Source: Prevotella sp.
Lineage (GTDB): Bacteria; Bacteroidota; Bacteroidia; Bacteroidales; Bacteroidaceae
Direction: 5' to 3'
Assembly: GCA_015060535.1 (NCBI GenBank)
Contig: SUYH01000005.1
Location: 1-64,000 of the forward strand
Length of the DNA stretch: 64,000 nt
Shown here: positions 1 to 64,000 of the stretch, piece after piece
How the letters are laid out: each line of letters begins with the position of its first letter
How positions within the stretch are numbered: position 1 is the first letter of the stretch
Program-made: the position numbers and the translations under genes
Notes under the pieces: model-generated
Seen by the model: only the letters and a program-made list of their open reading frames with translations
Database searches by the model: none
What the model was told of the DNA's origin: nothing

Positions 1-327
1 GTTCGTGTCAAGCTTTGGCATCTGCTTGAAGTTCAGGCGCAGTGCGCCGTTGTCCTGACGGGTAATCGAGATGTACTGGCCGTTGAACACCTTTGGATTG
101 CGCTTCATGCTCCAGGGCAGCGTCTCGATGAATGTATAATGAGGGTCGCGCGAGAGGAACTCGTCGATGGTGCCCTCCTGATCGAGCTTCAAAACGCCCT
201 GATAACCCTTGCCCGCCTTCATCTTGCGGTCGCTGTGCAGAATGGTCTTAATGTCACAGCCCAAGTCTGTGTTGGTGTGCCAACCGTTGAGGTTGGTCTT
301 CTTTGAATGAATGTTCTTTTCTTCCAT
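1..327 (-). CDS. Partial hypothetical protein (C-terminus outside window)
   Basis: An open frame starts at an ATG at 327 and runs to the left edge without a stop, giving 109 residues. It begins MEEKNIHSKKTNLNGW and has a mixed, charged composition with no signal peptide or membrane segment, so it is probably cytoplasmic. Midway it reads GYQGVLKLDQEG and later TFIETLPWSMKRNPKVFNG, the kind of short conserved blocks seen in mobile-element-associated Bacteroidales proteins, but I do not recognise a family. Codon use looks like real coding sequence. The gene lies downstream of the 520-1254 gene on the same strand, separated by a terminator, so it is probably its own unit. Confidence 0.6.
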   Translation of the reverse strand, partial: MEEKNIHSKKTNLNGWHTNTDLGCDIKTILHSDRKMKAGKGYQGVLKLDQEGTIDEFLSRDPHYTFIETLPWSMKRNPKVFNGQYISITRQDNGALRLNFKQMPKLDTN

Positions 328-456
328 TGTTTTCTTATTTTTTTAGGAAGTGAACATCTGATAGCGTTTCCAGTCTTGCGGCCAGATGTTTACCGGGACT
401 GGCGGGAGCCACGCTGGGGCTTTGTTCCCTTGGAATTCCGATGGCAAAGGTAAGCA

Positions 457-488
457 TAAAAAAAACGCTCCAGATGGTCTGGAACGTT
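457..488 (-). terminator. Intrinsic terminator after the 520-1254 gene
   Basis: Reading the minus strand, AACGTTCCAGA, a 3-base loop and TCTGGAGCGTT form an 11-bp stem with one mismatch, followed by a run of eight to nine T. It sits about 30 bases after the stop of the minus-strand coiled-coil gene. Confidence 0.8.
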
Positions 489-519
489 TTGGGAACGTTT
501 TGGGAAGGATTTGGGAAAC

Positions 520-1254
520 TCACTCCTGCGGGAGGCTGGATTTTTGAAATTCATCGACCAGTTTCAGCACGATTTCCCGACATTGGGAAAACATGCCCTG
601 GTCGTTTTTGCTCACGCGGACAGCGTCCATCCTACGCGGGTCGTAGTCCATGAACGACAGCGTGCAGATCTTCCGGATGCTCTCATAGCTGCACTCGTAT
701 TCAGCAGCGATGTCCATCTCGAGACTCCCGATCTTCTTGCAGAAGTCCTTGGCATCCACGGGGTAGTTGCATGCCCAGCGCAGCAGCCAGTAGGCACCGG
801 CCCATTTCCATTTGGCGTCGATAATGAGTCCCTTGCCTGCCGAGGACTCCAGCACCTGAGCAACCAGTTTGTCGTTGTAGGCATCGCCATCCTCGTTCAG
901 CTCTTTCACGCGGCGCTTGATGTCGCGGCGGAACTGAGTCACCTGACTCTTCTTCAGCAGCGGCTCGAACATCCTGCGGGCGTCGTCGCGCTTCGAGGCG
1001 TCCTCGAGCGATGCAATCTGGTCGACCACATTGTCGTAAGTCACACGGTTCGACCACTCGTCGTTACTCTTCCATTGTTCCAGCGTGTCCGTCAGGGCTG
1101 CATTCTCGCTCTCCAGTGCCTCCACTCGCTGCTTGAGTTGCTTGTTTTCCTCCATTGCATGCTGCATCCTGATGAGCGCGTTGATCAACTGCGCCACGAA
1201 GGCTTCATCTTGTAAAGGGTCGTCGTTACCCTGATTTAAAAATGTTGTAGTCAT
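520..1254 (-). CDS. Coiled-coil hypothetical protein
   Basis: A 244-residue protein if started at MTTTFLNQGN; an upstream in-frame ATG at 1302 would add 16 residues, but that extension looks like untranslated AT-rich sequence. Residues about 25-65 form a heptad-like coiled coil (MEENKQLKQRVEALESENAA). The C-terminal half contains ESSAGKGLIIDAKWKWAG and a Cys/Trp-containing helical stretch (YWLLRWACNYPVDAKDF). There is no signal peptide. I do not recognise the family. The architecture, a coiled coil followed by a compact helical domain, resembles small accessory proteins next to mobile DNA, but that is a guess. A clear terminator follows the stop. Confidence is high that it is a gene and low on function. 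Confidence 0.75.
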   Translation of the reverse strand: MTTTFLNQGNDDPLQDEAFVAQLINALIRMQHAMEENKQLKQRVEALESENAALTDTLEQWKSNDEWSNRVTYDNVVDQIASLEDASKRDDARRMFEPLLKKSQVTQFRRDIKRRVKELNEDGDAYNDKLVAQVLESSAGKGLIIDAKWKWAGAYWLLRWACNYPVDAKDFCKKIGSLEMDIAAEYECSYESIRKICTLSFMDYDPRRMDAVRVSKNDQGMFSQCREIVLKLVDEFQKSSLPQE

Positions 1255-1337
1255 ATAAAATAAGGATAATATATTGAATAAATAAATAGATTGCGGTTTC
1301 ATTCCGACCCACCTCTCTCGTGAAGGCGAATCGGCTG

Positions 1338-1345
1338 CGAAGTTA
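1338..1345 (-). promoter_or_regulatory. Weak candidate -7 element for the 520-1254 gene
   Basis: TAACTTCG on the minus strand is one mismatch from TAnnTTTG. No good -33 element is visible and the leader would be about 80 bases, so this is tentative. The rest of 1255-1593 holds no gene I can support, only the hairpin repeat at 1524-1552. Confidence 0.3.
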
Positions 1346-1523
1346 ATAAAAATCCGTCAATATCACACTAATTTTTTGCAGGATTTTTTTGCCTTTTAAC
1401 GTTTTTAAAAAGGGGCATTTTTACCCTTGTAAAATTCCTTTCCGGCTGATTCCCTTTATCTTGTCGGTGGCTCTCGCTGCCCGTGTCCGTTTTTTTTTGA
1501 CACAAGGGGTTGAAGTGAACCCA

Positions 1524-1552
1524 TGACACAAGGGGTCTGTCCCCCTGTGACA
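1524..1552. repeat. Hairpin repeat, copy 1
   Basis: TGACACAAGGGG, loop TCTGT, CCCCCTGTGACA: a 12-bp imperfect stem (10 of 12 pairs). A 28-base core is identical, in the same orientation, to 3296-3323. The left arm TGACACAAGGGGT also occurs alone at 1498-1510. This is a dispersed intergenic palindrome; the two full copies bracket both toxin-antitoxin-like pairs. Confidence 0.85.
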
Positions 1553-1593
1553 TTCTTCTGACAGGCCGTAGAGCTGATAGACGATGCGGTCAA

Positions 1594-1995
1594 TTATACC
1601 GCTATCAATTCCTGGCCTATTTCACGTACTGTATCAAGAATCAGCGTGACCCTTGCTTCGCTAGCCTTCTTCTTACCACTGATATACTGCGCCATCAGAC
1701 TCTGAGAAATTCCCAAACGGCGTGCGATAGCAGAAACATTCAACTCTGGGTGAGCCATAAAGATTTTGTAGAGTTGTGTCGTCTCCCGCTTATCAAAGAA
1801 CCCTTCAAAGCTCAAATCCTCATCAATGTCCTCCCAATGCAGTCCGTACTCATCAGCCTCATAATTGGCACGTTGTTCTTGGGTTGCATATCTTAGACGA
1901 GGATAGTCAGCGAATTTCTCGCATGCCTCACGTCCGTCAGCAGTCCTAATCCAAACCGCATCGTCAGTCAGCCAAATCTTCTCAATCTTCTCCAT
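1594..1995 (-). CDS. DUF2442/helix-turn-helix protein, probable antitoxin
   Basis: A 133-residue protein. Residues about 1-65 match the DUF2442 pattern (EKIWLTDDAVWIRTADGREA, then FADYPRLRYAT), and about 85-130 form an XRE-type helix-turn-helix (LNVSAIARRLGISQSLMAQY). The start at 1995 is chosen because a near-perfect ribosome site, AAGGAGGTAACT, lies directly before it; the upstream in-frame ATG at 2019 would overlap the preceding gene. It follows the DUF4160 gene by 13 bases. DUF4160/DUF2442 pairs are common in Bacteroidetes and are widely suspected toxin-antitoxin modules; here the HTH domain makes this the likely autorepressor. A matching operator-like palindrome lies in the operon promoter. 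Confidence 0.85.
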   Translation of the reverse strand: MEKIEKIWLTDDAVWIRTADGREACEKFADYPRLRYATQEQRANYEADEYGLHWEDIDEDLSFEGFFDKRETTQLYKIFMAHPELNVSAIARRLGISQSLMAQYISGKKKASEARVTLILDTVREIGQELIAV

Positions 1996-2008
1996 AGTTA
2001 CCTCCTTT

Positions 2009-2248
2009 TTATTTTGCATTATTAAAAAACGTATTCCAATGCTGAGCTATAATCTCTTCGTTATCCTCCAAGATTGCCTCTATCATTTTCAGTTCAGACG
2101 GTTTGAAACCATGATTATCAACCAATGAAATGGGCAGGATATTATATTTTGCCACCGCTCCACCTTTCTTCACGTGAATATGGATGGGCGTATGGTCGTT
2201 CCCATAGAACCAAAATCTGAAACCTAATAGCGTAAATACTGTCGGCAT
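2009..2248 (-). CDS. DUF4160 protein, probable toxin partner
   Basis: A 79-residue protein beginning MPTVFTLLGFRFWFYGNDH, followed by PIHIHVKKGG: the hallmark DUF4160 block with paired His residues in a strand. The start at 2248 is the first ATG; the frame extends to a TTG at 2257, which I reject. It is the first gene of a two-gene operon with the DUF2442-HTH gene. Members of this family are predicted toxins or partners of DUF2442 proteins; the biochemical activity is not established to my knowledge. Size is normal for the family and no key residue is visibly lost. Confidence 0.85.
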   Translation of the reverse strand: MPTVFTLLGFRFWFYGNDHTPIHIHVKKGGAVAKYNILPISLVDNHGFKPSELKMIEAILEDNEEIIAQHWNTFFNNAK

Positions 2249-2274
2249 ATCACTCAATCATTGCATTACTGCTG

Positions 2275-2306
2275 CAAAGATAGGTAATTATTTTATTACC
2301 TCCAAA
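2275..2306 (-). promoter_or_regulatory. Promoter with operator palindrome for the DUF4160/DUF2442 pair
   Basis: On the minus strand TTTGG (2302-2306) and TATCTTTG (2275-2282) are separated by exactly 19 bp, the Bacteroidetes consensus. The spacer is almost filled by a perfect inverted repeat GGTAAT-6-ATTACC (2283-2300). A repressor bound there would block sigma access, consistent with autoregulation by the HTH antitoxin. Confidence 0.8.
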
Positions 2307-2449
2307 TTTTGGACCAACTTTTTTATTCATCCATCTTCCATCGGCTCTCATCCATCAGACTTCAGAGGCTGTCATGGGGACAGGCACCAAATAGTCATTG
2401 GTAGATCACGGGACGGTTCTCTGATCTGTTTTAAAGATAAAACCAGGAA

Positions 2450-2478
2450 ACGGAAGTCATTCGCGGCTTCCGTTTTTT
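2450..2478 (+). terminator. Orphan intrinsic terminator
   Basis: ACGGAAG (2450-2456), a 10-base loop, CTTCCGT (2467-2473), then six T. It points along the plus strand, but no plus-strand gene lies upstream in the window. The 2307-2540 gap otherwise holds only a short imperfect palindrome around 2386-2405. Confidence 0.6.
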
Positions 2479-2540
2479 CGTCCGAGACCCTCTCTTATCC
2501 CCCTGTGTAGGGGGAAGAAGGATAAAAAAGTAGGGGGAAA

Positions 2541-2572
2541 TTTGTTTTTTTGTTCAATTTACACTATCTTTG
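2541..2572 (+). promoter_or_regulatory. Promoter of the PIN toxin-antitoxin pair
   Basis: TTTGT at 2541-2545, a 19-bp spacer, TATCTTTG at 2565-2572; the ATG follows 27 bases later. Confidence 0.85.
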
Positions 2573-2598
2573 CAGCGTGAAATCAAATAATAATTGTC

Positions 2599-2868
2599 AT
2601 GACAACCGCTGAACTCAGATCATCCATCGTGGCAGACCTCGACCAGATGAGCGTCGAGATGCTGGAGAACGTGCAGCACTATGTGCGCCGTCTGCGCCGT
2701 CATGCCCGTCCTACCAGAAGACCTTCTGCAACAAAGGCCGAAGTTACGGCGGAGACGGAAGAATTCACCCCGAGGGTGATGCGCTTCAAGCGAGGCAACC
2801 CCTGGTATGCCACCGACGAGGAGGTGGACCGCTTGCGTTACGAATACCTAACTGAGAAATTCAAATGA
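2599..2868 (+). CDS. Small basic protein, probable antitoxin to the PIN protein
   Basis: An 89-residue protein whose first 35 residues are helical and contain an Arg-rich stretch (YVRRLRRHARPTRR), followed by a flexible, charged middle and a C-terminus reading GNPWYATDEEVDRLRYEYL. Antitoxins of PIN/VapC-type toxins usually have a DNA-binding N-terminal part and a toxin-wrapping C-terminal tail; the layout fits but no DNA-binding family is recognised. Its stop overlaps the start of the next gene in ATGA, so the two are translationally coupled. The assignment as antitoxin is inferred from context and size. Confidence 0.75.
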   Translation: MTTAELRSSIVADLDQMSVEMLENVQHYVRRLRRHARPTRRPSATKAEVTAETEEFTPRVMRFKRGNPWYATDEEVDRLRYEYLTEKFK

Positions 2869-3290
2869 AGCGCGTATTCGTTGACGCAAACATCGTCATA
2901 GACCTGCTCTGCGAGCGCTATCCTTGGTTCCCCCAAGTGATGCGCATCTTCAACATGGGCGATCGCGGACAAATAGAACTCTACTGCTCGTCGCTATCGC
3001 TCGGTACCGCCAGCTATCTGATGGAGGCACGCAAAATGAGCCCACAAGACATCTTCGAGGGCATCGACCTGCTCTGCCAGATGTGTACACCGACCATAGT
3101 GGATGCTTCGGTTGTGAGACAGGCACTTGACTCCGATTTCACCGACTTCGAGGACGCCCTGCAGCACTTCTCTGCCAAGACCGTTGATGCTGACTGCATC
3201 GTGACGCGCAACAAGAAGGACTTCGGAACCTCCGAAATCCCCGTTTATGAGCTAGAGGAATTCATGGCATTGTTGGATAGCAACAAATAA
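2865..3290 (+). CDS. PIN-domain toxin (VapC-like ribonuclease)
   Basis: A 141-residue PIN-domain protein. It opens MKRVFVDANIVIDLLCERYPW with the first catalytic Asp of the DANIVIDLL motif, has acidic residues in the middle (DSDFTDFEDALQ) and ends with the DCIVTRNKKDF block typical of PIN nucleases. PIN toxins cleave RNA with a Mg2+-binding cluster of acidic residues; all the expected ones are visible. The size is normal. It overlaps the upstream small gene by 4 bases, and a copy of the 28-bp hairpin repeat lies just after its stop. Confidence 0.9.
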   Translation: MKRVFVDANIVIDLLCERYPWFPQVMRIFNMGDRGQIELYCSSLSLGTASYLMEARKMSPQDIFEGIDLLCQMCTPTIVDASVVRQALDSDFTDFEDALQHFSAKTVDADCIVTRNKKDFGTSEIPVYELEEFMALLDSNK

Positions 3291-3294
3291 CCCT

Positions 3295-3323
3295 AGACAC
3301 AAGGGGTCTGTCCCCCTGTGACA
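3295..3323. repeat. Hairpin repeat, copy 2
   Basis: AGACACAAGGGG, loop TCTGT, CCCCCTGTGACA. Bases 3296-3323 are identical to 1525-1552 in the same orientation. It begins 5 bases after the stop of the PIN gene and could also serve as a weak transcription end. Confidence 0.85.
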
Positions 3324-3382
3324 AAGGGCCTTTGGCATCCGAAGAAAAGTATTTAAAAGCATTGAAAATTATCGGGAAAACG

Positions 3383-3414
3383 TTTGGTTTTCTCGATATT
3401 TTTTTGTACCTTCG
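3383..3414 (+). promoter_or_regulatory. Promoter of smalltalk/M15 peptidase
   Basis: TTTGG at 3383-3387, 19 bp, TACCTTCG at 3407-3414 (one mismatch from TAnnTTTG). The leader to the ATG at 3486 is about 70 bases. Confidence 0.65.
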
Positions 3415-3485
3415 TAGGGTAAAAGAGAGGTGGTTTAGACCACGAAAATAACCCTAGTAATTAACAATTTAAAAACACAACGATT

Positions 3486-3587
3486 ATGAAGAAAAACACG
3501 ATTTGGGAAGTCCTTTTGAGGATTGTTATCGCAGCTGCAACCGCAGCTCTGACAGCATTGGGAACAACAGCATGCATGGGAGTATAA
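3486..3587 (+). CDS. Smalltalk family peptide
   Basis: A 33-residue peptide, MKKNTIWEVLLRIVIAAATA followed by ALTALGTTACMGV. It has a basic N-terminus, one hydrophobic helix and a lone Cys near the end, which is the pattern of the Bacteroidetes 'smalltalk' family. The function of the family is unknown; its members usually sit next to cell-wall amidases or peptidases, as here. Its TAA overlaps the ATG of the next gene as TAATG, so translation is coupled. An alternative reading as a lipoprotein signal fragment is less likely because the Cys is too close to the C-terminus. Confidence 0.85.
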   Translation: MKKNTIWEVLLRIVIAAATAALTALGTTACMGV

Positions 3588-3991
3588 TGGACTGCGTTCG
3601 CTTATCGCCTCACATTACGTTGGATGAATTCCTCAATGTGAGGAAGTACCCCGACAATAAACCATCGCTACAGCACGTGGCCAACATGACCTACGGCTGC
3701 CTGATGCTCCTGGAACCTGCCCGCGAGGCCGTCGGCCCCATCATCATCAACTCCGGTTGCCGCAACCCGCGCGTCAACGCTCTAGTCGGTGGTGTCGCTG
3801 GTTCGCAGCACCTCCTGGGCCAGGCTGCCGACATCCACCCCAAGGACCCTCAGCATTTCCAGCGTCTGGTCGATTTCCTCCGCCATCACGCCCTGACCGA
3901 CCAACTCCTCACCGGCAATGGCTGGCTCCACATATCGTGGAACCCCTTCGGCATCCCTAGACATTACGTCCGCATCGGGTACTACAAGTGA
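3587..3991 (+). CDS. M15-family peptidase (D-Ala-D-Ala carboxypeptidase-like)
   Basis: A 134-residue protein of the Peptidase_M15 (VanY/DacA-like) type. The zinc motifs are visible: SQHLLGQAADIHP (His and Asp ligands, about residues 80-92) and WLHISW near the C-terminus (third His). It starts at the ATG overlapping the smalltalk stop; the frame is open further upstream (to 3503), but that part is the antisense-frame reading of smalltalk. There is no signal peptide, typical of this short group, which is often linked to prophage-like or cell-wall modules. It would cleave peptidoglycan stem peptides if it reaches the periplasm. Confidence 0.9.
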   Translation: MDCVRLSPHITLDEFLNVRKYPDNKPSLQHVANMTYGCLMLLEPAREAVGPIIINSGCRNPRVNALVGGVAGSQHLLGQAADIHPKDPQHFQRLVDFLRHHALTDQLLTGNGWLHISWNPFGIPRHYVRIGYYK

Positions 3992-3997
3992 CAACAA

Positions 3998-4026
3998 TCC
4001 CCGAGACTCGCCGTGAATCTCGGGGA
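3998..4026. terminator. Hairpin between convergent genes
   Basis: TCCCCGAGA (3998-4006), an 11-base loop and TCTCGGGGA (4018-4026) form a perfect 9-bp stem between the convergent M15 and DUF4421 genes. Flanking T-runs are poor on both strands, so efficiency is uncertain. Confidence 0.55.
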
Positions 4027-4044
4027 AAAAGTAGGAAATGCGGC

Positions 4045-5262
4045 TCAGAACCTGAAGCCTAGGGCGGCATAGGCTGTCCAGTCGGTCATGCGGCCTGAAA
4101 CGAGGTCGCTGCCGTAGCGGAACATGTTGTAATGGCCGGAGGCACGCAGATACCAGCGGTCCCAGTTATAGGTTACACTCAGTCGCGCGTCGAAATTGAA
4201 CTTGGGCTTGTTGCCGGTCTTCTGTTCCTGTTCGTTGGTTACTCCAATATAGGTGTCGGGGTCATACAGGAAATCGACCAACTCATCCTCCGTCATTTCT
4301 GCCAGTTCTTCCCTGTCCACTTCTACCCCCTTAGGATGATATAAGTTGAAGTCGTACAGATACTTGGAGGTGCGGTTGTAGAAGGTGAACATCGGCATGG
4401 CCATCGCGTTGATGAGCAGTCCCCGGGCAGGCACCCAGTTGTAGGCATATCCGATGCCGATGCTGCCCTGCGTGAACTTCACCTTTCCCACGTTTTTCAT
4501 CATCATCGTCAGCGGCCAGTTGGAGTCGGCACTGTAGTCGACACGGCTGTGGCAGTACATGCCGCCCACGACGAACGAACCGGCCGAGTGGCGCTGAATC
4601 AGCGAGTTGTCGTAGGCAGCAGCGTATGAGAAGTATTTGCCGTTGAGGATGTAATAGCCGTCGAGGAAGAAGGTGCGCACCTTGATGGGGTCTTCCATCC
4701 GGTCGTTGTCCGATTCATACTCAAAGGCCTTTTCACCATTGATATAGATGTCGGGCCTATCGCTCTTATAGGTGCTGATGCGCAGGTTGATGCCATAGCG
4801 GCCGCCCGTGGCTCCAAAAGAGAACGTGGAACCCGTAGTACGGCCCAGCTCCTTGGAAAATCCCAGTCCATAGCCGCGATAGCCTAACCACAGGCCTACT
4901 GAGGTGGAGAGTCCGTTGTTGCTCTTCGACACCATGCGGATATCGTCTTCATCCCACGAGGTTTCCATCTTCAGGGTCGATTGGTTTATCGTGGTACGTG
5001 CCTCAACGGACAGCTCCTGCTTCGGCTGCTCTATCCAGTTGCGGTCAATTGTTGATACTGCCGATGAGTCGATCAGCGTCTTCAGGAAGAACAGCGGCTG
5101 CAACAGCACCGGTTTACCCTTGGCGCCGTCGGCAGCTACCGACAGAATGCCTTTGCTTTTCTCTGCGGGCAGCGGTAAGTTGATTGAAACATTCTGAGCC
5201 GCTGCAGAGAGGGGCATCAGCGTGAATAAGACGATAGCGATTTTAGTCTTGATTGCTTTCAT
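4045..5262 (-). CDS. DUF4421 outer-membrane-type protein
   Basis: A 405-residue protein with a Sec signal peptide (MKAIKTKIAIVLFTLMPLSAAAQ) and the DUF4421 pattern: LIDSSAVSTIDRNWIEQPKQ after the signal, then alternating hydrophobic/aromatic strands to a C-terminal WTAYAALGFRF, as in beta-barrels. It is therefore probably an outer-membrane protein of unknown role. The start at 5262 is set by the signal peptide; the longer frame to 5463 reads antisense to the neighbour. A consensus promoter lies immediately before the start, giving an almost leaderless transcript, and its -33 element sits next to the 3' end of the upstream gene. Confidence 0.85.
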   Translation of the reverse strand: MKAIKTKIAIVLFTLMPLSAAAQNVSINLPLPAEKSKGILSVAADGAKGKPVLLQPLFFLKTLIDSSAVSTIDRNWIEQPKQELSVEARTTINQSTLKMETSWDEDDIRMVSKSNNGLSTSVGLWLGYRGYGLGFSKELGRTTGSTFSFGATGGRYGINLRISTYKSDRPDIYINGEKAFEYESDNDRMEDPIKVRTFFLDGYYILNGKYFSYAAAYDNSLIQRHSAGSFVVGGMYCHSRVDYSADSNWPLTMMMKNVGKVKFTQGSIGIGYAYNWVPARGLLINAMAMPMFTFYNRTSKYLYDFNLYHPKGVEVDREELAEMTEDELVDFLYDPDTYIGVTNEQEQKTGNKPKFNFDARLSVTYNWDRWYLRASGHYNMFRYGSDLVSGRMTDWTAYAALGFRF

Positions 5263-5267
5263 GTCTG

Positions 5268-5299
5268 CAAAAATACATAAAAAGGGTGAAACGGCCAAA
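5268..5299 (-). promoter_or_regulatory. Promoter of the DUF4421 gene
   Basis: On the minus strand TTTGG (5295-5299), 19 bp, TATTTTTG (5268-5275). The -7 element ends only 5 bases before the ATG. Confidence 0.75.
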
Positions 5300-5303
5300 C
5301 GTT

Positions 5304-5858
5304 TCACGATAATCTTTTGCAGACTAAGGCAACGAGGAAGGGGAATAGCAGGATGGCGACGATGGCGAGGAGGGTAGTCAGCGGCAATCTGGAGGGGCGT
5401 GCAGCACCATAGGTGGTCTGATACTGCAGCATGCGGTCGATGTAGGCATCGGCAGTAACCCAACGGCCTGCTGCTACCTCTTGGTTCAGACGGAGAAAGA
5501 CCTCGCTGATGTACTTGCGATGCTCGGCATCCATGCTGAGAGGCAAGTCATCGCCAGCAGCATACCATCTGACGCTGTTGTCCTGCTGATGGGGGAAGAT
5601 GCGCAAAGACTTCCAGCCACCAAAGCCAAAGACATACTCGGCAAACTGCTGTTCAGGGGTCAGCGAGTCGCTGGCGGCTATCTGATGGGTGCGGATATAG
5701 CTGCTGATGGGACAGAGGTTGCCCTCGCTGTCGGCTACCAGCAAACGACAAAAATGAGCGGCCGTAGCATGGGGTAACACCACCGGAGCACTATTGGCTC
5801 CGATGCTGCTACACCAGGCTACAGCCACTACGAAGAGTATGATACGGAAGTGACGCAT
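5304..5858 (-). CDS. Membrane-anchored periplasmic protein of the imelysin operon
   Basis: A 184-residue protein with an N-terminal signal (MRHFRIILFVVAVAWCSSIGA), a soluble middle part and one C-terminal membrane helix (LPLTTLLAIVAILLFPFLVA) ending in a short basic tail. The middle reads FCRLLVADSEGNLCPISSYI and later AEYVFGFGGW, which faintly recalls the periplasmic parts of cytochrome c biogenesis proteins, but I cannot name a family. It starts in TGATG overlap with the stop of the di-haem oxidoreductase, so it is the last gene of the porin-imelysin-oxidoreductase operon. A role in maturation or membrane attachment of the haem protein is inference from position. Confidence 0.7.
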   Translation of the reverse strand: MRHFRIILFVVAVAWCSSIGANSAPVVLPHATAAHFCRLLVADSEGNLCPISSYIRTHQIAASDSLTPEQQFAEYVFGFGGWKSLRIFPHQQDNSVRWYAAGDDLPLSMDAEHRKYISEVFLRLNQEVAAGRWVTADAYIDRMLQYQTTYGAARPSRLPLTTLLAIVAILLFPFLVALVCKRLS

Positions 5859-7615
5859 CAGATAGACTCGATGAATTTGATGACGGCATCACGATCGGCC
5901 TTCTTCAGCTTGTAGAACTTCTCAGTAGCCCGGTAGGCATCCGACTGCTTGGAGTAGCCGTGCCACATGATGGCCTCGAGAACGGTGCGGGCACGACAGT
6001 CGTGCAAGCGATCGTCGGCACCCGTCAGCTGACGAGACAAGCCGCGACCCCAGAGTGGGGTAGTGCGACACCAGCCCGTGCGGATATCGTTCTTCATAAA
6101 CAGACGGTGCTGTACCATATCGGTATAAGGCCAGATGGTCTGGTTGGCGAATCGTGGCAGCATCTTGCTGGCATCCTTGCCCACGCTCTGGGCATAGGCC
6201 TTGGTGGAAGCGTCAATCCACATGTTGTCGGCTCCTGTGGTCCATGAGGGACGGTGACACGAGGCACAACCCAATTCTGTGAAGAGCTGCTTGCCGCGCT
6301 GGACGTCTGCATCGTTCAGATTGCGAGCGGCAGGAACAGCCAGACCACGGTGCCACACCATGAACTGATAGTACTGCTTGTCGGTCATCTCCTCCTGACC
6401 ATTGTAGGGGGCACCCTGGAACAGATACTTGTCGAAGGTCTCCTTCTTGGCGATGGACGAACAGCTCAGTATCTCGTTGACGCGGTTGGCAATGCCAGCG
6501 TCGGTGCCGTCAGCATAGTAGGGATGCAGGATGCTCAGTGGCGAGGCACCATTCTCCTTGATATATTTGATGACCTCAGGGTCCTCGCTCTGTGCCTTAG
6601 CCCAGGCCGGTGTGGTGTAAAGCCAATGGCGGTCGGAGCGCGTCACGTTGGTGATGTTCCAAATGGCATTGGCACCAGCACCATCCTGCAGCGATCCACG
6701 CGTCATGGCATAGGTGAAGCGCTTCAGCGGACCGTGGTCGCCACGATGCTTGCCGGTGTCGTTATAGCCAGCAGCATAGTAGGCTGAGGCCTTGAAACTC
6801 CCTGCCTCCTTGTCCCACATGGCAGGATTCAGCTCGACATACTTGCTCTCGGCAGCCCACTGCTTCTCGATATCCTCGTCGTCGATGGCGTCGAGCAGTC
6901 CGGTGCCATAGACGCCGATGGTGGACTCCAGGCGGACATCATAGTTCTCGGGCTTAGGGTTGGTGTTGAAGGCAGACTGTGGAATGCGCACCTCAGGATA
7001 GATGAGCGCATACTGCTCGCCATCCTCGAACTGCATGGGCAGACCACTCTCCATGGCCGTCACCTCTTTCCACTCGATGCTGATCTGGCTCTCGTCGATA
7101 GGTGCCTTGAAAGGCGTCATAGCCTGTGTCTGGGGCATACCCGTCACTTCGGTGATGTAGCCGTTGGTGTCAGGATGGTAGATGACCAGCAGATAACCGT
7201 TGCCAATGGTGTTGGCGCGATACTCCGTCTGGCGCTTTCCATGACCGTAGCCAGGGTGGCAGGCAATACAACTGTTGCGCACCCAGGCAGGACCCAGTCC
7301 CTTGCGAGGCTCCTGTTCGAAGGTGTAGAGGTGTTCGAAGAAGTCCTCGCCCGTATTGAAATCATCGTCCATGCCAGCCTGTTCGGCAGCAGGGGCAATG
7401 GCAGAGTAGCTGGCCTTCTCGGTAGTGCCCAGCTGACCGCCAGGAAACCACTCGTCGGCTGTGAAGTTGCCCGTAGCCTTGCCAAACACCTCCTCGTCGA
7501 GGGTCAGCGAGCCCAGGTCCTTGGCACTGGCACTGTCGCTACTATCGGAACATGCTGCCAGCAAAGTTGCTGACAGCAGTCCCAGACATGTTGTTTTGAA
7601 AAGTTCTCTTCTCAT
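5858..7615 (-). CDS. Di-haem oxidoreductase lipoprotein (DHOR/thiol oxidoreductase family)
   Basis: A 585-residue lipoprotein: signal with lipobox ending at Cys22 (TLLAAC), then a large domain with two c-type haem sites, CIACH at 116-120 and CASCH at 450-454. Layout and length fit the DHOR family (di-haem cytochrome c peroxidase relatives, once called thiol oxidoreductases). It should act in the periplasm, anchored in a membrane. In Bacteroidetes these genes commonly travel with imelysin lipoproteins, exactly as here (imelysin stop 9 bases upstream). The probable context is periplasmic iron or peroxide handling; the substrate is unknown. Confidence 0.88.
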   Translation of the reverse strand: MRRELFKTTCLGLLSATLLAACSDSSDSASAKDLGSLTLDEEVFGKATGNFTADEWFPGGQLGTTEKASYSAIAPAAEQAGMDDDFNTGEDFFEHLYTFEQEPRKGLGPAWVRNSCIACHPGYGHGKRQTEYRANTIGNGYLLVIYHPDTNGYITEVTGMPQTQAMTPFKAPIDESQISIEWKEVTAMESGLPMQFEDGEQYALIYPEVRIPQSAFNTNPKPENYDVRLESTIGVYGTGLLDAIDDEDIEKQWAAESKYVELNPAMWDKEAGSFKASAYYAAGYNDTGKHRGDHGPLKRFTYAMTRGSLQDGAGANAIWNITNVTRSDRHWLYTTPAWAKAQSEDPEVIKYIKENGASPLSILHPYYADGTDAGIANRVNEILSCSSIAKKETFDKYLFQGAPYNGQEEMTDKQYYQFMVWHRGLAVPAARNLNDADVQRGKQLFTELGCASCHRPSWTTGADNMWIDASTKAYAQSVGKDASKMLPRFANQTIWPYTDMVQHRLFMKNDIRTGWCRTTPLWGRGLSRQLTGADDRLHDCRARTVLEAIMWHGYSKQSDAYRATEKFYKLKKADRDAVIKFIESI

Positions 7616-7624
7616 GAGCTATGA

Positions 7625-8953
7625 TTACTCTGTGATTGAATCCCAGTTGTCAGGGTCGTCGAAATCCTTACCCCATACCACGCTGCAATACTTGACGAAA
7701 GGAGCGGGCATATTGCTGATGTTCTCGATAGCCGATACATAAGTACCTTCTAATGCTGTGTTCACGCTGTTCTTGTTGACGCTGGCGAAGAAGGTGTGGA
7801 AACTGTACTGGTTGGCCGTCTTGTCGGTAGAACCCAGCCAGATGTTACGGATAGAGCGGATGTTGTCGCGGAAGTCGGTGATAGAGTTGTAGCTATAGGG
7901 CGACTCCACATAAGCGATGTCAGCGTTGGAGAAGGGGTTGGCAATCTTGGCAGTACCTACCTCGTTGGCGATACCCACGCAAGAACCCTCGTCGTTAGAG
8001 AGAACCTGTGCGATGGCTGCCTTCAGGGTAGAGAAGGTGCTCTTGCTGTCAGCGATACCAGCCTTGAAGAGGTTCTCGCCAAAGGAAAGACCACGAGAGG
8101 TGGTGTAATCCAGCTTGGCAGCCTTGACCACTGCTACGCGGTTGGCATTGGCCTCGGTCTCTCCCTCCCAGGCTACCTGCAGCTGATAGCAACGCTCCTT
8201 CAGCAGTTTGCAGATGGTCTGAGCGTAAGCCAGCTCCTGAGCACCCGAAATCTGTTCGAAGTTGGTATAGGTGTCGTTGCCCTTCAGCTCAGCCACCTTA
8301 CGGTTCTGGCCATTACGGAACAGGATGAACTCCAGAGCGTGGAAGCCCAGGATGGTGGCGTCCTCCAGCATCTCGTCGTTCATGCCGTTGTTGAAGTAGT
8401 TGAGCAGCAAGGTGCGGTTCAGGGGCCATGAGTCGATGGTGGGGTCGATGTCGAAGTCGGAAGCTGCACCCATGAGGAAAGCCTCAGAGCGCTCCCAGTT
8501 CAGACGGGCAGCCTTGAAGTCTGCACAGGCCTGGTCAATCTGAGCCTGTGTGATGGTGTTGACCGTCAGACCATTCAGCGTCTTCTCCAAGTCTTCTACG
8601 TCGTCAGCCAGCTGTGTGTAGGTAGGAACGATGACGTTGCTGACCAACGTCTGCAGCACCTTGCGCAGATAAGCCTCCTGCTCTTCGCTGAGTTTGGCAG
8701 AGGCAATGGTGGCGTTGGCCTTCTCGAGCTGGTCTACCAAGTCGCCACAGTCGTCGATGGCTTGCTGTCCGAAGGTCTTGCTGCTATAGCTGGCAGCTGC
8801 CGTGTTCGACGCATAGGTGTCGTTGTCGACAACTGGTGTGGTGTTGACGATGTTGAAGTCGGTGTTGCTGTTGTTGTCGTCGCTGTTACTGCTACATGCA
8901 GTAAATGAGAGTCCTGCCATGAGGACTGTCATGGAATAAATCAGTTTTTTCAT
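7625..8953 (-). CDS. Imelysin family lipoprotein
   Basis: A 442-residue lipoprotein with lipobox Cys20 (GLSFTAC) and a Ser/Asn/Asp-rich linker. The imelysin signature GxHxxE is present as GFHALE (residues 203-208), preceded by the typical WERSEAFLMGAASDFDIDP block. Imelysin-like proteins (ICMP/EfeO relatives) are linked to iron uptake in other bacteria, with the GxHxxE residues proposed as a metal site. Two helical repeats are expected and the length is normal. It is the second gene of the operon, between porin and di-haem oxidoreductase. Metal specificity cannot be read from the sequence. Confidence 0.9.
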   Translation of the reverse strand: MKKLIYSMTVLMAGLSFTACSSNSDDNNSNTDFNIVNTTPVVDNDTYASNTAAASYSSKTFGQQAIDDCGDLVDQLEKANATIASAKLSEEQEAYLRKVLQTLVSNVIVPTYTQLADDVEDLEKTLNGLTVNTITQAQIDQACADFKAARLNWERSEAFLMGAASDFDIDPTIDSWPLNRTLLLNYFNNGMNDEMLEDATILGFHALEFILFRNGQNRKVAELKGNDTYTNFEQISGAQELAYAQTICKLLKERCYQLQVAWEGETEANANRVAVVKAAKLDYTTSRGLSFGENLFKAGIADSKSTFSTLKAAIAQVLSNDEGSCVGIANEVGTAKIANPFSNADIAYVESPYSYNSITDFRDNIRSIRNIWLGSTDKTANQYSFHTFFASVNKNSVNTALEGTYVSAIENISNMPAPFVKYCSVVWGKDFDDPDNWDSITE

Positions 8954-8995
8954 TGTTGTTATATGATTGATGAATGATGTGGTTGTTCTTTTGTG

Positions 8996-10288
8996 TTATC
9001 TGAAGAGTCCGACGTAGGCCACTCCGAGATTGATGGAAGGCTCGTCGTTGTAAAGGTTCTTCAGCAGTCGCTTGGAGTATTCGCCCTTGATGGCAATCTG
9101 GCGGATGGGGTAGTAGTTGACACCTACGGCAAAACGCTTCACGGCAGTATAGGCGTAGCTGACACCCTTCGTATCGCTGGCGTAGGGATTGTAGGCCTCA
9201 TAGCGTCCGAAGACGTAAAACTTCTGTCCGTCCTTGCGCATGCTCTCAATCTGCGAGAAGATGTCGTATCCTGCCTCGATACCGATGGCATAGGCATTGC
9301 CGCTGACAAAGGCTGAGTGCTTGTAGGGTGACTTTGAGTTCAGTCGGTTGTACATATATTTCAACTGTTCGGCATCGCCCAGATAGCCGTAGTCTGCCTG
9401 TCCGCGAACAATCCAGTTGTGGGCATGATAGGTGAAGTCGATGGAGCCGATGGCTATCTTTCCCTTGTAGGTAGCACCAGCACCGCTGGCATCGTTGGGG
9501 TAGGTGTTGCCGATGCTGTGGCCATAGTATCCGCTCAGTCCGATGCGCAGTCCTGGAACGCTGTAGTTGTCGATGCGCAAGGCGGCGCCGTACTTGTTGG
9601 CTACGTCGAACTCCAGGGGCGACTTGTTGCCCTTGTGAATCCAGCCGGTATTGGTGAAGTGGTCGGCATTCAGACCAGCCAGGAACTGTGCCTCATAGCG
9701 GAAGTCGCCATAGCGCCCAAAGAACGAGATACCGGTCTGGTGCCAGGTAGAGGGCATGATGGTGTTTTCGCCTTCCGGACGATAGACGGTAAAGAAATTC
9801 AGCGGCTCGTGGTGGGCATTGTTCAGACCTACGGGCACGACGATATGGCCGACGCGGAGATTGCCCCAGCGGCCGAACGTCTTCTGCAGCCAGAACTGCT
9901 CCAGCTCCACCTCGCCACTCTTCTCGGTCTCCTGTTCCCATTCGCCGCCTTCCTCGTCTTCCTTCTCGTAGGCGATACCTGTGCCGCCATGCTCGAACTC
10001 AATCTCAGTACCGAACGACCAGCCCTTGCCGAAGTCGTAGCCCAGATAGATGACAGCATGTGGAATGTCGAAGCGCCCGTGCGACGGGTCGTTCTTATGC
10101 TCCTCAGGCTGACTGTAGCGGCTCACGTGGTCGCTAAAATAGTTACGCGAGAAACAGACTTCTCCATAGCCGCCGATGCTCAGTCGGTTGCCTCTGGCGT
10201 GGTTCATCACGCTGTCGGCAGCATCGCCCTGAGCCATAGCGACCATACTCATGAATACGGATATGAATCCGAATACAAATCTTTTCAT
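8996..10288 (-). CDS. Outer-membrane porin-like beta-barrel
   Basis: A 430-residue protein with a signal peptide (MKRFVFGFISVFMSMVAMAQ) and a beta-barrel pattern of alternating aromatic and polar residues up to a C-terminal YVGLFR. It has the GGYGEVCFSRNYFSD start and the LEQFWLQKTFG, LRVGHIVVPVGLNN segments typical of Bacteroidetes phosphate-selective/OprO-like porins. The acidic insertion EKEDEEGGEWEQETEKSGE may form a loop that attracts cations. It is the first gene of the porin, imelysin, oxidoreductase, membrane-protein operon, so it may let a metal or chelate reach the imelysin. The substrate is inferred only. Confidence 0.85.
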   Translation of the reverse strand: MKRFVFGFISVFMSMVAMAQGDAADSVMNHARGNRLSIGGYGEVCFSRNYFSDHVSRYSQPEEHKNDPSHGRFDIPHAVIYLGYDFGKGWSFGTEIEFEHGGTGIAYEKEDEEGGEWEQETEKSGEVELEQFWLQKTFGRWGNLRVGHIVVPVGLNNAHHEPLNFFTVYRPEGENTIMPSTWHQTGISFFGRYGDFRYEAQFLAGLNADHFTNTGWIHKGNKSPLEFDVANKYGAALRIDNYSVPGLRIGLSGYYGHSIGNTYPNDASGAGATYKGKIAIGSIDFTYHAHNWIVRGQADYGYLGDAEQLKYMYNRLNSKSPYKHSAFVSGNAYAIGIEAGYDIFSQIESMRKDGQKFYVFGRYEAYNPYASDTKGVSYAYTAVKRFAVGVNYYPIRQIAIKGEYSKRLLKNLYNDEPSINLGVAYVGLFR

Positions 10289-10315
10289 AACAAATTATGT
10301 GGTTAAAAACGGATG

Positions 10316-10345
10316 CAAAGGTATGGCAATTCTGTTTTTTCTGCA
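10316..10345 (-). promoter_or_regulatory. Promoter of the porin-imelysin operon
   Basis: On the minus strand TACCTTTG lies at 10316-10323 with TTGC 19 bp upstream. The -33 element overlaps the left arm of the inverted repeat at 10341-10383. Confidence 0.7.
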
Positions 10346-10383
10346 ATACCTAATTATGATGAAAATGATTTTTACTATTGCAG
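10341..10383. promoter_or_regulatory. Inverted repeat shared by two divergent promoters
   Basis: CTGCAATA (10341-10348) and TATTGCAG (10376-10383) are a perfect 8-bp inverted repeat with a 27-base gap. Each arm covers the -33 region of one divergent promoter (porin operon and hemerythrin-LuxR gene), so a dimeric regulator could control both. Confidence 0.5.
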
Positions 10384-10408
10384 AATTCACTAAAAATTAT
10401 TACTTTTG
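10378..10408 (+). promoter_or_regulatory. Promoter of the hemerythrin-LuxR gene
   Basis: TTGC at 10378-10381, 19 bp, TACTTTTG at 10401-10408; 35 bases precede the ATG. Confidence 0.75.
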
Positions 10409-10443
10409 CAGCGTCATTCATTTAATAAGGTATAAAGGGAACA

Positions 10444-11403
10444 ATGAAGAACTTGAAGATGTATGAGCCACAAGACAAGATGATCACGCTCATCAAGGAT
10501 AATTATAGTGTGCTGCAGGCACTTGGCAGCTTCGGCATCAACCTGGGTTTTGGCGACAAGACGGTGGCTGAGACCTGCGAGATGAATGGGGTGGACACCT
10601 ATACCTTCCTGGCGGTGGTCAACTTCACCATCAACGACTTCACCAATTATGATGATGACGAGCGCATCAGCGTGCCTACGCTGCTGCACTACCTGGAGGC
10701 CAGCCATGCCTACTATCTCGACTTCCAACTGCCCTTTATCCGTCGCGAGTTGCAGGAGAGCATCAGCGAGGGCAATCAGCTGGGGCAGCTCATCATGAAA
10801 TTCTATGATGAATATGCCCAGGAGATTCGCCGCCACATGAAGTACGAGGAGAAGACATTGTTCCCTTATGTGCAGTCGCTACTTGACAACCAGCCTGCCA
10901 ACGACTATAACATCGAGATGTTCTCGAAGCACCATGAGAGTACGGACAAGAAGCTGCGCGAGCTGAAGCTCATGATTATTAAGTATCTGCCTGCCAATGC
11001 CCATCTGAACAACCTGCTGACAGCTACGCTCTACGATATCTACAACAACGAGGAATGGCTGCGCCAGCATGCTGAGGTGGAGGACCATATCTTTACGCCT
11101 GCCATCCGCAGACTGGAGCGTCAGACCAAGCAGAACGACGTGACGAAGAACATCTCGACGATGGTCTTCAAGGGTGGTCAGGACGGTGGCGAGGTGCTGA
11201 GTGAGCGCGAGCGCGACGTCATTGTCAGCGTGGTACAGGGCATGCAGAACAAGGAGATAGCCGATCACCTGTGTATCTCTATCAATACGGTGATCACCCA
11301 TCGTCGCAACATCGCGCGCAAGTTGCAGATCCACAGTCCTGCAGGTCTCACGATTTATGCTATTGTCAACGGATTGGTCGATATCAGCAGCGTGAAGCTG
11401 TGA
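10444..11403 (+). CDS. Hemerythrin-domain LuxR-type regulator
   Basis: A 319-residue two-part protein. Residues about 15-60 resemble the ScdA N-terminal domain (ETCEMNGVDTYTFL) without its Cys pair. Residues about 75-225 form a hemerythrin-like four-helix domain with candidate iron ligands His82, His88, His131, Glu135, His163/164, His209 and Glu213. Residues about 250-312 are a LuxR/GerE helix-turn-helix (LSERERDVIVSVVQG, NKEIADHLCISINTVITHRR). RIC/YtfE-type hemerythrins respond to iron, oxygen or nitric oxide; joining one to a DNA-binding domain suggests a direct sensor-regulator. It is divergent from the porin-imelysin operon and convergent with another LuxR gene 7 bases away. Confidence 0.88.
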   Translation: MKNLKMYEPQDKMITLIKDNYSVLQALGSFGINLGFGDKTVAETCEMNGVDTYTFLAVVNFTINDFTNYDDDERISVPTLLHYLEASHAYYLDFQLPFIRRELQESISEGNQLGQLIMKFYDEYAQEIRRHMKYEEKTLFPYVQSLLDNQPANDYNIEMFSKHHESTDKKLRELKLMIIKYLPANAHLNNLLTATLYDIYNNEEWLRQHAEVEDHIFTPAIRRLERQTKQNDVTKNISTMVFKGGQDGGEVLSERERDVIVSVVQGMQNKEIADHLCISINTVITHRRNIARKLQIHSPAGLTIYAIVNGLVDISSVKL

Positions 11404-11410
11404 TGGCGGC

Positions 11411-12016
11411 TTAGATGGTATTGATGTCTACATAGCCGTGCATGACGGCATAGATAGTCAATGCCGAAACGCTCTTCATACCCAGTTTCTCCATGATGTT
11501 CTTACGGTGGGTAATGACGGTAGAAAGGCCGATGTGCAGTTTTTCGGCAATCTCTTTGTTGATGTTACCCTGAACGATGAGCGACATCACTTCAATTTCC
11601 CTGTCAGTCAGTATCTTCTGCTGCAGCACATGCGGCATCTGGGGTAGGTTATGTCCGCCAGCGTGGGCATGCTGCTCTAGCATCAGCAGCGACTTGACGA
11701 GTTGTTGCTCAGGCTGGTTGATATAGAGGCTATGGAATTCGGAAAGCTGGGCGGAGTCGCTGAACGAGAGCGTCAGCACGATAGTCTTCCGCTTGTGTTG
11801 GGTGAAGTAAGCCCTGTTGCGCAAGACGATGTCCATAGCGACGAAGAAGTGGAAATATGTGTCAGGCTGGCTGGCTTCCAGTTCGGCAAATGTTCCGAAC
11901 GTGTCGACAGTCATGATAGGCATCACGTTCAGCAGAATTTGTTTCAGCCCCAGCGTAGCCAGCGTGTTGCTGTCTACGATAGCTATTTTGGGCCTTCCGC
12001 TTGTTATTTTCTCCAC
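11411..12016 (-). CDS. LuxR-family response-regulator-like protein
   Basis: A 201-residue protein: a receiver-like N-terminal domain (PKIAIVDSNTLATLGLKQIL) and a C-terminal LuxR helix-turn-helix (LTDREIEVMSLIVQG, NKEIAEKLHIGLSTVITHRK). The receiver is degenerate: one Asp instead of the usual acidic pair near the start, a possible acceptor Asp in FFVAMDIVL, a Thr in IVLTLS, and no clear conserved Lys. It may thus work without phosphorylation. It is the last gene of the minus-strand operon, 12 bases after the RelA/SpoT-domain gene. Its C-terminal 60 residues closely match those of the convergent hemerythrin-LuxR protein, including the end TIYAVMHGYVDI. Confidence 0.85.
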   Translation of the reverse strand: MEKITSGRPKIAIVDSNTLATLGLKQILLNVMPIMTVDTFGTFAELEASQPDTYFHFFVAMDIVLRNRAYFTQHKRKTIVLTLSFSDSAQLSEFHSLYINQPEQQLVKSLLMLEQHAHAGGHNLPQMPHVLQQKILTDREIEVMSLIVQGNINKEIAEKLHIGLSTVITHRKNIMEKLGMKSVSALTIYAVMHGYVDINTI

Positions 12017-12028
12017 GTTCTAGTCTTT

Positions 12029-13123
12029 TTATTTGCTCATGAACGACAGTCGGCTGGCTTGTTCGATGACGATGTTAGCCAGCGTGTCGTTTTGTTGGTG
12101 ATTGCCGTTGATGGCATCGAAAATCTTGACGAGTCCTGGTTTTCCTCGGCCCGTCTTCAGGTTGTGTACGATGCAGAGGTTCTGCAGTCCTATCGTCTCT
12201 GAAAGGATATCGATATCCGTGCTGCCCAGTTGGAACAGTGCCAGCTGGTAGGCGTCGTCGGAGTCTTCCTTGATCATGCGGCCAATGTCGCCCAGCGTGC
12301 GCAGCCTCAGTTGTCGCATCACGTTGAGGTAGGGCAGGAACGAGGCCTCTTGTATCTCGGCCTGGGTGATGGCGGCAATCTTGCGGTTCAGCTTGTCGAA
12401 GGGGCGTGTCGACATGTACGAATTGAACGAGTCGCCATCGATGGGCACCTCTTCCAACAGTCCTTTATGTACCAATTTCTGGATGCGTCGACGATAGTCA
12501 ACGATGGATGTTCGGATGCGGCTGAACTCATCGTCGGCCACCTCCAGCATACCTGCCAGTCGGCTGAGCTGCCGGTGGTACTCCTGTGGTATCTCCACCT
12601 CCGACTTGTAACCGATGTCGTGCTGAATGGCCGACCATACATGCTGCAGGGCTGTACGCATCTGGAGCTCGAAGCGGATCTCGTTCAGTTGGGGCAGCTC
12701 AGGGTCGAAGTAAAGTGTCTTGGGCAATCGGCAGATATAGTGCAGCGAGTTGTATCCAAAACTAGTCACCTCGTGCATCTTGCGCTTGTCAACCGAGTTA
12801 GGCCAGTCTATCTCGAAGAGCGACTCCGCCAAAGCGGCAATGCGGTCTACGTCTTCGTTATAGAATGTGATGATACGGGCTCCGAAGATGTCAGTAATGT
12901 CCATGATCGATTGGTATTTCGCCCCCTTTCGCTTCAACTTGCCAGCCAGCGAGTCTTCCGTCTTGATGCGAAACTCCATCGAGTTAATGACAATGTCACT
13001 CTTCTTAAGCTGCATGCCCAGTTTCTGGGTGACGACATCCTGCAATTGCAAGTAGAGATGCTGCTGGGAATGATATTCTGCCAGTAGCATCTCTCCATGC
13101 AGGTCGAGACCGTAGTTCTCCAT
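12029..13123 (-). CDS. RelA/SpoT-domain protein, possible small alarmone synthetase
   Basis: A 364-residue protein with a central RelA/SpoT synthetase domain: EFRIKTEDSLAGKLKRK, then DITDIFGARIITFY with the catalytic-type Asp, SFGYNSLHYI, and EIRFELQMRTALQHVWSAIQ with the catalytic-type Glu, ending in HDIGYKS. These are the ppGpp-synthetase landmarks; there is no HD hydrolase, TGS or ACT domain. The C-terminal ~150 residues are helical and unassigned. It would make (p)ppGpp from GTP/GDP and ATP if active. It follows the STAS gene by 15 bases and precedes the LuxR gene by 12, so its synthesis is tied to a partner-switching module. Confidence 0.88.
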   Translation of the reverse strand: MENYGLDLHGEMLLAEYHSQQHLYLQLQDVVTQKLGMQLKKSDIVINSMEFRIKTEDSLAGKLKRKGAKYQSIMDITDIFGARIITFYNEDVDRIAALAESLFEIDWPNSVDKRKMHEVTSFGYNSLHYICRLPKTLYFDPELPQLNEIRFELQMRTALQHVWSAIQHDIGYKSEVEIPQEYHRQLSRLAGMLEVADDEFSRIRTSIVDYRRRIQKLVHKGLLEEVPIDGDSFNSYMSTRPFDKLNRKIAAITQAEIQEASFLPYLNVMRQLRLRTLGDIGRMIKEDSDDAYQLALFQLGSTDIDILSETIGLQNLCIVHNLKTGRGKPGLVKIFDAINGNHQQNDTLANIVIEQASRLSFMSK

Positions 13124-13138
13124 AGGGAATTGAGGTTT

Positions 13139-13441
13139 TTATTTAATCTCGAACAGGTTGAAGAACCCTGTCATCATAAATACCTTCTTGATCTCGTCAT
13201 TGATGTTCACAATGACTACCTTTCCGCCCTTGGCAGAAGTCTCCTTGCGGAGCGTCAGGAATAAGCGCAGACCAGAGCTGCTGATGTATTCCAGGTTGGT
13301 GCAGTCGAGTGTGATTACCTTGTCGGCATTCTCCAGCAGCGGAGCAACGTCCTGCTGAGCCTTTACGGCTGCCGGGGTGTCCAAACGACCGTTGAAAATG
13401 GCAGTCATACCACCGTTCTGCTCTATGATTTCAATATTCAT
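13139..13441 (-). CDS. STAS-domain anti-sigma-antagonist-like protein
   Basis: A 100-residue STAS protein of the SpoIIAA/RsbV type. The conserved block LDCTNLEYISSSGLRLFLTL carries the Ser cluster whose phosphorylation by an RsbW-like kinase switches binding in partner-switching systems. Length is normal for a single domain. It lies 33 bases after the RsbW-like gene and 15 before the RelA/SpoT gene. No phosphatase (RsbU/PP2C) or dedicated sigma factor is encoded nearby, so the output partner is unknown. A paralogue with the same neighbour order is at 50316-50627. Confidence 0.9.
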   Translation of the reverse strand: MNIEIIEQNGGMTAIFNGRLDTPAAVKAQQDVAPLLENADKVITLDCTNLEYISSSGLRLFLTLRKETSAKGGKVVIVNINDEIKKVFMMTGFFNLFEIK

Positions 13442-13474
13442 TGTTGTTAAATTTAGATTTTACATAATTAGGAA

Positions 13475-13888
13475 TTACAGCTTCTTACGCAGCGTCAGCA
13501 CGTTCTTGTCACCATCACGCTGGTATTGGATGACATCCATCAATTGGCGTACCAGGAAGATACCGAGTCCGCCGATGGGGCGCTCCTCTGCCGACAGCGT
13601 GGTGTCAGCGTCTTCCTTGGTTGTAGGGTCGAAAGGAACGCCTGAATCGCTGATGACGAATGTGAGCCATTCGCCGTCGGTCATCGCTTCTATCTCGACG
13701 TTGCCTTGCTGTCCTTCGGGGTAGGCATAGTCCATTACATTGACCACCGCCTCCTCCATGGCAAGGTTAAGGCTCATGGTGAGCGACATGTCAAGAGCCA
13801 TCTCCTCAGCCACCGAGTCGATGAACTCGTTCAGCTGAGGGATGGTCTCAATGTCGTTAGGCAATATCAGACTACGCTTGATTTCCAT
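13475..13888 (-). CDS. RsbW-like serine kinase/anti-sigma ATPase
   Basis: A 137-residue GHKL ATPase of the RsbW/SpoIIAB class (HATPase_c_2). Visible motifs are the N box LNLAMEEAVVNVMDYAYPEG, the G1 box ISDSGVPFDPT and the G2 region PIGGLGIFLVRQLMD. Such kinases phosphorylate a STAS antagonist and sequester a partner, classically a sigma factor. The gene starts 12 bases after the stop of a lipoprotein gene and continues into STAS, RelA/SpoT and LuxR genes. It is clearly paralogous to 49877-50293 (shared MEE and YAYPEG, and DPTxKxDAD blocks). Confidence 0.9.
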   Translation of the reverse strand: MEIKRSLILPNDIETIPQLNEFIDSVAEEMALDMSLTMSLNLAMEEAVVNVMDYAYPEGQQGNVEIEAMTDGEWLTFVISDSGVPFDPTTKEDADTTLSAEERPIGGLGIFLVRQLMDVIQYQRDGDKNVLTLRKKL

Positions 13889-13900
13889 CGTTCAAATCGC

Positions 13901-14704
13901 TTATTTTACGAGCGCAGCACGAGCGGTGTCGATAGCGTCCTTGGCGTCGTTCAGCTGCTTCTTGAGCTCGTCGGTAGAAGTGGCGTTGAGCACCTCCAGA
14001 GGAGCAACAGCGTCAGCGATAGGCTTGATCTCAGGATCGTACTCAGCCAGACGGTTGATGGCATCCAGCACGAGGATGACGCGGAAGGTGATGTTTGAAG
14101 CAGCCTCGTCGTCTACCACGCTGAGGAACTTGTCAGCATTCTGGTTGGCGATGTACAGCTCCTCAACGAGAGCTGCAGAAGCCAGCTGCCAGAAGTAGTT
14201 GATGCGACCATTCTTCTCCATCTCTTCATACAATGTCTGAGTGGTCTCGAAGATAGTGCCAGAGTTCTCTACGGTCTTGAACGAAGGATCGTTGATGTCG
14301 GCAATGAGCTTGGCAATAGCCTTGTCGTAGTCCTCAACAGGCATCTCATAGAGCTCAGCAACTTTCTTGTCAACTGACAGGGCGCTCAGCATGCGATATT
14401 TCTCAGCCAGAGTGGCAGCATCGTCGGCAGCGCTTGCTGACAGCAAATAGTTAGGCTTCACCTGCTTCTCCTCCTTGGTCAGCGTCAGACCACCATTCGA
14501 CTCCTGTACGAAACCGGGCTGCTTCAGCTTACCTACCTCGGCAGCGATGCTGTCAATGTGCATCTTGATACTAGCCTCAATCTGCTGCTGTTCGAAAGTC
14601 TTCAGCGAGTCTGCATCCTCTACGTTGTTTTCTGTCTTTTTGCCTCCACAAGCTGCGAAGACGATTGCTGCAAATGCAACAGCAAAAATGGTTAACTTCT
14701 TCAT
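13901..14704 (-). CDS. Lipoprotein of unknown function
   Basis: A 267-residue lipoprotein: signal MKKLTIFAVAFAAIVFAACGG with lipobox Cys19. The mature part is helical and charged (KTFEQQQIEASIKMHIDS, later DAKDAIDTARAAL), without recognisable catalytic motifs. The start at 14704 is set by the signal peptide; the frame continues to 14863 without a good start. It lies 44 bases after the ABC exporter and 12 before the RsbW-like kinase. It may be an envelope sensor or substrate-handling partner; this rests on position only. Confidence 0.75.
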   Translation of the reverse strand: MKKLTIFAVAFAAIVFAACGGKKTENNVEDADSLKTFEQQQIEASIKMHIDSIAAEVGKLKQPGFVQESNGGLTLTKEEKQVKPNYLLSASAADDAATLAEKYRMLSALSVDKKVAELYEMPVEDYDKAIAKLIADINDPSFKTVENSGTIFETTQTLYEEMEKNGRINYFWQLASAALVEELYIANQNADKFLSVVDDEAASNITFRVILVLDAINRLAEYDPEIKPIADAVAPLEVLNATSTDELKKQLNDAKDAIDTARAALVK

Positions 14705-14748
14705 TTTGTTAAACTGTTTTTTGTTATTAATTAATAGAATTATTGTTT

Positions 14749-17643
14749 TCAATTGTTCTTTCTCAAATAGCGTCCAGGCCTGTCGCTGAACAGCATGACG
14801 GCAACCACGATGCACATCAGCATCATGACGGCCATGTTGAACCACAGGGTCTTCACGTGCCACTGGCCTACCACCTTTTCGCTGCTGTAGAAGGGAGCCC
14901 TTCCACAGGTGCTCTGTGGCGTTAGGAAGATGATTCCCGTGCGCGGAACGATGTAGTTGTCAATCACGTCAAGCATGCGCTTCTGGTCGGCTCCTATCAC
15001 GCAGTCTTCCAGCTTCGTATTGTAGTTGTCGCGCTTCAGCTGCAGCAGGGCTTCCTTGCCGTTCTGCCTGATGAATGTCGACTTCATGGCGTCTACCTTC
15101 ATGGTGGCAGTATTGCCGCGCTTGGCCAGAATGCTTTCTGCCTCTTTCATATATGAGGACAGCGACTCATACGATTTGTCACCACTATAGGGCTTCATGC
15201 CGCAATATTCCGTCAGCAGGGGCAGGTTGGTCATGATGACTTCCATATGGTTGGGGTCTACCTCCTTGCCTTTGGTCTGCTCGTCCTTCATGGTCTCCAA
15301 CTGCGACTCCAGCTCGTAGAGGTGTCCCATGTTGTAGTACTGGGCCTCGTAGCGCTCCTTGTCCAGCTTGAAGAATGGTGCCTCGTACTCGTTGTCGGTA
15401 AACGAGGTGACGGCCAGCGCCTCATAAGCCCATCGGGTGGGGATGATGTCGCCGATGACCGGCACGTTGCCCGTCGTGCTCTTCGGTGTCAGGTCTGAGA
15501 AGCTGACCACCAGTCCGCAGAGCAGGATCTGGGGGATGAGCAGCAGCGGAATGCTGATATAGATGGCCACTACCGAACTCAGACATTGCGACAGCAGCAG
15601 TCCCACCAGGTTCGACAGCAGCGCTGTGACGAACAGGATGAGCCACCACGTGCCGAACAGCCCGTGCAGTCCCATAATCGAGTTGCCTATCACGATGAAG
15701 AGCAGCGTCTGCAACAGCGAGACACCTGCCATATAGATGATTTTCGACCAGATATAGCTGCTGTACGAGAGGTTCAGGAAACTCTCGCGCTTCAGCAGGG
15801 CGCGGTCCTTGATGATTTCCTCTGCGCTGCCGCTCATGCCGATGAATGTCGCCACGATGACCGACATGAAGAAGTAGCTCACCAGGTTCTTGTTGTCCAT
15901 CACGGTGTAGCCCTCGGGTGGGGCATAGCGTGTCAGGAACGAGCAAACCACAGCCAGCAGTGGAGCCTCCAGCAGCGTGATGCAGAGGTATTGCACGTTG
16001 GTGATCTTCGACTTGAAGGTGCGCTGCAGGAAGATGCCCAGCTGCTTCAGCGCGTTGGGCTTCCGTTGGTCTGAGGCCGGAACAGCACTCACCTTCGGCT
16101 CCGTCATGGGCTTCCTGTTCTTCAGGTAGAGCTCATGCCACTCCTGTGGTTTCATCTTGCGCTCGTCCGACAGTTCGCCCGAGTTGTTCAGCGCCTTTTC
16201 GTCGATGATGTTCAGCACGATCTCGGGGTTTACGTTACCGCATGTCGGACACGCACTAGTCTCAGCATCAGCGTAATTTGCAGCTTCCTTAAAGTAAGTT
16301 ATAGCATCTATCGGGTTGCCGTCGAACACGGGGTAGCCACCCTTGTCCAAGAGCCACAAACGGTCGAACAGCTTGTAGACATCACTCGACGGCTGGTGGA
16401 TGTTCACCACGATGAGCTTGCCCTTCAGCGTTTGCTCTTTCAGCAGGTTGATCACCTTCTCCGTGTCAGCCGACGACAGGCCCGATGTCGGCTCGTCGAG
16501 GAACAGCACGGCAGGTTCTCTGATCAGCTCCAGCGCGATGTTCAGTCGCTTGCGCTGTCCACCGCTGATGTATTTGTTGATGGCCGATCCCACCTTCAAG
16601 TCCTTGGCAGCGTCCAGTCCCAGGTCTTTCAGGGTCTTCATGACGCGCTTGTCAAGCTCCTGGTCGTTCATGCCCTCGAAGCAGAACTTGGCGGTGAACC
16701 AAAGGTTCTGGTATACCGTCAGCTCCTCAATCAGCAGGTCGTCCTGTGGCACGAAGCCTATCAGGCTCTTCGCCTCGGGTTCGTCAATGCTGTGTCCGTT
16801 AATGGTGATGGTGCCCTCCTGCGGCTTCAGACTGCCGTTGAGCAGCGAGAGTAGGGTAGTCTTGCCCGTTCCCGATCCGCCCATGATGGCCAGCAGTTCA
16901 CCGTTGTGCAGGTCGAAGCTGAGGTTGTGCATGCCGTTGTCGCTGTTGGGGAATCGGAAGGCGATGTTGCGCCCGCAGAATTCCACGGCTTCGCGCTGGC
17001 CTTCAGCCTTGTCGCCGTTATAGGTTCTGATGATGCTTGAATAGTAGACGGGATTGCCGTTCTTGCCTTTCAGCACGCTGCTCTGTATCCACACCTGGTA
17101 TGAGCCAGTCAGCACGGGCACATCGTTCAGCAGCACCGTGTCCTCGCCCATGTAGGTGAAGATGAGCATGCCTGTCGTCGGGTCGAGCAGCGTCTTCAGC
17201 GTTCCGTCGAAACCCTCCAGCTGGTGCAGCTTCACGTGCTCCGTCGGCTTGCCGGCCACATAGTCCAGGAAGCTGTCGTACTGCGCTGCGGGGATGTTGA
17301 ACTGCTTGACCATTGCCTTGAACATCTTGTCCGACAGCTTTTCGTCAGCATAGCAGAATTCCATCAGTCGCAACAGCAGCAGCGCCTTCTCGGTGTTCTG
17401 GATGTCGCCTTGCAGATTGGCACATATTGAGTTGACCGTCGCCTCTGTGTCCAGTTCGTCAGTCATCTCGTAGGCCATTCTCATGTCCGTGTAAAGATCC
17501 AGGTAGAGGTCTGTATTTCTGATACCGAAGTGACGACGTAAATAGCTGACGAGCATGCTTTTAGCTCGTTCTTCATCCACTTGCTCTTCCTTGCCGAACA
17601 GGGCAAACAGACTGATGAAGCTTGATAGTATGATGTCAGTCAT
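14749..17643 (-). CDS. ABC-2-type exporter with N-terminal TerB-like domain
   Basis: A 964-residue fused ABC protein. Residues about 1-130 look like a helical TerB-type domain. A nucleotide-binding domain follows with Walker A GGSGTGKTT (255-263), signature ISGGQRKR (about 365) and Walker B VLFLDEPTSG (about 385). A CPTC motif lies near 485, then an ABC-2 permease domain with about six membrane helices to the end, interrupted by a large extracytoplasmic loop. The layout resembles ABCG-type half transporters and the Bacteroidetes family of the same length. The substrate is unknown. It is the first gene of a possible six-gene unit ending at the LuxR gene. Confidence 0.88.
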   Translation of the reverse strand: MTDIILSSFISLFALFGKEEQVDEERAKSMLVSYLRRHFGIRNTDLYLDLYTDMRMAYEMTDELDTEATVNSICANLQGDIQNTEKALLLLRLMEFCYADEKLSDKMFKAMVKQFNIPAAQYDSFLDYVAGKPTEHVKLHQLEGFDGTLKTLLDPTTGMLIFTYMGEDTVLLNDVPVLTGSYQVWIQSSVLKGKNGNPVYYSSIIRTYNGDKAEGQREAVEFCGRNIAFRFPNSDNGMHNLSFDLHNGELLAIMGGSGTGKTTLLSLLNGSLKPQEGTITINGHSIDEPEAKSLIGFVPQDDLLIEELTVYQNLWFTAKFCFEGMNDQELDKRVMKTLKDLGLDAAKDLKVGSAINKYISGGQRKRLNIALELIREPAVLFLDEPTSGLSSADTEKVINLLKEQTLKGKLIVVNIHQPSSDVYKLFDRLWLLDKGGYPVFDGNPIDAITYFKEAANYADAETSACPTCGNVNPEIVLNIIDEKALNNSGELSDERKMKPQEWHELYLKNRKPMTEPKVSAVPASDQRKPNALKQLGIFLQRTFKSKITNVQYLCITLLEAPLLAVVCSFLTRYAPPEGYTVMDNKNLVSYFFMSVIVATFIGMSGSAEEIIKDRALLKRESFLNLSYSSYIWSKIIYMAGVSLLQTLLFIVIGNSIMGLHGLFGTWWLILFVTALLSNLVGLLLSQCLSSVVAIYISIPLLLIPQILLCGLVVSFSDLTPKSTTGNVPVIGDIIPTRWAYEALAVTSFTDNEYEAPFFKLDKERYEAQYYNMGHLYELESQLETMKDEQTKGKEVDPNHMEVIMTNLPLLTEYCGMKPYSGDKSYESLSSYMKEAESILAKRGNTATMKVDAMKSTFIRQNGKEALLQLKRDNYNTKLEDCVIGADQKRMLDVIDNYIVPRTGIIFLTPQSTCGRAPFYSSEKVVGQWHVKTLWFNMAVMMLMCIVVAVMLFSDRPGRYLRKNN

Positions 17644-17681
17644 CTTCGGTTAGAGAAATGCTTTTTTAGCAAATATCTTTG

Positions 17682-17689
17682 CAAAATTA
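17682..17689 (-). promoter_or_regulatory. -7 element of the ABC exporter gene
   Basis: TAATTTTG on the minus strand, 38 bases before the ATG; no clear -33 partner. A plus-strand TATCTTTG overlaps at 17674-17681 but no plus-strand gene follows. Confidence 0.5.
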
Positions 17690-17759
17690 TGAAAAAACTC
17701 CGACTACCTCCTATTATTGCAGTTAAAAAACATTAAAACGGCTAATCGGAGCCTTTCCT

Positions 17760-18389
17760 TTACGTGTTGTTGTCCATTGGGAACAGTCCGTAGAGCTTCG
17801 CGTCGATCATGTCGGTCACCTGCTTCAGGTCTTCGGGATTGTCGCCGAATTTGCAGTGGTCGCCATCCACCACAATCAGCGGTCCTTTATACGAGGCTAT
17901 CCACGTTTCGTAGCGCTCTTCCAGTCCTTTCAGATAGTCCAGTCGCATGGTTTGTTCATATTCGCGACCGCGCTTCTGAATCTGCCCTACCAGCGTGGGA
18001 ATGCTCGACCGGATATACAGCATCAGGTCGGGCAACTTCACCAGCGACATCATTAGGTCGAACAGGTCGGTATAGTTCTGGAAGTCGCGGTCCGACATCA
18101 TGCCCTGATCGTGCAGATTGGGTGCGAAGATGCGTGCATCCTCGAAGATGGTGCGGTCCTGGATGATGGTATCCTCCGATTTCGATATCTCCACCACCTC
18201 CTTGAAGCGTTTGTTCAGGAAGTATACCTGTAGGTTGAACGACCATCTGGGCATGTCGGCATAGAAGTCGGCCAGATAGGGGTTGTTGTCTACGGGTTCG
18301 AATCTGGGTGTCCATCCGTATCGGTGGGCCAACAATTTGGTCAGCGTGGTCTTTCCGCTGCCAATGTTTCCTGCTACTGCTATATGCAT
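17760..18389 (-). CDS. Deoxynucleoside kinase (second of a tandem pair)
   Basis: A 209-residue deoxynucleoside kinase (dNK family). The P-loop GNIGSGKTT is at residues 7-15, the ribose/base-binding WSFNLQVYFL follows, then the catalytic QDRTIFED motif and the Arg-rich lid (QIKRGREYEQTMR-like block at about 140). It would phosphorylate deoxyadenosine, deoxyguanosine or deoxycytidine with ATP for salvage; specificity cannot be read reliably. It lies 34 bases downstream of a paralogue that differs at the base-binding positions (QDRTIFED versus QDRTIYEG), recalling the paired kinases of lactobacilli. Confidence 0.92.
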   Translation of the reverse strand: MHIAVAGNIGSGKTTLTKLLAHRYGWTPRFEPVDNNPYLADFYADMPRWSFNLQVYFLNKRFKEVVEISKSEDTIIQDRTIFEDARIFAPNLHDQGMMSDRDFQNYTDLFDLMMSLVKLPDLMLYIRSSIPTLVGQIQKRGREYEQTMRLDYLKGLEERYETWIASYKGPLIVVDGDHCKFGDNPEDLKQVTDMIDAKLYGLFPMDNNT

Positions 18390-18423
18390 AACTTATTGAT
18401 AGTTTAGATTTTAGTGTTTAAGT

Positions 18424-19056
18424 TTAAAGTTGTGGTGGAAACAGTCCGAACAGCTGGCTGTCTATGCGGTCGATGATCTGTGCTAGGTCCTTCGGGTTGT
18501 TCAAGAAGTCCAGTTGGTCCTTCTCCACCGTCATCACTTGCCCATTATATTTATGGTATATGAAGTCGTCGTATCGTCGGTTCAGATTCTCCAGATATTC
18601 CAGCTTCATGGTCTGTTCGTAGTCGCGTCCGCGTAGCTGGATATTACCCACCAGATGGGGCACCGATGCCCTCAGGTATATCATGAGGTCGGGCTTCCGC
18701 ACCACCGACATCATCTGCTCGAACAGCTCCATATAGGTCTCGTAGTCGCGGTCCGACAGATTGCCCATCTCCTTGTTGTTCTCCATGAACACGTAGACGC
18801 CCTCATAGATCGTTCGGTCTTGTATGATGGTGTGGTCGGCCTGTGTGATTTTCATCAGGTCGCGGAATCGCTCTTTCAAGAAGAACACCTCCAGGTTGAA
18901 CGACCACCGGTGGATATCCCGATAGTAGTCCTCCAGATAGGGGTTCTCCTCTACCACCTCATAGCGGGCCTCCCAGCCATAGTGTTTGGCCAGCAGTCGC
19001 GTCAGCGTCGACTTTCCGCTGCCTATATTTCCTGCTACTGCAATGTACTGTTTCAT
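18424..19056 (-). CDS. Deoxynucleoside kinase (first of a tandem pair)
   Basis: A 210-residue dNK-family kinase with P-loop GNIGSGKST, WSFNLEVFFLKERF, catalytic QDRTIYEGVYVF and the lid LRGRDYEQTMKLEYL. It is about half identical to the downstream kinase by eye and shares its ending (QLFGLFP/KLYGLFP). Its ATG overlaps the stop of the upstream lipoprotein gene, so translation is coupled. A heterodimer with the second kinase is possible, as known for the lactobacillus enzymes, but that is inference. Confidence 0.92.
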   Translation of the reverse strand: MKQYIAVAGNIGSGKSTLTRLLAKHYGWEARYEVVEENPYLEDYYRDIHRWSFNLEVFFLKERFRDLMKITQADHTIIQDRTIYEGVYVFMENNKEMGNLSDRDYETYMELFEQMMSVVRKPDLMIYLRASVPHLVGNIQLRGRDYEQTMKLEYLENLNRRYDDFIYHKYNGQVMTVEKDQLDFLNNPKDLAQIIDRIDSQLFGLFPPQL

Positions 19057-19925
19057 ATGTTCTCCTTTGTCAGCGACGACGTGATGTCGGTACCGTTCAC
19101 GCTGATTTTGAAGGAGTTATAAGTATCGTTTGTGACCGTCCAGAACTTGTAGGTGTTCTTCACCACGTTGAATTTGATCTCGAGATTAGTGTCGGTCACA
19201 AACCAGTCTTTCTCTTTAGTAGAGAAGAAGAGCTCGTTGCCCTCCAGCTTCAGGAAATAATTGAAATTTTCGGCATTGTCGCCTGCAATGGCACCTGAGA
19301 ATGTTCCGCCATCGTTGGTGAAGGTAAAGGTGGTGGTCTTACTATTGTCCCATTTGTATACAATCTCCACCTTGGCTCCTTTCACGAGCGCATCGGTTAG
19401 GGTGATGCCTTCGCCTTTCTCCTTCAGCAGCTTGGTTATCTCGACGTTCGATACCTTCATCTTAACACCTGTCACCTTGTATTTCGGGTCGCCAGGTATC
19501 ACCTCGATGGTACTCTCCTTGACGTCGACGAAAGCGGTCAGCACCAGGTCGGAAGTATTCTTCTCCTTGACGGTCAGTTTGATCACGTTGTTAGCCTTGT
19601 CGTGCTCCATCGTGAATTCGCAATCCTGCTCGGTGATGGTCGGTTCGTCTGCACGCCTCGAAACTTTGGCGGCAGCCATCGGGCCATAGTCCAGCAGCTC
19701 GTAGGTGTCGCCCACTCTCACGAAGGCAACATAAAACTCCTCATCGTTCACGTTGAAACTAAAAGCCACTATAGTCCCGTCGTTCAGCGCATCCTCGAGT
19801 GTGACTGTCGGTGCACCAGAATTGTTATCGCTATTGCTGCATGAGGTCAGCGTAAAGCCTGCTGCCATCCAGCCACAGATGAGGACGAGAGCCGTCATCC
19901 AACTGAAAATCTTTCTTTTCATCAT
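19053..19925 (-). CDS. Lipoprotein of unknown function, coupled to the kinases
   Basis: A 290-residue lipoprotein with a lipobox at FTLTSC (Cys29) and a short Ser/Asn linker. The mature part is rich in beta strands and Thr/Lys/Asp, with two similar halves (LTAFVDVKESTIEV and VEIVYKWDNSKTTTF), in the manner of many Bacteroidetes surface lipoproteins. No family is recognised. It is the first gene of a three-gene operon with two deoxynucleoside kinases, overlapping the first by 4 bases. A role in external nucleoside capture is a tempting but unproven idea. Confidence 0.75.
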   Translation of the reverse strand: MMKRKIFSWMTALVLICGWMAAGFTLTSCSNSDNNSGAPTVTLEDALNDGTIVAFSFNVNDEEFYVAFVRVGDTYELLDYGPMAAAKVSRRADEPTITEQDCEFTMEHDKANNVIKLTVKEKNTSDLVLTAFVDVKESTIEVIPGDPKYKVTGVKMKVSNVEITKLLKEKGEGITLTDALVKGAKVEIVYKWDNSKTTTFTFTNDGGTFSGAIAGDNAENFNYFLKLEGNELFFSTKEKDWFVTDTNLEIKFNVVKNTYKFWTVTNDTYNSFKISVNGTDITSSLTKENI

Positions 19926-19959
19926 TGTTAGTTTTTTGTATATAGTTTTATTTTCTCTG

Positions 19960-20027
19960 CAAAGATACGATTAAGTGAGAAGAAAACCAAAAGAATTTTG
20001 AGTTTTCTCGAACGTTAGTACCTAAAA
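19960..20027 (-). promoter_or_regulatory. Promoter cassette of the lipoprotein-kinase operon
   Basis: On the minus strand TTTGG (19987-19991), 19 bp, TATCTTTG (19960-19967). A 7-bp inverted repeat AGAAAAC/GTTTTCT (19981-19987, 20002-20008) spans the -33 region, and the plus-strand motif GAACGTTAGTACCTAAAA lies at 20010-20027. A similar cassette stands before the 5'-nucleotidase gene (39747-39813). Confidence 0.8.
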
Positions 20028-20108
20028 ACGTAGTTTAAAGATAGAAATTAATTTCAAAACGGCAAAGAAAAGGGTCTTAGTATTTGTTTTTCTCCCATTT
20101 TTTCGTCA

Positions 20109-22787
20109 TTATCGCCGGCACATCTGCTGATAGGGACAGGTGCGACAGGTCTTCAGGTCGGAGGTGGGCTGGAAGGCGACGTCGGGCGAGAAGATCTGAG
20201 TTATCTGCTGGTCGAGGAGCTCGTTGAAGCGCTGGCTGTGGTCAGCGATGTCGAGGATGGGCTCACGACCGAAGCGGAGTGTGGGGTCGTAATCATCTGC
20301 TGCGGCATGCTGGATGAAGAGCAGGGCAGGCGATGTGGGCTTCTGACGCTTCTGGCGCACGATGTCGGCATAGACGAAGGTCTGCAGGTAGTAGTCGCTA
20401 TGGTCGTGGATCTTTTCGGGCGAGAAGATGGACTCGACGTCGGGTAGGGGGCGCAGTTGGCTGCTGCCGGTCTTGTAGTCGATGACGCGGATGCGCTCCT
20501 GGGGAGTGTCTTCGCAGATAAGGTCCAGACGGTCGATGCGGCCTCCGATTTTTAGAGGTGAGAGGTGAGAGGTGAGGGGGCGGTAGACGTCGCACTCGAG
20601 ACCGAGGATGGTGAAGGGGGCCAGTCGGCGGTCTATCTGCAGCAGCTGGCGCAGGTAGTGGATGATGACCTCGCGATTGATGATGTGGAGGCCGCCAATG
20701 GGGGCATCGGGCATGACGCGATGGAAGGCCTCGTCGACGGCACGCTCAATCTCTATCTTGCCCTTCAGCAGATGGTCCAGCACATCGGTGGTGATATGGC
20801 GGGGCAACTGGTGGTAGATGATGTCGGCAGCCTCGTGGAAGATGGTGCCGAAGATGCGGTTGTCGAGCTCCTGTTCGTCGTCGGGGACATTGGGCTCCAG
20901 CAGTCCTGCCACATAATGGTAGTAGAACTGTAGCGGACAGCGCAGATAGCGGTTGACGGCGGTAGGCGAGAGGGTAGTGAACGACGACTGCAGCACCTCC
21001 ATGACGTGGGGCGTCTTCTGGATGGGCTGGGGTGTCCATGGGGTGGTCTGCTGACCGGTCTGCAGGGTGTGCTGGCTGATGGTTTGGCCACTCTCGACGA
21101 GCATCTGCAGCATGAAGCGGCTCATCTCGCCCCGCTGGCCGTCCTCGGTGGCATTGTTGTAGAGGATGGTGACATCCTTGGCGCGCTGCAGCAGCCGGTG
21201 GAAATAGTAGGCGTAGATGCTAACCTTATTCTCGACAGTGGTCAGTTCGTAGGCTTGGCGGATGCTATGGGGAATGAACGAGCTGTCGTTGACGCCTCGC
21301 GGCATGTTGCCCTCGTTGCAGGATAGCAGCAAGACGTGGTCGAAGTCGATGTTGCGCGTCTCGAGCACACCCATCACCTGGATGCCCTCGATGGGCTCGC
21401 CGTGGAAGGGGATGCTGGTCTGCTGGATAATCTGCGTGGTGAGTCGCTGCAAGGTCTGGTCGGTGACCTGCAGATCGCCACTCTCTATTAGCGCATTCAG
21501 GCGGTTGACCAGCGTGTAGGCGCGGAAAAGCGACTCCTGGAACAAGGGGTCTTGTATCTCGTCCTTGGCCTGCTGGGCTATCTGGCGCAGCATTTGCTGC
21601 AAGGGTTGTGTGTCGTCGACAAATCGGGCATAGGGATGACGATGGAAAGCACGTAGCAATCGGGGTGTCCGCCCGCCCAGAATGAGGTCGTAATAGAGCT
21701 GGATGAACGAGGCGATAGGCGTTTGTGCCAGCGGATAACCCGTGGTGACATTGACCTTCTCGACCTCGCTGGGCAGACAATGGATAACTGTGGGCAACAG
21801 TCCCTCATCACACAGCACGATGGCGGTGCGGCGCCCGTCTTTATAGCGCTCAGCTTCGCGCAGCCAGCCGCTGACATAGCGCGCCTGGATGTGTTCGGTG
21901 GGGGCTGAAATATAGCGGATTTCCTTCTTGCTCTGGAACAGGCCGTAGATGTCGGCATCGGTGCTGTCGAGCTCGTTGGGGAAGTATTTTAGGTATTGGG
22001 CGATGTAGCGGCCTGCCTCGTGGTGCTGCATGTAATAATGGTCGAAGTCCCAATAGAAACGGGCCTTGCCCTCGCGCTGCAGATGGGAGAAGAGCTGCTG
22101 CTCCACCTTCTGCAACAGGTTGAAACCCACAAAGATGTATCGGTCGTAAGGAAATGCTTCATGGTCTGTTGCGACCGAGTCGCAACAAACAGCGGACACC
22201 ACCTGGCGGTAGAGGGCACCCTCGTAGGCTAGCCCTTGGTCGGCGAGTCGGCGGTTGAAGTCGTGGTAGATGTCAGCAAAGTGGCTCCACAGGCGCAGGA
22301 AACGCTGTTTGAGTTCGGTCTCATGCTCCTCGGTGAAATGGCTGAAGAAATGGCGCAGCAGCTCGCGTTGCTCGTCGGTAAGATAACTCAGGTCGTCGAG
22401 TTCGTGGATGTCGCGCAAGTTGGTAAATACGCGGTCGGGGTCGGCCATGTTCTTGTCGATATCGTCGAAGTCGCTGATGAGCAGCTGTCCCCAACCATAG
22501 AACTTGTCGAGCGACTCGTCGCTGCCGGTCTCAAGACAGAACGACTGGTGCAGGTCGCACACCAGCTTGATGGGGTCGGCCACATGCAGCTCACTCTGCT
22601 GGCGGAACAGTTCGCTGATGGTGATGTAGGCAGGGCTCCACAGGGGCTTCTGCGCGATGCGAGCCAACTGGTGGTTGAGAAACAGCGAGGCGCGCTTATT
22701 GGGGAATACGACAGCGGTGCGCGACAGGTCGGTGCCGTACTTGCGGATAATATCTTCTGCAACGTATTCTAGGAAACTCTTCATCAT
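20109..22787 (-). CDS. AddB-like helicase/nuclease subunit
   Basis: An 892-residue PD-(D/E)XK nuclease-family protein. The N-terminal part is an inactivated helicase scaffold (VVFPNKRASLFLNH). The C-terminal nuclease domain shows GTIFHEAADI, GGRIDRLD and VIDYKTGSSQ, the last carrying the catalytic D-x(n)-K. Cysteines in RCPLQFYY and CRTCPYQQMC (C-x2-C-x5-C) match the four iron-sulfur ligands of AddB proteins. It follows addA by 2 bases. Together they would process double-strand breaks for RecA. Length is short of Firmicutes AddB but usual for Bacteroidetes. Confidence 0.88.
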   Translation of the reverse strand: MMKSFLEYVAEDIIRKYGTDLSRTAVVFPNKRASLFLNHQLARIAQKPLWSPAYITISELFRQQSELHVADPIKLVCDLHQSFCLETGSDESLDKFYGWGQLLISDFDDIDKNMADPDRVFTNLRDIHELDDLSYLTDEQRELLRHFFSHFTEEHETELKQRFLRLWSHFADIYHDFNRRLADQGLAYEGALYRQVVSAVCCDSVATDHEAFPYDRYIFVGFNLLQKVEQQLFSHLQREGKARFYWDFDHYYMQHHEAGRYIAQYLKYFPNELDSTDADIYGLFQSKKEIRYISAPTEHIQARYVSGWLREAERYKDGRRTAIVLCDEGLLPTVIHCLPSEVEKVNVTTGYPLAQTPIASFIQLYYDLILGGRTPRLLRAFHRHPYARFVDDTQPLQQMLRQIAQQAKDEIQDPLFQESLFRAYTLVNRLNALIESGDLQVTDQTLQRLTTQIIQQTSIPFHGEPIEGIQVMGVLETRNIDFDHVLLLSCNEGNMPRGVNDSSFIPHSIRQAYELTTVENKVSIYAYYFHRLLQRAKDVTILYNNATEDGQRGEMSRFMLQMLVESGQTISQHTLQTGQQTTPWTPQPIQKTPHVMEVLQSSFTTLSPTAVNRYLRCPLQFYYHYVAGLLEPNVPDDEQELDNRIFGTIFHEAADIIYHQLPRHITTDVLDHLLKGKIEIERAVDEAFHRVMPDAPIGGLHIINREVIIHYLRQLLQIDRRLAPFTILGLECDVYRPLTSHLSPLKIGGRIDRLDLICEDTPQERIRVIDYKTGSSQLRPLPDVESIFSPEKIHDHSDYYLQTFVYADIVRQKRQKPTSPALLFIQHAAADDYDPTLRFGREPILDIADHSQRFNELLDQQITQIFSPDVAFQPTSDLKTCRTCPYQQMCRR

Positions 22788-22789
22788 CT

Positions 22790-25700
22790 CTAAACCTCCT
22801 CAATCCTATTGCTATAAACATACCATAGCCAACCCTTGACACCAGGCATACCCATGGAGCGAAGGAGTTGCATATACTCGCTGACCTGATCGTGATATTC
22901 GGCATGGGGTCGACCGAACTTGAAGTCGATGATATGCGTCTCCGTGCCGTTGGTGATGACGCGGTCAGGACGACGCTCAACCAACTCGCCATGCTCGTCG
23001 AGTCGGAGAATACTGCACTCGTTAAAAAGTCGCCAACCGTCTGAAAACCAATTGCGAACACGTTTGTCTTCAAGTCTTTTTTTAAGCATTAAGGTGAGCT
23101 TTTCACGCGTCACCTCATCATCGTAGAGCACACCATCGGTCTGCAACTGCTGAAGCGCCCGGGGGATGTCGGCAGAGGTGCGGATGGTAGAGAAAATCTC
23201 GTGGAGCACACTTCCCACCTTGATGTAGCTGAGCTCCTGTTGCTCGTCGTCGCCCTCGATGAAGTCGCGGCTGCGGTTGCTCTGTCGGAATTCGGTCTTC
23301 ACGTCGAAACTCTCCATTGTGATGGGCAGCGGCGTGACGGGTTGGAGGAAGGCATTTTGAGAGGTGAGAGGTGAGAACTGAGAACTGAGAGGTGGAAGTT
23401 GGCCGAAATCGAAGGCGATAGGGGCCTGCTCGTCGTCCTCGCCACTGAGGGTGGCACCGTCGAGCTGAAGGTGAGGCAGCACGCTCTCCAGGAGGGCGGA
23501 GCGGTTGCTCTTGCTGCCACGCTGTCCGATGACGTAAAGGCTGTCGACGGCACGCGTGAAGGCGACATAGAGCAGATTCAGATTGTCGACGGTATTCTGC
23601 AGGTGCTCGTCCAGATAATAGGGCTCGTAGATGGTGCCGCGCATCTGCTTCTCGCTATAGTCGATGGGGGCGATGGGCAGCGCGTTGAACGGCTCTACGG
23701 GAGGCTCGCACCATAGTAGGTCGGGCATCTCGAGGCGCCAGTCGCAGAAGGGGATGAGCACATGGCCAAACTCCAGGCCCTTGCTCTTATGGATAGACAG
23801 GATGCGCACACCATCGGAGACGTCGCTTTGGATGGTCTTCGAACTGATGGTCTCGTCCCACTCGCGCACGAAGGTATCGATGTCGGTGGCATTATCTTGT
23901 GTGAACTTGTTCAGCTGGTCGTAGAAGGCGCACATATAGGCGCTCTGCTCGTTGAGTCGATGGAGCTGGAAGATGCCGAAGAGTCTCTCAACGAGTTCGT
24001 AGAGCGGCATCTGCAACAGCTCGGCAGTATGCAGGGTGAAGGCTTCGGGTAGGAGGTTGTCGAGAGGGCGGTCCTGGATGAGCAGCTCTTGCTCAGGAGT
24101 GTCTTCGCCCAGAACTGCACGATGGTAGAGCTTAGCCACCGTAGCCTTCGCCAAGAGGTCGTCGGGGTGGGTGAGCAGATGGAGCGCTTGCACCAGCAGA
24201 CAAACGGAGATGGAGGCATCGAGCCGGAAAGCCTCGTCGCTCACGATGCGCACATCGGGCAGGGCGGCTGCGAAGTAGTCGGCAATGAGCGGGATATACT
24301 TGTTGGTGCGCACGAGGATGGCGATATCACTCGGTGCGACACCTTGCTGGCGGAGCTCCTGAACGGTATCCGTTAGCAGGTTCATGGTGTGCTCCTGGTA
24401 GTCGGTAGCGGGCAGCAGTCGGATGCTGACCAAACCCACGGGCTGACGGTGGTCGGGCACCTTCTGGGCGACGTCGGCATAGGCATGCTCCAACTGGCGG
24501 GCACCCTCGGGATTCTCGTCGCTGAGCCGCTCATACTCCTGACGGGCGGCTTCCTGGAAGAAGGCATTGTTGAACTCGATGATGTTGCGCGACGAGCGGT
24601 AGTTGGTCTCCAGCGGTTTGATGTCGACCATCTCATCGGCATGCGGGAACTCGCGGTCGATGGCATTCAGCAGTCGCCAGTCGCCGGAGCGCCAGCGGTA
24701 GATGCTCTGTTTGACATCGCCAACAATCAGATTCTCAGTACTTTCGTGACTCATACACTCTTGCAGTAACAGCTTGAAGTTCTGCCACTGGACGGTGCTG
24801 GTGTCCTGAAACTCGTCGATCATGACGTGTTCAAGCTGGGAGCCTATCTTCTCGAAAATGAAGGGGGAGTCGCTGTCGCTAATCAGGGCGTGGAGCAACT
24901 GCTGCGTGTCGCTGAGCAGGAAGCGGTTAGACTCGTCGTTCAGCTGGCGCACCTTTTGCTCGATGCTACCCAGCAGGCGCAGCTGGCTCAGGTGGCGCAG
25001 GGTGAGGTCGGCCGACTGGTAGAGCCGGTATTGGCGTGGACGCTCGTCAACGGCATATCTCAGAATCTGCATCAGCGACTCTTCGGCAATGGCGTGAATC
25101 TCCTCAGCACGGTCGTTTTTCTTGGAATACCACTTCGTCGGGTCGCCAACGCAGTCGAGGGCGCGCTTACCCACCACACTCTCGTCCATCTGACCATTGC
25201 GCAGCTTGAGGAAGGTGCCTGCCACACCGTTCTTGCCATAGGGGAAGTCGTCGACAGTCAGTCTTTCGGCATCGAGCGTGTCGAAAAAGGTCTCGGCAAT
25301 CTCCTTCATGCGCTCTTGGGCGTCCTTGCGGATCTGACGGAGCTGCTGGGTGTAGGCTTCGACGAAGCCTTGTTCGCCAATCTTCTGCTTCAGCGCAGCG
25401 CTGTGCTCCTTGTAATAGTCGCGGAAGATGGTGCGCCCGAACTGCTTCACCTGACCGATGATGTTCCACGAGTGGTCGTCGCTGATTTTCTCCATGATAT
25501 AGCTCAGCAACCATTGCAGCATGACATCGGTATGTGTCAGAGAATCAATGAGTTGGTCGATGGCTTGCTCTTCTACCTGCGTGTCGTTCAGTCCGATCCG
25601 CAGATTGGCAGTCAGGTCGAGTTCGCGGGCCAGGTTGCGCAGCACACTCTGGAAGAAAGAGTCGATGGTCTCCACCCGGAAGTAGTTGTAGTTGTGCAGC

Positions 25701-25993
25701 AACAGGTGCAGCGCCTCTCCGGCACGCTGGCTGACGACCTCAGGGGTGAATCCCGTTGCCTCGATGATCTTCTGCTGGTAGCTGGCGGAGTCGGGCAACT
25801 GATGCCAGATGCCGTAGAGCTGCGAGAGGATGCGCATCTTCATCTCCTCAGTCGCCTTGTTGGTGAAGGTGACAGCCAGGATGTTGCGATAGCTGGCTGG
25901 ATTCATGACCAACAGCTTGATATATTCGGTAGCCAGCGTGAACGTCTTGCCACTGCCGGCACTGGCTTTGTAGACTGTAAGTGATTTTACCAT
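22790..25993 (-). CDS. AddA-like UvrD-family helicase/nuclease
   Basis: A 1067-residue RecB/AddA-type helicase. The Walker A is ASAGSGKTF (about residues 10-18), Walker B is IDEFQDTS (about 400), then motif III/IV blocks, SIHKSKGLEF and LLYVAFTRA. The C-terminal nuclease shows VLHEIFS, RPDRVI and IIDFKFG. It should be the motor and second nuclease of the AddAB double-strand-break processing complex. Its start overlaps the DUF5686 gene by 7 bases. The sequence looks complete. Confidence 0.92.
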   Translation of the reverse strand: MVKSLTVYKASAGSGKTFTLATEYIKLLVMNPASYRNILAVTFTNKATEEMKMRILSQLYGIWHQLPDSASYQQKIIEATGFTPEVVSQRAGEALHLLLHNYNYFRVETIDSFFQSVLRNLARELDLTANLRIGLNDTQVEEQAIDQLIDSLTHTDVMLQWLLSYIMEKISDDHSWNIIGQVKQFGRTIFRDYYKEHSAALKQKIGEQGFVEAYTQQLRQIRKDAQERMKEIAETFFDTLDAERLTVDDFPYGKNGVAGTFLKLRNGQMDESVVGKRALDCVGDPTKWYSKKNDRAEEIHAIAEESLMQILRYAVDERPRQYRLYQSADLTLRHLSQLRLLGSIEQKVRQLNDESNRFLLSDTQQLLHALISDSDSPFIFEKIGSQLEHVMIDEFQDTSTVQWQNFKLLLQECMSHESTENLIVGDVKQSIYRWRSGDWRLLNAIDREFPHADEMVDIKPLETNYRSSRNIIEFNNAFFQEAARQEYERLSDENPEGARQLEHAYADVAQKVPDHRQPVGLVSIRLLPATDYQEHTMNLLTDTVQELRQQGVAPSDIAILVRTNKYIPLIADYFAAALPDVRIVSDEAFRLDASISVCLLVQALHLLTHPDDLLAKATVAKLYHRAVLGEDTPEQELLIQDRPLDNLLPEAFTLHTAELLQMPLYELVERLFGIFQLHRLNEQSAYMCAFYDQLNKFTQDNATDIDTFVREWDETISSKTIQSDVSDGVRILSIHKSKGLEFGHVLIPFCDWRLEMPDLLWCEPPVEPFNALPIAPIDYSEKQMRGTIYEPYYLDEHLQNTVDNLNLLYVAFTRAVDSLYVIGQRGSKSNRSALLESVLPHLQLDGATLSGEDDEQAPIAFDFGQLPPLSSQFSPLTSQNAFLQPVTPLPITMESFDVKTEFRQSNRSRDFIEGDDEQQELSYIKVGSVLHEIFSTIRTSADIPRALQQLQTDGVLYDDEVTREKLTLMLKKRLEDKRVRNWFSDGWRLFNECSILRLDEHGELVERRPDRVITNGTETHIIDFKFGRPHAEYHDQVSEYMQLLRSMGMPGVKGWLWYVYSNRIEEV

Positions 25994-28005
25994 CGTCTGA
26001 ATAGTTCAACAGTGAATTTGCATCCGAAACCCTCGTATTTGCCACCTAAGAAGCTGGTGAATATGCCTGTAGACAGGTAGCGCGTGGTGAAGCCGTAGCC
26101 CAACTCGAAGTAGGGCCGAGTATGCTCGATGTTTAGGGCGCTGATGTAGACACGCTCCATCTCGATGACCTTACCCACCAGCGGTACCCAGGTGAGTGCC
26201 AGCAGGGGCGATTCGAACGAGAAATTGCCTCTGATATAGTAGTTTGACTCGTTATACCAGCGCTCGTCGACCAACTGGAACTGACCTGTCCAGTCGTCAT
26301 CCCAACCCGTTGGCAGGTTGTTGTCGCGGAAATTGCTGTAGTCGACGAAGTAGTCAGTGCTACGCTGGGTGTAGAATCCTGTGCCCGCGCGGAAATTGAC
26401 GGCACGCATACTCTTCATCTTATGCTTGTACGACAGGTCGAACTCCCATCGCTCATAGTCCAGATTGGAGCGGAAAACACCCTTGAAACCACGCTCGTAG
26501 TTTGCCGTCAGCGTGGGACCTTTTTGCTGCCAAGGCTTGAAGTGAAGCGTCAGCAGCGGGGCGAAGCTTCGGAACTCGTCATCGAAACCGATGCTCTTCA
26601 TCAGCTCGTGTTGGGTGGAGCTGCGGCGGTGGTAGACGATACCCGTCATCACCTCAACCCAGTCGAAGGCCTCGACATTGTTCACCATTTGGAATATCTC
26701 ATCCCTAAATTCTGGAACCTCGAATTTTTCGCCTTCCTTCTTCTGGATATCATCAATCAGCGCCGCATGGTTGGTGCGGTTGCCGTTGGCCCATGTGATC
26801 TCGGCATAGCCATTGCGCTTGGGGTTGTAGGTCATGCGCAGGGGAGCGGTATAGAAGAACTGTTGCTTCTTGAAGTTATAACCCATCTTAGGTTCAAGCG
26901 TCAGATAGCGGTGGGGACTGAAGTTGTAGCGCAGACCGATGTTCAACTTATAGGCAAATCCTCGGCTCTGACTATAACTGAAGTAGAGGGGATTGAACAG
27001 TGGTGAGATGCGCATTGAGGCAGGACCGGCATCGGCATAGGTGCTGTTGATGAGGTTGTAGCCTATATTGTCCCACAGGAAATCGCCCAAGCTCTGCTTG
27101 TGTTCTGTCGTATCGACGGCTTCCTCCTGCTGGGCAATGACTCTGGCTTCGTCGTGCTTGTCATAAATCTCCTTCTCGGTGATGGGCAGTGTAGTGGGGC
27201 GTAGGGTTTCCATCATTTCACGGCTCTCCACATTGTCGAGAGAGTCGGGCAGCGTCGTCGGACAGTCGTAGAAAGCACGGCAGGTGGCTGTGATCTTGTT
27301 GCCGAGGAAGTTGAATTTGATTTTCGTAGAACAACGCTCAGGCAACACGATGCGCTCGTCGGTCATATTCATAGCTGCCGTCACATTGAACGATACCAGG
27401 TCGTATTCGCCATCGAAGGTGATGGAGTTGATGCGTCCGCTCTCCAGTTCGACAAAGGCGCGCCCCTTGATGAGCTGCGTGTTGTTGGTCCTGGGGCGGA
27501 AGCGCACGATGAAGAGGTTGTTGTTGACGGGAATGATGAGATACTTGTAGAAGAAACGGTTGGAATAGTGGAATGGCGACAGGATCTTGTCACCGTAGAG
27601 CGTCTCGTTGTAGAGGTCGGGCGTCATGTACTGGAAGATGTTAGGCATGACGGTGCGGTTGTGGGGAATGGTGCCACACAACACCTGACGGTGCAGGTCG
27701 TAGCGGAAGGCATCGTGGAAACGCATCTTATAATAGGCTTCGCCGACATACTCTCGGGCTCCCTTGGCGATGGAGTACATCGTGGGGATAAGGAAGAGGG
27801 TGGGGTTGCGACGCTTCGTCTGGAACGTGTACGACATATACACATTCTTCTCGATGCCATCGGTAGACTGCTGATGGTTCTGTGTGTAGTTCCAGACACG
27901 GAACAACAACAGCGAGTCGCGCGACCTGTCGCGAGAAAAACAAATGCTGGGCATGAACGTTATCATGCTCAGCACCGCTATCAAGATGTGTAGCTTTCGG
28001 TTCAC
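25987..28005 (-). CDS. DUF5686 outer-membrane beta-barrel protein
   Basis: A 672-residue protein with a signal peptide (MNRKLHILIAVLSMITFMPS) and the DUF5686 layout: an N-terminal region (NVYMSYTFQTKRRNPTLFLIP, SPFHYSNRFFYKYLIIP) followed by a long C-terminal barrel with aromatic-terminated strands to LFRRW. Many relatives carry a carboxypeptidase-like domain first; this one lacks it. The function of the family is unknown. It overlaps addA by 7 bases, so the barrel and the DNA-repair genes share a transcript, an unexplained pairing. Confidence 0.85.
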   Translation of the reverse strand: MNRKLHILIAVLSMITFMPSICFSRDRSRDSLLLFRVWNYTQNHQQSTDGIEKNVYMSYTFQTKRRNPTLFLIPTMYSIAKGAREYVGEAYYKMRFHDAFRYDLHRQVLCGTIPHNRTVMPNIFQYMTPDLYNETLYGDKILSPFHYSNRFFYKYLIIPVNNNLFIVRFRPRTNNTQLIKGRAFVELESGRINSITFDGEYDLVSFNVTAAMNMTDERIVLPERCSTKIKFNFLGNKITATCRAFYDCPTTLPDSLDNVESREMMETLRPTTLPITEKEIYDKHDEARVIAQQEEAVDTTEHKQSLGDFLWDNIGYNLINSTYADAGPASMRISPLFNPLYFSYSQSRGFAYKLNIGLRYNFSPHRYLTLEPKMGYNFKKQQFFYTAPLRMTYNPKRNGYAEITWANGNRTNHAALIDDIQKKEGEKFEVPEFRDEIFQMVNNVEAFDWVEVMTGIVYHRRSSTQHELMKSIGFDDEFRSFAPLLTLHFKPWQQKGPTLTANYERGFKGVFRSNLDYERWEFDLSYKHKMKSMRAVNFRAGTGFYTQRSTDYFVDYSNFRDNNLPTGWDDDWTGQFQLVDERWYNESNYYIRGNFSFESPLLALTWVPLVGKVIEMERVYISALNIEHTRPYFELGYGFTTRYLSTGIFTSFLGGKYEGFGCKFTVELFRRW

Positions 28006-28010
28006 GCCCC

Positions 28011-28041
28011 CAAAATTACAAATAATTTTGGAAGTCGCAAA
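28011..28041 (-). promoter_or_regulatory. Promoter of DUF5686-addA-addB
   Basis: On the minus strand TTTGC (28037-28041), 18 bp, TAATTTTG (28011-28018). It lies in the 39-base gap after rpoD, suggesting the three genes can be expressed without rpoD. Confidence 0.6.
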
Positions 28042-28044
28042 ACT

Positions 28045-28917
28045 TTAGCCTAAATATTTCATCAGAATTCGCGCATTACCTGAGTCGCGTAGCTTGGCAA
28101 TGCTCTTCTCGCGAATCTGGCGTACACGCTCACGAGTCAGTCCCAGCTGGTCGCCGATTTCCTCTAAGCCTTTCTCGTGACAACCGATGCCGAAGCACTC
28201 GCGGATAATGGTGATTTCGCGCTCCTTCAGCACTTTCTGCAGCACGGTGTTCAGCTCCTGAGCCATCGACTCGTGGTCTACATGACGGTCGGTGCGGGAG
28301 TCGTCGCCTGAGGCCATCACGTCGAGCATACAGTTGTCCTCGCCATCCTGGAAAGGAGCATCAATCGATACGTGGTGGCTGTCAGCCTGCATAGACTGGG
28401 CAATCTTCTCTTCGTCCATATTGGTGGCATCGCTCAACTCAGAAACAGAAGGGTGACGCTGGAACTCCTGCTCGAAACGGTTGATCTCGTGACTGATCTT
28501 GTTTAGACTACCTACCTGATTTAGGGGCAGACGAACGATACGGCTCTGCTCGGCAATAGCCTGCAGGATAGACTGGCGAATCCACCAGACAGCGTATGAA
28601 ATGAATTTGAAACCACGGGTCTCGTCAAACTTCTGTGCAGCCTTTATCAGGCCAATGTTACCCTCGTCGATCAAGTCAGTAAGCGTCAGTCCCTGATGCT
28701 GATACTGCTTGGCGACGGATACTACGAAACGCAGATTGGCTGTCACCAGCTTGTCCTTGGCACGCTCGCCTTCAGGACCGCCTTTGCGTATCTTCTGAGC
28801 CAGCTCGATTTCCTCATCGATGCTGATCAGTGGCGCACGGCCGATTTCCACCAGATATTTATCCAGTGCCTCACTTGAGCGATTCGTAATACTCTTCTGA
28901 ATCTTTAATTGCCTCAT
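28045..28917 (-). CDS. rpoD: Primary sigma factor RpoD (Bacteroidetes type)
   Basis: A 290-residue sigma-70 protein, the short form typical of Bacteroidetes. Region 1.2 lies at the N-terminus (EALDKYLVEIGRAPLISIDE), region 2 contains ANLRFVVSVAKQYQ, DLIDEGNIGLIKAAQKFD and YAVWWIRQSI, region 3 ERI-like helices, and region 4 GLEEIGDQLGLTRERVRQI. Region 1.1 and the non-conserved region are absent. It recognises the TTTG/TAnnTTTG promoters seen throughout the window. It is followed 39 bases later by DUF5686 and preceded by a hairpin that overlaps its promoter region. Confidence 0.93.
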   Translation of the reverse strand: MRQLKIQKSITNRSSEALDKYLVEIGRAPLISIDEEIELAQKIRKGGPEGERAKDKLVTANLRFVVSVAKQYQHQGLTLTDLIDEGNIGLIKAAQKFDETRGFKFISYAVWWIRQSILQAIAEQSRIVRLPLNQVGSLNKISHEINRFEQEFQRHPSVSELSDATNMDEEKIAQSMQADSHHVSIDAPFQDGEDNCMLDVMASGDDSRTDRHVDHESMAQELNTVLQKVLKEREITIIRECFGIGCHEKGLEEIGDQLGLTRERVRQIREKSIAKLRDSGNARILMKYLG

Positions 28918-28994
28918 CTTGTAATACTTTCTCTAATAACCTTAAGTTCTTGAAAATCAAGTATGTATAAAAATTTTCTTTTATAAAAGCGGTG

Positions 28995-29002
28995 CAAAGT
29001 TA
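28995..29002 (-). promoter_or_regulatory. -7 element of rpoD
   Basis: TAACTTTG on the minus strand, 77 bases before the ATG. The expected -33 position falls inside the terminator hairpin at 29011-29038 and shows no TTTG. Confidence 0.6.
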
Positions 29003-29010
29003 CGAAAAAT

Positions 29011-29038
29011 ATCGGCTCGTTGTTCTCCAAGAGCCGAT
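29011..29038 (-). terminator. Terminator after the DEAD-box helicase gene
   Basis: ATCGGCTC (29011-29018), 12-base loop, GAGCCGAT (29031-29038): a perfect 8-bp stem with T-rich tails on both strands (ATATTTTT on the minus strand). It ends the lon-tgt-lptF-helicase unit and may act in both directions. Confidence 0.75.
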
Positions 29039-29057
29039 TATTTTTTCTTAAAAAAGT

Positions 29058-30335
29058 TTAATTCGCCTTCGGTTTGGGCTTTCGGTGATGGCGGTTTTTA
29101 CCTCCATGTTGTGGAGTACCATTCCCCTTGCCACCACGTCGACGACCACCGCGTCCGCGAGAATTCTTACGAGGTGTGACGGGTTTGTATTCGGGGCCTT
29201 CGCCCAGTCCTTCAGGCAACGGGTTCTTGTCAATAACACGTTCTAGAAAGCGTTCAATATCAGCAAAATAGCGAATTTCGGTGTCCGATACGAAGGTGAT
29301 GGCGATACCGTCGCGTTGGGCACGTGCCGTGCGGCCGATGCGGTGTACATAGTCTTCGGCATCACGGGGCACATCGTAGTTGATGACCATCAGGATGTCG
29401 TCAATGTCGATACCACGTGCCACGATGTCGGTAGCCACCAGCACGTCGACTTGTCCGGACTTGAAGCGATACATCACCTCGTCACGCTCAGCCTGTGAGA
29501 GGTCGGAGTGCATGGGGGCGCAGTTGATGTGCATGTGCTTCAGCTCGCGGGTGATGTCCTTCACCTTGTCTTTCTTGCCGGAGAAGATGATGACGCGCTG
29601 CAGTTCGCCAGCCTTAAATAGTGAGCGAACAATACCCAGCTTCTGGGGCTCGTAGCAGACATAGGCCGACTGCCGAATCTTCTCAGCAGGTTTCGAGACG
29701 GCAATTTTGACCTCGACGGGATGATTTAATAAGGTACGCGCGAGCTGTTGTATCTTCGTAGGCATCGTAGCCGAGAACATGATGGTCTGATGGTTCTGAG
29801 GCAACATCTTGGCAATCTGCAGAATATCGTCGGAGAAACCCATGTCGAGCATGCGGTCAGCCTCGTCGAGCACGAAGAAAGAGAGTTTCGACAGGTCGAG
29901 ATGACCCATGCGGATGTGAGACAGCAGGCGTCCAGGGGTGGCTATGATGACGTCAGCGCCCATCTTTAGTCCTTTCATCTCTTGGTCGAAGCGGTTGCCG
30001 TCGTTACCACCATACACAGCTACGCTGGATATGCCGTCGAGATAGTAGCCGAAACCCTGCATGGCCTGATCAATCTGCTGCGCCAACTCGCGGGTGGGCG
30101 ACATCACGATGCAGTTGACGGCATCCTTGGGAAAGCCTCCGTCATCGAGCATGCTCAGGATGGGCAGCAGATAGGCTGCCGTCTTTCCCGTTCCCGTCTG
30201 GGCGACGCCGATGAGGTCGTGACCATCAAGAATCTCGGGTATGCAGCGTTCCTGTATAGGGGTCATCTCCTCGAAGTGCATGTCGTAGAGCGCATCGAGG
30301 ATATTATCGTTTAAATATGTTTCTTCAAATGTCAC
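29058..30335 (-). CDS. DEAD-box RNA helicase (RhlE-like)
   Basis: A 425-residue DEAD-box helicase. Motifs in order: Q motif region TPIQERCIPE, Walker A AQTGTGKT, PTRELAQQ, TPGRLL, VLDEADRMLD (DEAD), SATMP, VATDIVARGIDI and HRIGRTAR. The last ~40 residues are a basic Gly/Arg/His/Lys tail (RGRGGRRRGGKGNG) that binds RNA non-specifically. It is likely to act in ribosome assembly or mRNA remodelling. It follows the lptF/G gene by 18 bases at the end of the lon operon. Confidence 0.93.
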   Translation of the reverse strand: MTFEETYLNDNILDALYDMHFEEMTPIQERCIPEILDGHDLIGVAQTGTGKTAAYLLPILSMLDDGGFPKDAVNCIVMSPTRELAQQIDQAMQGFGYYLDGISSVAVYGGNDGNRFDQEMKGLKMGADVIIATPGRLLSHIRMGHLDLSKLSFFVLDEADRMLDMGFSDDILQIAKMLPQNHQTIMFSATMPTKIQQLARTLLNHPVEVKIAVSKPAEKIRQSAYVCYEPQKLGIVRSLFKAGELQRVIIFSGKKDKVKDITRELKHMHINCAPMHSDLSQAERDEVMYRFKSGQVDVLVATDIVARGIDIDDILMVINYDVPRDAEDYVHRIGRTARAQRDGIAITFVSDTEIRYFADIERFLERVIDKNPLPEGLGEGPEYKPVTPRKNSRGRGGRRRGGKGNGTPQHGGKNRHHRKPKPKAN

Positions 30336-30353
30336 TTTTTTACCTTTTTACCT

Positions 30354-31544
30354 TTAATCCGGTGCTTGTCGATAACAGAAATAGGCTATGATTGAATATA
30401 GAATGTTGGGAATCCAAGCTGCCAGCATCGGCGGTGTGTCCGCATTGATGGCGAAGGTGGCGCAGACCGTCTGCAGCAGGATATAGGTGAACGACAGCGC
30501 TAGACCGATACCCAGATACATGCCCATGCCGCCCTTGCGTTTGCGCGACGACAGCGATACACCGATGATAGTCAGGATGAACGAGGCAAACGACGAAGCG
30601 ATGCGCTTGTGGTATTCCACCTCATACTGCACTACATTGCTGGAGCCGCGCTGCTGCTGTTTCGAGATATATCGCAGTAGTTCGGGCGATGTGAAGGTCT
30701 CTTGCTGACCTCTCGAGAAGACCAAGTCCATAGGCTCCATCTGTATCAGTGTGTCTATCTCCACACCACTGGTAATCTGCTCACGCATGCCTTTCAGTGT
30801 GCGGATCTTGTAGTTACGCGCCTTCCAGTGGTAGCGGGAGTCGGAGATGGTGTCGTACTGGATGACGTTGGCATTCATCTGCGATACCATCTTCTTATTC
30901 TCAAACTTATATAGCGCAAAGCCGTAGCCTGTCTTGCGGATGTCGTCGTATTGTGAGATATAGGCCACTACGCCTTTATCCACCATAATCTGGATATTCG
31001 ATGCCGACGTATTCTTCTTGTTGTTCTTATAGAGTGCTTCGAAATCGTGGCGCACTACCGTTCCCTTAGGAATGATGTAGGCACCGAGGTAGAAGTTCAG
31101 GGTAGCGATGAAGGCAGCCGAGATGAGGTAGGGGCGCAACAGTCGCTTGAAGCTCATGCCGCATGCCAGCATCGAGATGATCTCGGAGTTGCCTGCCAGC
31201 TTCGAGGTAAAGAAGATGACGGCAATGAACACGAACAACGGCGAGAAGAGGTTGGCAAAGTAGGGCACGAAGTTCGTGTAGTAGTCGAAAACGATAGCGC
31301 GCAGCGGTGCCTGGTTGTTGGTGAACTTAGCCAGATTCTCGTTGACGTCGAAGACAATGGAGATAGAGATGATCAGAATGATGGAGTAGAAGTAGGTACC
31401 GATAAACTTGTTGATGATGTACCAGTCCAAACGCTTGATGAAGCGGAAGGGGTTGTACTTCTTCATCCAAGAAACCTTCTCCCACGGAATGCGGTCGAGT
31501 TGTGCCTTGGTCTGTTGTCTGATATCTTTTATCTTCTCTTTCAT
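30354..31544 (-). CDS. LptF/LptG-family permease
   Basis: A 396-residue inner-membrane protein with membrane helices near residues 45-65 and 90-110 and three at the C-terminus, and a large periplasmic domain between. The opening FIKRLDWYIINKFIGTYFYS and the ELAGNSEIISML-like block (KLAGNSEIISMLACGMSF) are characteristic of the YjgP/YjgQ (LptF/G) family, which with LptB extracts lipopolysaccharide. Whether it is LptF or LptG cannot be decided. Its ATG overlaps the tgt stop (ATGA). Confidence 0.88.
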   Translation of the reverse strand: MKEKIKDIRQQTKAQLDRIPWEKVSWMKKYNPFRFIKRLDWYIINKFIGTYFYSIILIISISIVFDVNENLAKFTNNQAPLRAIVFDYYTNFVPYFANLFSPLFVFIAVIFFTSKLAGNSEIISMLACGMSFKRLLRPYLISAAFIATLNFYLGAYIIPKGTVVRHDFEALYKNNKKNTSASNIQIMVDKGVVAYISQYDDIRKTGYGFALYKFENKKMVSQMNANVIQYDTISDSRYHWKARNYKIRTLKGMREQITSGVEIDTLIQMEPMDLVFSRGQQETFTSPELLRYISKQQQRGSSNVVQYEVEYHKRIASSFASFILTIIGVSLSSRKRKGGMGMYLGIGLALSFTYILLQTVCATFAINADTPPMLAAWIPNILYSIIAYFCYRQAPD

Positions 31545-32668
31545 CTCCTGCGTCCTAAGTTGTCAATTACTGAGCGCTTCCATTGTACAAAGTCGCCCTG
31601 CTCGATGTGCTGACGCGCATCGGTCACCAGGCGGAGATAGAAGGCCAGATTGTGTATCGAGGCAATCTGCATAGCCAAAAGCTCCTGCGCCTTGAACAGG
31701 TGGTGTAGGTAGGCTTTCGAGTGGATACGGTCAATCTCGCAGCCGTCAGGGTCGATGGGCGAGAAGTCATCCTCCCACTTTTTGTTGCGCATGTTCATCG
31801 TGCCTTCGTAGGTGAAAAGCATCGCATTGCGCCCATTGCGAGTGGGCATCACGCAGTCGAACATATCGACACCGCGCTCAATAGCCTCCAGGATGTTCTG
31901 AGGTGTTCCGACGCCCATCAGATAGCGAGGCTTGTCCTTGGGCAGTATCTCGTTGACCACCTCTATCATCTCGTACATTACCTCAGTAGGCTCACCGACA
32001 GCTAGCCCTCCGATGGCATTACCGTCAGCACCCTTGTCAGCAACGTGCTTGGCTGCCTCCTGACGCAAGTCTTTATAGGTACAGCCCTGCACGATGGGGA
32101 AGAGACTCTGCCTGTGGCCGTATAGCGGCTCCGTCTCGTTGAAGCGTTTGATGCAGCGGTCCAGCCAGCGTTGCGTCATTCCAAGCGACTTCTTGGCATA
32201 CTGGTAGTCGCTCTGTCCCGGGGGACATTCGTCGAAGGCCATCATGATATCGGCACCGATGATACGCTCCGTATCCATCACATTCTCCGGGGTGAAGATG
32301 TGGCGAGAACCGTCGATATGGCTCTGGAACTCACACCCTTCTTCGCGCAACTTGCGGATGCCCGTCAGCGAGAATACCTGAAAACCGCCTGAGTCCGTCA
32401 GGATAGGACGGTCCCACGTGTTGAACTGGTGCAGCCCACCAGCCTTGCGCAGGATGTCGAGACCCGGACGTAGATACAGGTGGTAGGTGTTGCCCAGAAT
32501 GATCTGAGCCTTCACCTGTTCACGCAGTTCGGAGAAGTGGACACCCTTTACCGACCCGCATGTCCCTACGGGCATGAAGATAGGCGTCTTGATCTGTCCG
32601 TGATCGGTCGTAATCAAGCCTGTGCGGGCATCAGATGCGGAGTCGCTATGTTGTACTTCAAACGTCAT
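31541..32668 (-). CDS. tgt: Queuine tRNA-ribosyltransferase
   Basis: A 375-residue TGT enzyme, which exchanges guanine 34 for a queuosine precursor in GUN-anticodon tRNAs. Seen are the catalytic region LTDSGGFQVFSL with Asp nucleophile/base, DIMMAFDECPP, IVQGCTYKDLR, GGLAVGEP and the RYLMGVGTP block; the zinc site near the C-terminus appears altered in that the usual C-x-C is not obvious and should be checked. The start at 32668 is the ATG of MTFEVQHSD overlapping the lon stop; a longer frame to 32842 runs inside lon and is rejected. Confidence 0.92.
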   Translation of the reverse strand: MTFEVQHSDSASDARTGLITTDHGQIKTPIFMPVGTCGSVKGVHFSELREQVKAQIILGNTYHLYLRPGLDILRKAGGLHQFNTWDRPILTDSGGFQVFSLTGIRKLREEGCEFQSHIDGSRHIFTPENVMDTERIIGADIMMAFDECPPGQSDYQYAKKSLGMTQRWLDRCIKRFNETEPLYGHRQSLFPIVQGCTYKDLRQEAAKHVADKGADGNAIGGLAVGEPTEVMYEMIEVVNEILPKDKPRYLMGVGTPQNILEAIERGVDMFDCVMPTRNGRNAMLFTYEGTMNMRNKKWEDDFSPIDPDGCEIDRIHSKAYLHHLFKAQELLAMQIASIHNLAFYLRLVTDARQHIEQGDFVQWKRSVIDNLGRRR

Positions 32669-35139
32669 TTGTCTTTCTTCTCGTCTTTTTCTTCTTCGAT
32701 GGTGAAGTTGAGCGGATGCTCCACGACCTCGTTGGTCAGAGCGAAGTTCCAAACGTCCTGCACATTCTCGACATAGTGGAAGTTGACCCCCTTCAGGTAC
32801 ATCTCGGGAATCTCGTTGATGTCCTTCTCGTTCTCCTTGCACATCACGATGTCGGTGATGCCGGCACGCTTGGCAGCTAGGATCTTCTCCTTGATGCCAC
32901 CTACAGGCAGCACTTTGCCGCGCAGCGTGATCTCGCCCGTCATCGCTGTATTCTTACGCACTTTGCGCTGGGTCAGAGCCGATGCGATAGAGGTTGCGAT
33001 GGTGATACCTGCTGAAGGACCGTCTTTCGGCGTTGCTCCCTCGGGCACGTGGATATGGATATTCCAATTGTCGAAGATGCGGTAGTCGATGCCCAACGTG
33101 TCGACGTGAGCCTTCACATATTCCAATGCGATGACTGCCGACTCCTTCATGACGTCGCCCAGGTTACCCGTCAGCGTCAGCTTGGCTCCCTTACCCTTCG
33201 ACAGCGAGGTCTCGATGAACAGAATCTCCCCACCGACACTGGTCCACGCCAGTCCTGTAACGACACCGGCATAGGCATTGCCCTGATAGATGTCGCGATA
33301 GAAAGGTGGCTTGCCCAAAAGGTCTTCAATCTCCGTAGGTGATATCTTCTCATAAGGGAGCTCGCCACTCTCGGCTTTCTTGAAAGCCATCTTACGCAGC
33401 GCCTTGTTGATCTGTTTCTCCAGCTGGCGCACACCGCTCTCACGGGTATACTGCTCGATAATCTTCTCGATGGCAGGTTTGGTGAACGTCAGTTTCTTGT
33501 CGTTCAAGCCGGTATTCTCCTTCTCCTTCGGAATGAGGTGGCGCTTGGCAATCTCGTATTTCTCCTCGGTGATGTAGCCGCTGACCTCAATAATCTCCAT
33601 GCGGTCCAGCAGCGGCCGGGGGATTGTACCCAGATTGTTGGCGGTAGCGATGAACATCACCTTCGACAGGTCGTAGTCTACGTCCAGATAGTTGTCGTGG
33701 AAGGCACCGTTCTGTTCGGGGTCCAGCACTTCTAATAAGGCTGATGCGGGGTCACCGTTGTGGGTGTTCTGCGTCACCTTGTCTATCTCGTCGAGAATGA
33801 AGACGGGGTTCGATGAACCTGCCTTCTGGATGTTCTTGATAATGCGGCCGGGCATGGCGCCGATGTAGGTACGGCGGTGACCGCGAATCTCAGCCTCGTC
33901 GTGCAGACCGCCCAGCGATACGCGAACGTATTTTCGCTTCAGCGCATCGGCAATCGACTTGCCCAACGAGGTCTTGCCGACTCCCGGAGGACCGTAGAGA
34001 CACAGGATGGGCGACTTCAGGTCACCACGAAGTGACAGCACGGCGATATATTCCAGAATGCGCTCCTTCACCTTCTCCATACCATAGTGGTCGCGGTCCA
34101 GTATCTTCTGGGCGCGCTTCAGATCCATATCGTCCTTCGTATATTCGCCCCAAGGCAGGTTGACCAACGTCTGCAGGTAGTTCAGCAGTACGTTGAAGTC
34201 GGGCGAGTTCTGGTTCAGCTGATCCAATTTCTCAGCCTCCTTGTAGAAGAACTTCTGAATGTCCTCAGGCCATTTCTTCTTTTTGGCCTTCTCCAGCAGT
34301 TCCTTCTTCTCAGGGGTACTCTCGTTGCCCATTTCGGCCTGCAGGTTCTTGATCTGCTGCTGCAGGAAGTAGTTACGCTGCTGCTCGTCAATATCATCAC
34401 GCGTCTTGTTGCGGATATCTAGCTTCAGCGTTTGCAGGTTGATCTCGCGGTTCACGATACGCATCACGTTGAATAGTCGCTCCTTGATGGAGTCTATCGT
34501 CAGCAGTGCTATCTTCTCCTTGATAGAGAAAGGCATGTTTGAGCAGATGAAGTTCAGGGCCATCGTGTTGTTGGTCACATTCTTGATGGCAAAGGCTGCC
34601 TCCTCGGGAATCTCATCCGTCATCTTGATGTATTCAGCCGTCTGGTTGCGCAGATCCTCTATCGCGGTGGCAAACTCCATGTCGCGCTTCTCGGGTGTGT
34701 CCTCGGGAGCAGGTGACACGTGGCCTACCAGATAGGGCTTGTATTTGGTGATGTCCATCAGGCGGATACGGCTCATGCCCTGCACGATGGTTGTCACGTT
34801 GCCGTTGGGCAGTGTCAGTATCTTAATCACCTTAGCGCTCACACCCAGATCGTGCAGGTCTGAGCGGATGGGGTATTCTACCTCAGGGTCACGTTGGGTG
34901 AACACACCAATCAGACCGCCGGTCTTTTCTGCCTTGCGGATCAGCGACAGGCTGGCCTCGCGTCCAATCAGGATGGGTGTCACCACACCGGGAAACAGCA
35001 CGATGTTGCGTACTGCCAGGATGGGTAGTGTTTCGGGAATCTCCAGATTTGTCAGGTCGTTATAATCGCCTTCAACGTCGGCAATCATTGAGAACGCCCT
35101 GTTCTTATTGTCCATGTACATTGTTATCTTCTCTTCCAT
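32665..35139 (-). CDS. lon: ATP-dependent protease Lon
   Basis: An 824-residue Lon protease. The N-terminal substrate domain ([18 protein letters not shown]) is followed by a coiled region, an AAA+ domain with Walker [10 protein letters not shown] and Walker B FILDEIDK, and a protease domain with catalytic Ser in DGPSAGITI and Lys in [14 protein letters not shown]. It degrades damaged and regulatory proteins in the cytoplasm. The start is the ATG at 35139 ([16 protein letters not shown]); a 221-residue upstream extension of the frame reads through the divergent gene and is rejected. It heads the lon-tgt-lptF-helicase operon. Confidence 0.95.
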
Positions 35140-35148
35140 AATGAGGTG

Positions 35149-35156
35149 CAAAGGTA
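35149..35156 (-). promoter_or_regulatory. -7 element of lon
   Basis: TACCTTTG on the minus strand, with only 9 bases to the ATG. The -33 element is not recognisable. Confidence 0.65.
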
Positions 35157-35199
35157 CAACTTTTCTTTGAAATAATGCATGAATGATAAGATATTTTAA

Positions 35200-35207
35200 T
35201 ATCTTTG
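35200..35207 (+). promoter_or_regulatory. -7 element of the tRNA methyltransferase gene
   Basis: TATCTTTG, 13 bases before the ATG; -33 not recognisable. It lies back to back with the lon promoter. Confidence 0.65.
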
Positions 35208-35220
35208 CACTCAAAAAGTG

Positions 35221-35880
35221 ATGTTTCGCTTCAAACAGTTTACTATCGAGCAGCAACTTTGCGCCATGAAGGTAGGTACCGACGGGGTGCTTCTGGGGGC
35301 TTGGGCCAATGGTGGTTCGAGGGTGCTCGACGTGGGTACCGGAACGGGAGTCATTGCCCTGATGATGGCGCAGCGCTATCCTGATGGTCAGGTGACGGCC
35401 CTTGACATCGATGAGGGGGCTGTCCGTCAGGCGGAGTTTAATGTGACGCAATCGCCGTTTGCCGAGCGGATAACCGTTCAGCACGAACGGGTACAGGATC
35501 ACGTGGGAGAGTATGATGCGGTGGTCACCAATCCCCCGTTCTTCATCGATTCGCTGTCGGCTCCCGACGTTCAGCGCAATACAGCTCGTCATGCTGACAC
35601 GTTGTCGTATGCGGAATTGATGCAGGCCGCTTGGCGACTGCTCCGTGAAGATGGTGAGCTGAGTGTGGTGGTGCCTTTCGACTATCGCCGCAGAATGGAG
35701 GATGAGGCTACCTTTGTCGGATTCTTTCCCAGTCGGGTATGTGCCGTCAAAACGGTGGAGCGTAAGCCTGCCCGACGCTTCCTGCTGGCTTTCCGCAAGC
35801 ATCCCTGTGAATGTGTTTATGAAACGATGACGATAGGCGATGAGGCTTATCTCCGAATGACGGGCGATTTCTATTTATAG
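35221..35880 (+). CDS. tRNA1(Val) adenine-N6 methyltransferase (TrmN6/YfiC-like)
   Basis: A 219-residue class I methyltransferase. It opens FRFKQFTIEQQLCAMKVGTD, has the SAM motif VLDVGTGTGVIAL, the acidic strand VTALDIDEGA and the NPPF catalytic motif (VVTNPPFF) of amino-group methylases acting on adenine. Length and the N-terminal block match the YfiC family, which methylates A37 of tRNA1(Val). The start is the ATG at 35221; the frame begins with GTG three bases earlier. Its end overlaps the convergent GH25 gene by 10 bases. Confidence 0.9.
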   Translation: MFRFKQFTIEQQLCAMKVGTDGVLLGAWANGGSRVLDVGTGTGVIALMMAQRYPDGQVTALDIDEGAVRQAEFNVTQSPFAERITVQHERVQDHVGEYDAVVTNPPFFIDSLSAPDVQRNTARHADTLSYAELMQAAWRLLREDGELSVVVPFDYRRRMEDEATFVGFFPSRVCAVKTVERKPARRFLLAFRKHPCECVYETMTIGDEAYLRMTGDFYL

Positions 35881-37283
35881 TATCCCGTCTTCTCGAACTC
35901 TTCAAACTGCTTCTTATAGCCGTTGAATACGTTGATGTCAACGTCGCCGGTAATACCGCTGACCTTGCCGTCGGGACATAGCTGCCAGTAGAGCAGTCTG
36001 ACGTCAGGACGATACTGTCCGTAGCGCGCTATCCATACGTTGAATTTCTGCTTGATGTCAGCCGCATTGTTCATGTGGTTGTTGATGAAATTCTGGCTGA
36101 TATACAAGATAGGGCGCATACCCGTGCGCCGTTCCACGATTTCCATGAAGGTGCGTATGCGCTGCATCAGCACGTCGTCGCCACCAATCTTCTTGATCTG
36201 TGCATCGGTGGGCTCTACATCGAGAACAGGTGGAAAGTCGCCCTTGCGGAACAGCGTGTGGTTGACGAAGTAGATGGCTTGTGCCTGCGCACTCGATTTC
36301 AGCGAGAAGAAATGGTATGCCCCCACATGGATACCGTGTTGCCTGGCTTTCATGTAGTCGCTCATGAAGTAGCGGTTGCGGATGGTGGTGCCTTCCGTCG
36401 ATTTGATGTAGACAAACGACACGGGGAAGGTCTGTCCGCCGGCATTGTGACGTGCACCCAACGAGGTGATGCGCAGCTTGCTCCAGTCGATGTCGAAGCG
36501 CTTGCGCCCCTTCTCATGCTGGTGGCGTGAGATGTCGATGCCGTAGATACGCTCGCTGGTGTATTTCATCCGCTCGCCCATGAAGCGGCCGTGTTTCCAT
36601 TCTCCTACGCGCAGAGGACGATAGGCTGACGAGTGGAAACCGAATCCGTGTGGATTGTCGTACAGCCAGTTTCCCTCGTAGTAGTTACCGCTGCGCGACT
36701 GCATGAAACCGTGTCCGCTGGCCAGCATGTCATTGTCCATCTCGCCCTGATAGAAGCTGGAGCGTCCCAGGCGGACACCATACACGATGCTGTCGGCCTG
36801 ACAGACAACGGATACTACGCGTCCCGTCCAGTCGCGGGAGAGGGCCTTGCCCGTCAGCGGACCTAACTGGTAACGGCCTGCACGCCAGTAGCCTTGTGAC
36901 ATTTTGACAGCGATGAGTGGGCGGTCTTTGGCGGCCACGAATACCTTCTTGGCTTTAACCGCTTTCCCTGACGTCTGCGACAGCTTCGCCAGCTTGTCCT
37001 TCAGCGTGGCGTTGTAGTAGGCCACTTGGTTGTAGCCGTCATCCGTCACGTTGTGTACCTTGAAATAATAGTTCAGCTCGTTCAACTGGGCATTGATGGT
37101 CTGCTCGAGACGAGCCGTCGAGTCGGGAGTCAGCGGACGCAGGTAGCGCACCTCCACTTTGTCGGGGATATGGGGTGCTTCGAAGGGATGATAAGGCGAT
37201 AGCGGGAAGGTGGGGTTAATCCAAACGACGACAGCCAGGATAATGAGGTCAGTCAGCGTGACGATGCTTTTCAGTTGCTTCAT
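35871..37283 (-). CDS. GH25 lysozyme with MORN-like repeats
   Basis: A 470-residue protein. An N-terminal membrane anchor (SIVTLTDLIILAVVVW) is followed by an unassigned region, two MORN-like repeats near residues 190-225 (YYEGNWLYDNPHGFGFH) and a C-terminal GH25 muramidase domain: YGIDISRHQ, FVYIKSTEGTTI, VGAYHFF, PVLDVEPTD and LLYWQLCP. GH25 enzymes cut the glycan chain of peptidoglycan. The domain is complete with its acidic catalytic residues. It overlaps nudC by 4 bases as the last gene of the 5'-nucleotidase operon. Confidence 0.9.
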   Translation of the reverse strand: MKQLKSIVTLTDLIILAVVVWINPTFPLSPYHPFEAPHIPDKVEVRYLRPLTPDSTARLEQTINAQLNELNYYFKVHNVTDDGYNQVAYYNATLKDKLAKLSQTSGKAVKAKKVFVAAKDRPLIAVKMSQGYWRAGRYQLGPLTGKALSRDWTGRVVSVVCQADSIVYGVRLGRSSFYQGEMDNDMLASGHGFMQSRSGNYYEGNWLYDNPHGFGFHSSAYRPLRVGEWKHGRFMGERMKYTSERIYGIDISRHQHEKGRKRFDIDWSKLRITSLGARHNAGGQTFPVSFVYIKSTEGTTIRNRYFMSDYMKARQHGIHVGAYHFFSLKSSAQAQAIYFVNHTLFRKGDFPPVLDVEPTDAQIKKIGGDDVLMQRIRTFMEIVERRTGMRPILYISQNFINNHMNNAADIKQKFNVWIARYGQYRPDVRLLYWQLCPDGKVSGITGDVDINVFNGYKKQFEEFEKTGYYK

Positions 37284-38032
37284 TTTCCAGCGGCTTCCTC
37301 CTCCAGCCAGGCGTCAATGAGTTGTCGGGCAATGCTCAGTTTCTCGGGGATATGGGGCAGATGGTCACGATCGAACCAAGAGCCTTTCGACAGTTCGGAG
37401 CGTTGCAGGTGGATCTTTCCCGAGTCGTAGTCAGCGGTGAAGCCCACCATCAGGCCGCAGGGGTAGGGCCAGGGCTGCGAGCCGAAGTAGCGAAGATTGG
37501 TGATGTGCAGTCCCGTCTCCTCCATCACCTCTCGGTAGACGGCTTCTTCCAGCGTCTCGCCCGTCTCCACGAATCCTGCCACCAGTCCGTAGTGGTTGTC
37601 TCGAAAACTATTGGCGTGAACCAGCAGGATTTCGTGCCCCTTACGAATCAGCACGATAACGGCAGTGGCCAACTGGGGCCATATCTCTTTGCCGCAGTGT
37701 TCGCACTTCTTTGAGATGGCTGTGTCGAAACGCATCGGACCGCCACAGACTCCACAATATTTGGTGTTCTGATCCCAGTAGAGCAGCTCATGGCATTTGC
37801 CGGCTTTCAGATAGTCGGCTTCTGGTAGCTTGTAGTACGACTGGCGCAGGGGACACATCTCGTAGCGCACAGAGCCGATGATGGGCTGGTCTATGCGGAA
37901 AGCCTTCACTCCGTCGATATTCATGACGGTGGTCCAAGGCTTCAACTCCACAGGGGGCTCCTCGGGTATCTGATAACTGTCGCCACCCCGTTCCAACACG
38001 AGGTCTGACTGACAGAAAACGTAGTATTTCAT
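37280..38032 (-). CDS. nudC: NAD(+) diphosphatase / NAD-decapping hydrolase
   Basis: A 250-residue NudC-type Nudix protein. A zinc ribbon CGVCGG and CEHCGK lies near residues 93-115. The Nudix box is GFVETGETLEEAVYREVMEE followed by TG, and the NADH-specific SQPWPYP motif follows it. NudC cleaves NAD(H) to NMN(H) and AMP and removes NAD caps from RNA. All key residues are present. It is coupled by ATGA overlaps to the 5'-nucleotidase gene upstream and the GH25 gene downstream, so its AMP/NMN products could feed the nucleotidase if they meet. Confidence 0.94.
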   Translation of the reverse strand: MKYYVFCQSDLVLERGGDSYQIPEEPPVELKPWTTVMNIDGVKAFRIDQPIIGSVRYEMCPLRQSYYKLPEADYLKAGKCHELLYWDQNTKYCGVCGGPMRFDTAISKKCEHCGKEIWPQLATAVIVLIRKGHEILLVHANSFRDNHYGLVAGFVETGETLEEAVYREVMEETGLHITNLRYFGSQPWPYPCGLMVGFTADYDSGKIHLQRSELSKGSWFDRDHLPHIPEKLSIARQLIDAWLEEEAAGK

Positions 38033-39741
38033 TCTCCGAATATCAGTTTGCGGTCACGTTCTATGGCTGGCTTCGCCCATGCCTCAGGTACGAAGCGCCA
38101 GTTGTTCAGCGCCTTGGCTTCTACAGGACTCTCACGCTCAATCTTCTTCGTCAGGTAGTAGCGCTGGTCGTGTTCGCTCATCCAGACAATGCGGCTGGGG
38201 ATAACGTCCATCGGGATGCCTGCTCCACGTGTCAGCAGCTCGCCGCCACCGTTGCCTCTATAGCTGTTCATCGCTACCTTGTACCAGGCGTTCTCGTCGA
38301 ACTGACGACCGTCGGTGAACTGCAGGATACGCACTTTTTGTCCGTCGGGCTTGGTGACGTCCACCTCATAGTCGATACCTGCTGCCGAGTCGAAGTTGAA
38401 GGTCAGGTTTTTGAATCCCATGCGTTGCTTATCGCTACGAGCCTCGTCGGTCATGAGCATGATGTGGTCGTCGGGACTCTGCATCGTGTTCACCCACTGG
38501 TCGTACGACAACTCCAACATCTGGCGGATTTCGCGGCCGGTCATACGCAGTGTATAGATTTGATTTTCAAAACGGTAGAGCTTGAACATGTCGCTCATGT
38601 AGACGGGGCCAGCCTTGATGTCGGTGTCGAATACCAGCGGTGCGTTCATCGATACGTCAGCTTTGGTCTCCTCTAGCTGTAGCAGATGAATATAGTCGGT
38701 GAAGGGAGCCGACCCGAAGAAGGCATCGCGTGAGCGGATGGTATTGCCGAAGGAGCCTATCTGACGCTCCACATAGTTGCGAATGCTGTCCATCTGGGGT
38801 TGGAAATGGTTGACGAAGTCCTGGTCGATGGCCTCGCGTGTGATGTCGATAAGGTGACCTTCCTTCTTGACGATCTTGCCGTTCTGCACGGTGATGGTAG
38901 CCTCGGCTACTTTCAGCGCGTTGCATGACGGATCCAGGCAGATCACACCGTTGGGCATCGTGACCTGACGCTCCGTGTGGTCGTGTCCGTAGAAGATGAC
39001 GTCGAACCCTTCCACCTGTTCGGCAACAGTCTTTGTGGCGTCCTCGTTATAGTGTAAGGTGGAGATGCCACCATCCCATCCGCTGTGGAACAAACCTACG
39101 ATGACGTTGGCCTTCTCCACCTCCTTCAGGTGCTTCACCCATTTCTTGCAGCTGCTTACCATCTCTTCAAACTGCAGTCCGGTCCACAGCGACTCGTGCA
39201 GCCAGTTGGGAATGGCGGGTGTCAGCATGCCCAGAATGGCAACCTTCACCCCTTGGCGCTCGATGATGAGGTAGGGCTTGACGTAAGGCTTGCCCGTCTT
39301 GGTGTCGATGATGTTGGCACCGAGCGTAGGACAGTTCAGCTCCTTGATCCACTTGTCGTAGACGGGGTGACCTGTCTCTACGTCGTGATTGCCGAAAGTC
39401 TGCGCGTCGTATTTCAGGTAATTCACCACCTCAGCAGCGACGTTAGGCAGGTCGGTCTTCACGTAGTTGGTGTAGTAGCAGGTAGGCTGTCCCTGCAGGA
39501 TGTCGCCATTCTCCAGGAGAATCAGGTTGTCGCCAAATGCCTTCCTTTGTCTATTAAGATATGTACTCACGCGTGCCATACTGCCACGCATCGGTTCGCG
39601 CTCTATGAAGTCATAGGGGAAGAAGGCTCCATGTACGTCGGTCGTCTCAACCAGACGTATTGTGACGGTCTTGTTTTTCTTAGCCATCGTGATGGTTGTC
39701 AGGCACATGAGTGCGATAGTGATAAGTATTGTCTTTTTCAT
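38029..39741 (-). CDS. 5'-nucleotidase/2',3'-cyclic phosphatase family protein
   Basis: A 570-residue secreted metallophosphatase. The signal peptide is MKKTILITIALMCLTTITMA. The metallophosphatase domain shows VETTDVHGAFF, LLENGDILQG, FGNHDVETG and YGHDHTE; the C-terminal nucleotidase domain contains DVSMNAPLVF and YRGNGGGELL. It would dephosphorylate nucleotides in the periplasm. The start at 39741 is set by the signal peptide; the upstream 12-residue extension to 39777 crosses the promoter. It heads the operon with nudC and the GH25 lysozyme. Confidence 0.92.
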   Translation of the reverse strand: MKKTILITIALMCLTTITMAKKNKTVTIRLVETTDVHGAFFPYDFIEREPMRGSMARVSTYLNRQRKAFGDNLILLENGDILQGQPTCYYTNYVKTDLPNVAAEVVNYLKYDAQTFGNHDVETGHPVYDKWIKELNCPTLGANIIDTKTGKPYVKPYLIIERQGVKVAILGMLTPAIPNWLHESLWTGLQFEEMVSSCKKWVKHLKEVEKANVIVGLFHSGWDGGISTLHYNEDATKTVAEQVEGFDVIFYGHDHTERQVTMPNGVICLDPSCNALKVAEATITVQNGKIVKKEGHLIDITREAIDQDFVNHFQPQMDSIRNYVERQIGSFGNTIRSRDAFFGSAPFTDYIHLLQLEETKADVSMNAPLVFDTDIKAGPVYMSDMFKLYRFENQIYTLRMTGREIRQMLELSYDQWVNTMQSPDDHIMLMTDEARSDKQRMGFKNLTFNFDSAAGIDYEVDVTKPDGQKVRILQFTDGRQFDENAWYKVAMNSYRGNGGGELLTRGAGIPMDVIPSRIVWMSEHDQRYYLTKKIERESPVEAKALNNWRFVPEAWAKPAIERDRKLIFGE

Positions 39742-39746
39742 AGTTG

Positions 39747-39813
39747 CAAAGGTACGAATAAGTGAGTAAAATACCAAATTTATTTGGGTATTTTTGAACG
39801 TGAGTACCTAAAA
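39747..39813 (-). promoter_or_regulatory. Promoter cassette of the 5'-nucleotidase operon
   Basis: On the minus strand TTTGG (39774-39778), 19 bp, TACCTTTG (39747-39754), ending 5 bases before the ATG. A perfect 8-bp inverted repeat AAAATACC/GGTATTTT (39768-39775, 39787-39794) spans the -33 region and the motif GAACGTGAGTACCTAAAA lies at 39796-39813. It resembles 19960-20027. Confidence 0.8.
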
Positions 39814-39924
39814 GGCGAAGACTTAAAGGTAGGCATTCTATTTGAATTACGCAAATATTTCAGGCACGATTTTTGCTGTAAAATTCGTAGAAAGATAACA
39901 ATTAAAAATAAGGAGGACAAAGAT

Positions 39925-40551
39925 ATGGCATTTGTTGACTATTACAAGATTCTAGGCGTCGATAAGACGATACCGCAGAAGGATGTGAAGAAGGCCTACC
40001 TGAAGCGCGCCAAGCAGTTTCACCCCGATTTGCATCCCGACGATCCGAAGGCTAAGGCTAAGTTCCAGGCGCTGACTGAGGCTTACGACGTGATTGGCGA
40101 CCCCGAGAAGCGTGCTAAATACGATAAGTATGGCGAGCGTTGGCGACAGGCTGAGCAGTTTGATCAGGCAGGCGGTGGCTTTGGCGGCTTTGGTGGCGGA
40201 GCTGGTGGCTTCGACTTCTCGCAGTTTACGGGAGGTGGTGGTTTCTCGTCGTTCTTCGAAGAGTTGTTTGGTGGCGGGCATACGGCATCACCTTTTAGTT
40301 CGCGTGATACAGAGGCCAATGTGACCATCGATATGTATACCGCCTTGTTGGGCGGCGACATCATGGTGACGACGGGAATGGGTAGCCGTCTGAAACTGAA
40401 AGTGAAACCCGAGACGCAGCCTGGTACGAAAGTCAGACTGCGTGGTAAGGGTAGGAACGGTACTGACCTGATACTGACCTATCAGGTGAAGCTGCCCACT
40501 AACCTGACGGAACGTCAGCGGCAGCTGCTACAGGAAATGAGACAAGGGTAA
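39925..40551 (+). CDS. DnaJ-like co-chaperone (short form)
   Basis: A 208-residue Hsp40 protein. The J domain (residues 1-70) has YYKILGVDKT and the HPD motif (FHPDLHPDD). A Gly/Phe-rich linker follows (GGGFGGFGGGAGGF). Only one C-terminal substrate-binding domain is present (TALLGGDIMVTTGMGSRLKL to TERQRQLLQEM), where DnaJ and CbpA have two, and there is no zinc finger. It would stimulate DnaK. The start is the ATG at 39925, 8 bases after AGGAGG; an upstream extension to 39784 is rejected. Confidence 0.9.
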   Translation: MAFVDYYKILGVDKTIPQKDVKKAYLKRAKQFHPDLHPDDPKAKAKFQALTEAYDVIGDPEKRAKYDKYGERWRQAEQFDQAGGGFGGFGGGAGGFDFSQFTGGGGFSSFFEELFGGGHTASPFSSRDTEANVTIDMYTALLGGDIMVTTGMGSRLKLKVKPETQPGTKVRLRGKGRNGTDLILTYQVKLPTNLTERQRQLLQEMRQG

Positions 40552-40554
40552 ACC

Positions 40555-41295
40555 CTACATGTGGTTTAGAAATTCCTCGGCGCGCTCTAAATCTTCGGGT
40601 GTGTCGATGCCCACAGTCTCTACATCGGTCAGTCCCACGCGGATACGATAACCGTTTTCCAACCAGCGCAGCTGTTCCAGACTTTCGGCCAGTTCTAGAG
40701 GCGATTGCGGCAGCTGTGTGACCTCGTGAAGCACTTCACGACGATAGGCGTAGAGTCCTAAGTGTTTCAGAAACGGATAGCTTTTGAGCCATTCGGTCTG
40801 TTCTTTGCCCCGAACGAAGGGGATGATAGAACGACTGAAGTAGAGGGCGAACCCCTGCAGGTCAGTCACGATCTTAGGTGAATTGGGATTCAGCGTAGCT
40901 TCTATGCTGTCGAAACGCTTGCCTAACGTGCCGATCTGTGTGGTCGGATTGTCGAAGAGCCGCATCAGCGTCTCGATTTGCGACGGCTGGATGAAAGGTT
41001 CGTCACCCTGTACGTTGATGATGACATCGGCATCGGTACCTATCTTCTCGGCAGCCTCCTCGATGCGGTCGGTTCCGCTTTTATGGTCGGCACGCGTCAT
41101 GACAGCACGGCCTCCGAACTGCTCTACAACCTGCAGAATGCGCTCGTCGTCGGTAGCCACGTAAGCCTCTTCGAGCACACTCGATGCTTGTTCGTAAACT
41201 CGCTGGATGACCGTCTTGCCACCCAGTATGGCTAGCGGCTTGCCCGGAAAGCGCGTAGAGGCGTATCGGGCGGGTATGATTCCTATGAACTTCAT
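40555..41295 (-). CDS. kdsB: 3-deoxy-manno-octulosonate cytidylyltransferase
   Basis: A 246-residue CMP-Kdo synthetase. It begins MKFIGIIPARYASTRFPGKP, then QRVYEQA, ATDDERI, MTRADHKSGTDRIEE and VNVQGDEPFI, the full set of KdsB nucleotide- and sugar-binding motifs. It activates Kdo for lipid A core assembly. The family length is 240-250. It is convergent with the DnaJ-like gene with 3 bases between stops. A 14-bp perfect palindrome lies between its promoter and start. Confidence 0.95.
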   Translation of the reverse strand: MKFIGIIPARYASTRFPGKPLAILGGKTVIQRVYEQASSVLEEAYVATDDERILQVVEQFGGRAVMTRADHKSGTDRIEEAAEKIGTDADVIINVQGDEPFIQPSQIETLMRLFDNPTTQIGTLGKRFDSIEATLNPNSPKIVTDLQGFALYFSRSIIPFVRGKEQTEWLKSYPFLKHLGLYAYRREVLHEVTQLPQSPLELAESLEQLRWLENGYRIRVGLTDVETVGIDTPEDLERAEEFLNHM

Positions 41296-41302
41296 TTTAA
41301 AA

Positions 41303-41325
41303 AGCGTTTAAACGCTGCAAAGTTA
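41303..41325 (-). promoter_or_regulatory. kdsB promoter -7 element and palindrome
   Basis: TAACTTTG on the minus strand at 41318-41325 and a perfect palindrome AGCGTTTAAACGCT at 41303-41316 between it and the ATG at 41295. The palindrome could be an operator or a hairpin at the very start of the transcript. Confidence 0.55.
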
Positions 41326-41345
41326 GTGAATATTTTTTAAAACGC

Positions 41346-41376
41346 TTTGCAGAACAGTTTTTTTTTCGTACCTTTG
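41346..41376 (+). promoter_or_regulatory. Promoter of the MORN protein gene
   Basis: TTTGC at 41346-41350, 18 bp, TACCTTTG at 41369-41376; the ATG follows 29 bases later. Confidence 0.75.
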
Positions 41377-41405
41377 TGAGGTTTAAGATACAGAACGCAC
41401 ATCAA

Positions 41406-42521
41406 ATGAATTTACGACATATATTACTAGCGATATTTGCAGCAGCCTTCACAACGGTTTCTGCTCAGAAAGTGACGCTCGGCTCGTGTACGACAAAAGA
41501 CAATGGCCAGTACAATGGCGAGATGCAGTCGGGCAAGCCTCAGGGCAAGGGCCGTACCGTATGGACTAACGGCAATACCTATGAGGGCAGCTACGAGAAA
41601 GGCCGCCGTCAGGGCTACGGTGTCTACACCTTCTTCGATGGCGAGAAATATGAGGGCGAGTGGTTCCAGGACCAGCAGCATGGGCAAGGCACCTATCACT
41701 TTTCAAATAATAATAGGTACGAGGGACTCTGGTATCGTGACTACCAGCATGGTCACGGCGTGATGTACTACTATAATGGCGACGAGTATAACGGTTACTG
41801 GAAACAGGACAAGCGTCACGGGACAGGTCGCTACACCTACAAGGCTGGTGCTTACTACGATGGTGAGTGGGCCAACGACAAGCGCAATGGCAAGGGTGTC
41901 TTCGACTGGGGCGATGGTTCCAGCTACGACGGCCAGTGGAAAGACAACCAACGCTGGGGCAAGGGCACGTTCCGCTATGCCGACGGCGATGTGTATATCG
42001 GCCAGTGGGCGCGCGACGTACAGAACGGCAAGGGTATCTATAAGTTCCAGAATGGCGACATCTATGAGGGCGACTATGTCGAGGGCCAGCGTACCGGTCA
42101 GGGTGTCTTCCGCTATGCCAATGGCGATAAGTATACGGGACAGTTTATGAATGGCGACAAGAGCGGTCAGGGCATGCACGTCTGGAAGAACGGCAACACC
42201 TATCAGGGCGAGTGGGCCAACGACAAACCCAACGGTCGCGGCAAGCTGACGATGAATAACGGCGACGTGTTCGAAGGCCAGTTCCGCAACGGCAAGATTC
42301 ATGGCGAGGGTATTGCCCGATATGCCGACGGCAGCAAGTTTAAGGGCCATTTCAAGCAAGGTCTGCGTCATGGTCCGGCCATCGAAGAGGACAAGGACGG
42401 CAACCGTTTTGAGGGCAGCTATGTGGACGACCGTCGTGATGGTCGTTTCGTCGAGAAAGACCGCAATGGCAACATCACGGCCCAAGGCACCTACAACCGC
42501 GGGCGCAGGACGCTGGAATAA
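41406..42521 (+). CDS. Secreted MORN-repeat protein
   Basis: A 371-residue protein with a signal peptide (LRHILLAIFAAAFTTVSAQ) followed by 14 successive 23-residue MORN repeats of the form YEGEWxxDxxHGxGxYxxxNGD, running from about residue 40 to the end. The last two repeats are more divergent and charged (EEDKDGN, EKDRNGN). MORN repeats form an extended beta sheet that binds proteins or lipids; the bacterial role here is unknown. The start is the ATG at 41406 because of the signal peptide. Codons vary between repeats, so this is an old array rather than a recent DNA expansion. Confidence 0.9.
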   Translation: MNLRHILLAIFAAAFTTVSAQKVTLGSCTTKDNGQYNGEMQSGKPQGKGRTVWTNGNTYEGSYEKGRRQGYGVYTFFDGEKYEGEWFQDQQHGQGTYHFSNNNRYEGLWYRDYQHGHGVMYYYNGDEYNGYWKQDKRHGTGRYTYKAGAYYDGEWANDKRNGKGVFDWGDGSSYDGQWKDNQRWGKGTFRYADGDVYIGQWARDVQNGKGIYKFQNGDIYEGDYVEGQRTGQGVFRYANGDKYTGQFMNGDKSGQGMHVWKNGNTYQGEWANDKPNGRGKLTMNNGDVFEGQFRNGKIHGEGIARYADGSKFKGHFKQGLRHGPAIEEDKDGNRFEGSYVDDRRDGRFVEKDRNGNITAQGTYNRGRRTLE

Positions 42522-42575
42522 TATAAATAGGAAATGTATCACAAACAAAAAGTATAACTCTAAAACAAAAGCATT

Positions 42576-43022
42576 ATGATTATCGACAAACTTGAAAATC
42601 TGAAGCAGTATGCATCGGTGAACCCTCTGTTCCCGAAAGTCATTGAATTCTTGGAGCAGAACGACCTCAACACGCTGGAGGCTGGTAAACACGAGATTGT
42701 GGGTAAGGACCTCTTCGTCAACATCCAGATGGCTAAGGGCCGCACTCCTGCTGAGGCTACCATCGAGACGCACAACAACATGATCGATATCCAGATTCCG
42801 CTCTCTGATGCCGAGACTTTCGGTTATACCCAGCGTGACGCACTGCCCGCTGCCGAGTATAATGCCGAGAAGGACATCACCAAGATTCCCGGCCTGGCTG
42901 CCGACAGCTACATCACCTGTCAGCCCGGCATGATGGCCATCTTCTTCCCCCAGGACGGACATGCTCCCTGCATTGCCGGCGTTCCCGAAATCAAGAAAGC
43001 AATTTTTAAGGTTAAAGCATAA
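42576..43022 (+). CDS. YhcH/YjgK/YiaL (DUF386) family protein
   Basis: A 148-residue cupin-like protein of the YhcH/EbgC family, seen in ATIETHNNMIDIQIPL, PAAEYNAEKDIT and the C-terminal FFPQDGHAPCIA with its His/Asp metal-type residues. Relatives are linked to sialic-acid and other sugar catabolism, possibly as anomerases or isomerases; the substrate here is unknown. It lies 5 bases before glgB and 54 after the MORN gene with no clear promoter of its own, so it probably shares a transcript with glgB. Confidence 0.9.
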   Translation: MIIDKLENLKQYASVNPLFPKVIEFLEQNDLNTLEAGKHEIVGKDLFVNIQMAKGRTPAEATIETHNNMIDIQIPLSDAETFGYTQRDALPAAEYNAEKDITKIPGLAADSYITCQPGMMAIFFPQDGHAPCIAGVPEIKKAIFKVKA

Positions 43023-43027
43023 ATACT

Positions 43028-45136
43028 ATGGTAGCTAAAAAAACAACAACAGCCACAACAAAGGTGGCTACTAAGAAGACTGCTACGAAGAAGGCTGCCC
43101 CGAAGAAAGAGAAGAAGGTAGTAGAAGCCCCACATATCGGCCTGGTGATGAACGACTCATGGCTGGAGCCCTTTGAACAGGCTATCCGCGGCCGCCACGA
43201 CCACGCCTTGTGGAAGATTGGTCAGCTCACCCGTAACGGCAAGTCGACGCTGTCGCAGTTTGCCTCCGGTCATCTGTATTTCGGACTGCATAAGCTGGCT
43301 AAGGGCTGGGTGTTCCGCGAGTGGGCACCCAACGCCACCGAGATCTACCTCATTGGCGACTTCAACAACTGGCAGGAGTCAGAGAAGTACAAGTGCAAGC
43401 GCATCGAAGGTACCGGCAACTGGGAACTGAAGCTCTCCGAGAAGGCCTTGAAGCACGGTCAGCTGTATAAGATGAAGGTGAAGTGGAATGGGGGAGAAGG
43501 CGAGCGCATCCCCGCTTGGTGCCGTCGTGTCGTACAGGACGACCAGACGAAGATATTCTCTGCTCAGGTGTGGAATCCTGAGAAACCTTACGTCTGGAAG
43601 AAGAAGACCTTCAAGCCCAACAAGTCTCCGCTGTTGATCTATGAGTGCCACGTGGGTATGGCTCAAGATGCCGAGAAGGTAGGCACCTATAAGGAGTTTA
43701 CCGAGAACGTGCTGCCCCGCGTCAAGAAAGACGGCTATAACGCCATTCAGGTGATGGCCATTCAGGAGCATCCCTATTACGGCTCCTTCGGCTATCACGT
43801 ATCGTCGTTCTTCGCTCCCTCCAGCCGCTTTGGCACCCCCGAGGATCTGAAGGAGATGATCGATACCGCCCACAAGATGGGCATCGCCGTCATCATGGAT
43901 ATCGTACATTCGCACGCTGTGAAGAACGAGGTCGAGGGCTTGGGCAATCTCGCTGGCGACCCCAACCAGTTCTTCTATGAAGGCGACCGCCACGAACATC
44001 CGGCTTGGGATTCTTTGTGCTTTGATTACGGTAAGGATGATGTGCTCCACTTCCTGCTCTCCAACTGTAAGTACTGGCTCGAGGAGTTTCACTTCGACGG
44101 TTTCCGCTTCGACGGCGTGACGTCGATGCTCTACTACTCTCATGGACTCGGTGAGGCCTTCGGAGGCTATGGCGACTACTTCAACGGTCATGAGGACGAC
44201 AATGCCATCTGCTACCTGACGTTGGCCAACTGTCTGATCCACGAGGTCAACCCGCAGGCGATCACCATTGCCGAAGAGGTCAGTGGTATGCCCGGACTCG
44301 CTGCTAAGTTTGAGGACGGCGGCTACGGCTTCGACTACCGCATGGCGATGAACATCCCCGACTACTGGATCAAGACCATCAAGGAGGTGCGCGACGAGGA
44401 TATCAACGTCTGCTCCATCTTCTGGGAAGTGAAGAACCGTCGTCCCGACGAAAAGACCATCTCGTACTGCGAGTCCCACGACCAGGCGCTGGTGGGCGAC
44501 AAGACCATTATCTTCCGTCTGATCGATGCCGATATGTACTGGCACTTCGCCAAGAAGGACGTCAACGATCTCGCTCAGCGCGGTATCGCCCTGCATAAGA
44601 TGATCCGTCTGGTGACGGCAGGAGCCATTAATGGTGGCTACCTGAACTTCATGGGTAACGAGTTCGGTCATCCCGAGTGGATTGACTTCCCACGCGAGGG
44701 TAACGGCTGGTCGTATAAGTATGCACGCCGTCAGTGGAATCTGGTCGACAACAAGGATCTCTGCTACCACTGGCTCGGCGACTTCGACCGCAAGATGCTG
44801 GAGGTCATCAAGTCGCAGAAGAACTTCCAGGCAACGCCCGTTCAGGAGATCTGGCACGACGATGGCGACCAGGTGCTGTGCTATATGCGTGGCGACCTCG
44901 TCTTCGTGTTCAACTTCTCGCCGACACGTTCGTATACCGACTACGGCTTCCTCGTGCCTACGGGTTCTTACGAGGTGGTGCTCAACACCGATGCGAAGGA
45001 GTTTGGTGGCAATGGCTTTGCTGACGACACCATCACTCACATGACGAACTACGACCCGCTCTATGTGCAGGACAAAAAGGAGTGGCTGAAGCTCTATATC
45101 CCCGCCCGTTCGGCAGTGGTGCTTCGCAAGTTGTAA
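43028..45136 (+). CDS. glgB: 1,4-alpha-glucan branching enzyme with Lys-rich N-terminus
   Basis: A 702-residue GH13 branching enzyme of the eukaryote-like type. After a Lys/Ala/Thr-rich leader (residues 1-35, with TKKTATKKAAPKKEKK) comes a CBM48-like domain (GWVFREWAPNATEIYLIGDF), then the GH13 barrel: ECHVGMAQ, MDIVHSHAVKN, FRFDGVTSM (nucleophile Asp), ITIAEEVSGMP (acid Glu) and YCESHDQAL. It makes alpha-1,6 branches in glycogen. Catalytic residues are intact. A strong terminator follows the stop. The basic leader is unlike other GlgB and is noted separately. Confidence 0.93.
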   Translation: MVAKKTTTATTKVATKKTATKKAAPKKEKKVVEAPHIGLVMNDSWLEPFEQAIRGRHDHALWKIGQLTRNGKSTLSQFASGHLYFGLHKLAKGWVFREWAPNATEIYLIGDFNNWQESEKYKCKRIEGTGNWELKLSEKALKHGQLYKMKVKWNGGEGERIPAWCRRVVQDDQTKIFSAQVWNPEKPYVWKKKTFKPNKSPLLIYECHVGMAQDAEKVGTYKEFTENVLPRVKKDGYNAIQVMAIQEHPYYGSFGYHVSSFFAPSSRFGTPEDLKEMIDTAHKMGIAVIMDIVHSHAVKNEVEGLGNLAGDPNQFFYEGDRHEHPAWDSLCFDYGKDDVLHFLLSNCKYWLEEFHFDGFRFDGVTSMLYYSHGLGEAFGGYGDYFNGHEDDNAICYLTLANCLIHEVNPQAITIAEEVSGMPGLAAKFEDGGYGFDYRMAMNIPDYWIKTIKEVRDEDINVCSIFWEVKNRRPDEKTISYCESHDQALVGDKTIIFRLIDADMYWHFAKKDVNDLAQRGIALHKMIRLVTAGAINGGYLNFMGNEFGHPEWIDFPREGNGWSYKYARRQWNLVDNKDLCYHWLGDFDRKMLEVIKSQKNFQATPVQEIWHDDGDQVLCYMRGDLVFVFNFSPTRSYTDYGFLVPTGSYEVVLNTDAKEFGGNGFADDTITHMTNYDPLYVQDKKEWLKLYIPARSAVVLRKL

Positions 45137-45158
45137 ATCTGAATTTAGAGATAAAAGG

Positions 45159-45194
45159 CTGTTAGAGCGCGTTGAATCGCTCTAACAGTTTTTT
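45159..45194 (+). terminator. Terminator of glgB
   Basis: CTGTTAGAGCG (45159-45169), 8-base loop, CGCTCTAACAG (45178-45188) and six T: a perfect 11-bp stem. The hairpin overlaps the last codons and stop of the opposite-strand LytTR gene. Confidence 0.9.
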
Positions 45195-45890
45195 GTTATA
45201 CTGGCGTCCCACCTTCACATCTTCTATCTTGTCGAAGGGCGGAAAGAATCGGCAGATACCGTCGCTTACCTCCATCAGGTAGTTGATGTTGACAATGTGT
45301 TTCTGACTCACCTGGATGAATCTTGGGTCGATGGCCGTCAGCGTATCGTTGTTGACCGAGCGTTTCAGTCGTAGTGGCTCCGCATTTCCTGCCAAGACGG
45401 CTTCCCAGACGCGTGCGTCGTGATTATAGCAGAACAGTCCCGCATCGTTGGTATTGACAATCCGGAAGTCCGTTGAACTGGTGTATAGGATTAGCCGCTC
45501 GGGGTCCTTCGGCTCGCTGGCCATTTTCTTTGCAGGCTCGAGCATGCAGCGTTGCATGATCTTCGCCAGATCACGGTCGTCGATGGGTTTCTGCAGGAAG
45601 TCGAAAGCCTTGTTGCGGAATGCCGACAGCATATATTGGCTGTGTGCGGTGTAAATCACCACGTGGCAGGGACGCTGCTGTATCAGACTCATCTGACTGA
45701 GAAATTCCAGTCCTGAGATATCGGGCAGCTCGACATCTAGGAACACCACGTCGGGCTCCGTCTCCTTAATCAGGCTGATACCCTGGGTGCCCGTCAGTGC
45801 CGTACCTTCTATGCTGACGTTGTAATACTGGAGTTTGCTGACGAGTGCATCGATAGAGGCCGCTTCGTCGTCGATGATGATGATGTTCAT
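45162..45890 (-). CDS. LytTR-type response regulator
   Basis: A 242-residue response regulator. The receiver domain (residues 1-120) has the acidic pair IIIIDDEAAS, acceptor Asp in VVFLDVELP, Thr in IYTAHS and Lys in FLQKPID. The C-terminal LytTR DNA-binding domain runs from about 140, with VNNDTLTAIDPRFIQVSQKHIVN-type sequence. It pairs with the sensor kinase 20 bases upstream. LytTR regulators bind direct repeats at target promoters. Its last eight codons form one arm of the glgB terminator on the other strand. Confidence 0.93.
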   Translation of the reverse strand: MNIIIIDDEAASIDALVSKLQYYNVSIEGTALTGTQGISLIKETEPDVVFLDVELPDISGLEFLSQMSLIQQRPCHVVIYTAHSQYMLSAFRNKAFDFLQKPIDDRDLAKIMQRCMLEPAKKMASEPKDPERLILYTSSTDFRIVNTNDAGLFCYNHDARVWEAVLAGNAEPLRLKRSVNNDTLTAIDPRFIQVSQKHIVNINYLMEVSDGICRFFPPFDKIEDVKVGRQYNKKLLERFNAL

Positions 45891-45910
45891 GAGTGTTTAG
45901 AGTTTAGCGT

Positions 45911-47935
45911 TTAGGGTTTTATAGAGTTTTGCGGATATTTAATGTCTTTTGATATTGTCAATGAGGCGTGACAGCCGTTCTCGTTCTTGATGTCGAAGCG
46001 AATCTTGGTCTTTCCGTTCTCCATGTTCAACGTGCTGACGGTCGACCGGATGATGTTCAGTCCCGTACGTGTGCGTTCGCCATAGTTGCTGCGGATGTCG
46101 AAGCCTGGCCCGTTGTCGCAGACGCTGATGCGTACCTGTGTCCCCAGGTCCTCCACCTTGATGCAGAGCCGTTTCTCACCCTCTTTATTCTTCAGCCCGT
46201 GAAGGATGGCGTTCTCCGTCAGTATCTGTATCATCATCGACGGCAGCTTGGTCTCCTGCAGTATCTTCTTGTCGGGTGCGTCAATCGTGAAGTCGAAGTC
46301 TATCCCGCTCATTTGGCGTTCCAGCTCTACGTAGTGTTCCACGAACTCCAGCTCCTCTTCCAGCGTGACGAACGTCTTCCGCGTCAGGTCCAGATTGGCG
46401 CGTAGCAGGTGAGCCAGCATAAGCAGCTGTCCGCCCTCTTCCTTCTCCGTCTTGCTGATATGTGAGTTGAGCACGTTGAAGATGAAGTGGGGCGAGATGC
46501 GCTGGCGGGCATTAAGTAGTCGCAAGGCCAGCATATCGTAGCGTGTCTGCAGGTAGCGTTTGCGCTGATAGAACGACCACGCCAGTCCGCCTAAGGTGGC
46601 GGCTAACAAGAAGGCCACAATAAGGATGTAGATGGTACGTGTCTTTTCGTATTTGATCTCCTGTTTGTTGAGCTTGAGTTCATGGTGCAGCCGGATGGTA
46701 TCCTCTGTCAGCCGCATCATGATTTCTGCCGTCTGCATCTGCTTGAGTTTCTCTTCTGCTGAGTTGTTACGCTCAAGGTTGTCGCTCAACCCGGCATAGG
46801 CTTTCTGGTAGTCGCCCATAGCTGCATAGTAGCGGTTCAGGTAGCTTTCACGGATGGCTTTCATGCCGGGATCGTTGATTTCCAGTCCCTTGGATTCTTG
46901 AAGGATTTGGGCAACGTCGCCTAATCGCTGTTCCTCAAGGGCTATTCCTATGCGGATGGTCTGGGCGTAATAGATGCCTACATCGACGTGCTGTTCCTTG
47001 AAGAACACCTCTGGTTCAGCAAGATAGTAGCGCGCAGAGTCGGGCATGTGAAGATTGAGGAAGACGTCGGCAAGATTGATTTTACAGAGATACATGTCGA
47101 AGTTTCGCTCACCGTCATACCGTTTGATGTGGGCTTTCAGACGACGGAACATCTGCAAGGCCTTGTCGTATTCCTTGTGGTAGTAGAAATAGTTGCCGTA
47201 GTTGTTCAGGAAGTACGACTGCATGTTAGGCTTCATCTCGTCGAAGTGTCTGTCGGCCATCTCGTAGTATTGGCGGGCCATCTCGAAGTTGTGTAGGTTG
47301 GTGTAGATGCGCCCCAGTCCCATATATAGTGTTAACTGCTGTTGCTTAGGCAGTTGCAGCGAGTCGCTGAGGAAGAGTGCCCTCCTGTACCACTTGGCGG
47401 CCTCTGCGAGGTCGTTCTTGGCAACATATGCGTCGCCTATATTGGCGCTGAGGTCGGAAAGTCCCTCTACAGCATCGCTTTGAGCCATCAAGATGTAGGC
47501 TTCCTGATATAGCGAAATGGTGCGGTCTTCCTCCTGATGCATCAGGTAGAGATACGCTGCCGTCGAACTAAGTGCTATAGCCTGCAGTCCTCGTGTCCGT
47601 GGTGTCTGCGGTTGTTGTCTGGTGGCAAACTGACGGGTGCGTTCAGCATAGGGTAGGAGGGAGTCGGGCTTGTCGGTCAGCAGGTAGTGACGACCGTACA
47701 TCAGATAGTAATCGTACCAGGTCAGCGAGTCTTCTGCCTGCTCCATCTGTTGCCTGATCATGTCCAGGGCCTGTGGCCTGAGGTGTGCCATCGAGTCGTT
47801 GACACGTTGGTACAGAGCTTGCTCTTCAGCTGTTCTCATGCCGGGATAGCATCCTTCACCTTGACAGGCAAACAGACTCATGATGGTCATCAGAAGAATG
47901 CCTATCTGCACGCTTTGTCGCATGTTAAATCGCAC
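45911..47935 (-). CDS. TPR-containing sensor histidine kinase (LytS-type)
   Basis: A 674-residue sensor. A signal/lipobox (LLMTIMSLFAC) is followed by about six TPR-like helical repeats (residues 60-410), a coiled segment, one membrane helix (TIYILIVAFLLAATLGGLAW, about 435-455), and a His_kinase/GHKL module with phospho-acceptor His in ISPHFIFNVLN, N box LTENAILHGLKN and G box CDNGPGF. Periplasmic TPRs suggest sensing of a protein or peptide. It is in an operon with the LytTR regulator. A second possible start is the ATG at 47923. Confidence 0.92.
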   Translation of the reverse strand: MRFNMRQSVQIGILLMTIMSLFACQGEGCYPGMRTAEEQALYQRVNDSMAHLRPQALDMIRQQMEQAEDSLTWYDYYLMYGRHYLLTDKPDSLLPYAERTRQFATRQQPQTPRTRGLQAIALSSTAAYLYLMHQEEDRTISLYQEAYILMAQSDAVEGLSDLSANIGDAYVAKNDLAEAAKWYRRALFLSDSLQLPKQQQLTLYMGLGRIYTNLHNFEMARQYYEMADRHFDEMKPNMQSYFLNNYGNYFYYHKEYDKALQMFRRLKAHIKRYDGERNFDMYLCKINLADVFLNLHMPDSARYYLAEPEVFFKEQHVDVGIYYAQTIRIGIALEEQRLGDVAQILQESKGLEINDPGMKAIRESYLNRYYAAMGDYQKAYAGLSDNLERNNSAEEKLKQMQTAEIMMRLTEDTIRLHHELKLNKQEIKYEKTRTIYILIVAFLLAATLGGLAWSFYQRKRYLQTRYDMLALRLLNARQRISPHFIFNVLNSHISKTEKEEGGQLLMLAHLLRANLDLTRKTFVTLEEELEFVEHYVELERQMSGIDFDFTIDAPDKKILQETKLPSMMIQILTENAILHGLKNKEGEKRLCIKVEDLGTQVRISVCDNGPGFDIRSNYGERTRTGLNIIRSTVSTLNMENGKTKIRFDIKNENGCHASLTISKDIKYPQNSIKP

Positions 47936-47965
47936 GTTTTGTATCTATATTTGTGATTTGCGATG

Positions 47966-47973
47966 CAAATTTA
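47966..47973 (-). promoter_or_regulatory. -7 element of the sensor kinase operon
   Basis: TAAATTTG on the minus strand, 30 bases before the ATG; no well-placed -33 element. Confidence 0.5.
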
Positions 47974-48016
47974 ATAAAATTTTCGGCAAATCGTTACATT
48001 TTACAATTAAAATGTG

Positions 48017-48024
48017 TAATTTTG
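48017..48024 (+). promoter_or_regulatory. -7 element of dapA
   Basis: TAATTTTG, 31 bases before the ATG; no clear -33 element. It is back to back with the kinase promoter. Confidence 0.55.
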
Positions 48025-48055
48025 CAGCATTAAAAGCAAGAATTCTTATTTTTAT

Positions 48056-48943
48056 ATGGTACATAATATCTTCAAGGGTTTAGGAATTGCGCTGATAACC
48101 CCTTTTCAGGAAGACGGATCGGTAGACTATAAGTCGCTGATTCGTCTGGTGGAGTATCAGCTTGACAATGGTGCCGACTTTCTCTGTATTCTCGCCACTA
48201 CAGGCGAGACTCCCACACTGTCGGCCGAGGAGAAAAAGAAAATCAAGGAGCTTATCGTCGATCTCGTTGGCGGTCGCGTCCCCATCCTGATGGGCTGTGG
48301 TGGCAACAATACCGCAGCCATCGTCGAGGAGCTGAAGACGGGCGACTTCAAGGGCATTGACGGTGTGCTGAGCGTTTGCCCCTACTACAATAAGCCTTCG
48401 CAGGAAGGTCTCTACCAGCACTTCAAGGCCATTGCCGCTGCCACCTCGCTGCCCGTTGTGCTCTACAACGTGCCGGGTCGTACGGGCATCAATATGAAGG
48501 CCGAGACCACCGTCCGTCTGGCTCGCGACTGTCAGAATATCGTAGCCATCAAGGAGGCTTCGGGCAATCTCGAGCAGGTCGACGAGATCATCAAGAACAA
48601 GCCCCGCGACTTCGATGTCATCTCTGGCGACGACTCGCTCACCTTCCCCATGATTTCCTGCGGTGCTGTGGGTGTCATCAGCGTCATCGGCAATGCGCTC
48701 CCTAAGGAGTTCTCGAAGATGATACGTCTGCAGATGCGCGGCGAGTACGATCCCGCCCGTAAGATTCACCACCGCTTCACTGACCTCTTCTCGCTGCTCT
48801 TCGTCGACGGCAATCCTGCCGGTGTGAAGGCCATGCTGAGCGAGATGGGCTTTATCCAGAACGTGCTGCGCCTGCCGTTGGTACCCACGCGTATCTCTAC
48901 GCTCCAGCGCATGAGCGAAATTATGAAGGAACTGAAAATTTGA
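48056..48943 (+). CDS. dapA: 4-hydroxy-tetrahydrodipicolinate synthase
   Basis: A 295-residue DapA: GIALITPFQEDGSVD at the N-terminus, TTGETPTL (the conserved Thr pair), YNVPGRTG with the catalytic Tyr, and the Schiff-base Lys in VAIKEASGN. It condenses pyruvate with aspartate semialdehyde in lysine and diaminopimelate synthesis. Length and residues are standard. An AraC-type gene follows 17 bases later. Confidence 0.95.
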   Translation: MVHNIFKGLGIALITPFQEDGSVDYKSLIRLVEYQLDNGADFLCILATTGETPTLSAEEKKKIKELIVDLVGGRVPILMGCGGNNTAAIVEELKTGDFKGIDGVLSVCPYYNKPSQEGLYQHFKAIAAATSLPVVLYNVPGRTGINMKAETTVRLARDCQNIVAIKEASGNLEQVDEIIKNKPRDFDVISGDDSLTFPMISCGAVGVISVIGNALPKEFSKMIRLQMRGEYDPARKIHHRFTDLFSLLFVDGNPAGVKAMLSEMGFIQNVLRLPLVPTRISTLQRMSEIMKELKI

Positions 48944-48960
48944 AGTTTGAAGTTTAGGGA

Positions 48961-49845
48961 ATGGAAGAAGCTAGAGTCATTCACGAGATAACCCCGCTGA
49001 TGGGTCGCGACTCCCTCTATATTGCCGACCGCAGGAAGAAGGAGTTCACTTACCCCATTCATAACCATGAGGTGTTCGAACTGAATTTTGTCGAACATGC
49101 TGCAGGGGTGCGCCGTATTGTGGGTGACTCTAACGAGGTTATTGGCGACTACGACCTGGTGCTCATTACTAGTCCTGATCTCGAGCATGTGTGGGAGCAG
49201 AACGGCTGTCAGAGCGAGGATATCCGCGAGGTGACCATCCAGTTCTACGTCGACTTGAGCGATGACGGCTTCCTGACGCGCAACCCCTTCCGCTCCATAC
49301 ACAAGATGATGATCGAAGCCCGCAAGGGCCTCTGCTTCCCGTTGGAGGACATCATGCGCGTCTATCCCAAGATTGACACACTGAGCAGCGTCAAGGACGG
49401 CTTCTATGCCGTGATGCAGTTCTACTCCATCCTCTACGAACTCTCTAAGAGCCAGCATACGCGCACCCTCGCCACCTCCAGCTATGCGAAGGTGGAAGTC
49501 GAGAGCGACTCGCGCCGCGTGCTCAAGGTCAAGAATTATATCTCGAAGAATTACAAGGACGAGATTCGTCTCGCCACGCTGGCCGACATTGCAGGCATGA
49601 GCCCGTCGGCCTTCAGCCGTTTCTTCAAGCTCCATACCGGTCGTAAGCTGAGCGAATACATCATCGAGATGCGCTTAGGCTACGCCAGCCGCATGCTCGT
49701 CGATACGTCGAAGGGCATTGCCGAGATTTGCTACGATTGCGGTTTCAACAACCTGAGCAATTTCAATCGCATCTTCAAGAAGCGCAAGAACTGCTCACCC
49801 TCCGAGTTTCGCGAGAATTTCCACAAGACGCGCATCGTGGTGTAA
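48961..49845 (+). CDS. AraC-family transcriptional regulator
   Basis: A 294-residue regulator with an N-terminal cupin-like sensory domain (YPIHNHEVFELNFVE, DLVLITSPDLEHVWEQ) and a C-terminal AraC DNA-binding domain with both helix-turn-helix units (RLATLADIAGMSPSAFSRFF and IAEICYDCGFNNLSNFNRIF). Such regulators usually bind sugars or related compounds. It lies between dapA and a partner-switching module, probably cotranscribed with both; the ligand and targets are unknown. Confidence 0.92.
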   Translation: MEEARVIHEITPLMGRDSLYIADRRKKEFTYPIHNHEVFELNFVEHAAGVRRIVGDSNEVIGDYDLVLITSPDLEHVWEQNGCQSEDIREVTIQFYVDLSDDGFLTRNPFRSIHKMMIEARKGLCFPLEDIMRVYPKIDTLSSVKDGFYAVMQFYSILYELSKSQHTRTLATSSYAKVEVESDSRRVLKVKNYISKNYKDEIRLATLADIAGMSPSAFSRFFKLHTGRKLSEYIIEMRLGYASRMLVDTSKGIAEICYDCGFNNLSNFNRIFKKRKNCSPSEFRENFHKTRIVV

Positions 49846-49876
49846 CCCCTGATGATGATTAAAACCTCAAAATAGG

Positions 49877-50293
49877 ATGATGAAAAAACAACTAAAGCTC
49901 AAGAATCAAATAGGAGAACTGGCCCGGGTCAATCAGTTCATCGAGGAGATAGCCGATGAACTGGGTCTCGACATGGAACTCCAGATGAATCTTAATTTAG
50001 TGATGGAGGAGATGGTCAGCAATATCATCTTCTACGCCTATCCCGAAGGCATCTCCGCCGACATCGAGCTGACCGCCGAAAGCGACGGCCACGAGCTCTC
50101 CTTCGTGCTCAGCGACAAGGGTAAAGCCTTCGATCCCACGTTGAAAGACGATGCCGACCCCAATGTCAATCCTGCCGAGCGCGAGATTGGCGGCATGGGC
50201 ATCTTTATCGTCAAGAACATCATGAACGAAGTGACCTATCAGCGCTTGGACGGCAGAAATCTGCTGACTTTGAAGAAGAGGTTAGAGAAATAA
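49877..50293 (+). CDS. RsbW-like serine kinase/anti-sigma ATPase (second copy)
   Basis: A 138-residue GHKL ATPase of the RsbW class: N box LNLVMEEMVSNIIFYAYPEG, G1 box LSDKGKAFDPT and G2 region EIGGMGIFIVKNIMN. It is paralogous to 13475-13888. The start is the first of two adjacent ATGs. It is followed 22 bases later by a STAS gene and then a kinase-like ATPase gene, giving a second partner-switching module. Confidence 0.9.
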   Translation: MMKKQLKLKNQIGELARVNQFIEEIADELGLDMELQMNLNLVMEEMVSNIIFYAYPEGISADIELTAESDGHELSFVLSDKGKAFDPTLKDDADPNVNPAEREIGGMGIFIVKNIMNEVTYQRLDGRNLLTLKKRLEK

Positions 50294-50315
50294 TAAACAT
50301 ATCAAATTAAATATT

Positions 50316-50627
50316 ATGACACAGATTTTAAAAGAAGGTGGTAAGACCATCATTAAGACAGGTGAGCGTATTGACACGATGAACGCATCGCAGTTTGAAC
50401 AGGACATCCAGCCTGCTTTGGCTGATGGCGGTCTCGATCTCGAAATGGACTGCTCCGATCTGACCTACATGGCCAGCTCCGGTCTCCGTATCATCCAGAA
50501 GACCATGCGTACGGTGATGCAGCAGAAAGGCCAGTTCAAGATGACCAATGTGAGCCCCGAGGTCTATAAGGTGCTCGCCATGACTGGTTTCACCAAGTTC
50601 ATCAAGGTCGAGAAGAAAGCAGAGTAA
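50316..50627 (+). CDS. STAS-domain anti-sigma-antagonist-like protein (second copy)
   Basis: A 103-residue STAS protein: LDLEMDCSDLTYMASSGLRI carries the phosphorylatable Ser pair. It is the likely partner of the upstream RsbW-like kinase and a paralogue of 13139-13441. Length is standard. Confidence 0.9.
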   Translation: MTQILKEGGKTIIKTGERIDTMNASQFEQDIQPALADGGLDLEMDCSDLTYMASSGLRIIQKTMRTVMQQKGQFKMTNVSPEVYKVLAMTGFTKFIKVEKKAE

Positions 50628-50657
50628 GTTTCCCGATAACAGAAAATTCTATTAGCT

Positions 50658-51584
50658 ATGGTTTACGCTTTTATCTTTGTGCTCTTAATCGCTGTCGGAC
50701 TCGGCATCGGACTCTATTTCCAGGTGAAGGCTGGTCATGCACAGGCCGATCAGCAACAGCAGTTGCTCACCGACTACCAGCGTCGTGTCGACGAACAGCA
50801 GAAGCTGCTCGACGACTACCGTTCTTTGGAGAAGAATTTTGATAGTGTAGGCGAGGGGTATGAGCAGGCCCTGCTCTCCTACGAGAAGATGGAAGAGGAG
50901 TTGCAGAAGCTCCAGAAGACCAACGATTCGCTGCAGAAGCGCAACGAGAGCCTGAATAAGGAGCTGCACGCCCTGAAGTCGTCCGCCCAGCAGCAAGCCG
51001 ACGTGATGAAGCAGCTCGTTGCCGATGTGCAGACAGCGGCCAAGTCCGCTGCCGACCCCAAACTCGCGGCTGCTGTTGCCCGTCTCTCCGATGTCGACGA
51101 CCTGCAAGCCGACCTGCCTCCACTGGAGCGTACCGACAATATCCTCGTAGCTCAAGTAGCCGATGAGGCCATCAAGGCTTCCAGTATCGATCAGGCGCAG
51201 TACCTCAAGTTTGCGTGCAATGTTGCCCCCGATGCTGCAGCCACCATGCTGTCTACCAATCTCCAGAAAGCTGTCCGTTCGCTCACCCATCTGCTCGACA
51301 ATGCCCAGAAGTTCACCACCGAGGGCACCGTTACCCTCACTGCCTCCGTCGACATGGACAAGATGCAAGTCATCTACGCCGTCGAGGATAGCGGCTCCGG
51401 TGTGGCAGCTGCTGATGCTGAGCGCATCTTCGAGCCCTACGTCAAGCTGAACCAGTATTTCGGAGGTCAAGGCATCGGTCTCACCGTAGCCCGCAACCTT
51501 GCCCGTCGTCTCGGTGGCGATGTCACCTTCGACACCGCCTTCGCCGGTCCCGGCTCTCGTTTCGTGTTGACGCTGCCGATGTAA
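50658..51584 (+). CDS. Membrane-anchored GHKL ATPase lacking a phospho-acceptor domain
   Basis: A 308-residue protein. An N-terminal membrane helix (VYAFIFVLLIAVGLGIGLYF) is followed by a long coiled coil (about residues 28-125, LLTDYQRRVDEQQKLLDDY to LKSSAQQQADVMKQL) and a C-terminal HATPase domain with N box LTHLLDNAQKF, G1 VEDSGSGV and G2 FGGQGIGLTVARNLA. No HisKA/H-box His is visible between them, so it does not look like an ordinary histidine kinase. Position suggests it works with the RsbW/STAS pair; the mechanism is unknown. Confidence 0.85.
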   Translation: MVYAFIFVLLIAVGLGIGLYFQVKAGHAQADQQQQLLTDYQRRVDEQQKLLDDYRSLEKNFDSVGEGYEQALLSYEKMEEELQKLQKTNDSLQKRNESLNKELHALKSSAQQQADVMKQLVADVQTAAKSAADPKLAAAVARLSDVDDLQADLPPLERTDNILVAQVADEAIKASSIDQAQYLKFACNVAPDAAATMLSTNLQKAVRSLTHLLDNAQKFTTEGTVTLTASVDMDKMQVIYAVEDSGSGVAAADAERIFEPYVKLNQYFGGQGIGLTVARNLARRLGGDVTFDTAFAGPGSRFVLTLPM

Positions 51585-51591
51585 TAGCGTG

Positions 51592-52335
51592 TTAGAAGAT
51601 GCGGCCCGTCAGGGTGAACTTCAGGACGGGATAAACGGTGAGTTTGTCGAGGATTTTCGACAGGTCGTCGTCGCTTTTCTTGACGGCATCGGTGGCTAAC
51701 TCGTTGTCGTTCTGATAAGCCTTCATCTTACCCATGAACTGGCAACCAAGCTCGAAGCGGAATCCGACACGATTCTTCGGAACAAGACGGCCGAAACCTA
51801 AACCGAGGTAGGGACGGAAGCTCTTCACACGGACATCGCCCTTGATGTCGCCGTTGTCGTCGAACTCGAGCCTGTAGTCGTTCAGGTTGGCATGAATCAG
51901 GGCGCGCTCAGCAGGAGTCAGGGCGGCAATAGCGTCGCTATGGCCGGTGAGCTCGAAGATCTTCTTGCCTCCGAAAGAGAAACCGGCTGCTACGAAGAAG
52001 GAGCTGCGGTCGCCAAAGGGATAGGCGTTGACTTTGAAATCGAGCATGGTGCGGCTCATGTTACCCTTGATGTTCACCTTGTTGTCGATGGGGAAACCCA
52101 GGTTGCCGACGTCAATCTTTACATCACCGTCGATCTTGATGCCGGGAACGAAATTGATGCCCAGACTGAACTCGAGATAGTCGGTGCAGGGGGCTGCAAT
52201 GCCGAAGCCGATACCTTCTGTTCCGACGTTCAGGTTAGCACCTAAATGGTTGAAGATGCCGCGCTCATAGTCTTGAGCCGACAGCTGTACAAGGCCTAAA
52301 ATGGTCATGGTACAGAGTAAAAATAGTTTTCTCAT
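51592..52335 (-). CDS. Small outer-membrane beta-barrel protein
   Basis: A 247-residue protein with signal peptide MRKLFLLCTMTILGLVQLSA and a beta-barrel pattern of glycine- and aromatic-rich strands (GIAAPCTDYLEFSLGINFVP, YLGLGFGRLVP) ending in LTGRIF. No specific family is recognised. It is convergent with the ATPase gene, with 7 bases between stops, and has its own consensus promoter, so it is a separate unit. Confidence 0.8.
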   Translation of the reverse strand: MRKLFLLCTMTILGLVQLSAQDYERGIFNHLGANLNVGTEGIGFGIAAPCTDYLEFSLGINFVPGIKIDGDVKIDVGNLGFPIDNKVNIKGNMSRTMLDFKVNAYPFGDRSSFFVAAGFSFGGKKIFELTGHSDAIAALTPAERALIHANLNDYRLEFDDNGDIKGDVRVKSFRPYLGLGFGRLVPKNRVGFRFELGCQFMGKMKAYQNDNELATDAVKKSDDDLSKILDKLTVYPVLKFTLTGRIF

Positions 52336-52374
52336 AGTCGTTGAATGTTAGTAATAATGAATTGATATCAATTG

Positions 52375-52406
52375 CAAAGATAGGTAAAAAAATAATAGGT
52401 TCCAAA
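52375..52406 (-). promoter_or_regulatory. Promoter of the small barrel gene
   Basis: On the minus strand TTTGG (52402-52406), 19 bp, TATCTTTG (52375-52382). Confidence 0.85.
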
Positions 52407-52420
52407 TATTTGGGGAAATC

Positions 52421-52452
52421 TTTTGCTAAATAGTTTTTTTTGTGTAACTTTG
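52421..52452 (+). promoter_or_regulatory. Promoter of the first BspA-like remnant
   Basis: TTTTG at 52421-52425, 19 bp, TAACTTTG at 52445-52452. Confidence 0.8.
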
Positions 52453-52462
52453 CGGTGTGCCT

Positions 52463-52619
52463 AATTGAAGAAGACTTAAAACAAAAGAGAGATATGAAAA
52501 GACTATTATCCGTGTTACTAGTGATGATTGCAGTGTTGCTGCCAACGAAATCGTGGGCCGCTGATGGTGTTTCTGAGCCGTATGCTGTGCTGAGTGAGAA
52601 CAATACCGTGCTGACGTTC
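52463..52619 (+). repeat. 157-bp direct repeat, copy 1
   Basis: Covers the leader, start and signal-peptide region of the BspA-like remnant. It matches 55433-55589 at 154 of 157 positions with no gap. The two copies diverge abruptly at both ends. Confidence 0.95.
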
Positions 52620-52781
52620 TACTATGATGACCAGAAGGCGGCAAGGAATGGTATGAGCGTTGGGCCGTTTACTAATGAGGCCGCACGAGGTTGGAACGAT
52701 TATATGCAGTCAATTACGACAGTGACATTTGATGATACTTTTGCCAATTGTACAAGTATAACAAGTACGGAAAACTTGTGA
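52494..52781 (+). pseudogene. Truncated BspA-like surface protein
   Basis: A 95-residue frame with signal peptide MKRLLSVLLVMIAVLLPTKS, then SEPYAVLSENNTVLTFYYDD and WNDYMQSITTVTFDDTFANC. This is the start of Bacteroidetes BspA/DUF285 proteins, which normally continue with leucine-rich repeats of several hundred residues. Here a stop follows CTSITSTENL and no repeats come after. It is therefore a 5' remnant, transcribed from a good promoter. The first 47 residues are repeated at 55464. Confidence 0.75.
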
Positions 52782-52856
52782 ATATCAGAAGAAGTCATCA
52801 TGAAGAGAAAGACTTCGACTCGTCTCATCTTGAATTATGTAATTTAAATTATTTTA

Positions 52857-52888
52857 TTTGCATAATCCAAAATAAATAATTATCTTTG
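52857..52888 (+). promoter_or_regulatory. Promoter of the AAA ATPase gene
   Basis: TTTGC at 52857-52861, 19 bp, TATCTTTG at 52881-52888; the ATG follows 28 bases later. Confidence 0.85.
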
Positions 52889-52916
52889 CAGCTGAAAACT
52901 GATTATAGAAACAGAT

Positions 52917-54044
52917 ATGGGGAACAGAAATCCATTTATACTTAGTCCGGTCATACCCGACGAGTTGTTTTGTGATCGCAAAGAGGAGACGGCAAAGCTT
53001 GTCAAAAGTATCAAGAATCAAGAGAATGTCGTGATAACATCACCGCGTCGTGTTGGAAAAACCGGACTTGTCTATCACTGTTTTGGCCGACCATCTGTCA
53101 AAGAGCATTATATCACGATTTCTATTGATATACTGCACACGACATCATTTCAAGAATTTATCAAGGAGTTAGGCAGCGCTGTATTCAACTCTGTAGCAAA
53201 ACGCAATGATCGACTGATGAAGATGTTTACGGCTGCTTTACATTCAGTGAGCGGCAGTTTTGGTTATGACCCCATTCAGAACTCACCAACCTTTGATGTC
53301 AAGTTGGGACAAATCAGAACGCCGGAATATACGCTCGACGAGATTTTCAGCTATCTGGAACAAGCAGACAAACCATGTATTGTAGCCATTGACGAATTCC
53401 AACAAATTACGAAATATGATGACTCCAACATAGAAGCCCTTTTAAGAGGTCGCATACAGAGGTTATCCAATACCAACTTCGTCTTTGCCGGCAGTGAGCG
53501 GCACATCATGAACGAGATGTTCTTTTCGGATAAACGCCCTTTCTTTCAGAGTGCTGCCCTTTTGCAGTTAGAACCGATCAAACTGAGTGTCTATACGGAT
53601 TTTGCCATTCGTCTTTTTCAGGAAGCAGGCAAAGATATAGAAGAAGAAGCCGTCAATTGGGTCTATCATGAATACAATGGAGTCACCATGTATGTGCACA
53701 AACTATTGCACGATGCCTTTGCAGAAACAGAAGCGGGAACTGTCTGTACAATAGCAGATATGAAAAACTTTTCAGATTTATACATTCAACAGAATGCAAA
53801 ACGCCTTCAGGAACTGCTTACTTATGTCACTGAGCAGCAGAAGGAAGTGCTCTATGCTGTTGCTGCTGATGGGAGTGCTGATCGTATTACGTCAGGGGAT
53901 TTCGTCAGGCGTCACCATCTGAAATCAGCCAGTGCGGTACAGTCGGCCGTGAGAAAATTACTGGAATATGATCTCTTGACGGAGCAAAATAAAACGTACA
54001 CTGTATCCGACCCATTATTAAGAATATGGATTACCCAATCATAA
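52917..54044 (+). CDS. AAA ATPase of the archaeal-type (PF01637-like) family
   Basis: A 375-residue ATPase: NPFILSPVIPDELFCDRKEE (the typical opening), Walker A SPRRVGKTG, Walker B CIVAIDEFQQI, and sensor region NFVFAGSERHIM, with a C-terminal winged-helix-like part (RITSGDFVRRHHLKSASAVQ). Such STAND-related ATPases are abundant in Bacteroidetes, often next to DUF234 or restriction-like genes, and their role is unclear. Base composition is lower in GC than neighbours, fitting the accessory nature of this patch. Confidence 0.88.
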   Translation: MGNRNPFILSPVIPDELFCDRKEETAKLVKSIKNQENVVITSPRRVGKTGLVYHCFGRPSVKEHYITISIDILHTTSFQEFIKELGSAVFNSVAKRNDRLMKMFTAALHSVSGSFGYDPIQNSPTFDVKLGQIRTPEYTLDEIFSYLEQADKPCIVAIDEFQQITKYDDSNIEALLRGRIQRLSNTNFVFAGSERHIMNEMFFSDKRPFFQSAALLQLEPIKLSVYTDFAIRLFQEAGKDIEEEAVNWVYHEYNGVTMYVHKLLHDAFAETEAGTVCTIADMKNFSDLYIQQNAKRLQELLTYVTEQQKEVLYAVAADGSADRITSGDFVRRHHLKSASAVQSAVRKLLEYDLLTEQNKTYTVSDPLLRIWITQS

Positions 54045-54097
54045 ATATGCAAAATTCGTAAATTTACAATCTAATTGGGAAAATTCCCTCCTTTTCC

Positions 54098-54128
54098 TTT
54101 GCCATTCCAAAAACAATGATTATCTTTG
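54098..54128 (+). promoter_or_regulatory. Promoter of the 54157/54330 ORFs
   Basis: TTTG at 54098-54101, 19 bp, TATCTTTG at 54121-54128. The sequence from TTTTCCTTTGCCATTCC to TGATTATCTTTGC is nearly repeated at 55391-55428. Confidence 0.8.
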
Positions 54129-54156
54129 CGGCGTTATGGTAAATATGGTATAGTTT

Positions 54157-54291
54157 ATGGTACTTGAAGTAACCAAAATAAAAGAGGGATTGCCAGGCGT
54201 TTCTCCTGTATCAGCAGCGCATCTATATGAGTCATTTATGGTTTGTATGAATCATCCAACTCCCTGCATATATCTCAATTATCGAATTTAG
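54157..54291 (+). CDS. Short ORF, possible truncated gene
   Basis: A 44-residue frame, MVLEVTKIKEGLPGVSPVSA followed by AHLYESFMVCMNHPTPCIYL and NYRI. It begins 28 bases after a good promoter and ends 38 bases before the next start. The sequence looks like the N-terminus of a longer protein that has been cut short, but I cannot name the family. It could equally be untranslated leader. Confidence 0.4.
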   Translation: MVLEVTKIKEGLPGVSPVSAAHLYESFMVCMNHPTPCIYLNYRI

Positions 54292-54329
54292 TAGACCCAA
54301 AGCAATATTTAGACAAAAATAGCAAAAAG

Positions 54330-54782
54330 ATGGATATCCAAGAATTACATACACAGGCAATGGAACTGGCTGAACAGGCGGATTTCTTGAGGATGCAAGG
54401 TAAGGTCGAAGATGCCAACAAACTCTATGTTCAGTCTCTTGACGCAGAAAGGCAGGCAGCTTACGAGGCACGCGACCGACACTTTGGCGAGCCTACCGAG
54501 AGTGTATTGTTCAGAAGTGCTGCAACTCTAGCTTACGGCCTTCAGGATTTGAGGGAGTCAGAGCGATTGGTTTGCATGGGATTGTCAGGAAATCCTCCTC
54601 AGGAAATAGCCAACGAATTACGTGACCTGTATGATAAAGTCAGTATGGAGCGGAGCTTAATGCAGATAGATAGTGATGTAGACACGAAACAACGCGAAGA
54701 GGTCACTATTACTATACCTACCCAAGAACGTAATTTGCTGAGAGCTCTCGTTAGAAAATTTGGTTGGGCTTGCATCTTTTAG
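54330..54782 (+). CDS. Helical TPR/MIT-like hypothetical protein
   Basis: A 150-residue protein, all helical: MDIQELHTQAMELAEQADFL, then an MIT/TPR-like pair (GKVEDANKLYVQSLDAERQA, RSAATLAYGLQDLRESERLV) and a charged C-terminus. No enzyme motif is visible. The start is the ATG at 54330; the frame is open upstream to 54243 without a good signal. It may be a partner of the truncated ORF before it. The function is unknown. Confidence 0.7.
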   Translation: MDIQELHTQAMELAEQADFLRMQGKVEDANKLYVQSLDAERQAAYEARDRHFGEPTESVLFRSAATLAYGLQDLRESERLVCMGLSGNPPQEIANELRDLYDKVSMERSLMQIDSDVDTKQREEVTITIPTQERNLLRALVRKFGWACIF

Positions 54783-54794
54783 CTTGACTCTTAG

Positions 54795-54832
54795 ACTGCA
54801 GAAGGTCAATGATTTTGCATGCTTTCTGCAGT
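54795..54832 (+). terminator. Terminator-like hairpin
   Basis: ACTGCAGAA (54795-54803), 20-base loop, TTCTGCAGT (54824-54832), followed by a T-rich stretch. It lies 13 bases after the stop of the helical protein gene. Confidence 0.55.
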
Positions 54833-54866
54833 GTGTTTAATTTGAAGAAACTAATCAAACTCAAAA

Positions 54867-55031
54867 GAAATATATCAAAACGAGGCTACGGTTTTTAAGT
54901 CTGCCCTAAGCGACTACTTCTTCAAAAGGGTAGAGGAAGGTATGGACGAACTGGAAGATTCTGGACTGTGAAGTCAGGAGAAAAGTGATGAAATCATGAA
55001 GAAGCACCTTCATACGCCATACGTGTACTGA
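54867..55031 (+). pseudogene. Remnant of a small protein with an in-frame stop
   Basis: One frame reads EIYQNEATVFKSALSDYFFK, then RVEEGMDELEDSGL, a TGA at 54969-54971, and continues SQEKSDEIMKKHLHTPYVY to a second TGA. No start codon or ribosome site is seen. It looks like the decayed end of a small charged protein; I do not recognise it. Confidence 0.45.
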
Positions 55032-55138
55032 TGAAAAGTGCTTGCAGTTACTATGATTGCGGCATGAAATATTCTTGATTTTTCGTGGATGAAATTTAAA
55101 GTGGCGAAGGTGGCCTCTAAGGATAAAAATTGCGAGAC

Positions 55139-55186
55139 TTAAATCTAAAAATTGTTACCATTAATAGTAGCAATTTTTAGATTTAA
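55139..55186. repeat. Perfect 16-bp inverted repeat
   Basis: TTAAATCTAAAAATTG (55139-55154) and CAATTTTTAGATTTAA (55171-55186) are perfectly complementary with a 16-base loop. No gene lies directly before it. It could be a bidirectional terminator or a mobile-element end. Confidence 0.85.
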
Positions 55187-55300
55187 TACCCCATCAATGC
55201 CGATTTAGACGTCAATGTGGCTAACTTGTAAAATTGTTTAACAAAGCATCGGAAGGCCAGTTTTGCTAAATAACGAACGCTTATTATCAAATAAGGCAAG

Positions 55301-55374
55301 GTTATTGGAAATTACTCCGAGAGTATTTAAAATTACTTTCGGATTATTGAAAAATACTTCCGGAGTATTGGAAC
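55301..55374. repeat. 21-bp tandem repeat, about 3.5 copies
   Basis: Units at 55301-55321, 55322-55342 and 55343-55363 plus a partial copy share the pattern xxTATTxxAAAxTACTxCxGx with exact 21-bp spacing. The array ends 23 bases before the promoter of the second BspA-like remnant. Between 54833 and 55300 nothing else is seen beyond the pseudogene and the inverted repeat. Confidence 0.8.
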
Positions 55375-55396
55375 GGTGATTATTTCTTCTTTTTCC

Positions 55397-55427
55397 TTTG
55401 CCATTCCCCAAAAAATGATTATCTTTG
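55397..55427 (+). promoter_or_regulatory. Promoter of the second BspA-like remnant
   Basis: TTTG at 55397-55400, 19 bp, TATCTTTG at 55420-55427. Confidence 0.85.
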
Positions 55428-55432
55428 CCATA

Positions 55433-55589
55433 AATTGAAGAAGACTTAAAACAAAAGAGAGGTATGAAAAGACTATTATCCGTGTTACTAGTGATGATTG
55501 CAGTGTTGCTGCCAACGAAATCGTGGGCCGCTGATGGTGTTTCTGAACCTTATGCTGTGCTGAGTGAGAACAATACCGTGCTGACGTTC
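55433..55589 (+). repeat. 157-bp direct repeat, copy 2
   Basis: Matches 52463-52619 with three substitutions, one before the start codon and two in the codons for Glu-Pro. Sequence before and after differs between the copies. Confidence 0.95.
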
Positions 55590-55834
55590 GACGTGCAGAC
55601 GATCACGCACGAGACGAAGGGCACGATAGCTCCGTTTGGCAATACGGCTAGCAACAGGCACTTCTGGTTGCGCGAGTTGGGCGGCAACGGTCTGCAGAAC
55701 GCGACTAGCATCAAGGCGAACACACCTTATATCATCAGTATGCCGTGGTACGACCTCACGGACGTCAGTTGCAGGGTAAGCCCAGTGCAAAGGGCGTTTA
55801 CATCAATAATGGACAAAAGATTGTAATAAGATAA
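55464..55834 (+). pseudogene. Deleted and frameshifted BspA-like surface protein
   Basis: The frame from 55464 gives the same signal peptide and SEPYAVLSENNTVLTF as the first remnant, then switches to DVQTITHETKGTIAPF and NTPYIISMPWYD, sequence of the kind found near the C-terminus of Prevotella surface proteins. It then runs out of frame. From 55769 another frame reads LQGKPSAKGVYINNGQKIVI and R before a TAA at 55832-55834, the typical C-terminal sorting-like end. The gene has thus lost its middle (repeats) and carries a frameshift. It lies 13 bases before uvrD. Confidence 0.75.
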
Positions 55835-55847
55835 CGGAAAAAGAAAA

Positions 55848-58142
55848 ATGGAAATGAATGTTGACAGCTTGCTGAGTCAGCTGAACAATAGCCAACGAGA
55901 GGCCGTCGTGTATTGCGACGGCCCGCAGTTGGTGATAGCGGGTGCGGGATCGGGAAAGACGCGCGTGCTGACGTATAAGATAGCGTATCTGCTGGCTCAC
56001 TACGATATGGCTCCTTGGAACATCCTGGCGCTGACCTTTACGAACAAGGCGGCTCGTGAGATGAAGGAACGCATAGGACGGCTGGTGGGGCAGGAGCGGG
56101 CTCAGCGGCTGCAGATGGGAACATTCCACTCGGTGTTTGCACGGATACTGCGTACGGAGGCGGAGCGCATAGGCTTCGGAGCGAACTTCACCATCTACGA
56201 CCAGTCGGATTCGCGGTCGCTGGTGAAGAGCATCATCAAAGAGATGGAGCTGGACGACAAGACGTATAAGCCGGCAGCAGTGGCCGACCGCATATCGATG
56301 GCGAAGAACCATCTGCTACAGCCGCAGCAGTACGCTACGAGCTCGTGGGCGGCTGACGACGCGCAACACAAGCGGCCGATGGTGAGCCTTATATATAATA
56401 GGTACGCGGAAAGATGCCGACAGGCGAACGCGATGGACTTCGACGACTTGCTGGTGCAGACGTATGTGCTGCTGCGCGACCATGAGGACGTCCGTCAGAA
56501 ATATGTCGACAGGTTCCGATATGTGCTGGTGGACGAGTATCAGGACACGAACTTCGCCCAGCAGGCCATCGTGCTGCAACTGACCAAGGAGCACGGAAGG
56601 GTATGCGTGGTGGGCGATGACGCACAGAGCATCTACAGCTTCCGAGGGGCTAACATCGATAATATACTGGACTTCCAGAAACAGTATGAGGGCGCGCGCC
56701 TGTATAAGCTGGAACAGAACTACCGCTCGACACAGCTCATCGTGCAGGCTGCCAACAGCTTGATACACAAGAACGAACGGCAGATCAGGAAAGAGGTGTA
56801 CAGCGAGAACGAGAAGGGCGAGAAGTTGATGCTGAAGCCTGCCTACAGCGACCGCGAGGAGGCGATGATAGTATGCAACGACATCAAACGGCTGAAGCGG
56901 CAGGACCGCTGTGAATACAGCGACTTCGCCATCCTGTATCGCACGAATGCACAGAGCCGATCGTTCGAGGAACAGATGCGCAAGGACGGCATACCGTATA
57001 GGATATACGGCGGACTGAGCTTCTATCAACGTAAGGAGATCAAGGACGTGATAGCCTACTTCCGTGTGGTGGCGAACCCCGACGACGAGGAGGCGCTGCG
57101 GCGAATCATCAACTATCCGACACGTGGCATCGGCGACACGACGGTGGGCAAGATCGTAGAGACGGCCAACCAGCACAGCGTGAGCCTATGGCGCGTGATA
57201 GCGCAGCCCATCGTGTTCGACCTGAAGTTGTCGAAGGGTACGCTGACGAAGCTGGAGGCCTTCAAGCAGTTGGTGGACGGATGGCGTGAACGCATCGACA
57301 AAGAGGATGCCTACGAGTTGGGCCACAGCATCATCATGGAGAGCGGCATCAGCAAGGACATCTACAGCTCGAGCAATCCGGAGGACCTGTCGCGACAGGA
57401 GAACCTGGAGGAGTTTCTGGGTGGTATGCAGGACTTCGTGGAGAGCCGCAAGGAGGAGGACCGCGAACAGGAGACGGGGCTGAGCGACTTCCTGCAGGAG
57501 GTAGCGCTGCTGACCGATCTGGACAGCGAAGGCGACGAGGAACTGCCGAAGGTGTCGCTGATGACGATACACGCAGCGAAAGGTCTGGAATTCCCAACGG
57601 TCTTCGTGGTGGGGCTGGAAGAGAATATCTTCCCATCGCCGATGTGTGTCGGCTCGATGCGCGAGATAGAGGAGGAGCGCCGACTACTCTACGTAGCGAT
57701 AACACGCGCGGAGAAGCACTGCATACTGACGTGTGCGCAGAACCGATTCCGCTATGGCAAGATGGAGATGGACTCGCCCTCGCGATTCATCAAGGATATA
57801 GAGCCGAGCTTGCTTAATGTGGAAGGGGGGGCTAGTATCTCTAGTCATACTAGTGCATCTTATAGACGTCCCGTGCAAAACCCAAGGCCTGTGGCCACGC
57901 AATTCGTGGCAGATGCGAAGCCGAGACTAGTGCCCGTGAGGCGGGAGGCTCCGCGCCCGCAGTCGGCTATTGGCAACATCGGACTGGCGGAAGGTAACGT
58001 GATAGAACACCAGCGATTCGGTGTAGGCCGGGTGGTCAAGGTGGAAGGAACGGGCGAGAACACCAAGGCTACGGTGGAGTTCAAGAATGCTGGAACGAAA
58101 CAGCTGCTGCTGAAATTTGCGAAATATACGATTATAGGATAA
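55848..58142 (+). CDS. UvrD/PcrA-type DNA helicase
   Basis: A 764-residue superfamily 1A helicase. Motifs in order: Q motif LNNSQREAV, Walker A AGAGSGKTRVL, TFTNKAAREMKERI, Walker B VDEYQDTN, VGDDAQSIYSFRGA, LEQNYRST, MTIHAAKGLEF and YVAITRAEK. The C-terminal ~100 residues hold the PcrA-type tail (VIEHQRFGVGRVVKVEG). It unwinds DNA in repair and replication restart. The ATG at 55848 or the one at 55854 could start it. A strong terminator follows the stop. Confidence 0.93.
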   Translation: MEMNVDSLLSQLNNSQREAVVYCDGPQLVIAGAGSGKTRVLTYKIAYLLAHYDMAPWNILALTFTNKAAREMKERIGRLVGQERAQRLQMGTFHSVFARILRTEAERIGFGANFTIYDQSDSRSLVKSIIKEMELDDKTYKPAAVADRISMAKNHLLQPQQYATSSWAADDAQHKRPMVSLIYNRYAERCRQANAMDFDDLLVQTYVLLRDHEDVRQKYVDRFRYVLVDEYQDTNFAQQAIVLQLTKEHGRVCVVGDDAQSIYSFRGANIDNILDFQKQYEGARLYKLEQNYRSTQLIVQAANSLIHKNERQIRKEVYSENEKGEKLMLKPAYSDREEAMIVCNDIKRLKRQDRCEYSDFAILYRTNAQSRSFEEQMRKDGIPYRIYGGLSFYQRKEIKDVIAYFRVVANPDDEEALRRIINYPTRGIGDTTVGKIVETANQHSVSLWRVIAQPIVFDLKLSKGTLTKLEAFKQLVDGWRERIDKEDAYELGHSIIMESGISKDIYSSSNPEDLSRQENLEEFLGGMQDFVESRKEEDREQETGLSDFLQEVALLTDLDSEGDEELPKVSLMTIHAAKGLEFPTVFVVGLEENIFPSPMCVGSMREIEEERRLLYVAITRAEKHCILTCAQNRFRYGKMEMDSPSRFIKDIEPSLLNVEGGASISSHTSASYRRPVQNPRPVATQFVADAKPRLVPVRREAPRPQSAIGNIGLAEGNVIEHQRFGVGRVVKVEGTGENTKATVEFKNAGTKQLLLKFAKYTIIG

Positions 58143-58145
58143 GCA

Positions 58146-58277
58146 TTATAAAGCATCATCTTCCGGACGTTCAGGAAGATGATGCTTTTGTTTGGGCAGA
58201 TGCTTCTTCTTGCGAAGCCACGCGGCTTTGCGTGCCTCGTACTCCTCGTAATGCTTCTCTAAGAAGTTATCGGCCAT
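58146..58277 (-). CDS. 43-residue protein coupled to the DUF4270 gene
   Basis: A small basic protein, MADNFLEKHYEEYEARKAAW followed by LRKKKHLPKQKHHLPERPED and DAL. Its ATG overlaps the stop of the DUF4270 gene in TGATG, so it is translated by coupling. The N-terminal half is an amphipathic helix, and the rest is Lys/His/Pro-rich. I believe short proteins of this type occur in other Bacteroidales after DUF4270, but do not know a function. Its 3' half forms the uvrD terminator on the opposite strand. Confidence 0.7.
   Translation of the reverse strand: MADNFLEKHYEEYEARKAAWLRKKKHLPKQKHHLPERPEDDAL
58151..58189 (+). terminator. Terminator of uvrD
   Basis: AAGCATCATCTTCC (58151-58164), 9-base loop, GGAAGATGATGCTT (58174-58187): a perfect 14-bp stem ending in a T-run. 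It is wholly inside the minus-strand 43-codon gene. Confidence 0.9.
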
Positions 58278-59731
58278 CAGTTTTGCTTATTCCTATTGTA
58301 AATGATGCTGATACGCACCGGAACATGCTTGTTCTCGCTGCCTCCTACCAGCCGCACGCTGTTGACATTCATCTCGTTGGAAACGGTAGAGACGGTGGTC
58401 GACGTGGATGAGGCAGAGGTCTCTACCTGAACGGGAATAAGCACTACCTTGTTCCAGTTCTCCGTTGTGTAGCGTTTCGCCCACATGTGGTTGATGAGCG
58501 AAGACAGGTTGTTGAACGTATAAGTCTTATACGTCGTGTTGAACGTAGCGAGATAGGATGTCTTGTTGTTGGGCACCTTGTTCTCCTCGAAGAACGTATA
58601 GAGGCTGTCGGCGGTGACCATGAGGACACTGGTGGGTTCCTCGAGGATGATGTCGCTCCAGCGGCTCTTGTCGTTCATGCGGTGGAACACGATGCGGGCC
58701 GACGTGATGGTGTCGTTCTCGTGGTTCAGCTTGATCTGCTCGACGGGGAGCGTCACCTCGGTATAGATGCCGGCGGGCGTCTTCAGATAGGTGCACTCGT
58801 TGTCGGCTACGAGTTTGTCGATGCCTTCCTTGTTGTTGGATATATGGGTGGTCTGGAGCACCTCTTCGGAGGAGTTGAACGAAGCAGATTCGACATACAG
58901 CAAGTCGCCAATCTCGTAGTGGTAATAGACCAGAACCTGAACGTAGGCCACCTCAGTCATGACACCCAGACCATCGCGAATCTGGAAGTAGAAACCGGGA
59001 CACACATTGCGGGTGAAGGCCTGCGAGTTCTTGAAATACTCTGGGTGGGCATAGTACTGCTGCATGATGTATGTGCCGTAGTTGTTATAGAGCTCACCAT
59101 CGCGAGAGGTATAGGGGTCGTTCAGACGGATCTCGAAGTTCTCGTAGTAGCCCCGAATGTTATGGATGTTGCGCAGACTGTCGCTCTTGGTGAGGTCGAC
59201 CATCGAATAGACGGCATCCTGACGAATAGCATTATTATCAGTGCGTAGATAGCCTTTCGTTGCGGGGTCGAAATTGGTGTAATAGGTGCCGCTCTCCTCA
59301 ATAGGCTTGATGAGCTCGCGCATAGTGAGGTGCATAGCGGCCAAAGAGTCGCCCTGATAGCTGTTGACAACGACGCGCACGAAGCAGGAGTCGCAGATGG
59401 GCTCGAACTTGCCGCTCTGGTTGGCAATGGTCTGCTTGTCGGGGAAAATCTTAGAAGCTTGTTTCTCCAGAATGTGGAACTGCGTCATGAAGTCGCTGGT
59501 AATGTAGGTTCCGGTCTCGGGATCCTTCAGGCGGCCAATATAGCTGTATACGCTGCGCGACAGCACGGAGTCGGCCTTGATGGAGCGTGTGGAAACGACA
59601 AAAGTGTCGGTCGTGACGTCGAACTTGTCGGCAGGAGTGGTCAGCGTGTTACCAATGCGGTCGGTGCTGTCACTGCATGAAGTGATGGCTACAATGAACA
59701 GCGCAATCACTGCGATGATTATTTTTCTCAT
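58277..59731 (-). CDS. DUF4270 lipoprotein
   Basis: A 484-residue lipoprotein with lipobox AITSC (Cys19) and the DUF4270 body: DKFDVTTDTFVVSTRSIKADSVL-type opening, SYIGRLKDPETGTYITSDF and SCFVRVVVNSYQGDSLAAM. Families of this type are secreted Bacteroidetes proteins of unknown role. It follows the glycogen synthase-domain gene by 51 bases, the conserved order glgA-DUF4270 in this phylum, and is coupled to the downstream 43-residue gene. Confidence 0.88.
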   Translation of the reverse strand: MRKIIIAVIALFIVAITSCSDSTDRIGNTLTTPADKFDVTTDTFVVSTRSIKADSVLSRSVYSYIGRLKDPETGTYITSDFMTQFHILEKQASKIFPDKQTIANQSGKFEPICDSCFVRVVVNSYQGDSLAAMHLTMRELIKPIEESGTYYTNFDPATKGYLRTDNNAIRQDAVYSMVDLTKSDSLRNIHNIRGYYENFEIRLNDPYTSRDGELYNNYGTYIMQQYYAHPEYFKNSQAFTRNVCPGFYFQIRDGLGVMTEVAYVQVLVYYHYEIGDLLYVESASFNSSEEVLQTTHISNNKEGIDKLVADNECTYLKTPAGIYTEVTLPVEQIKLNHENDTITSARIVFHRMNDKSRWSDIILEEPTSVLMVTADSLYTFFEENKVPNNKTSYLATFNTTYKTYTFNNLSSLINHMWAKRYTTENWNKVVLIPVQVETSASSTSTTVSTVSNEMNVNSVRLVGGSENKHVPVRISIIYNRNKQN

Positions 59732-59782
59732 CTTTGAAGTTGCTTAGTCTTAATGATATTATCCTTGAAATACTACTCTTGT

Positions 59783-60580
59783 TTATATCTTCTCGTAAAA
59801 ATCTTCGTATGCGTCCTTGAAGTCCTCACCGGGATAGGCGAGGGTGGGGATGTTGGCATCCTTGGCATACTGGAACAGCTCCTTGTTGGCGCTCTTGTTG
59901 GCAGCGATGACACCATCGCTATAGTCGATGGCCAGCTTACCTAGCTCGACGAAATCGAAGTTGTCGTTGTACTTCTTCAGCAGCGAAGACTTAGCATCGC
60001 GGAACTCAACGCACTGCTTGAAATTGCTGCCCAGATCGGACTTCAGCGTGTTGGTGAACAGCGAGGTGACGACCTTGGTATTGGCAAACGAGGGCTCCTC
60101 GTTGTAGGCGGTCTTAATGTAGAGAGGCACTACGGCACCCATCCAGCCCTGAACGTGGATGATGTCGGGAACCCAGCGGAGCTTCTTCACCGTCTCCAGC
60201 ACACCACGCGCAAAGAAAATGGCGCGTTCACCGTTGTCGGCATACTCTTGACCCGTCTCGTCGGCCGTCATGTGGCGCTTCGAGAAATAGTCGTCATTAT
60301 CAATGAAATAAACTTGGATGCGCGTCTGCGCAATAGAGGCTACCTTGATGATCAGAGGGTGATCAGTATCGTCGATAATCAGGTTCATACCAGACAGACG
60401 AATGACCTCGTGAAGTTGGCCGCGACGCTCGTTGATGGTACCCCATTTGGGCATGAACGTACGAATCTCGTGACCATTCTCCAGCATAGCCTGCGGGAGA
60501 GCTTTACCCATGAGCGAGAGCTCGGTATCGGGAACGTAAGGAACGATCTCCTGGTTGATGAACAGAATCTTTTTTGCCAT
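59783..60580 (-). CDS. Glycogen/starch synthase N-terminal (GT5) domain protein
   Basis: A 265-residue protein equal to the N-terminal Rossmann half of GT5 glycogen synthases: KKILFINQEIVPYVPDTELS, then GHEIRTFMPKWG, IDNDDYF, PDIIHVQGWMGAVVPLYI and DYSDGVIAANKS. The C-terminal half with the nucleotide-sugar site is missing, which is the normal form in Bacteroidales, where it stands next to panC. Whether it makes glycogen alone is doubtful. The start at 60580 follows MAKK; the longer frame to 60604 is rejected. Confidence 0.85.
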   Translation of the reverse strand: MAKKILFINQEIVPYVPDTELSLMGKALPQAMLENGHEIRTFMPKWGTINERRGQLHEVIRLSGMNLIIDDTDHPLIIKVASIAQTRIQVYFIDNDDYFSKRHMTADETGQEYADNGERAIFFARGVLETVKKLRWVPDIIHVQGWMGAVVPLYIKTAYNEEPSFANTKVVTSLFTNTLKSDLGSNFKQCVEFRDAKSSLLKKYNDNFDFVELGKLAIDYSDGVIAANKSANKELFQYAKDANIPTLAYPGEDFKDAYEDFYEKI

Positions 60581-60601
60581 ATTGGTGCTATTAATCCTTT
60601 G

Positions 60602-60609
60602 CAAAGTTA
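60602..60609 (-). promoter_or_regulatory. -7 element of the glycogen synthase-domain gene
   Basis: TAACTTTG on the minus strand, 21 bases before the ATG; -33 not clear. Confidence 0.6.
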
Positions 60610-60766
60610 CGAAAAATAATTCACAAATCCGAAGAAACGTGCACTTTTAAGGATTTTTAGCCCCTATTTTGGCATATTTTTATGATATTTTTTCCTTATT
60701 TGCTAAAAATGTTGTTATTTTGCACCCGCAAAACGATGACCTATAGGGTTAATAGATAGAAAATTG

Positions 60767-61621
60767 ATGAAAGTATTTAATAAGATTGTGGATCTTCAGA
60801 ACCAGCTTTTTGAAGATCGCAAGCAGGGAAAAGAGATTGGTCTGGTACCTACGATGGGCGCACTGCATGAAGGACATGCATCGCTGGTACGTCGTAGCGT
60901 GAAGGAGAACGGGATAACGGTGGTTTCGGTGTTTGTCAATCCGACGCAGTTTAACGACAAGAACGACCTGAAGAACTATCCACGTACGCTGGACGCTGAC
61001 TGTCAGCTGCTGGACGAGTGTGGTGCAGACTACGTGCTGGCGCCATCGGTGGAGGAAATGTATCCTACCCCCGACAAGCGACAGTTTGAATATCCGCCTG
61101 TATCGACCGTGATGGAGGGCGCACATCGTCCCGGCCACTTCAATGGCGTATGCCAGGTGGTGAGCCGACTGTTCTATATCGTGAAGCCTACAAGGGCTTA
61201 CTTCGGTGAGAAAGACTGGCAGCAGATAGCCGTCGTGAAGCAGATGGTGCGCCACTTGGGACTGCAGGTGCAGATTGTAGAGTGTGACATCGTTCGCGAT
61301 AAGGACGGACTGGCCAAGAGCTCGCGCAACACGCTGCTGGCAGCCGATGAGCGTGCCATTGCGCCCAATATCTACAAGGCACTGAAGGCGAGCGTGACTT
61401 ATGCCAAGAAGCATACGGTGAAGGAGACGCACGACAAGGTGGTCAGCGATATCAATGCGGTAGAGGGGTTGGACGTAGAGTATTTCTCAATCGTCGACGG
61501 CAACACGCTGCAGAATATTGAGAACTGGGACGACACACCCTATGTGGTGGGTTGCATCACCGTATATTGCGGTAAGACGCCCATACGTTTAATTGACCAT
61601 ATCAAATATAAGGAATCATGA
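60767..61621 (+). CDS. panC: Pantothenate synthetase
   Basis: A 284-residue PanC, joining pantoate and beta-alanine with ATP. Motifs: [18 protein letters not shown] (HxGH-type site), [44 protein letters not shown] and SSRNTLL. The start is the ATG at 60767; the frame begins three bases earlier at TTG. It overlaps panD by 4 bases. It is divergent from the glycogen synthase-domain gene. Catalytic residues are intact. Confidence 0.96.
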
Positions 61622-61962
61622 TGATAGAAGTTTTGAAATCGAAGCTGCATTGCGTGACAGTGACGGAGGCTAACCTGAACTACATGGGGAGCATTACTAT
61701 CGACGAGGACTTGATGGATGCGGCCAATATGATTGCCGGCGAGAAGGTGCAGGTGCTCGACAACAATAATGGTGAGCGTTTCGAGACGTATATCATCAAG
61801 GGTGAGCGCGGTTCGGGCTGCATCTGTCTGAACGGTGCTGCTGCGCGCAGGGTGCAGGTGGGCGACACCATTATCATCATCTCGTACGCCCTGATGGACT
61901 TCGAGGAGGCGAAGCAGTTTAAGCCCACAGTGATTTTCCCCAAAGAGGGGAACACATTATAA
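61618..61962 (+). CDS. panD: Aspartate 1-decarboxylase
   Basis: A 114-residue PanD proenzyme that makes beta-alanine. The self-cleavage site Gly-Ser is in [15 protein letters not shown] (residues 24-25), which forms the pyruvoyl group. Other landmarks are [23 protein letters not shown] and the Tyr in IISYALM. It overlaps panC (ATGA), so the two vitamin B5 enzymes are cotranslated. A strong hairpin follows. Confidence 0.96.
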
Positions 61963-61997
61963 AAAAACCGCTCAAGATTATATCCTGAGCGGTTTTT
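61961..61997. terminator. Bidirectional terminator
   Basis: AAAAAACCGCTCA (61961-61973), 11-base loop, TGAGCGGTTTTTT (61985-61997): a perfect stem flanked by A and T runs, between panD and the convergent biotin carrier gene. Confidence 0.92.
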
Positions 61998-62027
61998 TAA
62001 ATTCTTAAATTCTTTAATTTTTTAATT

Positions 62028-62459
62028 CTACTCAATCACCACGAGTGCATCGTCTTCCATGACACTCTGGCCGGCCTGAACCAAGACGGCGGTAACCTTA
62101 CCGTCCTTCTCGGCTTCGATGTTGTTGGCCATCTTCATGGCTTCCAGCACGACCAGCGTGTCGCCAGCCTTCACCTCGTCACCGACACTCACCTCAACGG
62201 AGGTGATGGTGCCAGGCAGCGGTGACTTGACGGCATTGTTGGTGTTGACGTTGGCAGAGGCAGCAGGAGCGCTGCTCTCAGCGGCCTCAGTCTTGGGCTT
62301 GCCCAGCACAACCTTCTTCTTCTCGGGTTCAGCCTCGGGCTCCCATTCTACCTTGTACTCTTCGCCATTCACGATGACGACAACTTGGTTTTCTACGATA
62401 TCACCGATGGCTACCTCATACTGGTTGCCATTGATGGTGTACTTATATTCTTTCTTCAT
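62028..62459 (-). CDS. Biotin carboxyl carrier (biotin/lipoyl attachment) protein
   Basis: A 143-residue biotin carrier. The N-terminal part (KEYKYTINGNQYEVAIGDI) is followed by an Ala/Pro/Glu linker and a C-terminal biotinyl domain with the biotin Lys in VLEAMKMANNI (about residue 108) and PLPGTITSVEVSVGDEV before it. It belongs to a decarboxylase/carboxylase complex with the carboxyltransferase encoded upstream. Such clusters make methylmalonyl-CoA decarboxylase or propionyl-CoA carboxylase in Bacteroidales. Confidence 0.93.
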   Translation of the reverse strand: MKKEYKYTINGNQYEVAIGDIVENQVVVIVNGEEYKVEWEPEAEPEKKKVVLGKPKTEAAESSAPAASANVNTNNAVKSPLPGTITSVEVSVGDEVKAGDTLVVLEAMKMANNIEAEKDGKVTAVLVQAGQSVMEDDALVVIE

Positions 62460-62471
62460 GCTCTGTCTGTT

Positions 62472-62621
62472 TTATGGATGTTCTGTCATTGTGAGGGCGT
62501 AACCATTCCACTGGGTTTGCTTCTCGGCAATCGTAATGATGCCGGGCTCCTTGTCGTGGACGTTGTTGCCCTTGAACTCGTAAAGTGCCATCGCAATGGC
62601 TGCATAAACTTCGTTCTTCAT
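62472..62621 (-). CDS. OadG-tail-like small protein
   Basis: A 49-residue protein: MKNEVYAAIAMALYEFKGNN, then VHDKEPGIITIAEKQTQWNG and YALTMTEHP. The VHDxExxxITI and W-NG pattern resembles the cytoplasmic C-terminal tail of OadG (decarboxylase gamma subunits), but the membrane helix is absent. Its place between carboxyltransferase and biotin carrier genes is the place of OadG in related clusters. It may be a real soluble linker subunit or a truncated one. It is too short to be found by size-limited gene calling. Confidence 0.75.
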   Translation of the reverse strand: MKNEVYAAIAMALYEFKGNNVHDKEPGIITIAEKQTQWNGYALTMTEHP

Positions 62622-62655
62622 AATTGTCAATTTTCAATTATCAATTGTCAATTAC
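62622..62655. repeat. AT-rich short tandem repeat
   Basis: Repeated TCAATT units (AATTGTCAATTTTCAATTAT, then CAATTGTCAATTAC) with a period of about 10-11 bp fill the gap between the OadG-like and carboxyltransferase genes. Confidence 0.7.
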
Positions 62656-64000
62656 ATAGGAATGTTACCGTGCTTCTTGGCGGGCAGAGCATCACGCTTA
62701 GTAGCCAACTGAGCCAGAGCGCGACAGATGCGGAAACGCGTGTTGCGAGGCTCGATGACATCGTCGATATAGCCGTACTTGGCAGCCTGATAGGGGTTGG
62801 CGAAGAGCTCGTTATACTCTTCCTCCTTCTCAGCGATGAAGGCCTTAACGTCCTCACCAGCTTCCTTCTTAGCCTTAGCTTCCTTAGCGTAGAGCACTGC
62901 AGCAGCACCCGATGCACCCATCACAGCAATCTCGGCTGAGGGCCATGCATAGTTCAGGTCGGTGTGGAGCTGCTTAGAACCCATCACGATGTGTGAACCA
63001 CCATACGACTTACGCAGGGTAACGGTAATCTTGGGCACTGTAGCCTCACCATAAGCATAGAGCAGCTGGGCACCGTGCAAGATGACTGCGTTGTACTCCT
63101 GACCGGTACCGGGCAGGAATCCGGGAACGTCGACGAGCGATACGATAGGAATATTGAAAGCATCGCAGAAACGTACGAAACGGGCACCCTTACGAGAAGC
63201 GTTAACATCGAGCACACCAGCATAGCAAGAGGGCTGGTTGGCAACGATACCTACGCTCTGACCGTTGAAACGGGCAAAACCTACGATGATGTTCTTGGCG
63301 AACTTAGGCTGTACCTCGAAGAACTCGTTGTCGTCGGTGATAGCCGTGATGACCTTGTACATATCGTATGCCTCGTTGGGGTTCTCGGGGATAATCTCGT
63401 TGAGCGAATCCTCCAGACGGTCGATGGGGTCGGAGCACTTCTTGCGAGGAGCCAGCTCCATGTTGTTGGAAGGAATATAGCTTAACAGGGTCTTCAGCAT
63501 CTCGACAGCCTCTTCCTCCGTCTTAGCGGTGAAGTGGGTAACACCCGACTTAGAGGCGTGAACCGAAGCACCACCCAGATGCTCCTGGTCGATGTCCTCG
63601 CCAGTAACGGTCTTTACCACCTTAGGACCGGTGAGGAACATGTATGACGTACCTTCCATCATCAGCGTGAAGTCGGTGAGGGCAGGGGAGTACACAGCAC
63701 CACCGGCGCAGGGACCGAAGATACCGCTGATCTGGGGAATCACACCTGAAGCCAGGATGTTACGCTCGAAGATCTCTGCATAACCGGCCAGCGCGTTGAT
63801 ACCTTCCTGGATACGTGCACCACCCGAGTCGTTGATACCAATCACGGGAGCACCCATCTTCATGGCCATATCCATCACCTTGCAGATCTTCTGGCTCATG
63901 GTTTCTGAAAGAGAACCGGCATGAACGGTGAAGTCCTGTGCGAAGATGAATACCAGACGGCCGTCGATCGTACCGCTACCAGCTACCACACCATCACCCA
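62652..64000 (-). CDS. Biotin-dependent carboxyltransferase subunit (partial)
   Basis: The last 449 residues of an acyl-CoA carboxyltransferase; the N-terminus lies outside the window. Motifs: VFIFAQDFTVHAGSLSE, INDSGGARIQEGINAL, YAEIFERNILASGVIPQISG, GPCAGGAVYSPALTDF, VDVPGFLPGTGQEYNAVILH-type and KSYGGSHIVMGSKQL. These fit PccB/MmdA (propionyl-CoA carboxylase beta or methylmalonyl-CoA decarboxylase alpha). The open frame from a GTG at 63989 is not the true start because coding continues to the edge. Carrier and OadG-tail genes follow. Confidence 0.93.
   Translation of the reverse strand, partial: GDGVVAGSGTIDGRLVFIFAQDFTVHAGSLSETMSQKICKVMDMAMKMGAPVIGINDSGGARIQEGINALAGYAEIFERNILASGVIPQISGIFGPCAGGAVYSPALTDFTLMMEGTSYMFLTGPKVVKTVTGEDIDQEHLGGASVHASKSGVTHFTAKTEEEAVEMLKTLLSYIPSNNMELAPRKKCSDPIDRLEDSLNEIIPENPNEAYDMYKVITAITDDNEFFEVQPKFAKNIIVGFARFNGQSVGIVANQPSCYAGVLDVNASRKGARFVRFCDAFNIPIVSLVDVPGFLPGTGQEYNAVILHGAQLLYAYGEATVPKITVTLRKSYGGSHIVMGSKQLHTDLNYAWPSAEIAVMGASGAAAVLYAKEAKAKKEAGEDVKAFIAEKEEEYNELFANPYQAAKYGYIDDVIEPRNTRFRICRALAQLATKRDALPAKKHGNIPM

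Follow-up and report, generated by a model that had tools for sequence, protein, structure and literature searches.

A predicted six-gene operon of the window (the whole 64,000-nucleotide stretch of Prevotella DNA that was analysed) associates an RsbW-type serine kinase and a STAS protein with a small alarmone synthetase (SAS). In relatives, genes encoding SAS, STAS and RsbW, joined by those encoding SpoIIE-type phosphatases and small alarmone hydrolases (SAH), recur in shuffled order, which is best explained by a partner switch gating alarmone synthesis. We give about even credence to the reading that the kinase and the STAS protein belong to a partner-switching phospho-relay with the SAS as predicted output, presumably through direct binding. 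The basis of this reading consists of the genes themselves, a conserved STAS serine, conserved kinase and synthetase residues and a recurrent neighbourhood.

Organization of the gene run

The genes follow one another in the order ABC exporter, lipoprotein, RsbW-type kinase, STAS, SAS and LuxR regulator (Table 1). The coordinates of the open reading frames agree exactly with the earlier note, which had described a six-gene run on the minus strand with gaps of 44, 12, 33, 15 and 12 bases; the start retained for the lipoprotein is an internal ATG of a longer listed frame. The same note had seen no internal terminator, and a scan of the minus strand from 10200 to 18500 likewise yields no terminator-like site. 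Over that region, the number of sigma-70 promoters is not above that of shuffled sequence. The motif TANNTTTG, which we take to be the -7 box of Bacteroidetes promoters, is found in a single copy on the minus strand of the run, inside the SAS gene (12757-12764). A further minus-strand copy, the only one just ahead of the run, is the candidate promoter box upstream of the ABC gene (Table 1). Judged from this layout, the six genes are predicted to form one operon. In the window as a whole (1-64000), TANNTTTG occurs 42 times versus 20.6 copies expected and a maximum of 35 among 100 shuffles, the pattern that a functional promoter element would give.

The LuxR regulator has an N-terminal part without any Pfam match, and the Asp of its AMD stretch is not conserved among 57 relatives. 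The hemerythrin-LuxR gene is convergent with the LuxR gene, from which it is separated by 7 bases; it probably lies outside the six-gene unit, and the idea of the earlier note that it may share targets with the operon is the weaker one. It adjoins three minus-strand genes (5858-10288) that appear by eye to be porin-like, imelysin-like and di-haem oxidoreductase-like, and the position of this trio beside it is kept in many relatives.

Table 1. Location of the operon genes, the facing gene and the candidate promoter box in the window
Feature	Position	Strand	Evidence
Hemerythrin-LuxR protein, 319 aa	10444..11403	+	PF01814 50.4 bits; PF00196 60.7 bits
LuxR-type regulator, 201 aa	11411..12016	-	PF00196 (GerE) 64.2 bits
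Small alarmone synthetase (SAS), 364 aa	12029..13123	-	PF04607 (RelA_SpoT) 57.9 bits, cut-off 27
STAS switch protein, 100 aa, presumed phosphosite Ser55	13139..13441	-	PF01740 65.1 bits
RsbW-type serine kinase, 137 aa	13475..13888	-	PF13581 (HATPase_c_2) 104.1 bits
Putative lipoprotein, 267 aa	13901..14704	-	NF050142 37.1 bits, below the cut-off of 50; adjoins the ABC gene in relatives
ABC-2 type exporter with fused ATPase and permease parts, 964 aa	14749..17643	-	PF00005 (ABC_tran) 118.6 bits; PF01061 (ABC2_membrane) 72.4 bits
Candidate promoter box TAATTTTG, 38 bases 5' of the ABC start codon	17682..17689	-	Pattern search

The alarmone synthetase

The SAS comprises a RelQ/RelP-like half (residues 1 to about 210) and a C-terminal domain (about 203-364). 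RelA_SpoT is the sole Pfam family that scores over its cut-off, and the protein has no HD hydrolase, TGS or ACT domain. When the active-site columns are placed by alignment to YjbM, R52, K54, D78, R83, Y124, H128, E152, Q154 and R156 prove to be conserved in at least 97% of 130 members; these residues presumably bind ATP, Mg and GTP. The earlier note had held that a catalytically inactive RelA/SpoT domain would speak against its proposal; the conservation of the active-site residues predicts an active one. Where RelQ has the Glu of its IEH motif, the SAS has Gln, in a column that varies among members. In fold comparisons, the protein is nearer to RelQ/RelP (18.8) than to CapRel (12.8) or FaRel2 (7.9). 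As it reaches only 61.8 bits with the NCBIfam YjbM equivalog, whose cut-off is 320, it is classed as a SAS and not as RelQ/YjbM proper. The genome also encodes two long RelA/SpoT (RSH) enzymes.

Residues 12-278 of the SAS are matched at 223.6 bits by phrog_9640, a phage protein family without assigned function, indicating that phages carry relatives of this enzyme. The PADLOC candidate PDC-S33 gives a weak match (49.3 bits).

The kinase, the STAS protein and the phosphatase

By sequence, the operon has the two parts of a partner switch, namely an RsbW-type HATPase_c_2 kinase and a STAS protein carrying a presumably phosphorylatable serine; it includes no sigma factor gene, as already stated in the earlier note. 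The ATP-binding motifs of the kinase are conserved in 44 relatives. All 148 collected STAS domains of the family (duplicates counted) have a serine at position 55, which we assume to correspond to the phosphosite of SpoIIAA and RsbV. No SpoIIE phosphatase gene was found in the window or on its contig; the genome encodes seven SpoIIE proteins, all on other contigs. Cassettes of relatives often encode their own phosphatase, as exemplified by locus L124 and its PDC-HAMP-SpoIIE-HATPase_c_2 fusion of 793 residues. This protein belongs to a cluster of 36 proteins, some of them without the kinase part, from 33 of 80 loci.

The genome (83% complete, 2.94 Mb) harbours only two free-standing STAS genes, and its two free-standing RsbW-STAS pairs both lie inside the window; crosstalk between them is possible. 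The second pair (49877-50627, plus strand) comes after an AraC-like gene and before a gene encoding a histidine-kinase-like ATPase, both recognized by eye.

Neighbourhood of the synthetase gene in relatives

Among 249 genomes of the same genus, including the one analysed here, 98 have a SAS match, which is strong (E below 1e-100) in 89 of them. The strong matches provided 94 loci besides the window, 93 of which have enough sequence for counting upstream STAS genes. In 59 of these 93 loci, the gene immediately upstream of the SAS gene, on the same strand, encodes STAS, and in 57 of the 59 the STAS match starts 293-346 bases before the SAS match. With no more than two free-standing STAS genes over the 2.94 Mb of the genome, the chance of random adjacency within 700 bases is estimated at about 0.05%. 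Since the neighbourhood recurs in relatives, we infer that it is not random, contrary to the random conservation of neighbours that the earlier note had named as a possible objection. Within range of the 94 SAS genes, STAS is found at 63 loci, an RsbW/SpoIIE-type profile match at 54 and SAH at 22; 67 loci have STAS or RsbW, 75 have at least one of STAS, RsbW and SAH (SAH alone in 8) and 19 have none of them. A LuxR gene follows the SAS gene at 17 of the 94 loci, all belonging to the 31 whose SAS score is at least 590, and 29 of these 31 have a STAS gene directly upstream.

The association extends beyond the genus. In the order sample (20 SAS matches in 295 genomes, own included), six further loci resemble the SAS family of the window; all six have SAH, four an RsbW/SpoIIE-type gene and three a STAS gene directly upstream. 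In the phylum sample (22 SAS matches in 395 genomes, own included), STAS, RsbW and SAH neighbours are absent in all 10 deeper relatives examined out of 21, suggesting that the link belongs to the SAS subfamily of the window. At 29 distant named loci, including some from Fibrobacter and Akkermansia MAGs, 27 SAS genes have same-strand neighbours no more than 8 kb away that encode STAS (19), RsbW/SpoIIE-type proteins (19) or SAH (22), and one locus, L153, carries a five-gene SAS-SAH-RsbW-SpoIIE-STAS run. The link between SAS and STAS/RsbW thus recurs in reshuffled orders, also where LuxR or ABC genes are lacking. In a FastTree phylogeny of the SAS, parts of which are weak, adjacent STAS requires 15 changes and SAH 16, implying that the association was repeatedly rebuilt or lost.

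At the genome level, STAS (E at most 1e-15) is present in 89 of 89 SAS genomes versus 63 of 160 others (Fisher p 2.6e-26) and ABC in 58 of 89 versus 27 of 160 (p 2.2e-14), ancestry being ignored in both tests. Once relatedness is considered (AlaRS tree, 60 genomes), the co-occurrence of STAS and SAS is not significant; among five supported independent contrasts, STAS goes the same way in 1.3 on average and the opposite way in none. The co-occurrence partly reflects lineage, as STAS is also present in seven of eight genomes that have the distant SAS type alone. In 26 genomes the SAS gene lacks a STAS gene within range; each of them still encodes STAS somewhere, and a STAS of the window type is found elsewhere in 10 of them versus 13 of 160 SAS-free genomes.

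Cassettes devoid of synthetase and rival explanations

Of 58 close relatives of the window STAS in the genus (at least 141 bits), 26 adjoin a SAS and 32 do not; the latter have ABC upstream in 18 cases and LuxR downstream in 11. Twenty of these 32 cassettes were fetched, and all lack SAS and keep STAS, with LuxR immediately after STAS in 11 and the ABC-lipoprotein pair before it in 10. Such cassettes, in which STAS is often followed by LuxR, indicate that the switch probably has other clients. The window therefore resembles a modular cassette in its SAS-bearing version, with a core of RsbW and STAS, with or without SpoIIE, and with ABC-lipoprotein, transporter, SAS, SAH and LuxR as options. 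LuxR is present in 193 of the 249 genomes, far more than SAS; a LuxR/hemerythrin-LuxR pair was therefore probably there first, with the cassette arriving next to it later. At locus L292, two STAS cassettes face each other, neither with SAS; one has ABC-lipoprotein genes and the other a pair of STAS genes plus a citrate-transporter-like gene that is split.

The earlier note had proposed ppGpp synthesis or the LuxR regulator as the output of the switch, and the comparative data lend support to both and single out neither: the SAS-STAS/RsbW link in reshuffled orders speaks for the former, and the STAS-LuxR link in SAS-free cassettes for the latter; ABC-lipoprotein-STAS links are likewise present where SAS is absent. 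RsbW and STAS might thus control LuxR and/or the ABC-lipoprotein exporter, the SAS being a removable, merely co-expressed gene between STAS and LuxR. The composition of the SAS-less cassettes agrees with this explanation, as does the co-occurrence of ABC with SAS, but STAS precedes SAS far more often than LuxR follows it, SAS and STAS are found together without ABC, also in distant orders and with SAH, and LuxR has a far wider distribution than STAS or SAS; we regard it as rather unlikely. It is less probable still that co-regulation accounts for the whole arrangement, that is, that stress genes share one promoter, with no contact between STAS and SAS, and that transcription or intrinsic allostery controls the SAS. 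SASs are often controlled by expression, allosteric control is known for RelP/RelQ, and the tight gaps and the one candidate promoter box before the run would fit; yet shared transcription alone predicts neither the meeting of the same two or three families in shuffled orders nor a conserved extra C-terminal domain. Finally, the phage-family match, the weak PDC-S33 match and the patchy distribution of any SAS match in the genus would suit a toxSAS-like or phage-linked effector with STAS as antitoxin, an explanation that we consider very improbable.

Proposed lifecycle of the switch

The favoured relay, with the SAS as output, can be drawn in the following way. The RsbW-type kinase would phosphorylate STAS on Ser55, and a SpoIIE-type sensor phosphatase, encoded off this contig, would remove the phosphate. 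One phospho-form of STAS would then bind the SAS, probably at its C-terminal domain, and would thereby determine how fast the starvation signal pGpp/ppGpp is made. LuxR, the exporter and the lipoprotein might be effectors expressed together with the switch, or the same STAS might have them as additional clients. Hydrolysis would be carried out by the two long RelA/SpoT enzymes, a job for which SAHs are predicted in related cassettes.

A broader proposal, advanced more tentatively, is that sensor phosphatase, RsbW, STAS and SAS, with a hydrolase in relatives, constitute a self-contained alarmone circuit, gated by phosphorylation and parallel to RelA/SpoT, in which STAS, at the C-terminal domain of the SAS, would switch ppGpp synthesis in response to an outside signal and would also serve LuxR or the exporter. 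If so, one switch would couple a second messenger, transcription and envelope export, the STAS phospho-switch would provide a new route from outside signal to ppGpp that does not require the ribosome, and the SAS that this Prevotella carries besides two long RSH enzymes would gain a function. As genomes with the same cassette minus SAS are natural controls, the question is directly testable.

Relation to known systems

Partner switches control sigma factors and diguanylate cyclases. Our literature search retrieved no description of a partner switch acting on an alarmone synthetase; such gating of a messenger synthetase was found in print only for c-di-GMP. The closest known systems are SiaABCD of Pseudomonas aeruginosa, HsbA-HsbD and BgrV-BgrR (PMC8457831, PMC7647112). 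In the first, unphosphorylated SiaC activates the cyclase SiaD, and phosphorylation by the kinase SiaB prevents this activation (PMC8457831). The operon shares with SiaABCD a kinase, a STAS or STAS-like protein, a PP2C/SpoIIE phosphatase (here in relatives only) and a messenger synthetase as presumed client. This client is an alarmone synthetase instead of a GGDEF cyclase, a STAS domain takes the place of the DUF1987 of SiaC, no phosphatase is encoded in cis in the window, and ABC, lipoprotein and LuxR genes come in addition. Membership in the SiaABCD type was rejected, as RelA_SpoT and STAS are found in place of GGDEF and DUF1987; in the best reading, the operon would work by analogy with such a circuit without belonging to it.

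The RsbU-RsbW-RsbV and SpoIIAA-SpoIIAB systems (PMC10212131) likewise pair a HATPase_c_2 kinase with a STAS antagonist whose serine occupies the usual site, and have a SpoIIE-type phosphatase, present here in relatives; the operon differs from them in having an alarmone synthetase gene after STAS and no sigma factor gene. With RelQ/SAS1 and RelP/SAS2, the SAS shares the catalytic fold and motifs common to SASs, and it differs from them by the conserved extra C-terminal domain of about 160 residues and by its partner-switch neighbours. For the eight Bacteroidia that it includes, the 2011 RSH survey lists Rel and RshB, and its table row for them bears one further mark (PMC3153485).

Other observations on distant loci

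In three Fibrobacter MAGs (L139, L141 and L143), the SAS gene has an alarmone-hydrolase-like gene on one side and, as judged by eye, a gene for an EF-G-like GTPase on the other, with no STAS in range. Three Akkermansia MAGs (L148, L151 and L149) carry consecutive STAS, SAS and SAH genes; the SASs of L148 and L151 fall among Bacteroidales sequences on the tree, which suggests interphylum gene transfer or MAG contamination. At L142, the gene beside SAS (11110-12525) encodes an alarmone-hydrolase-like HD_4 domain fused to an APH/choline-kinase-like domain.
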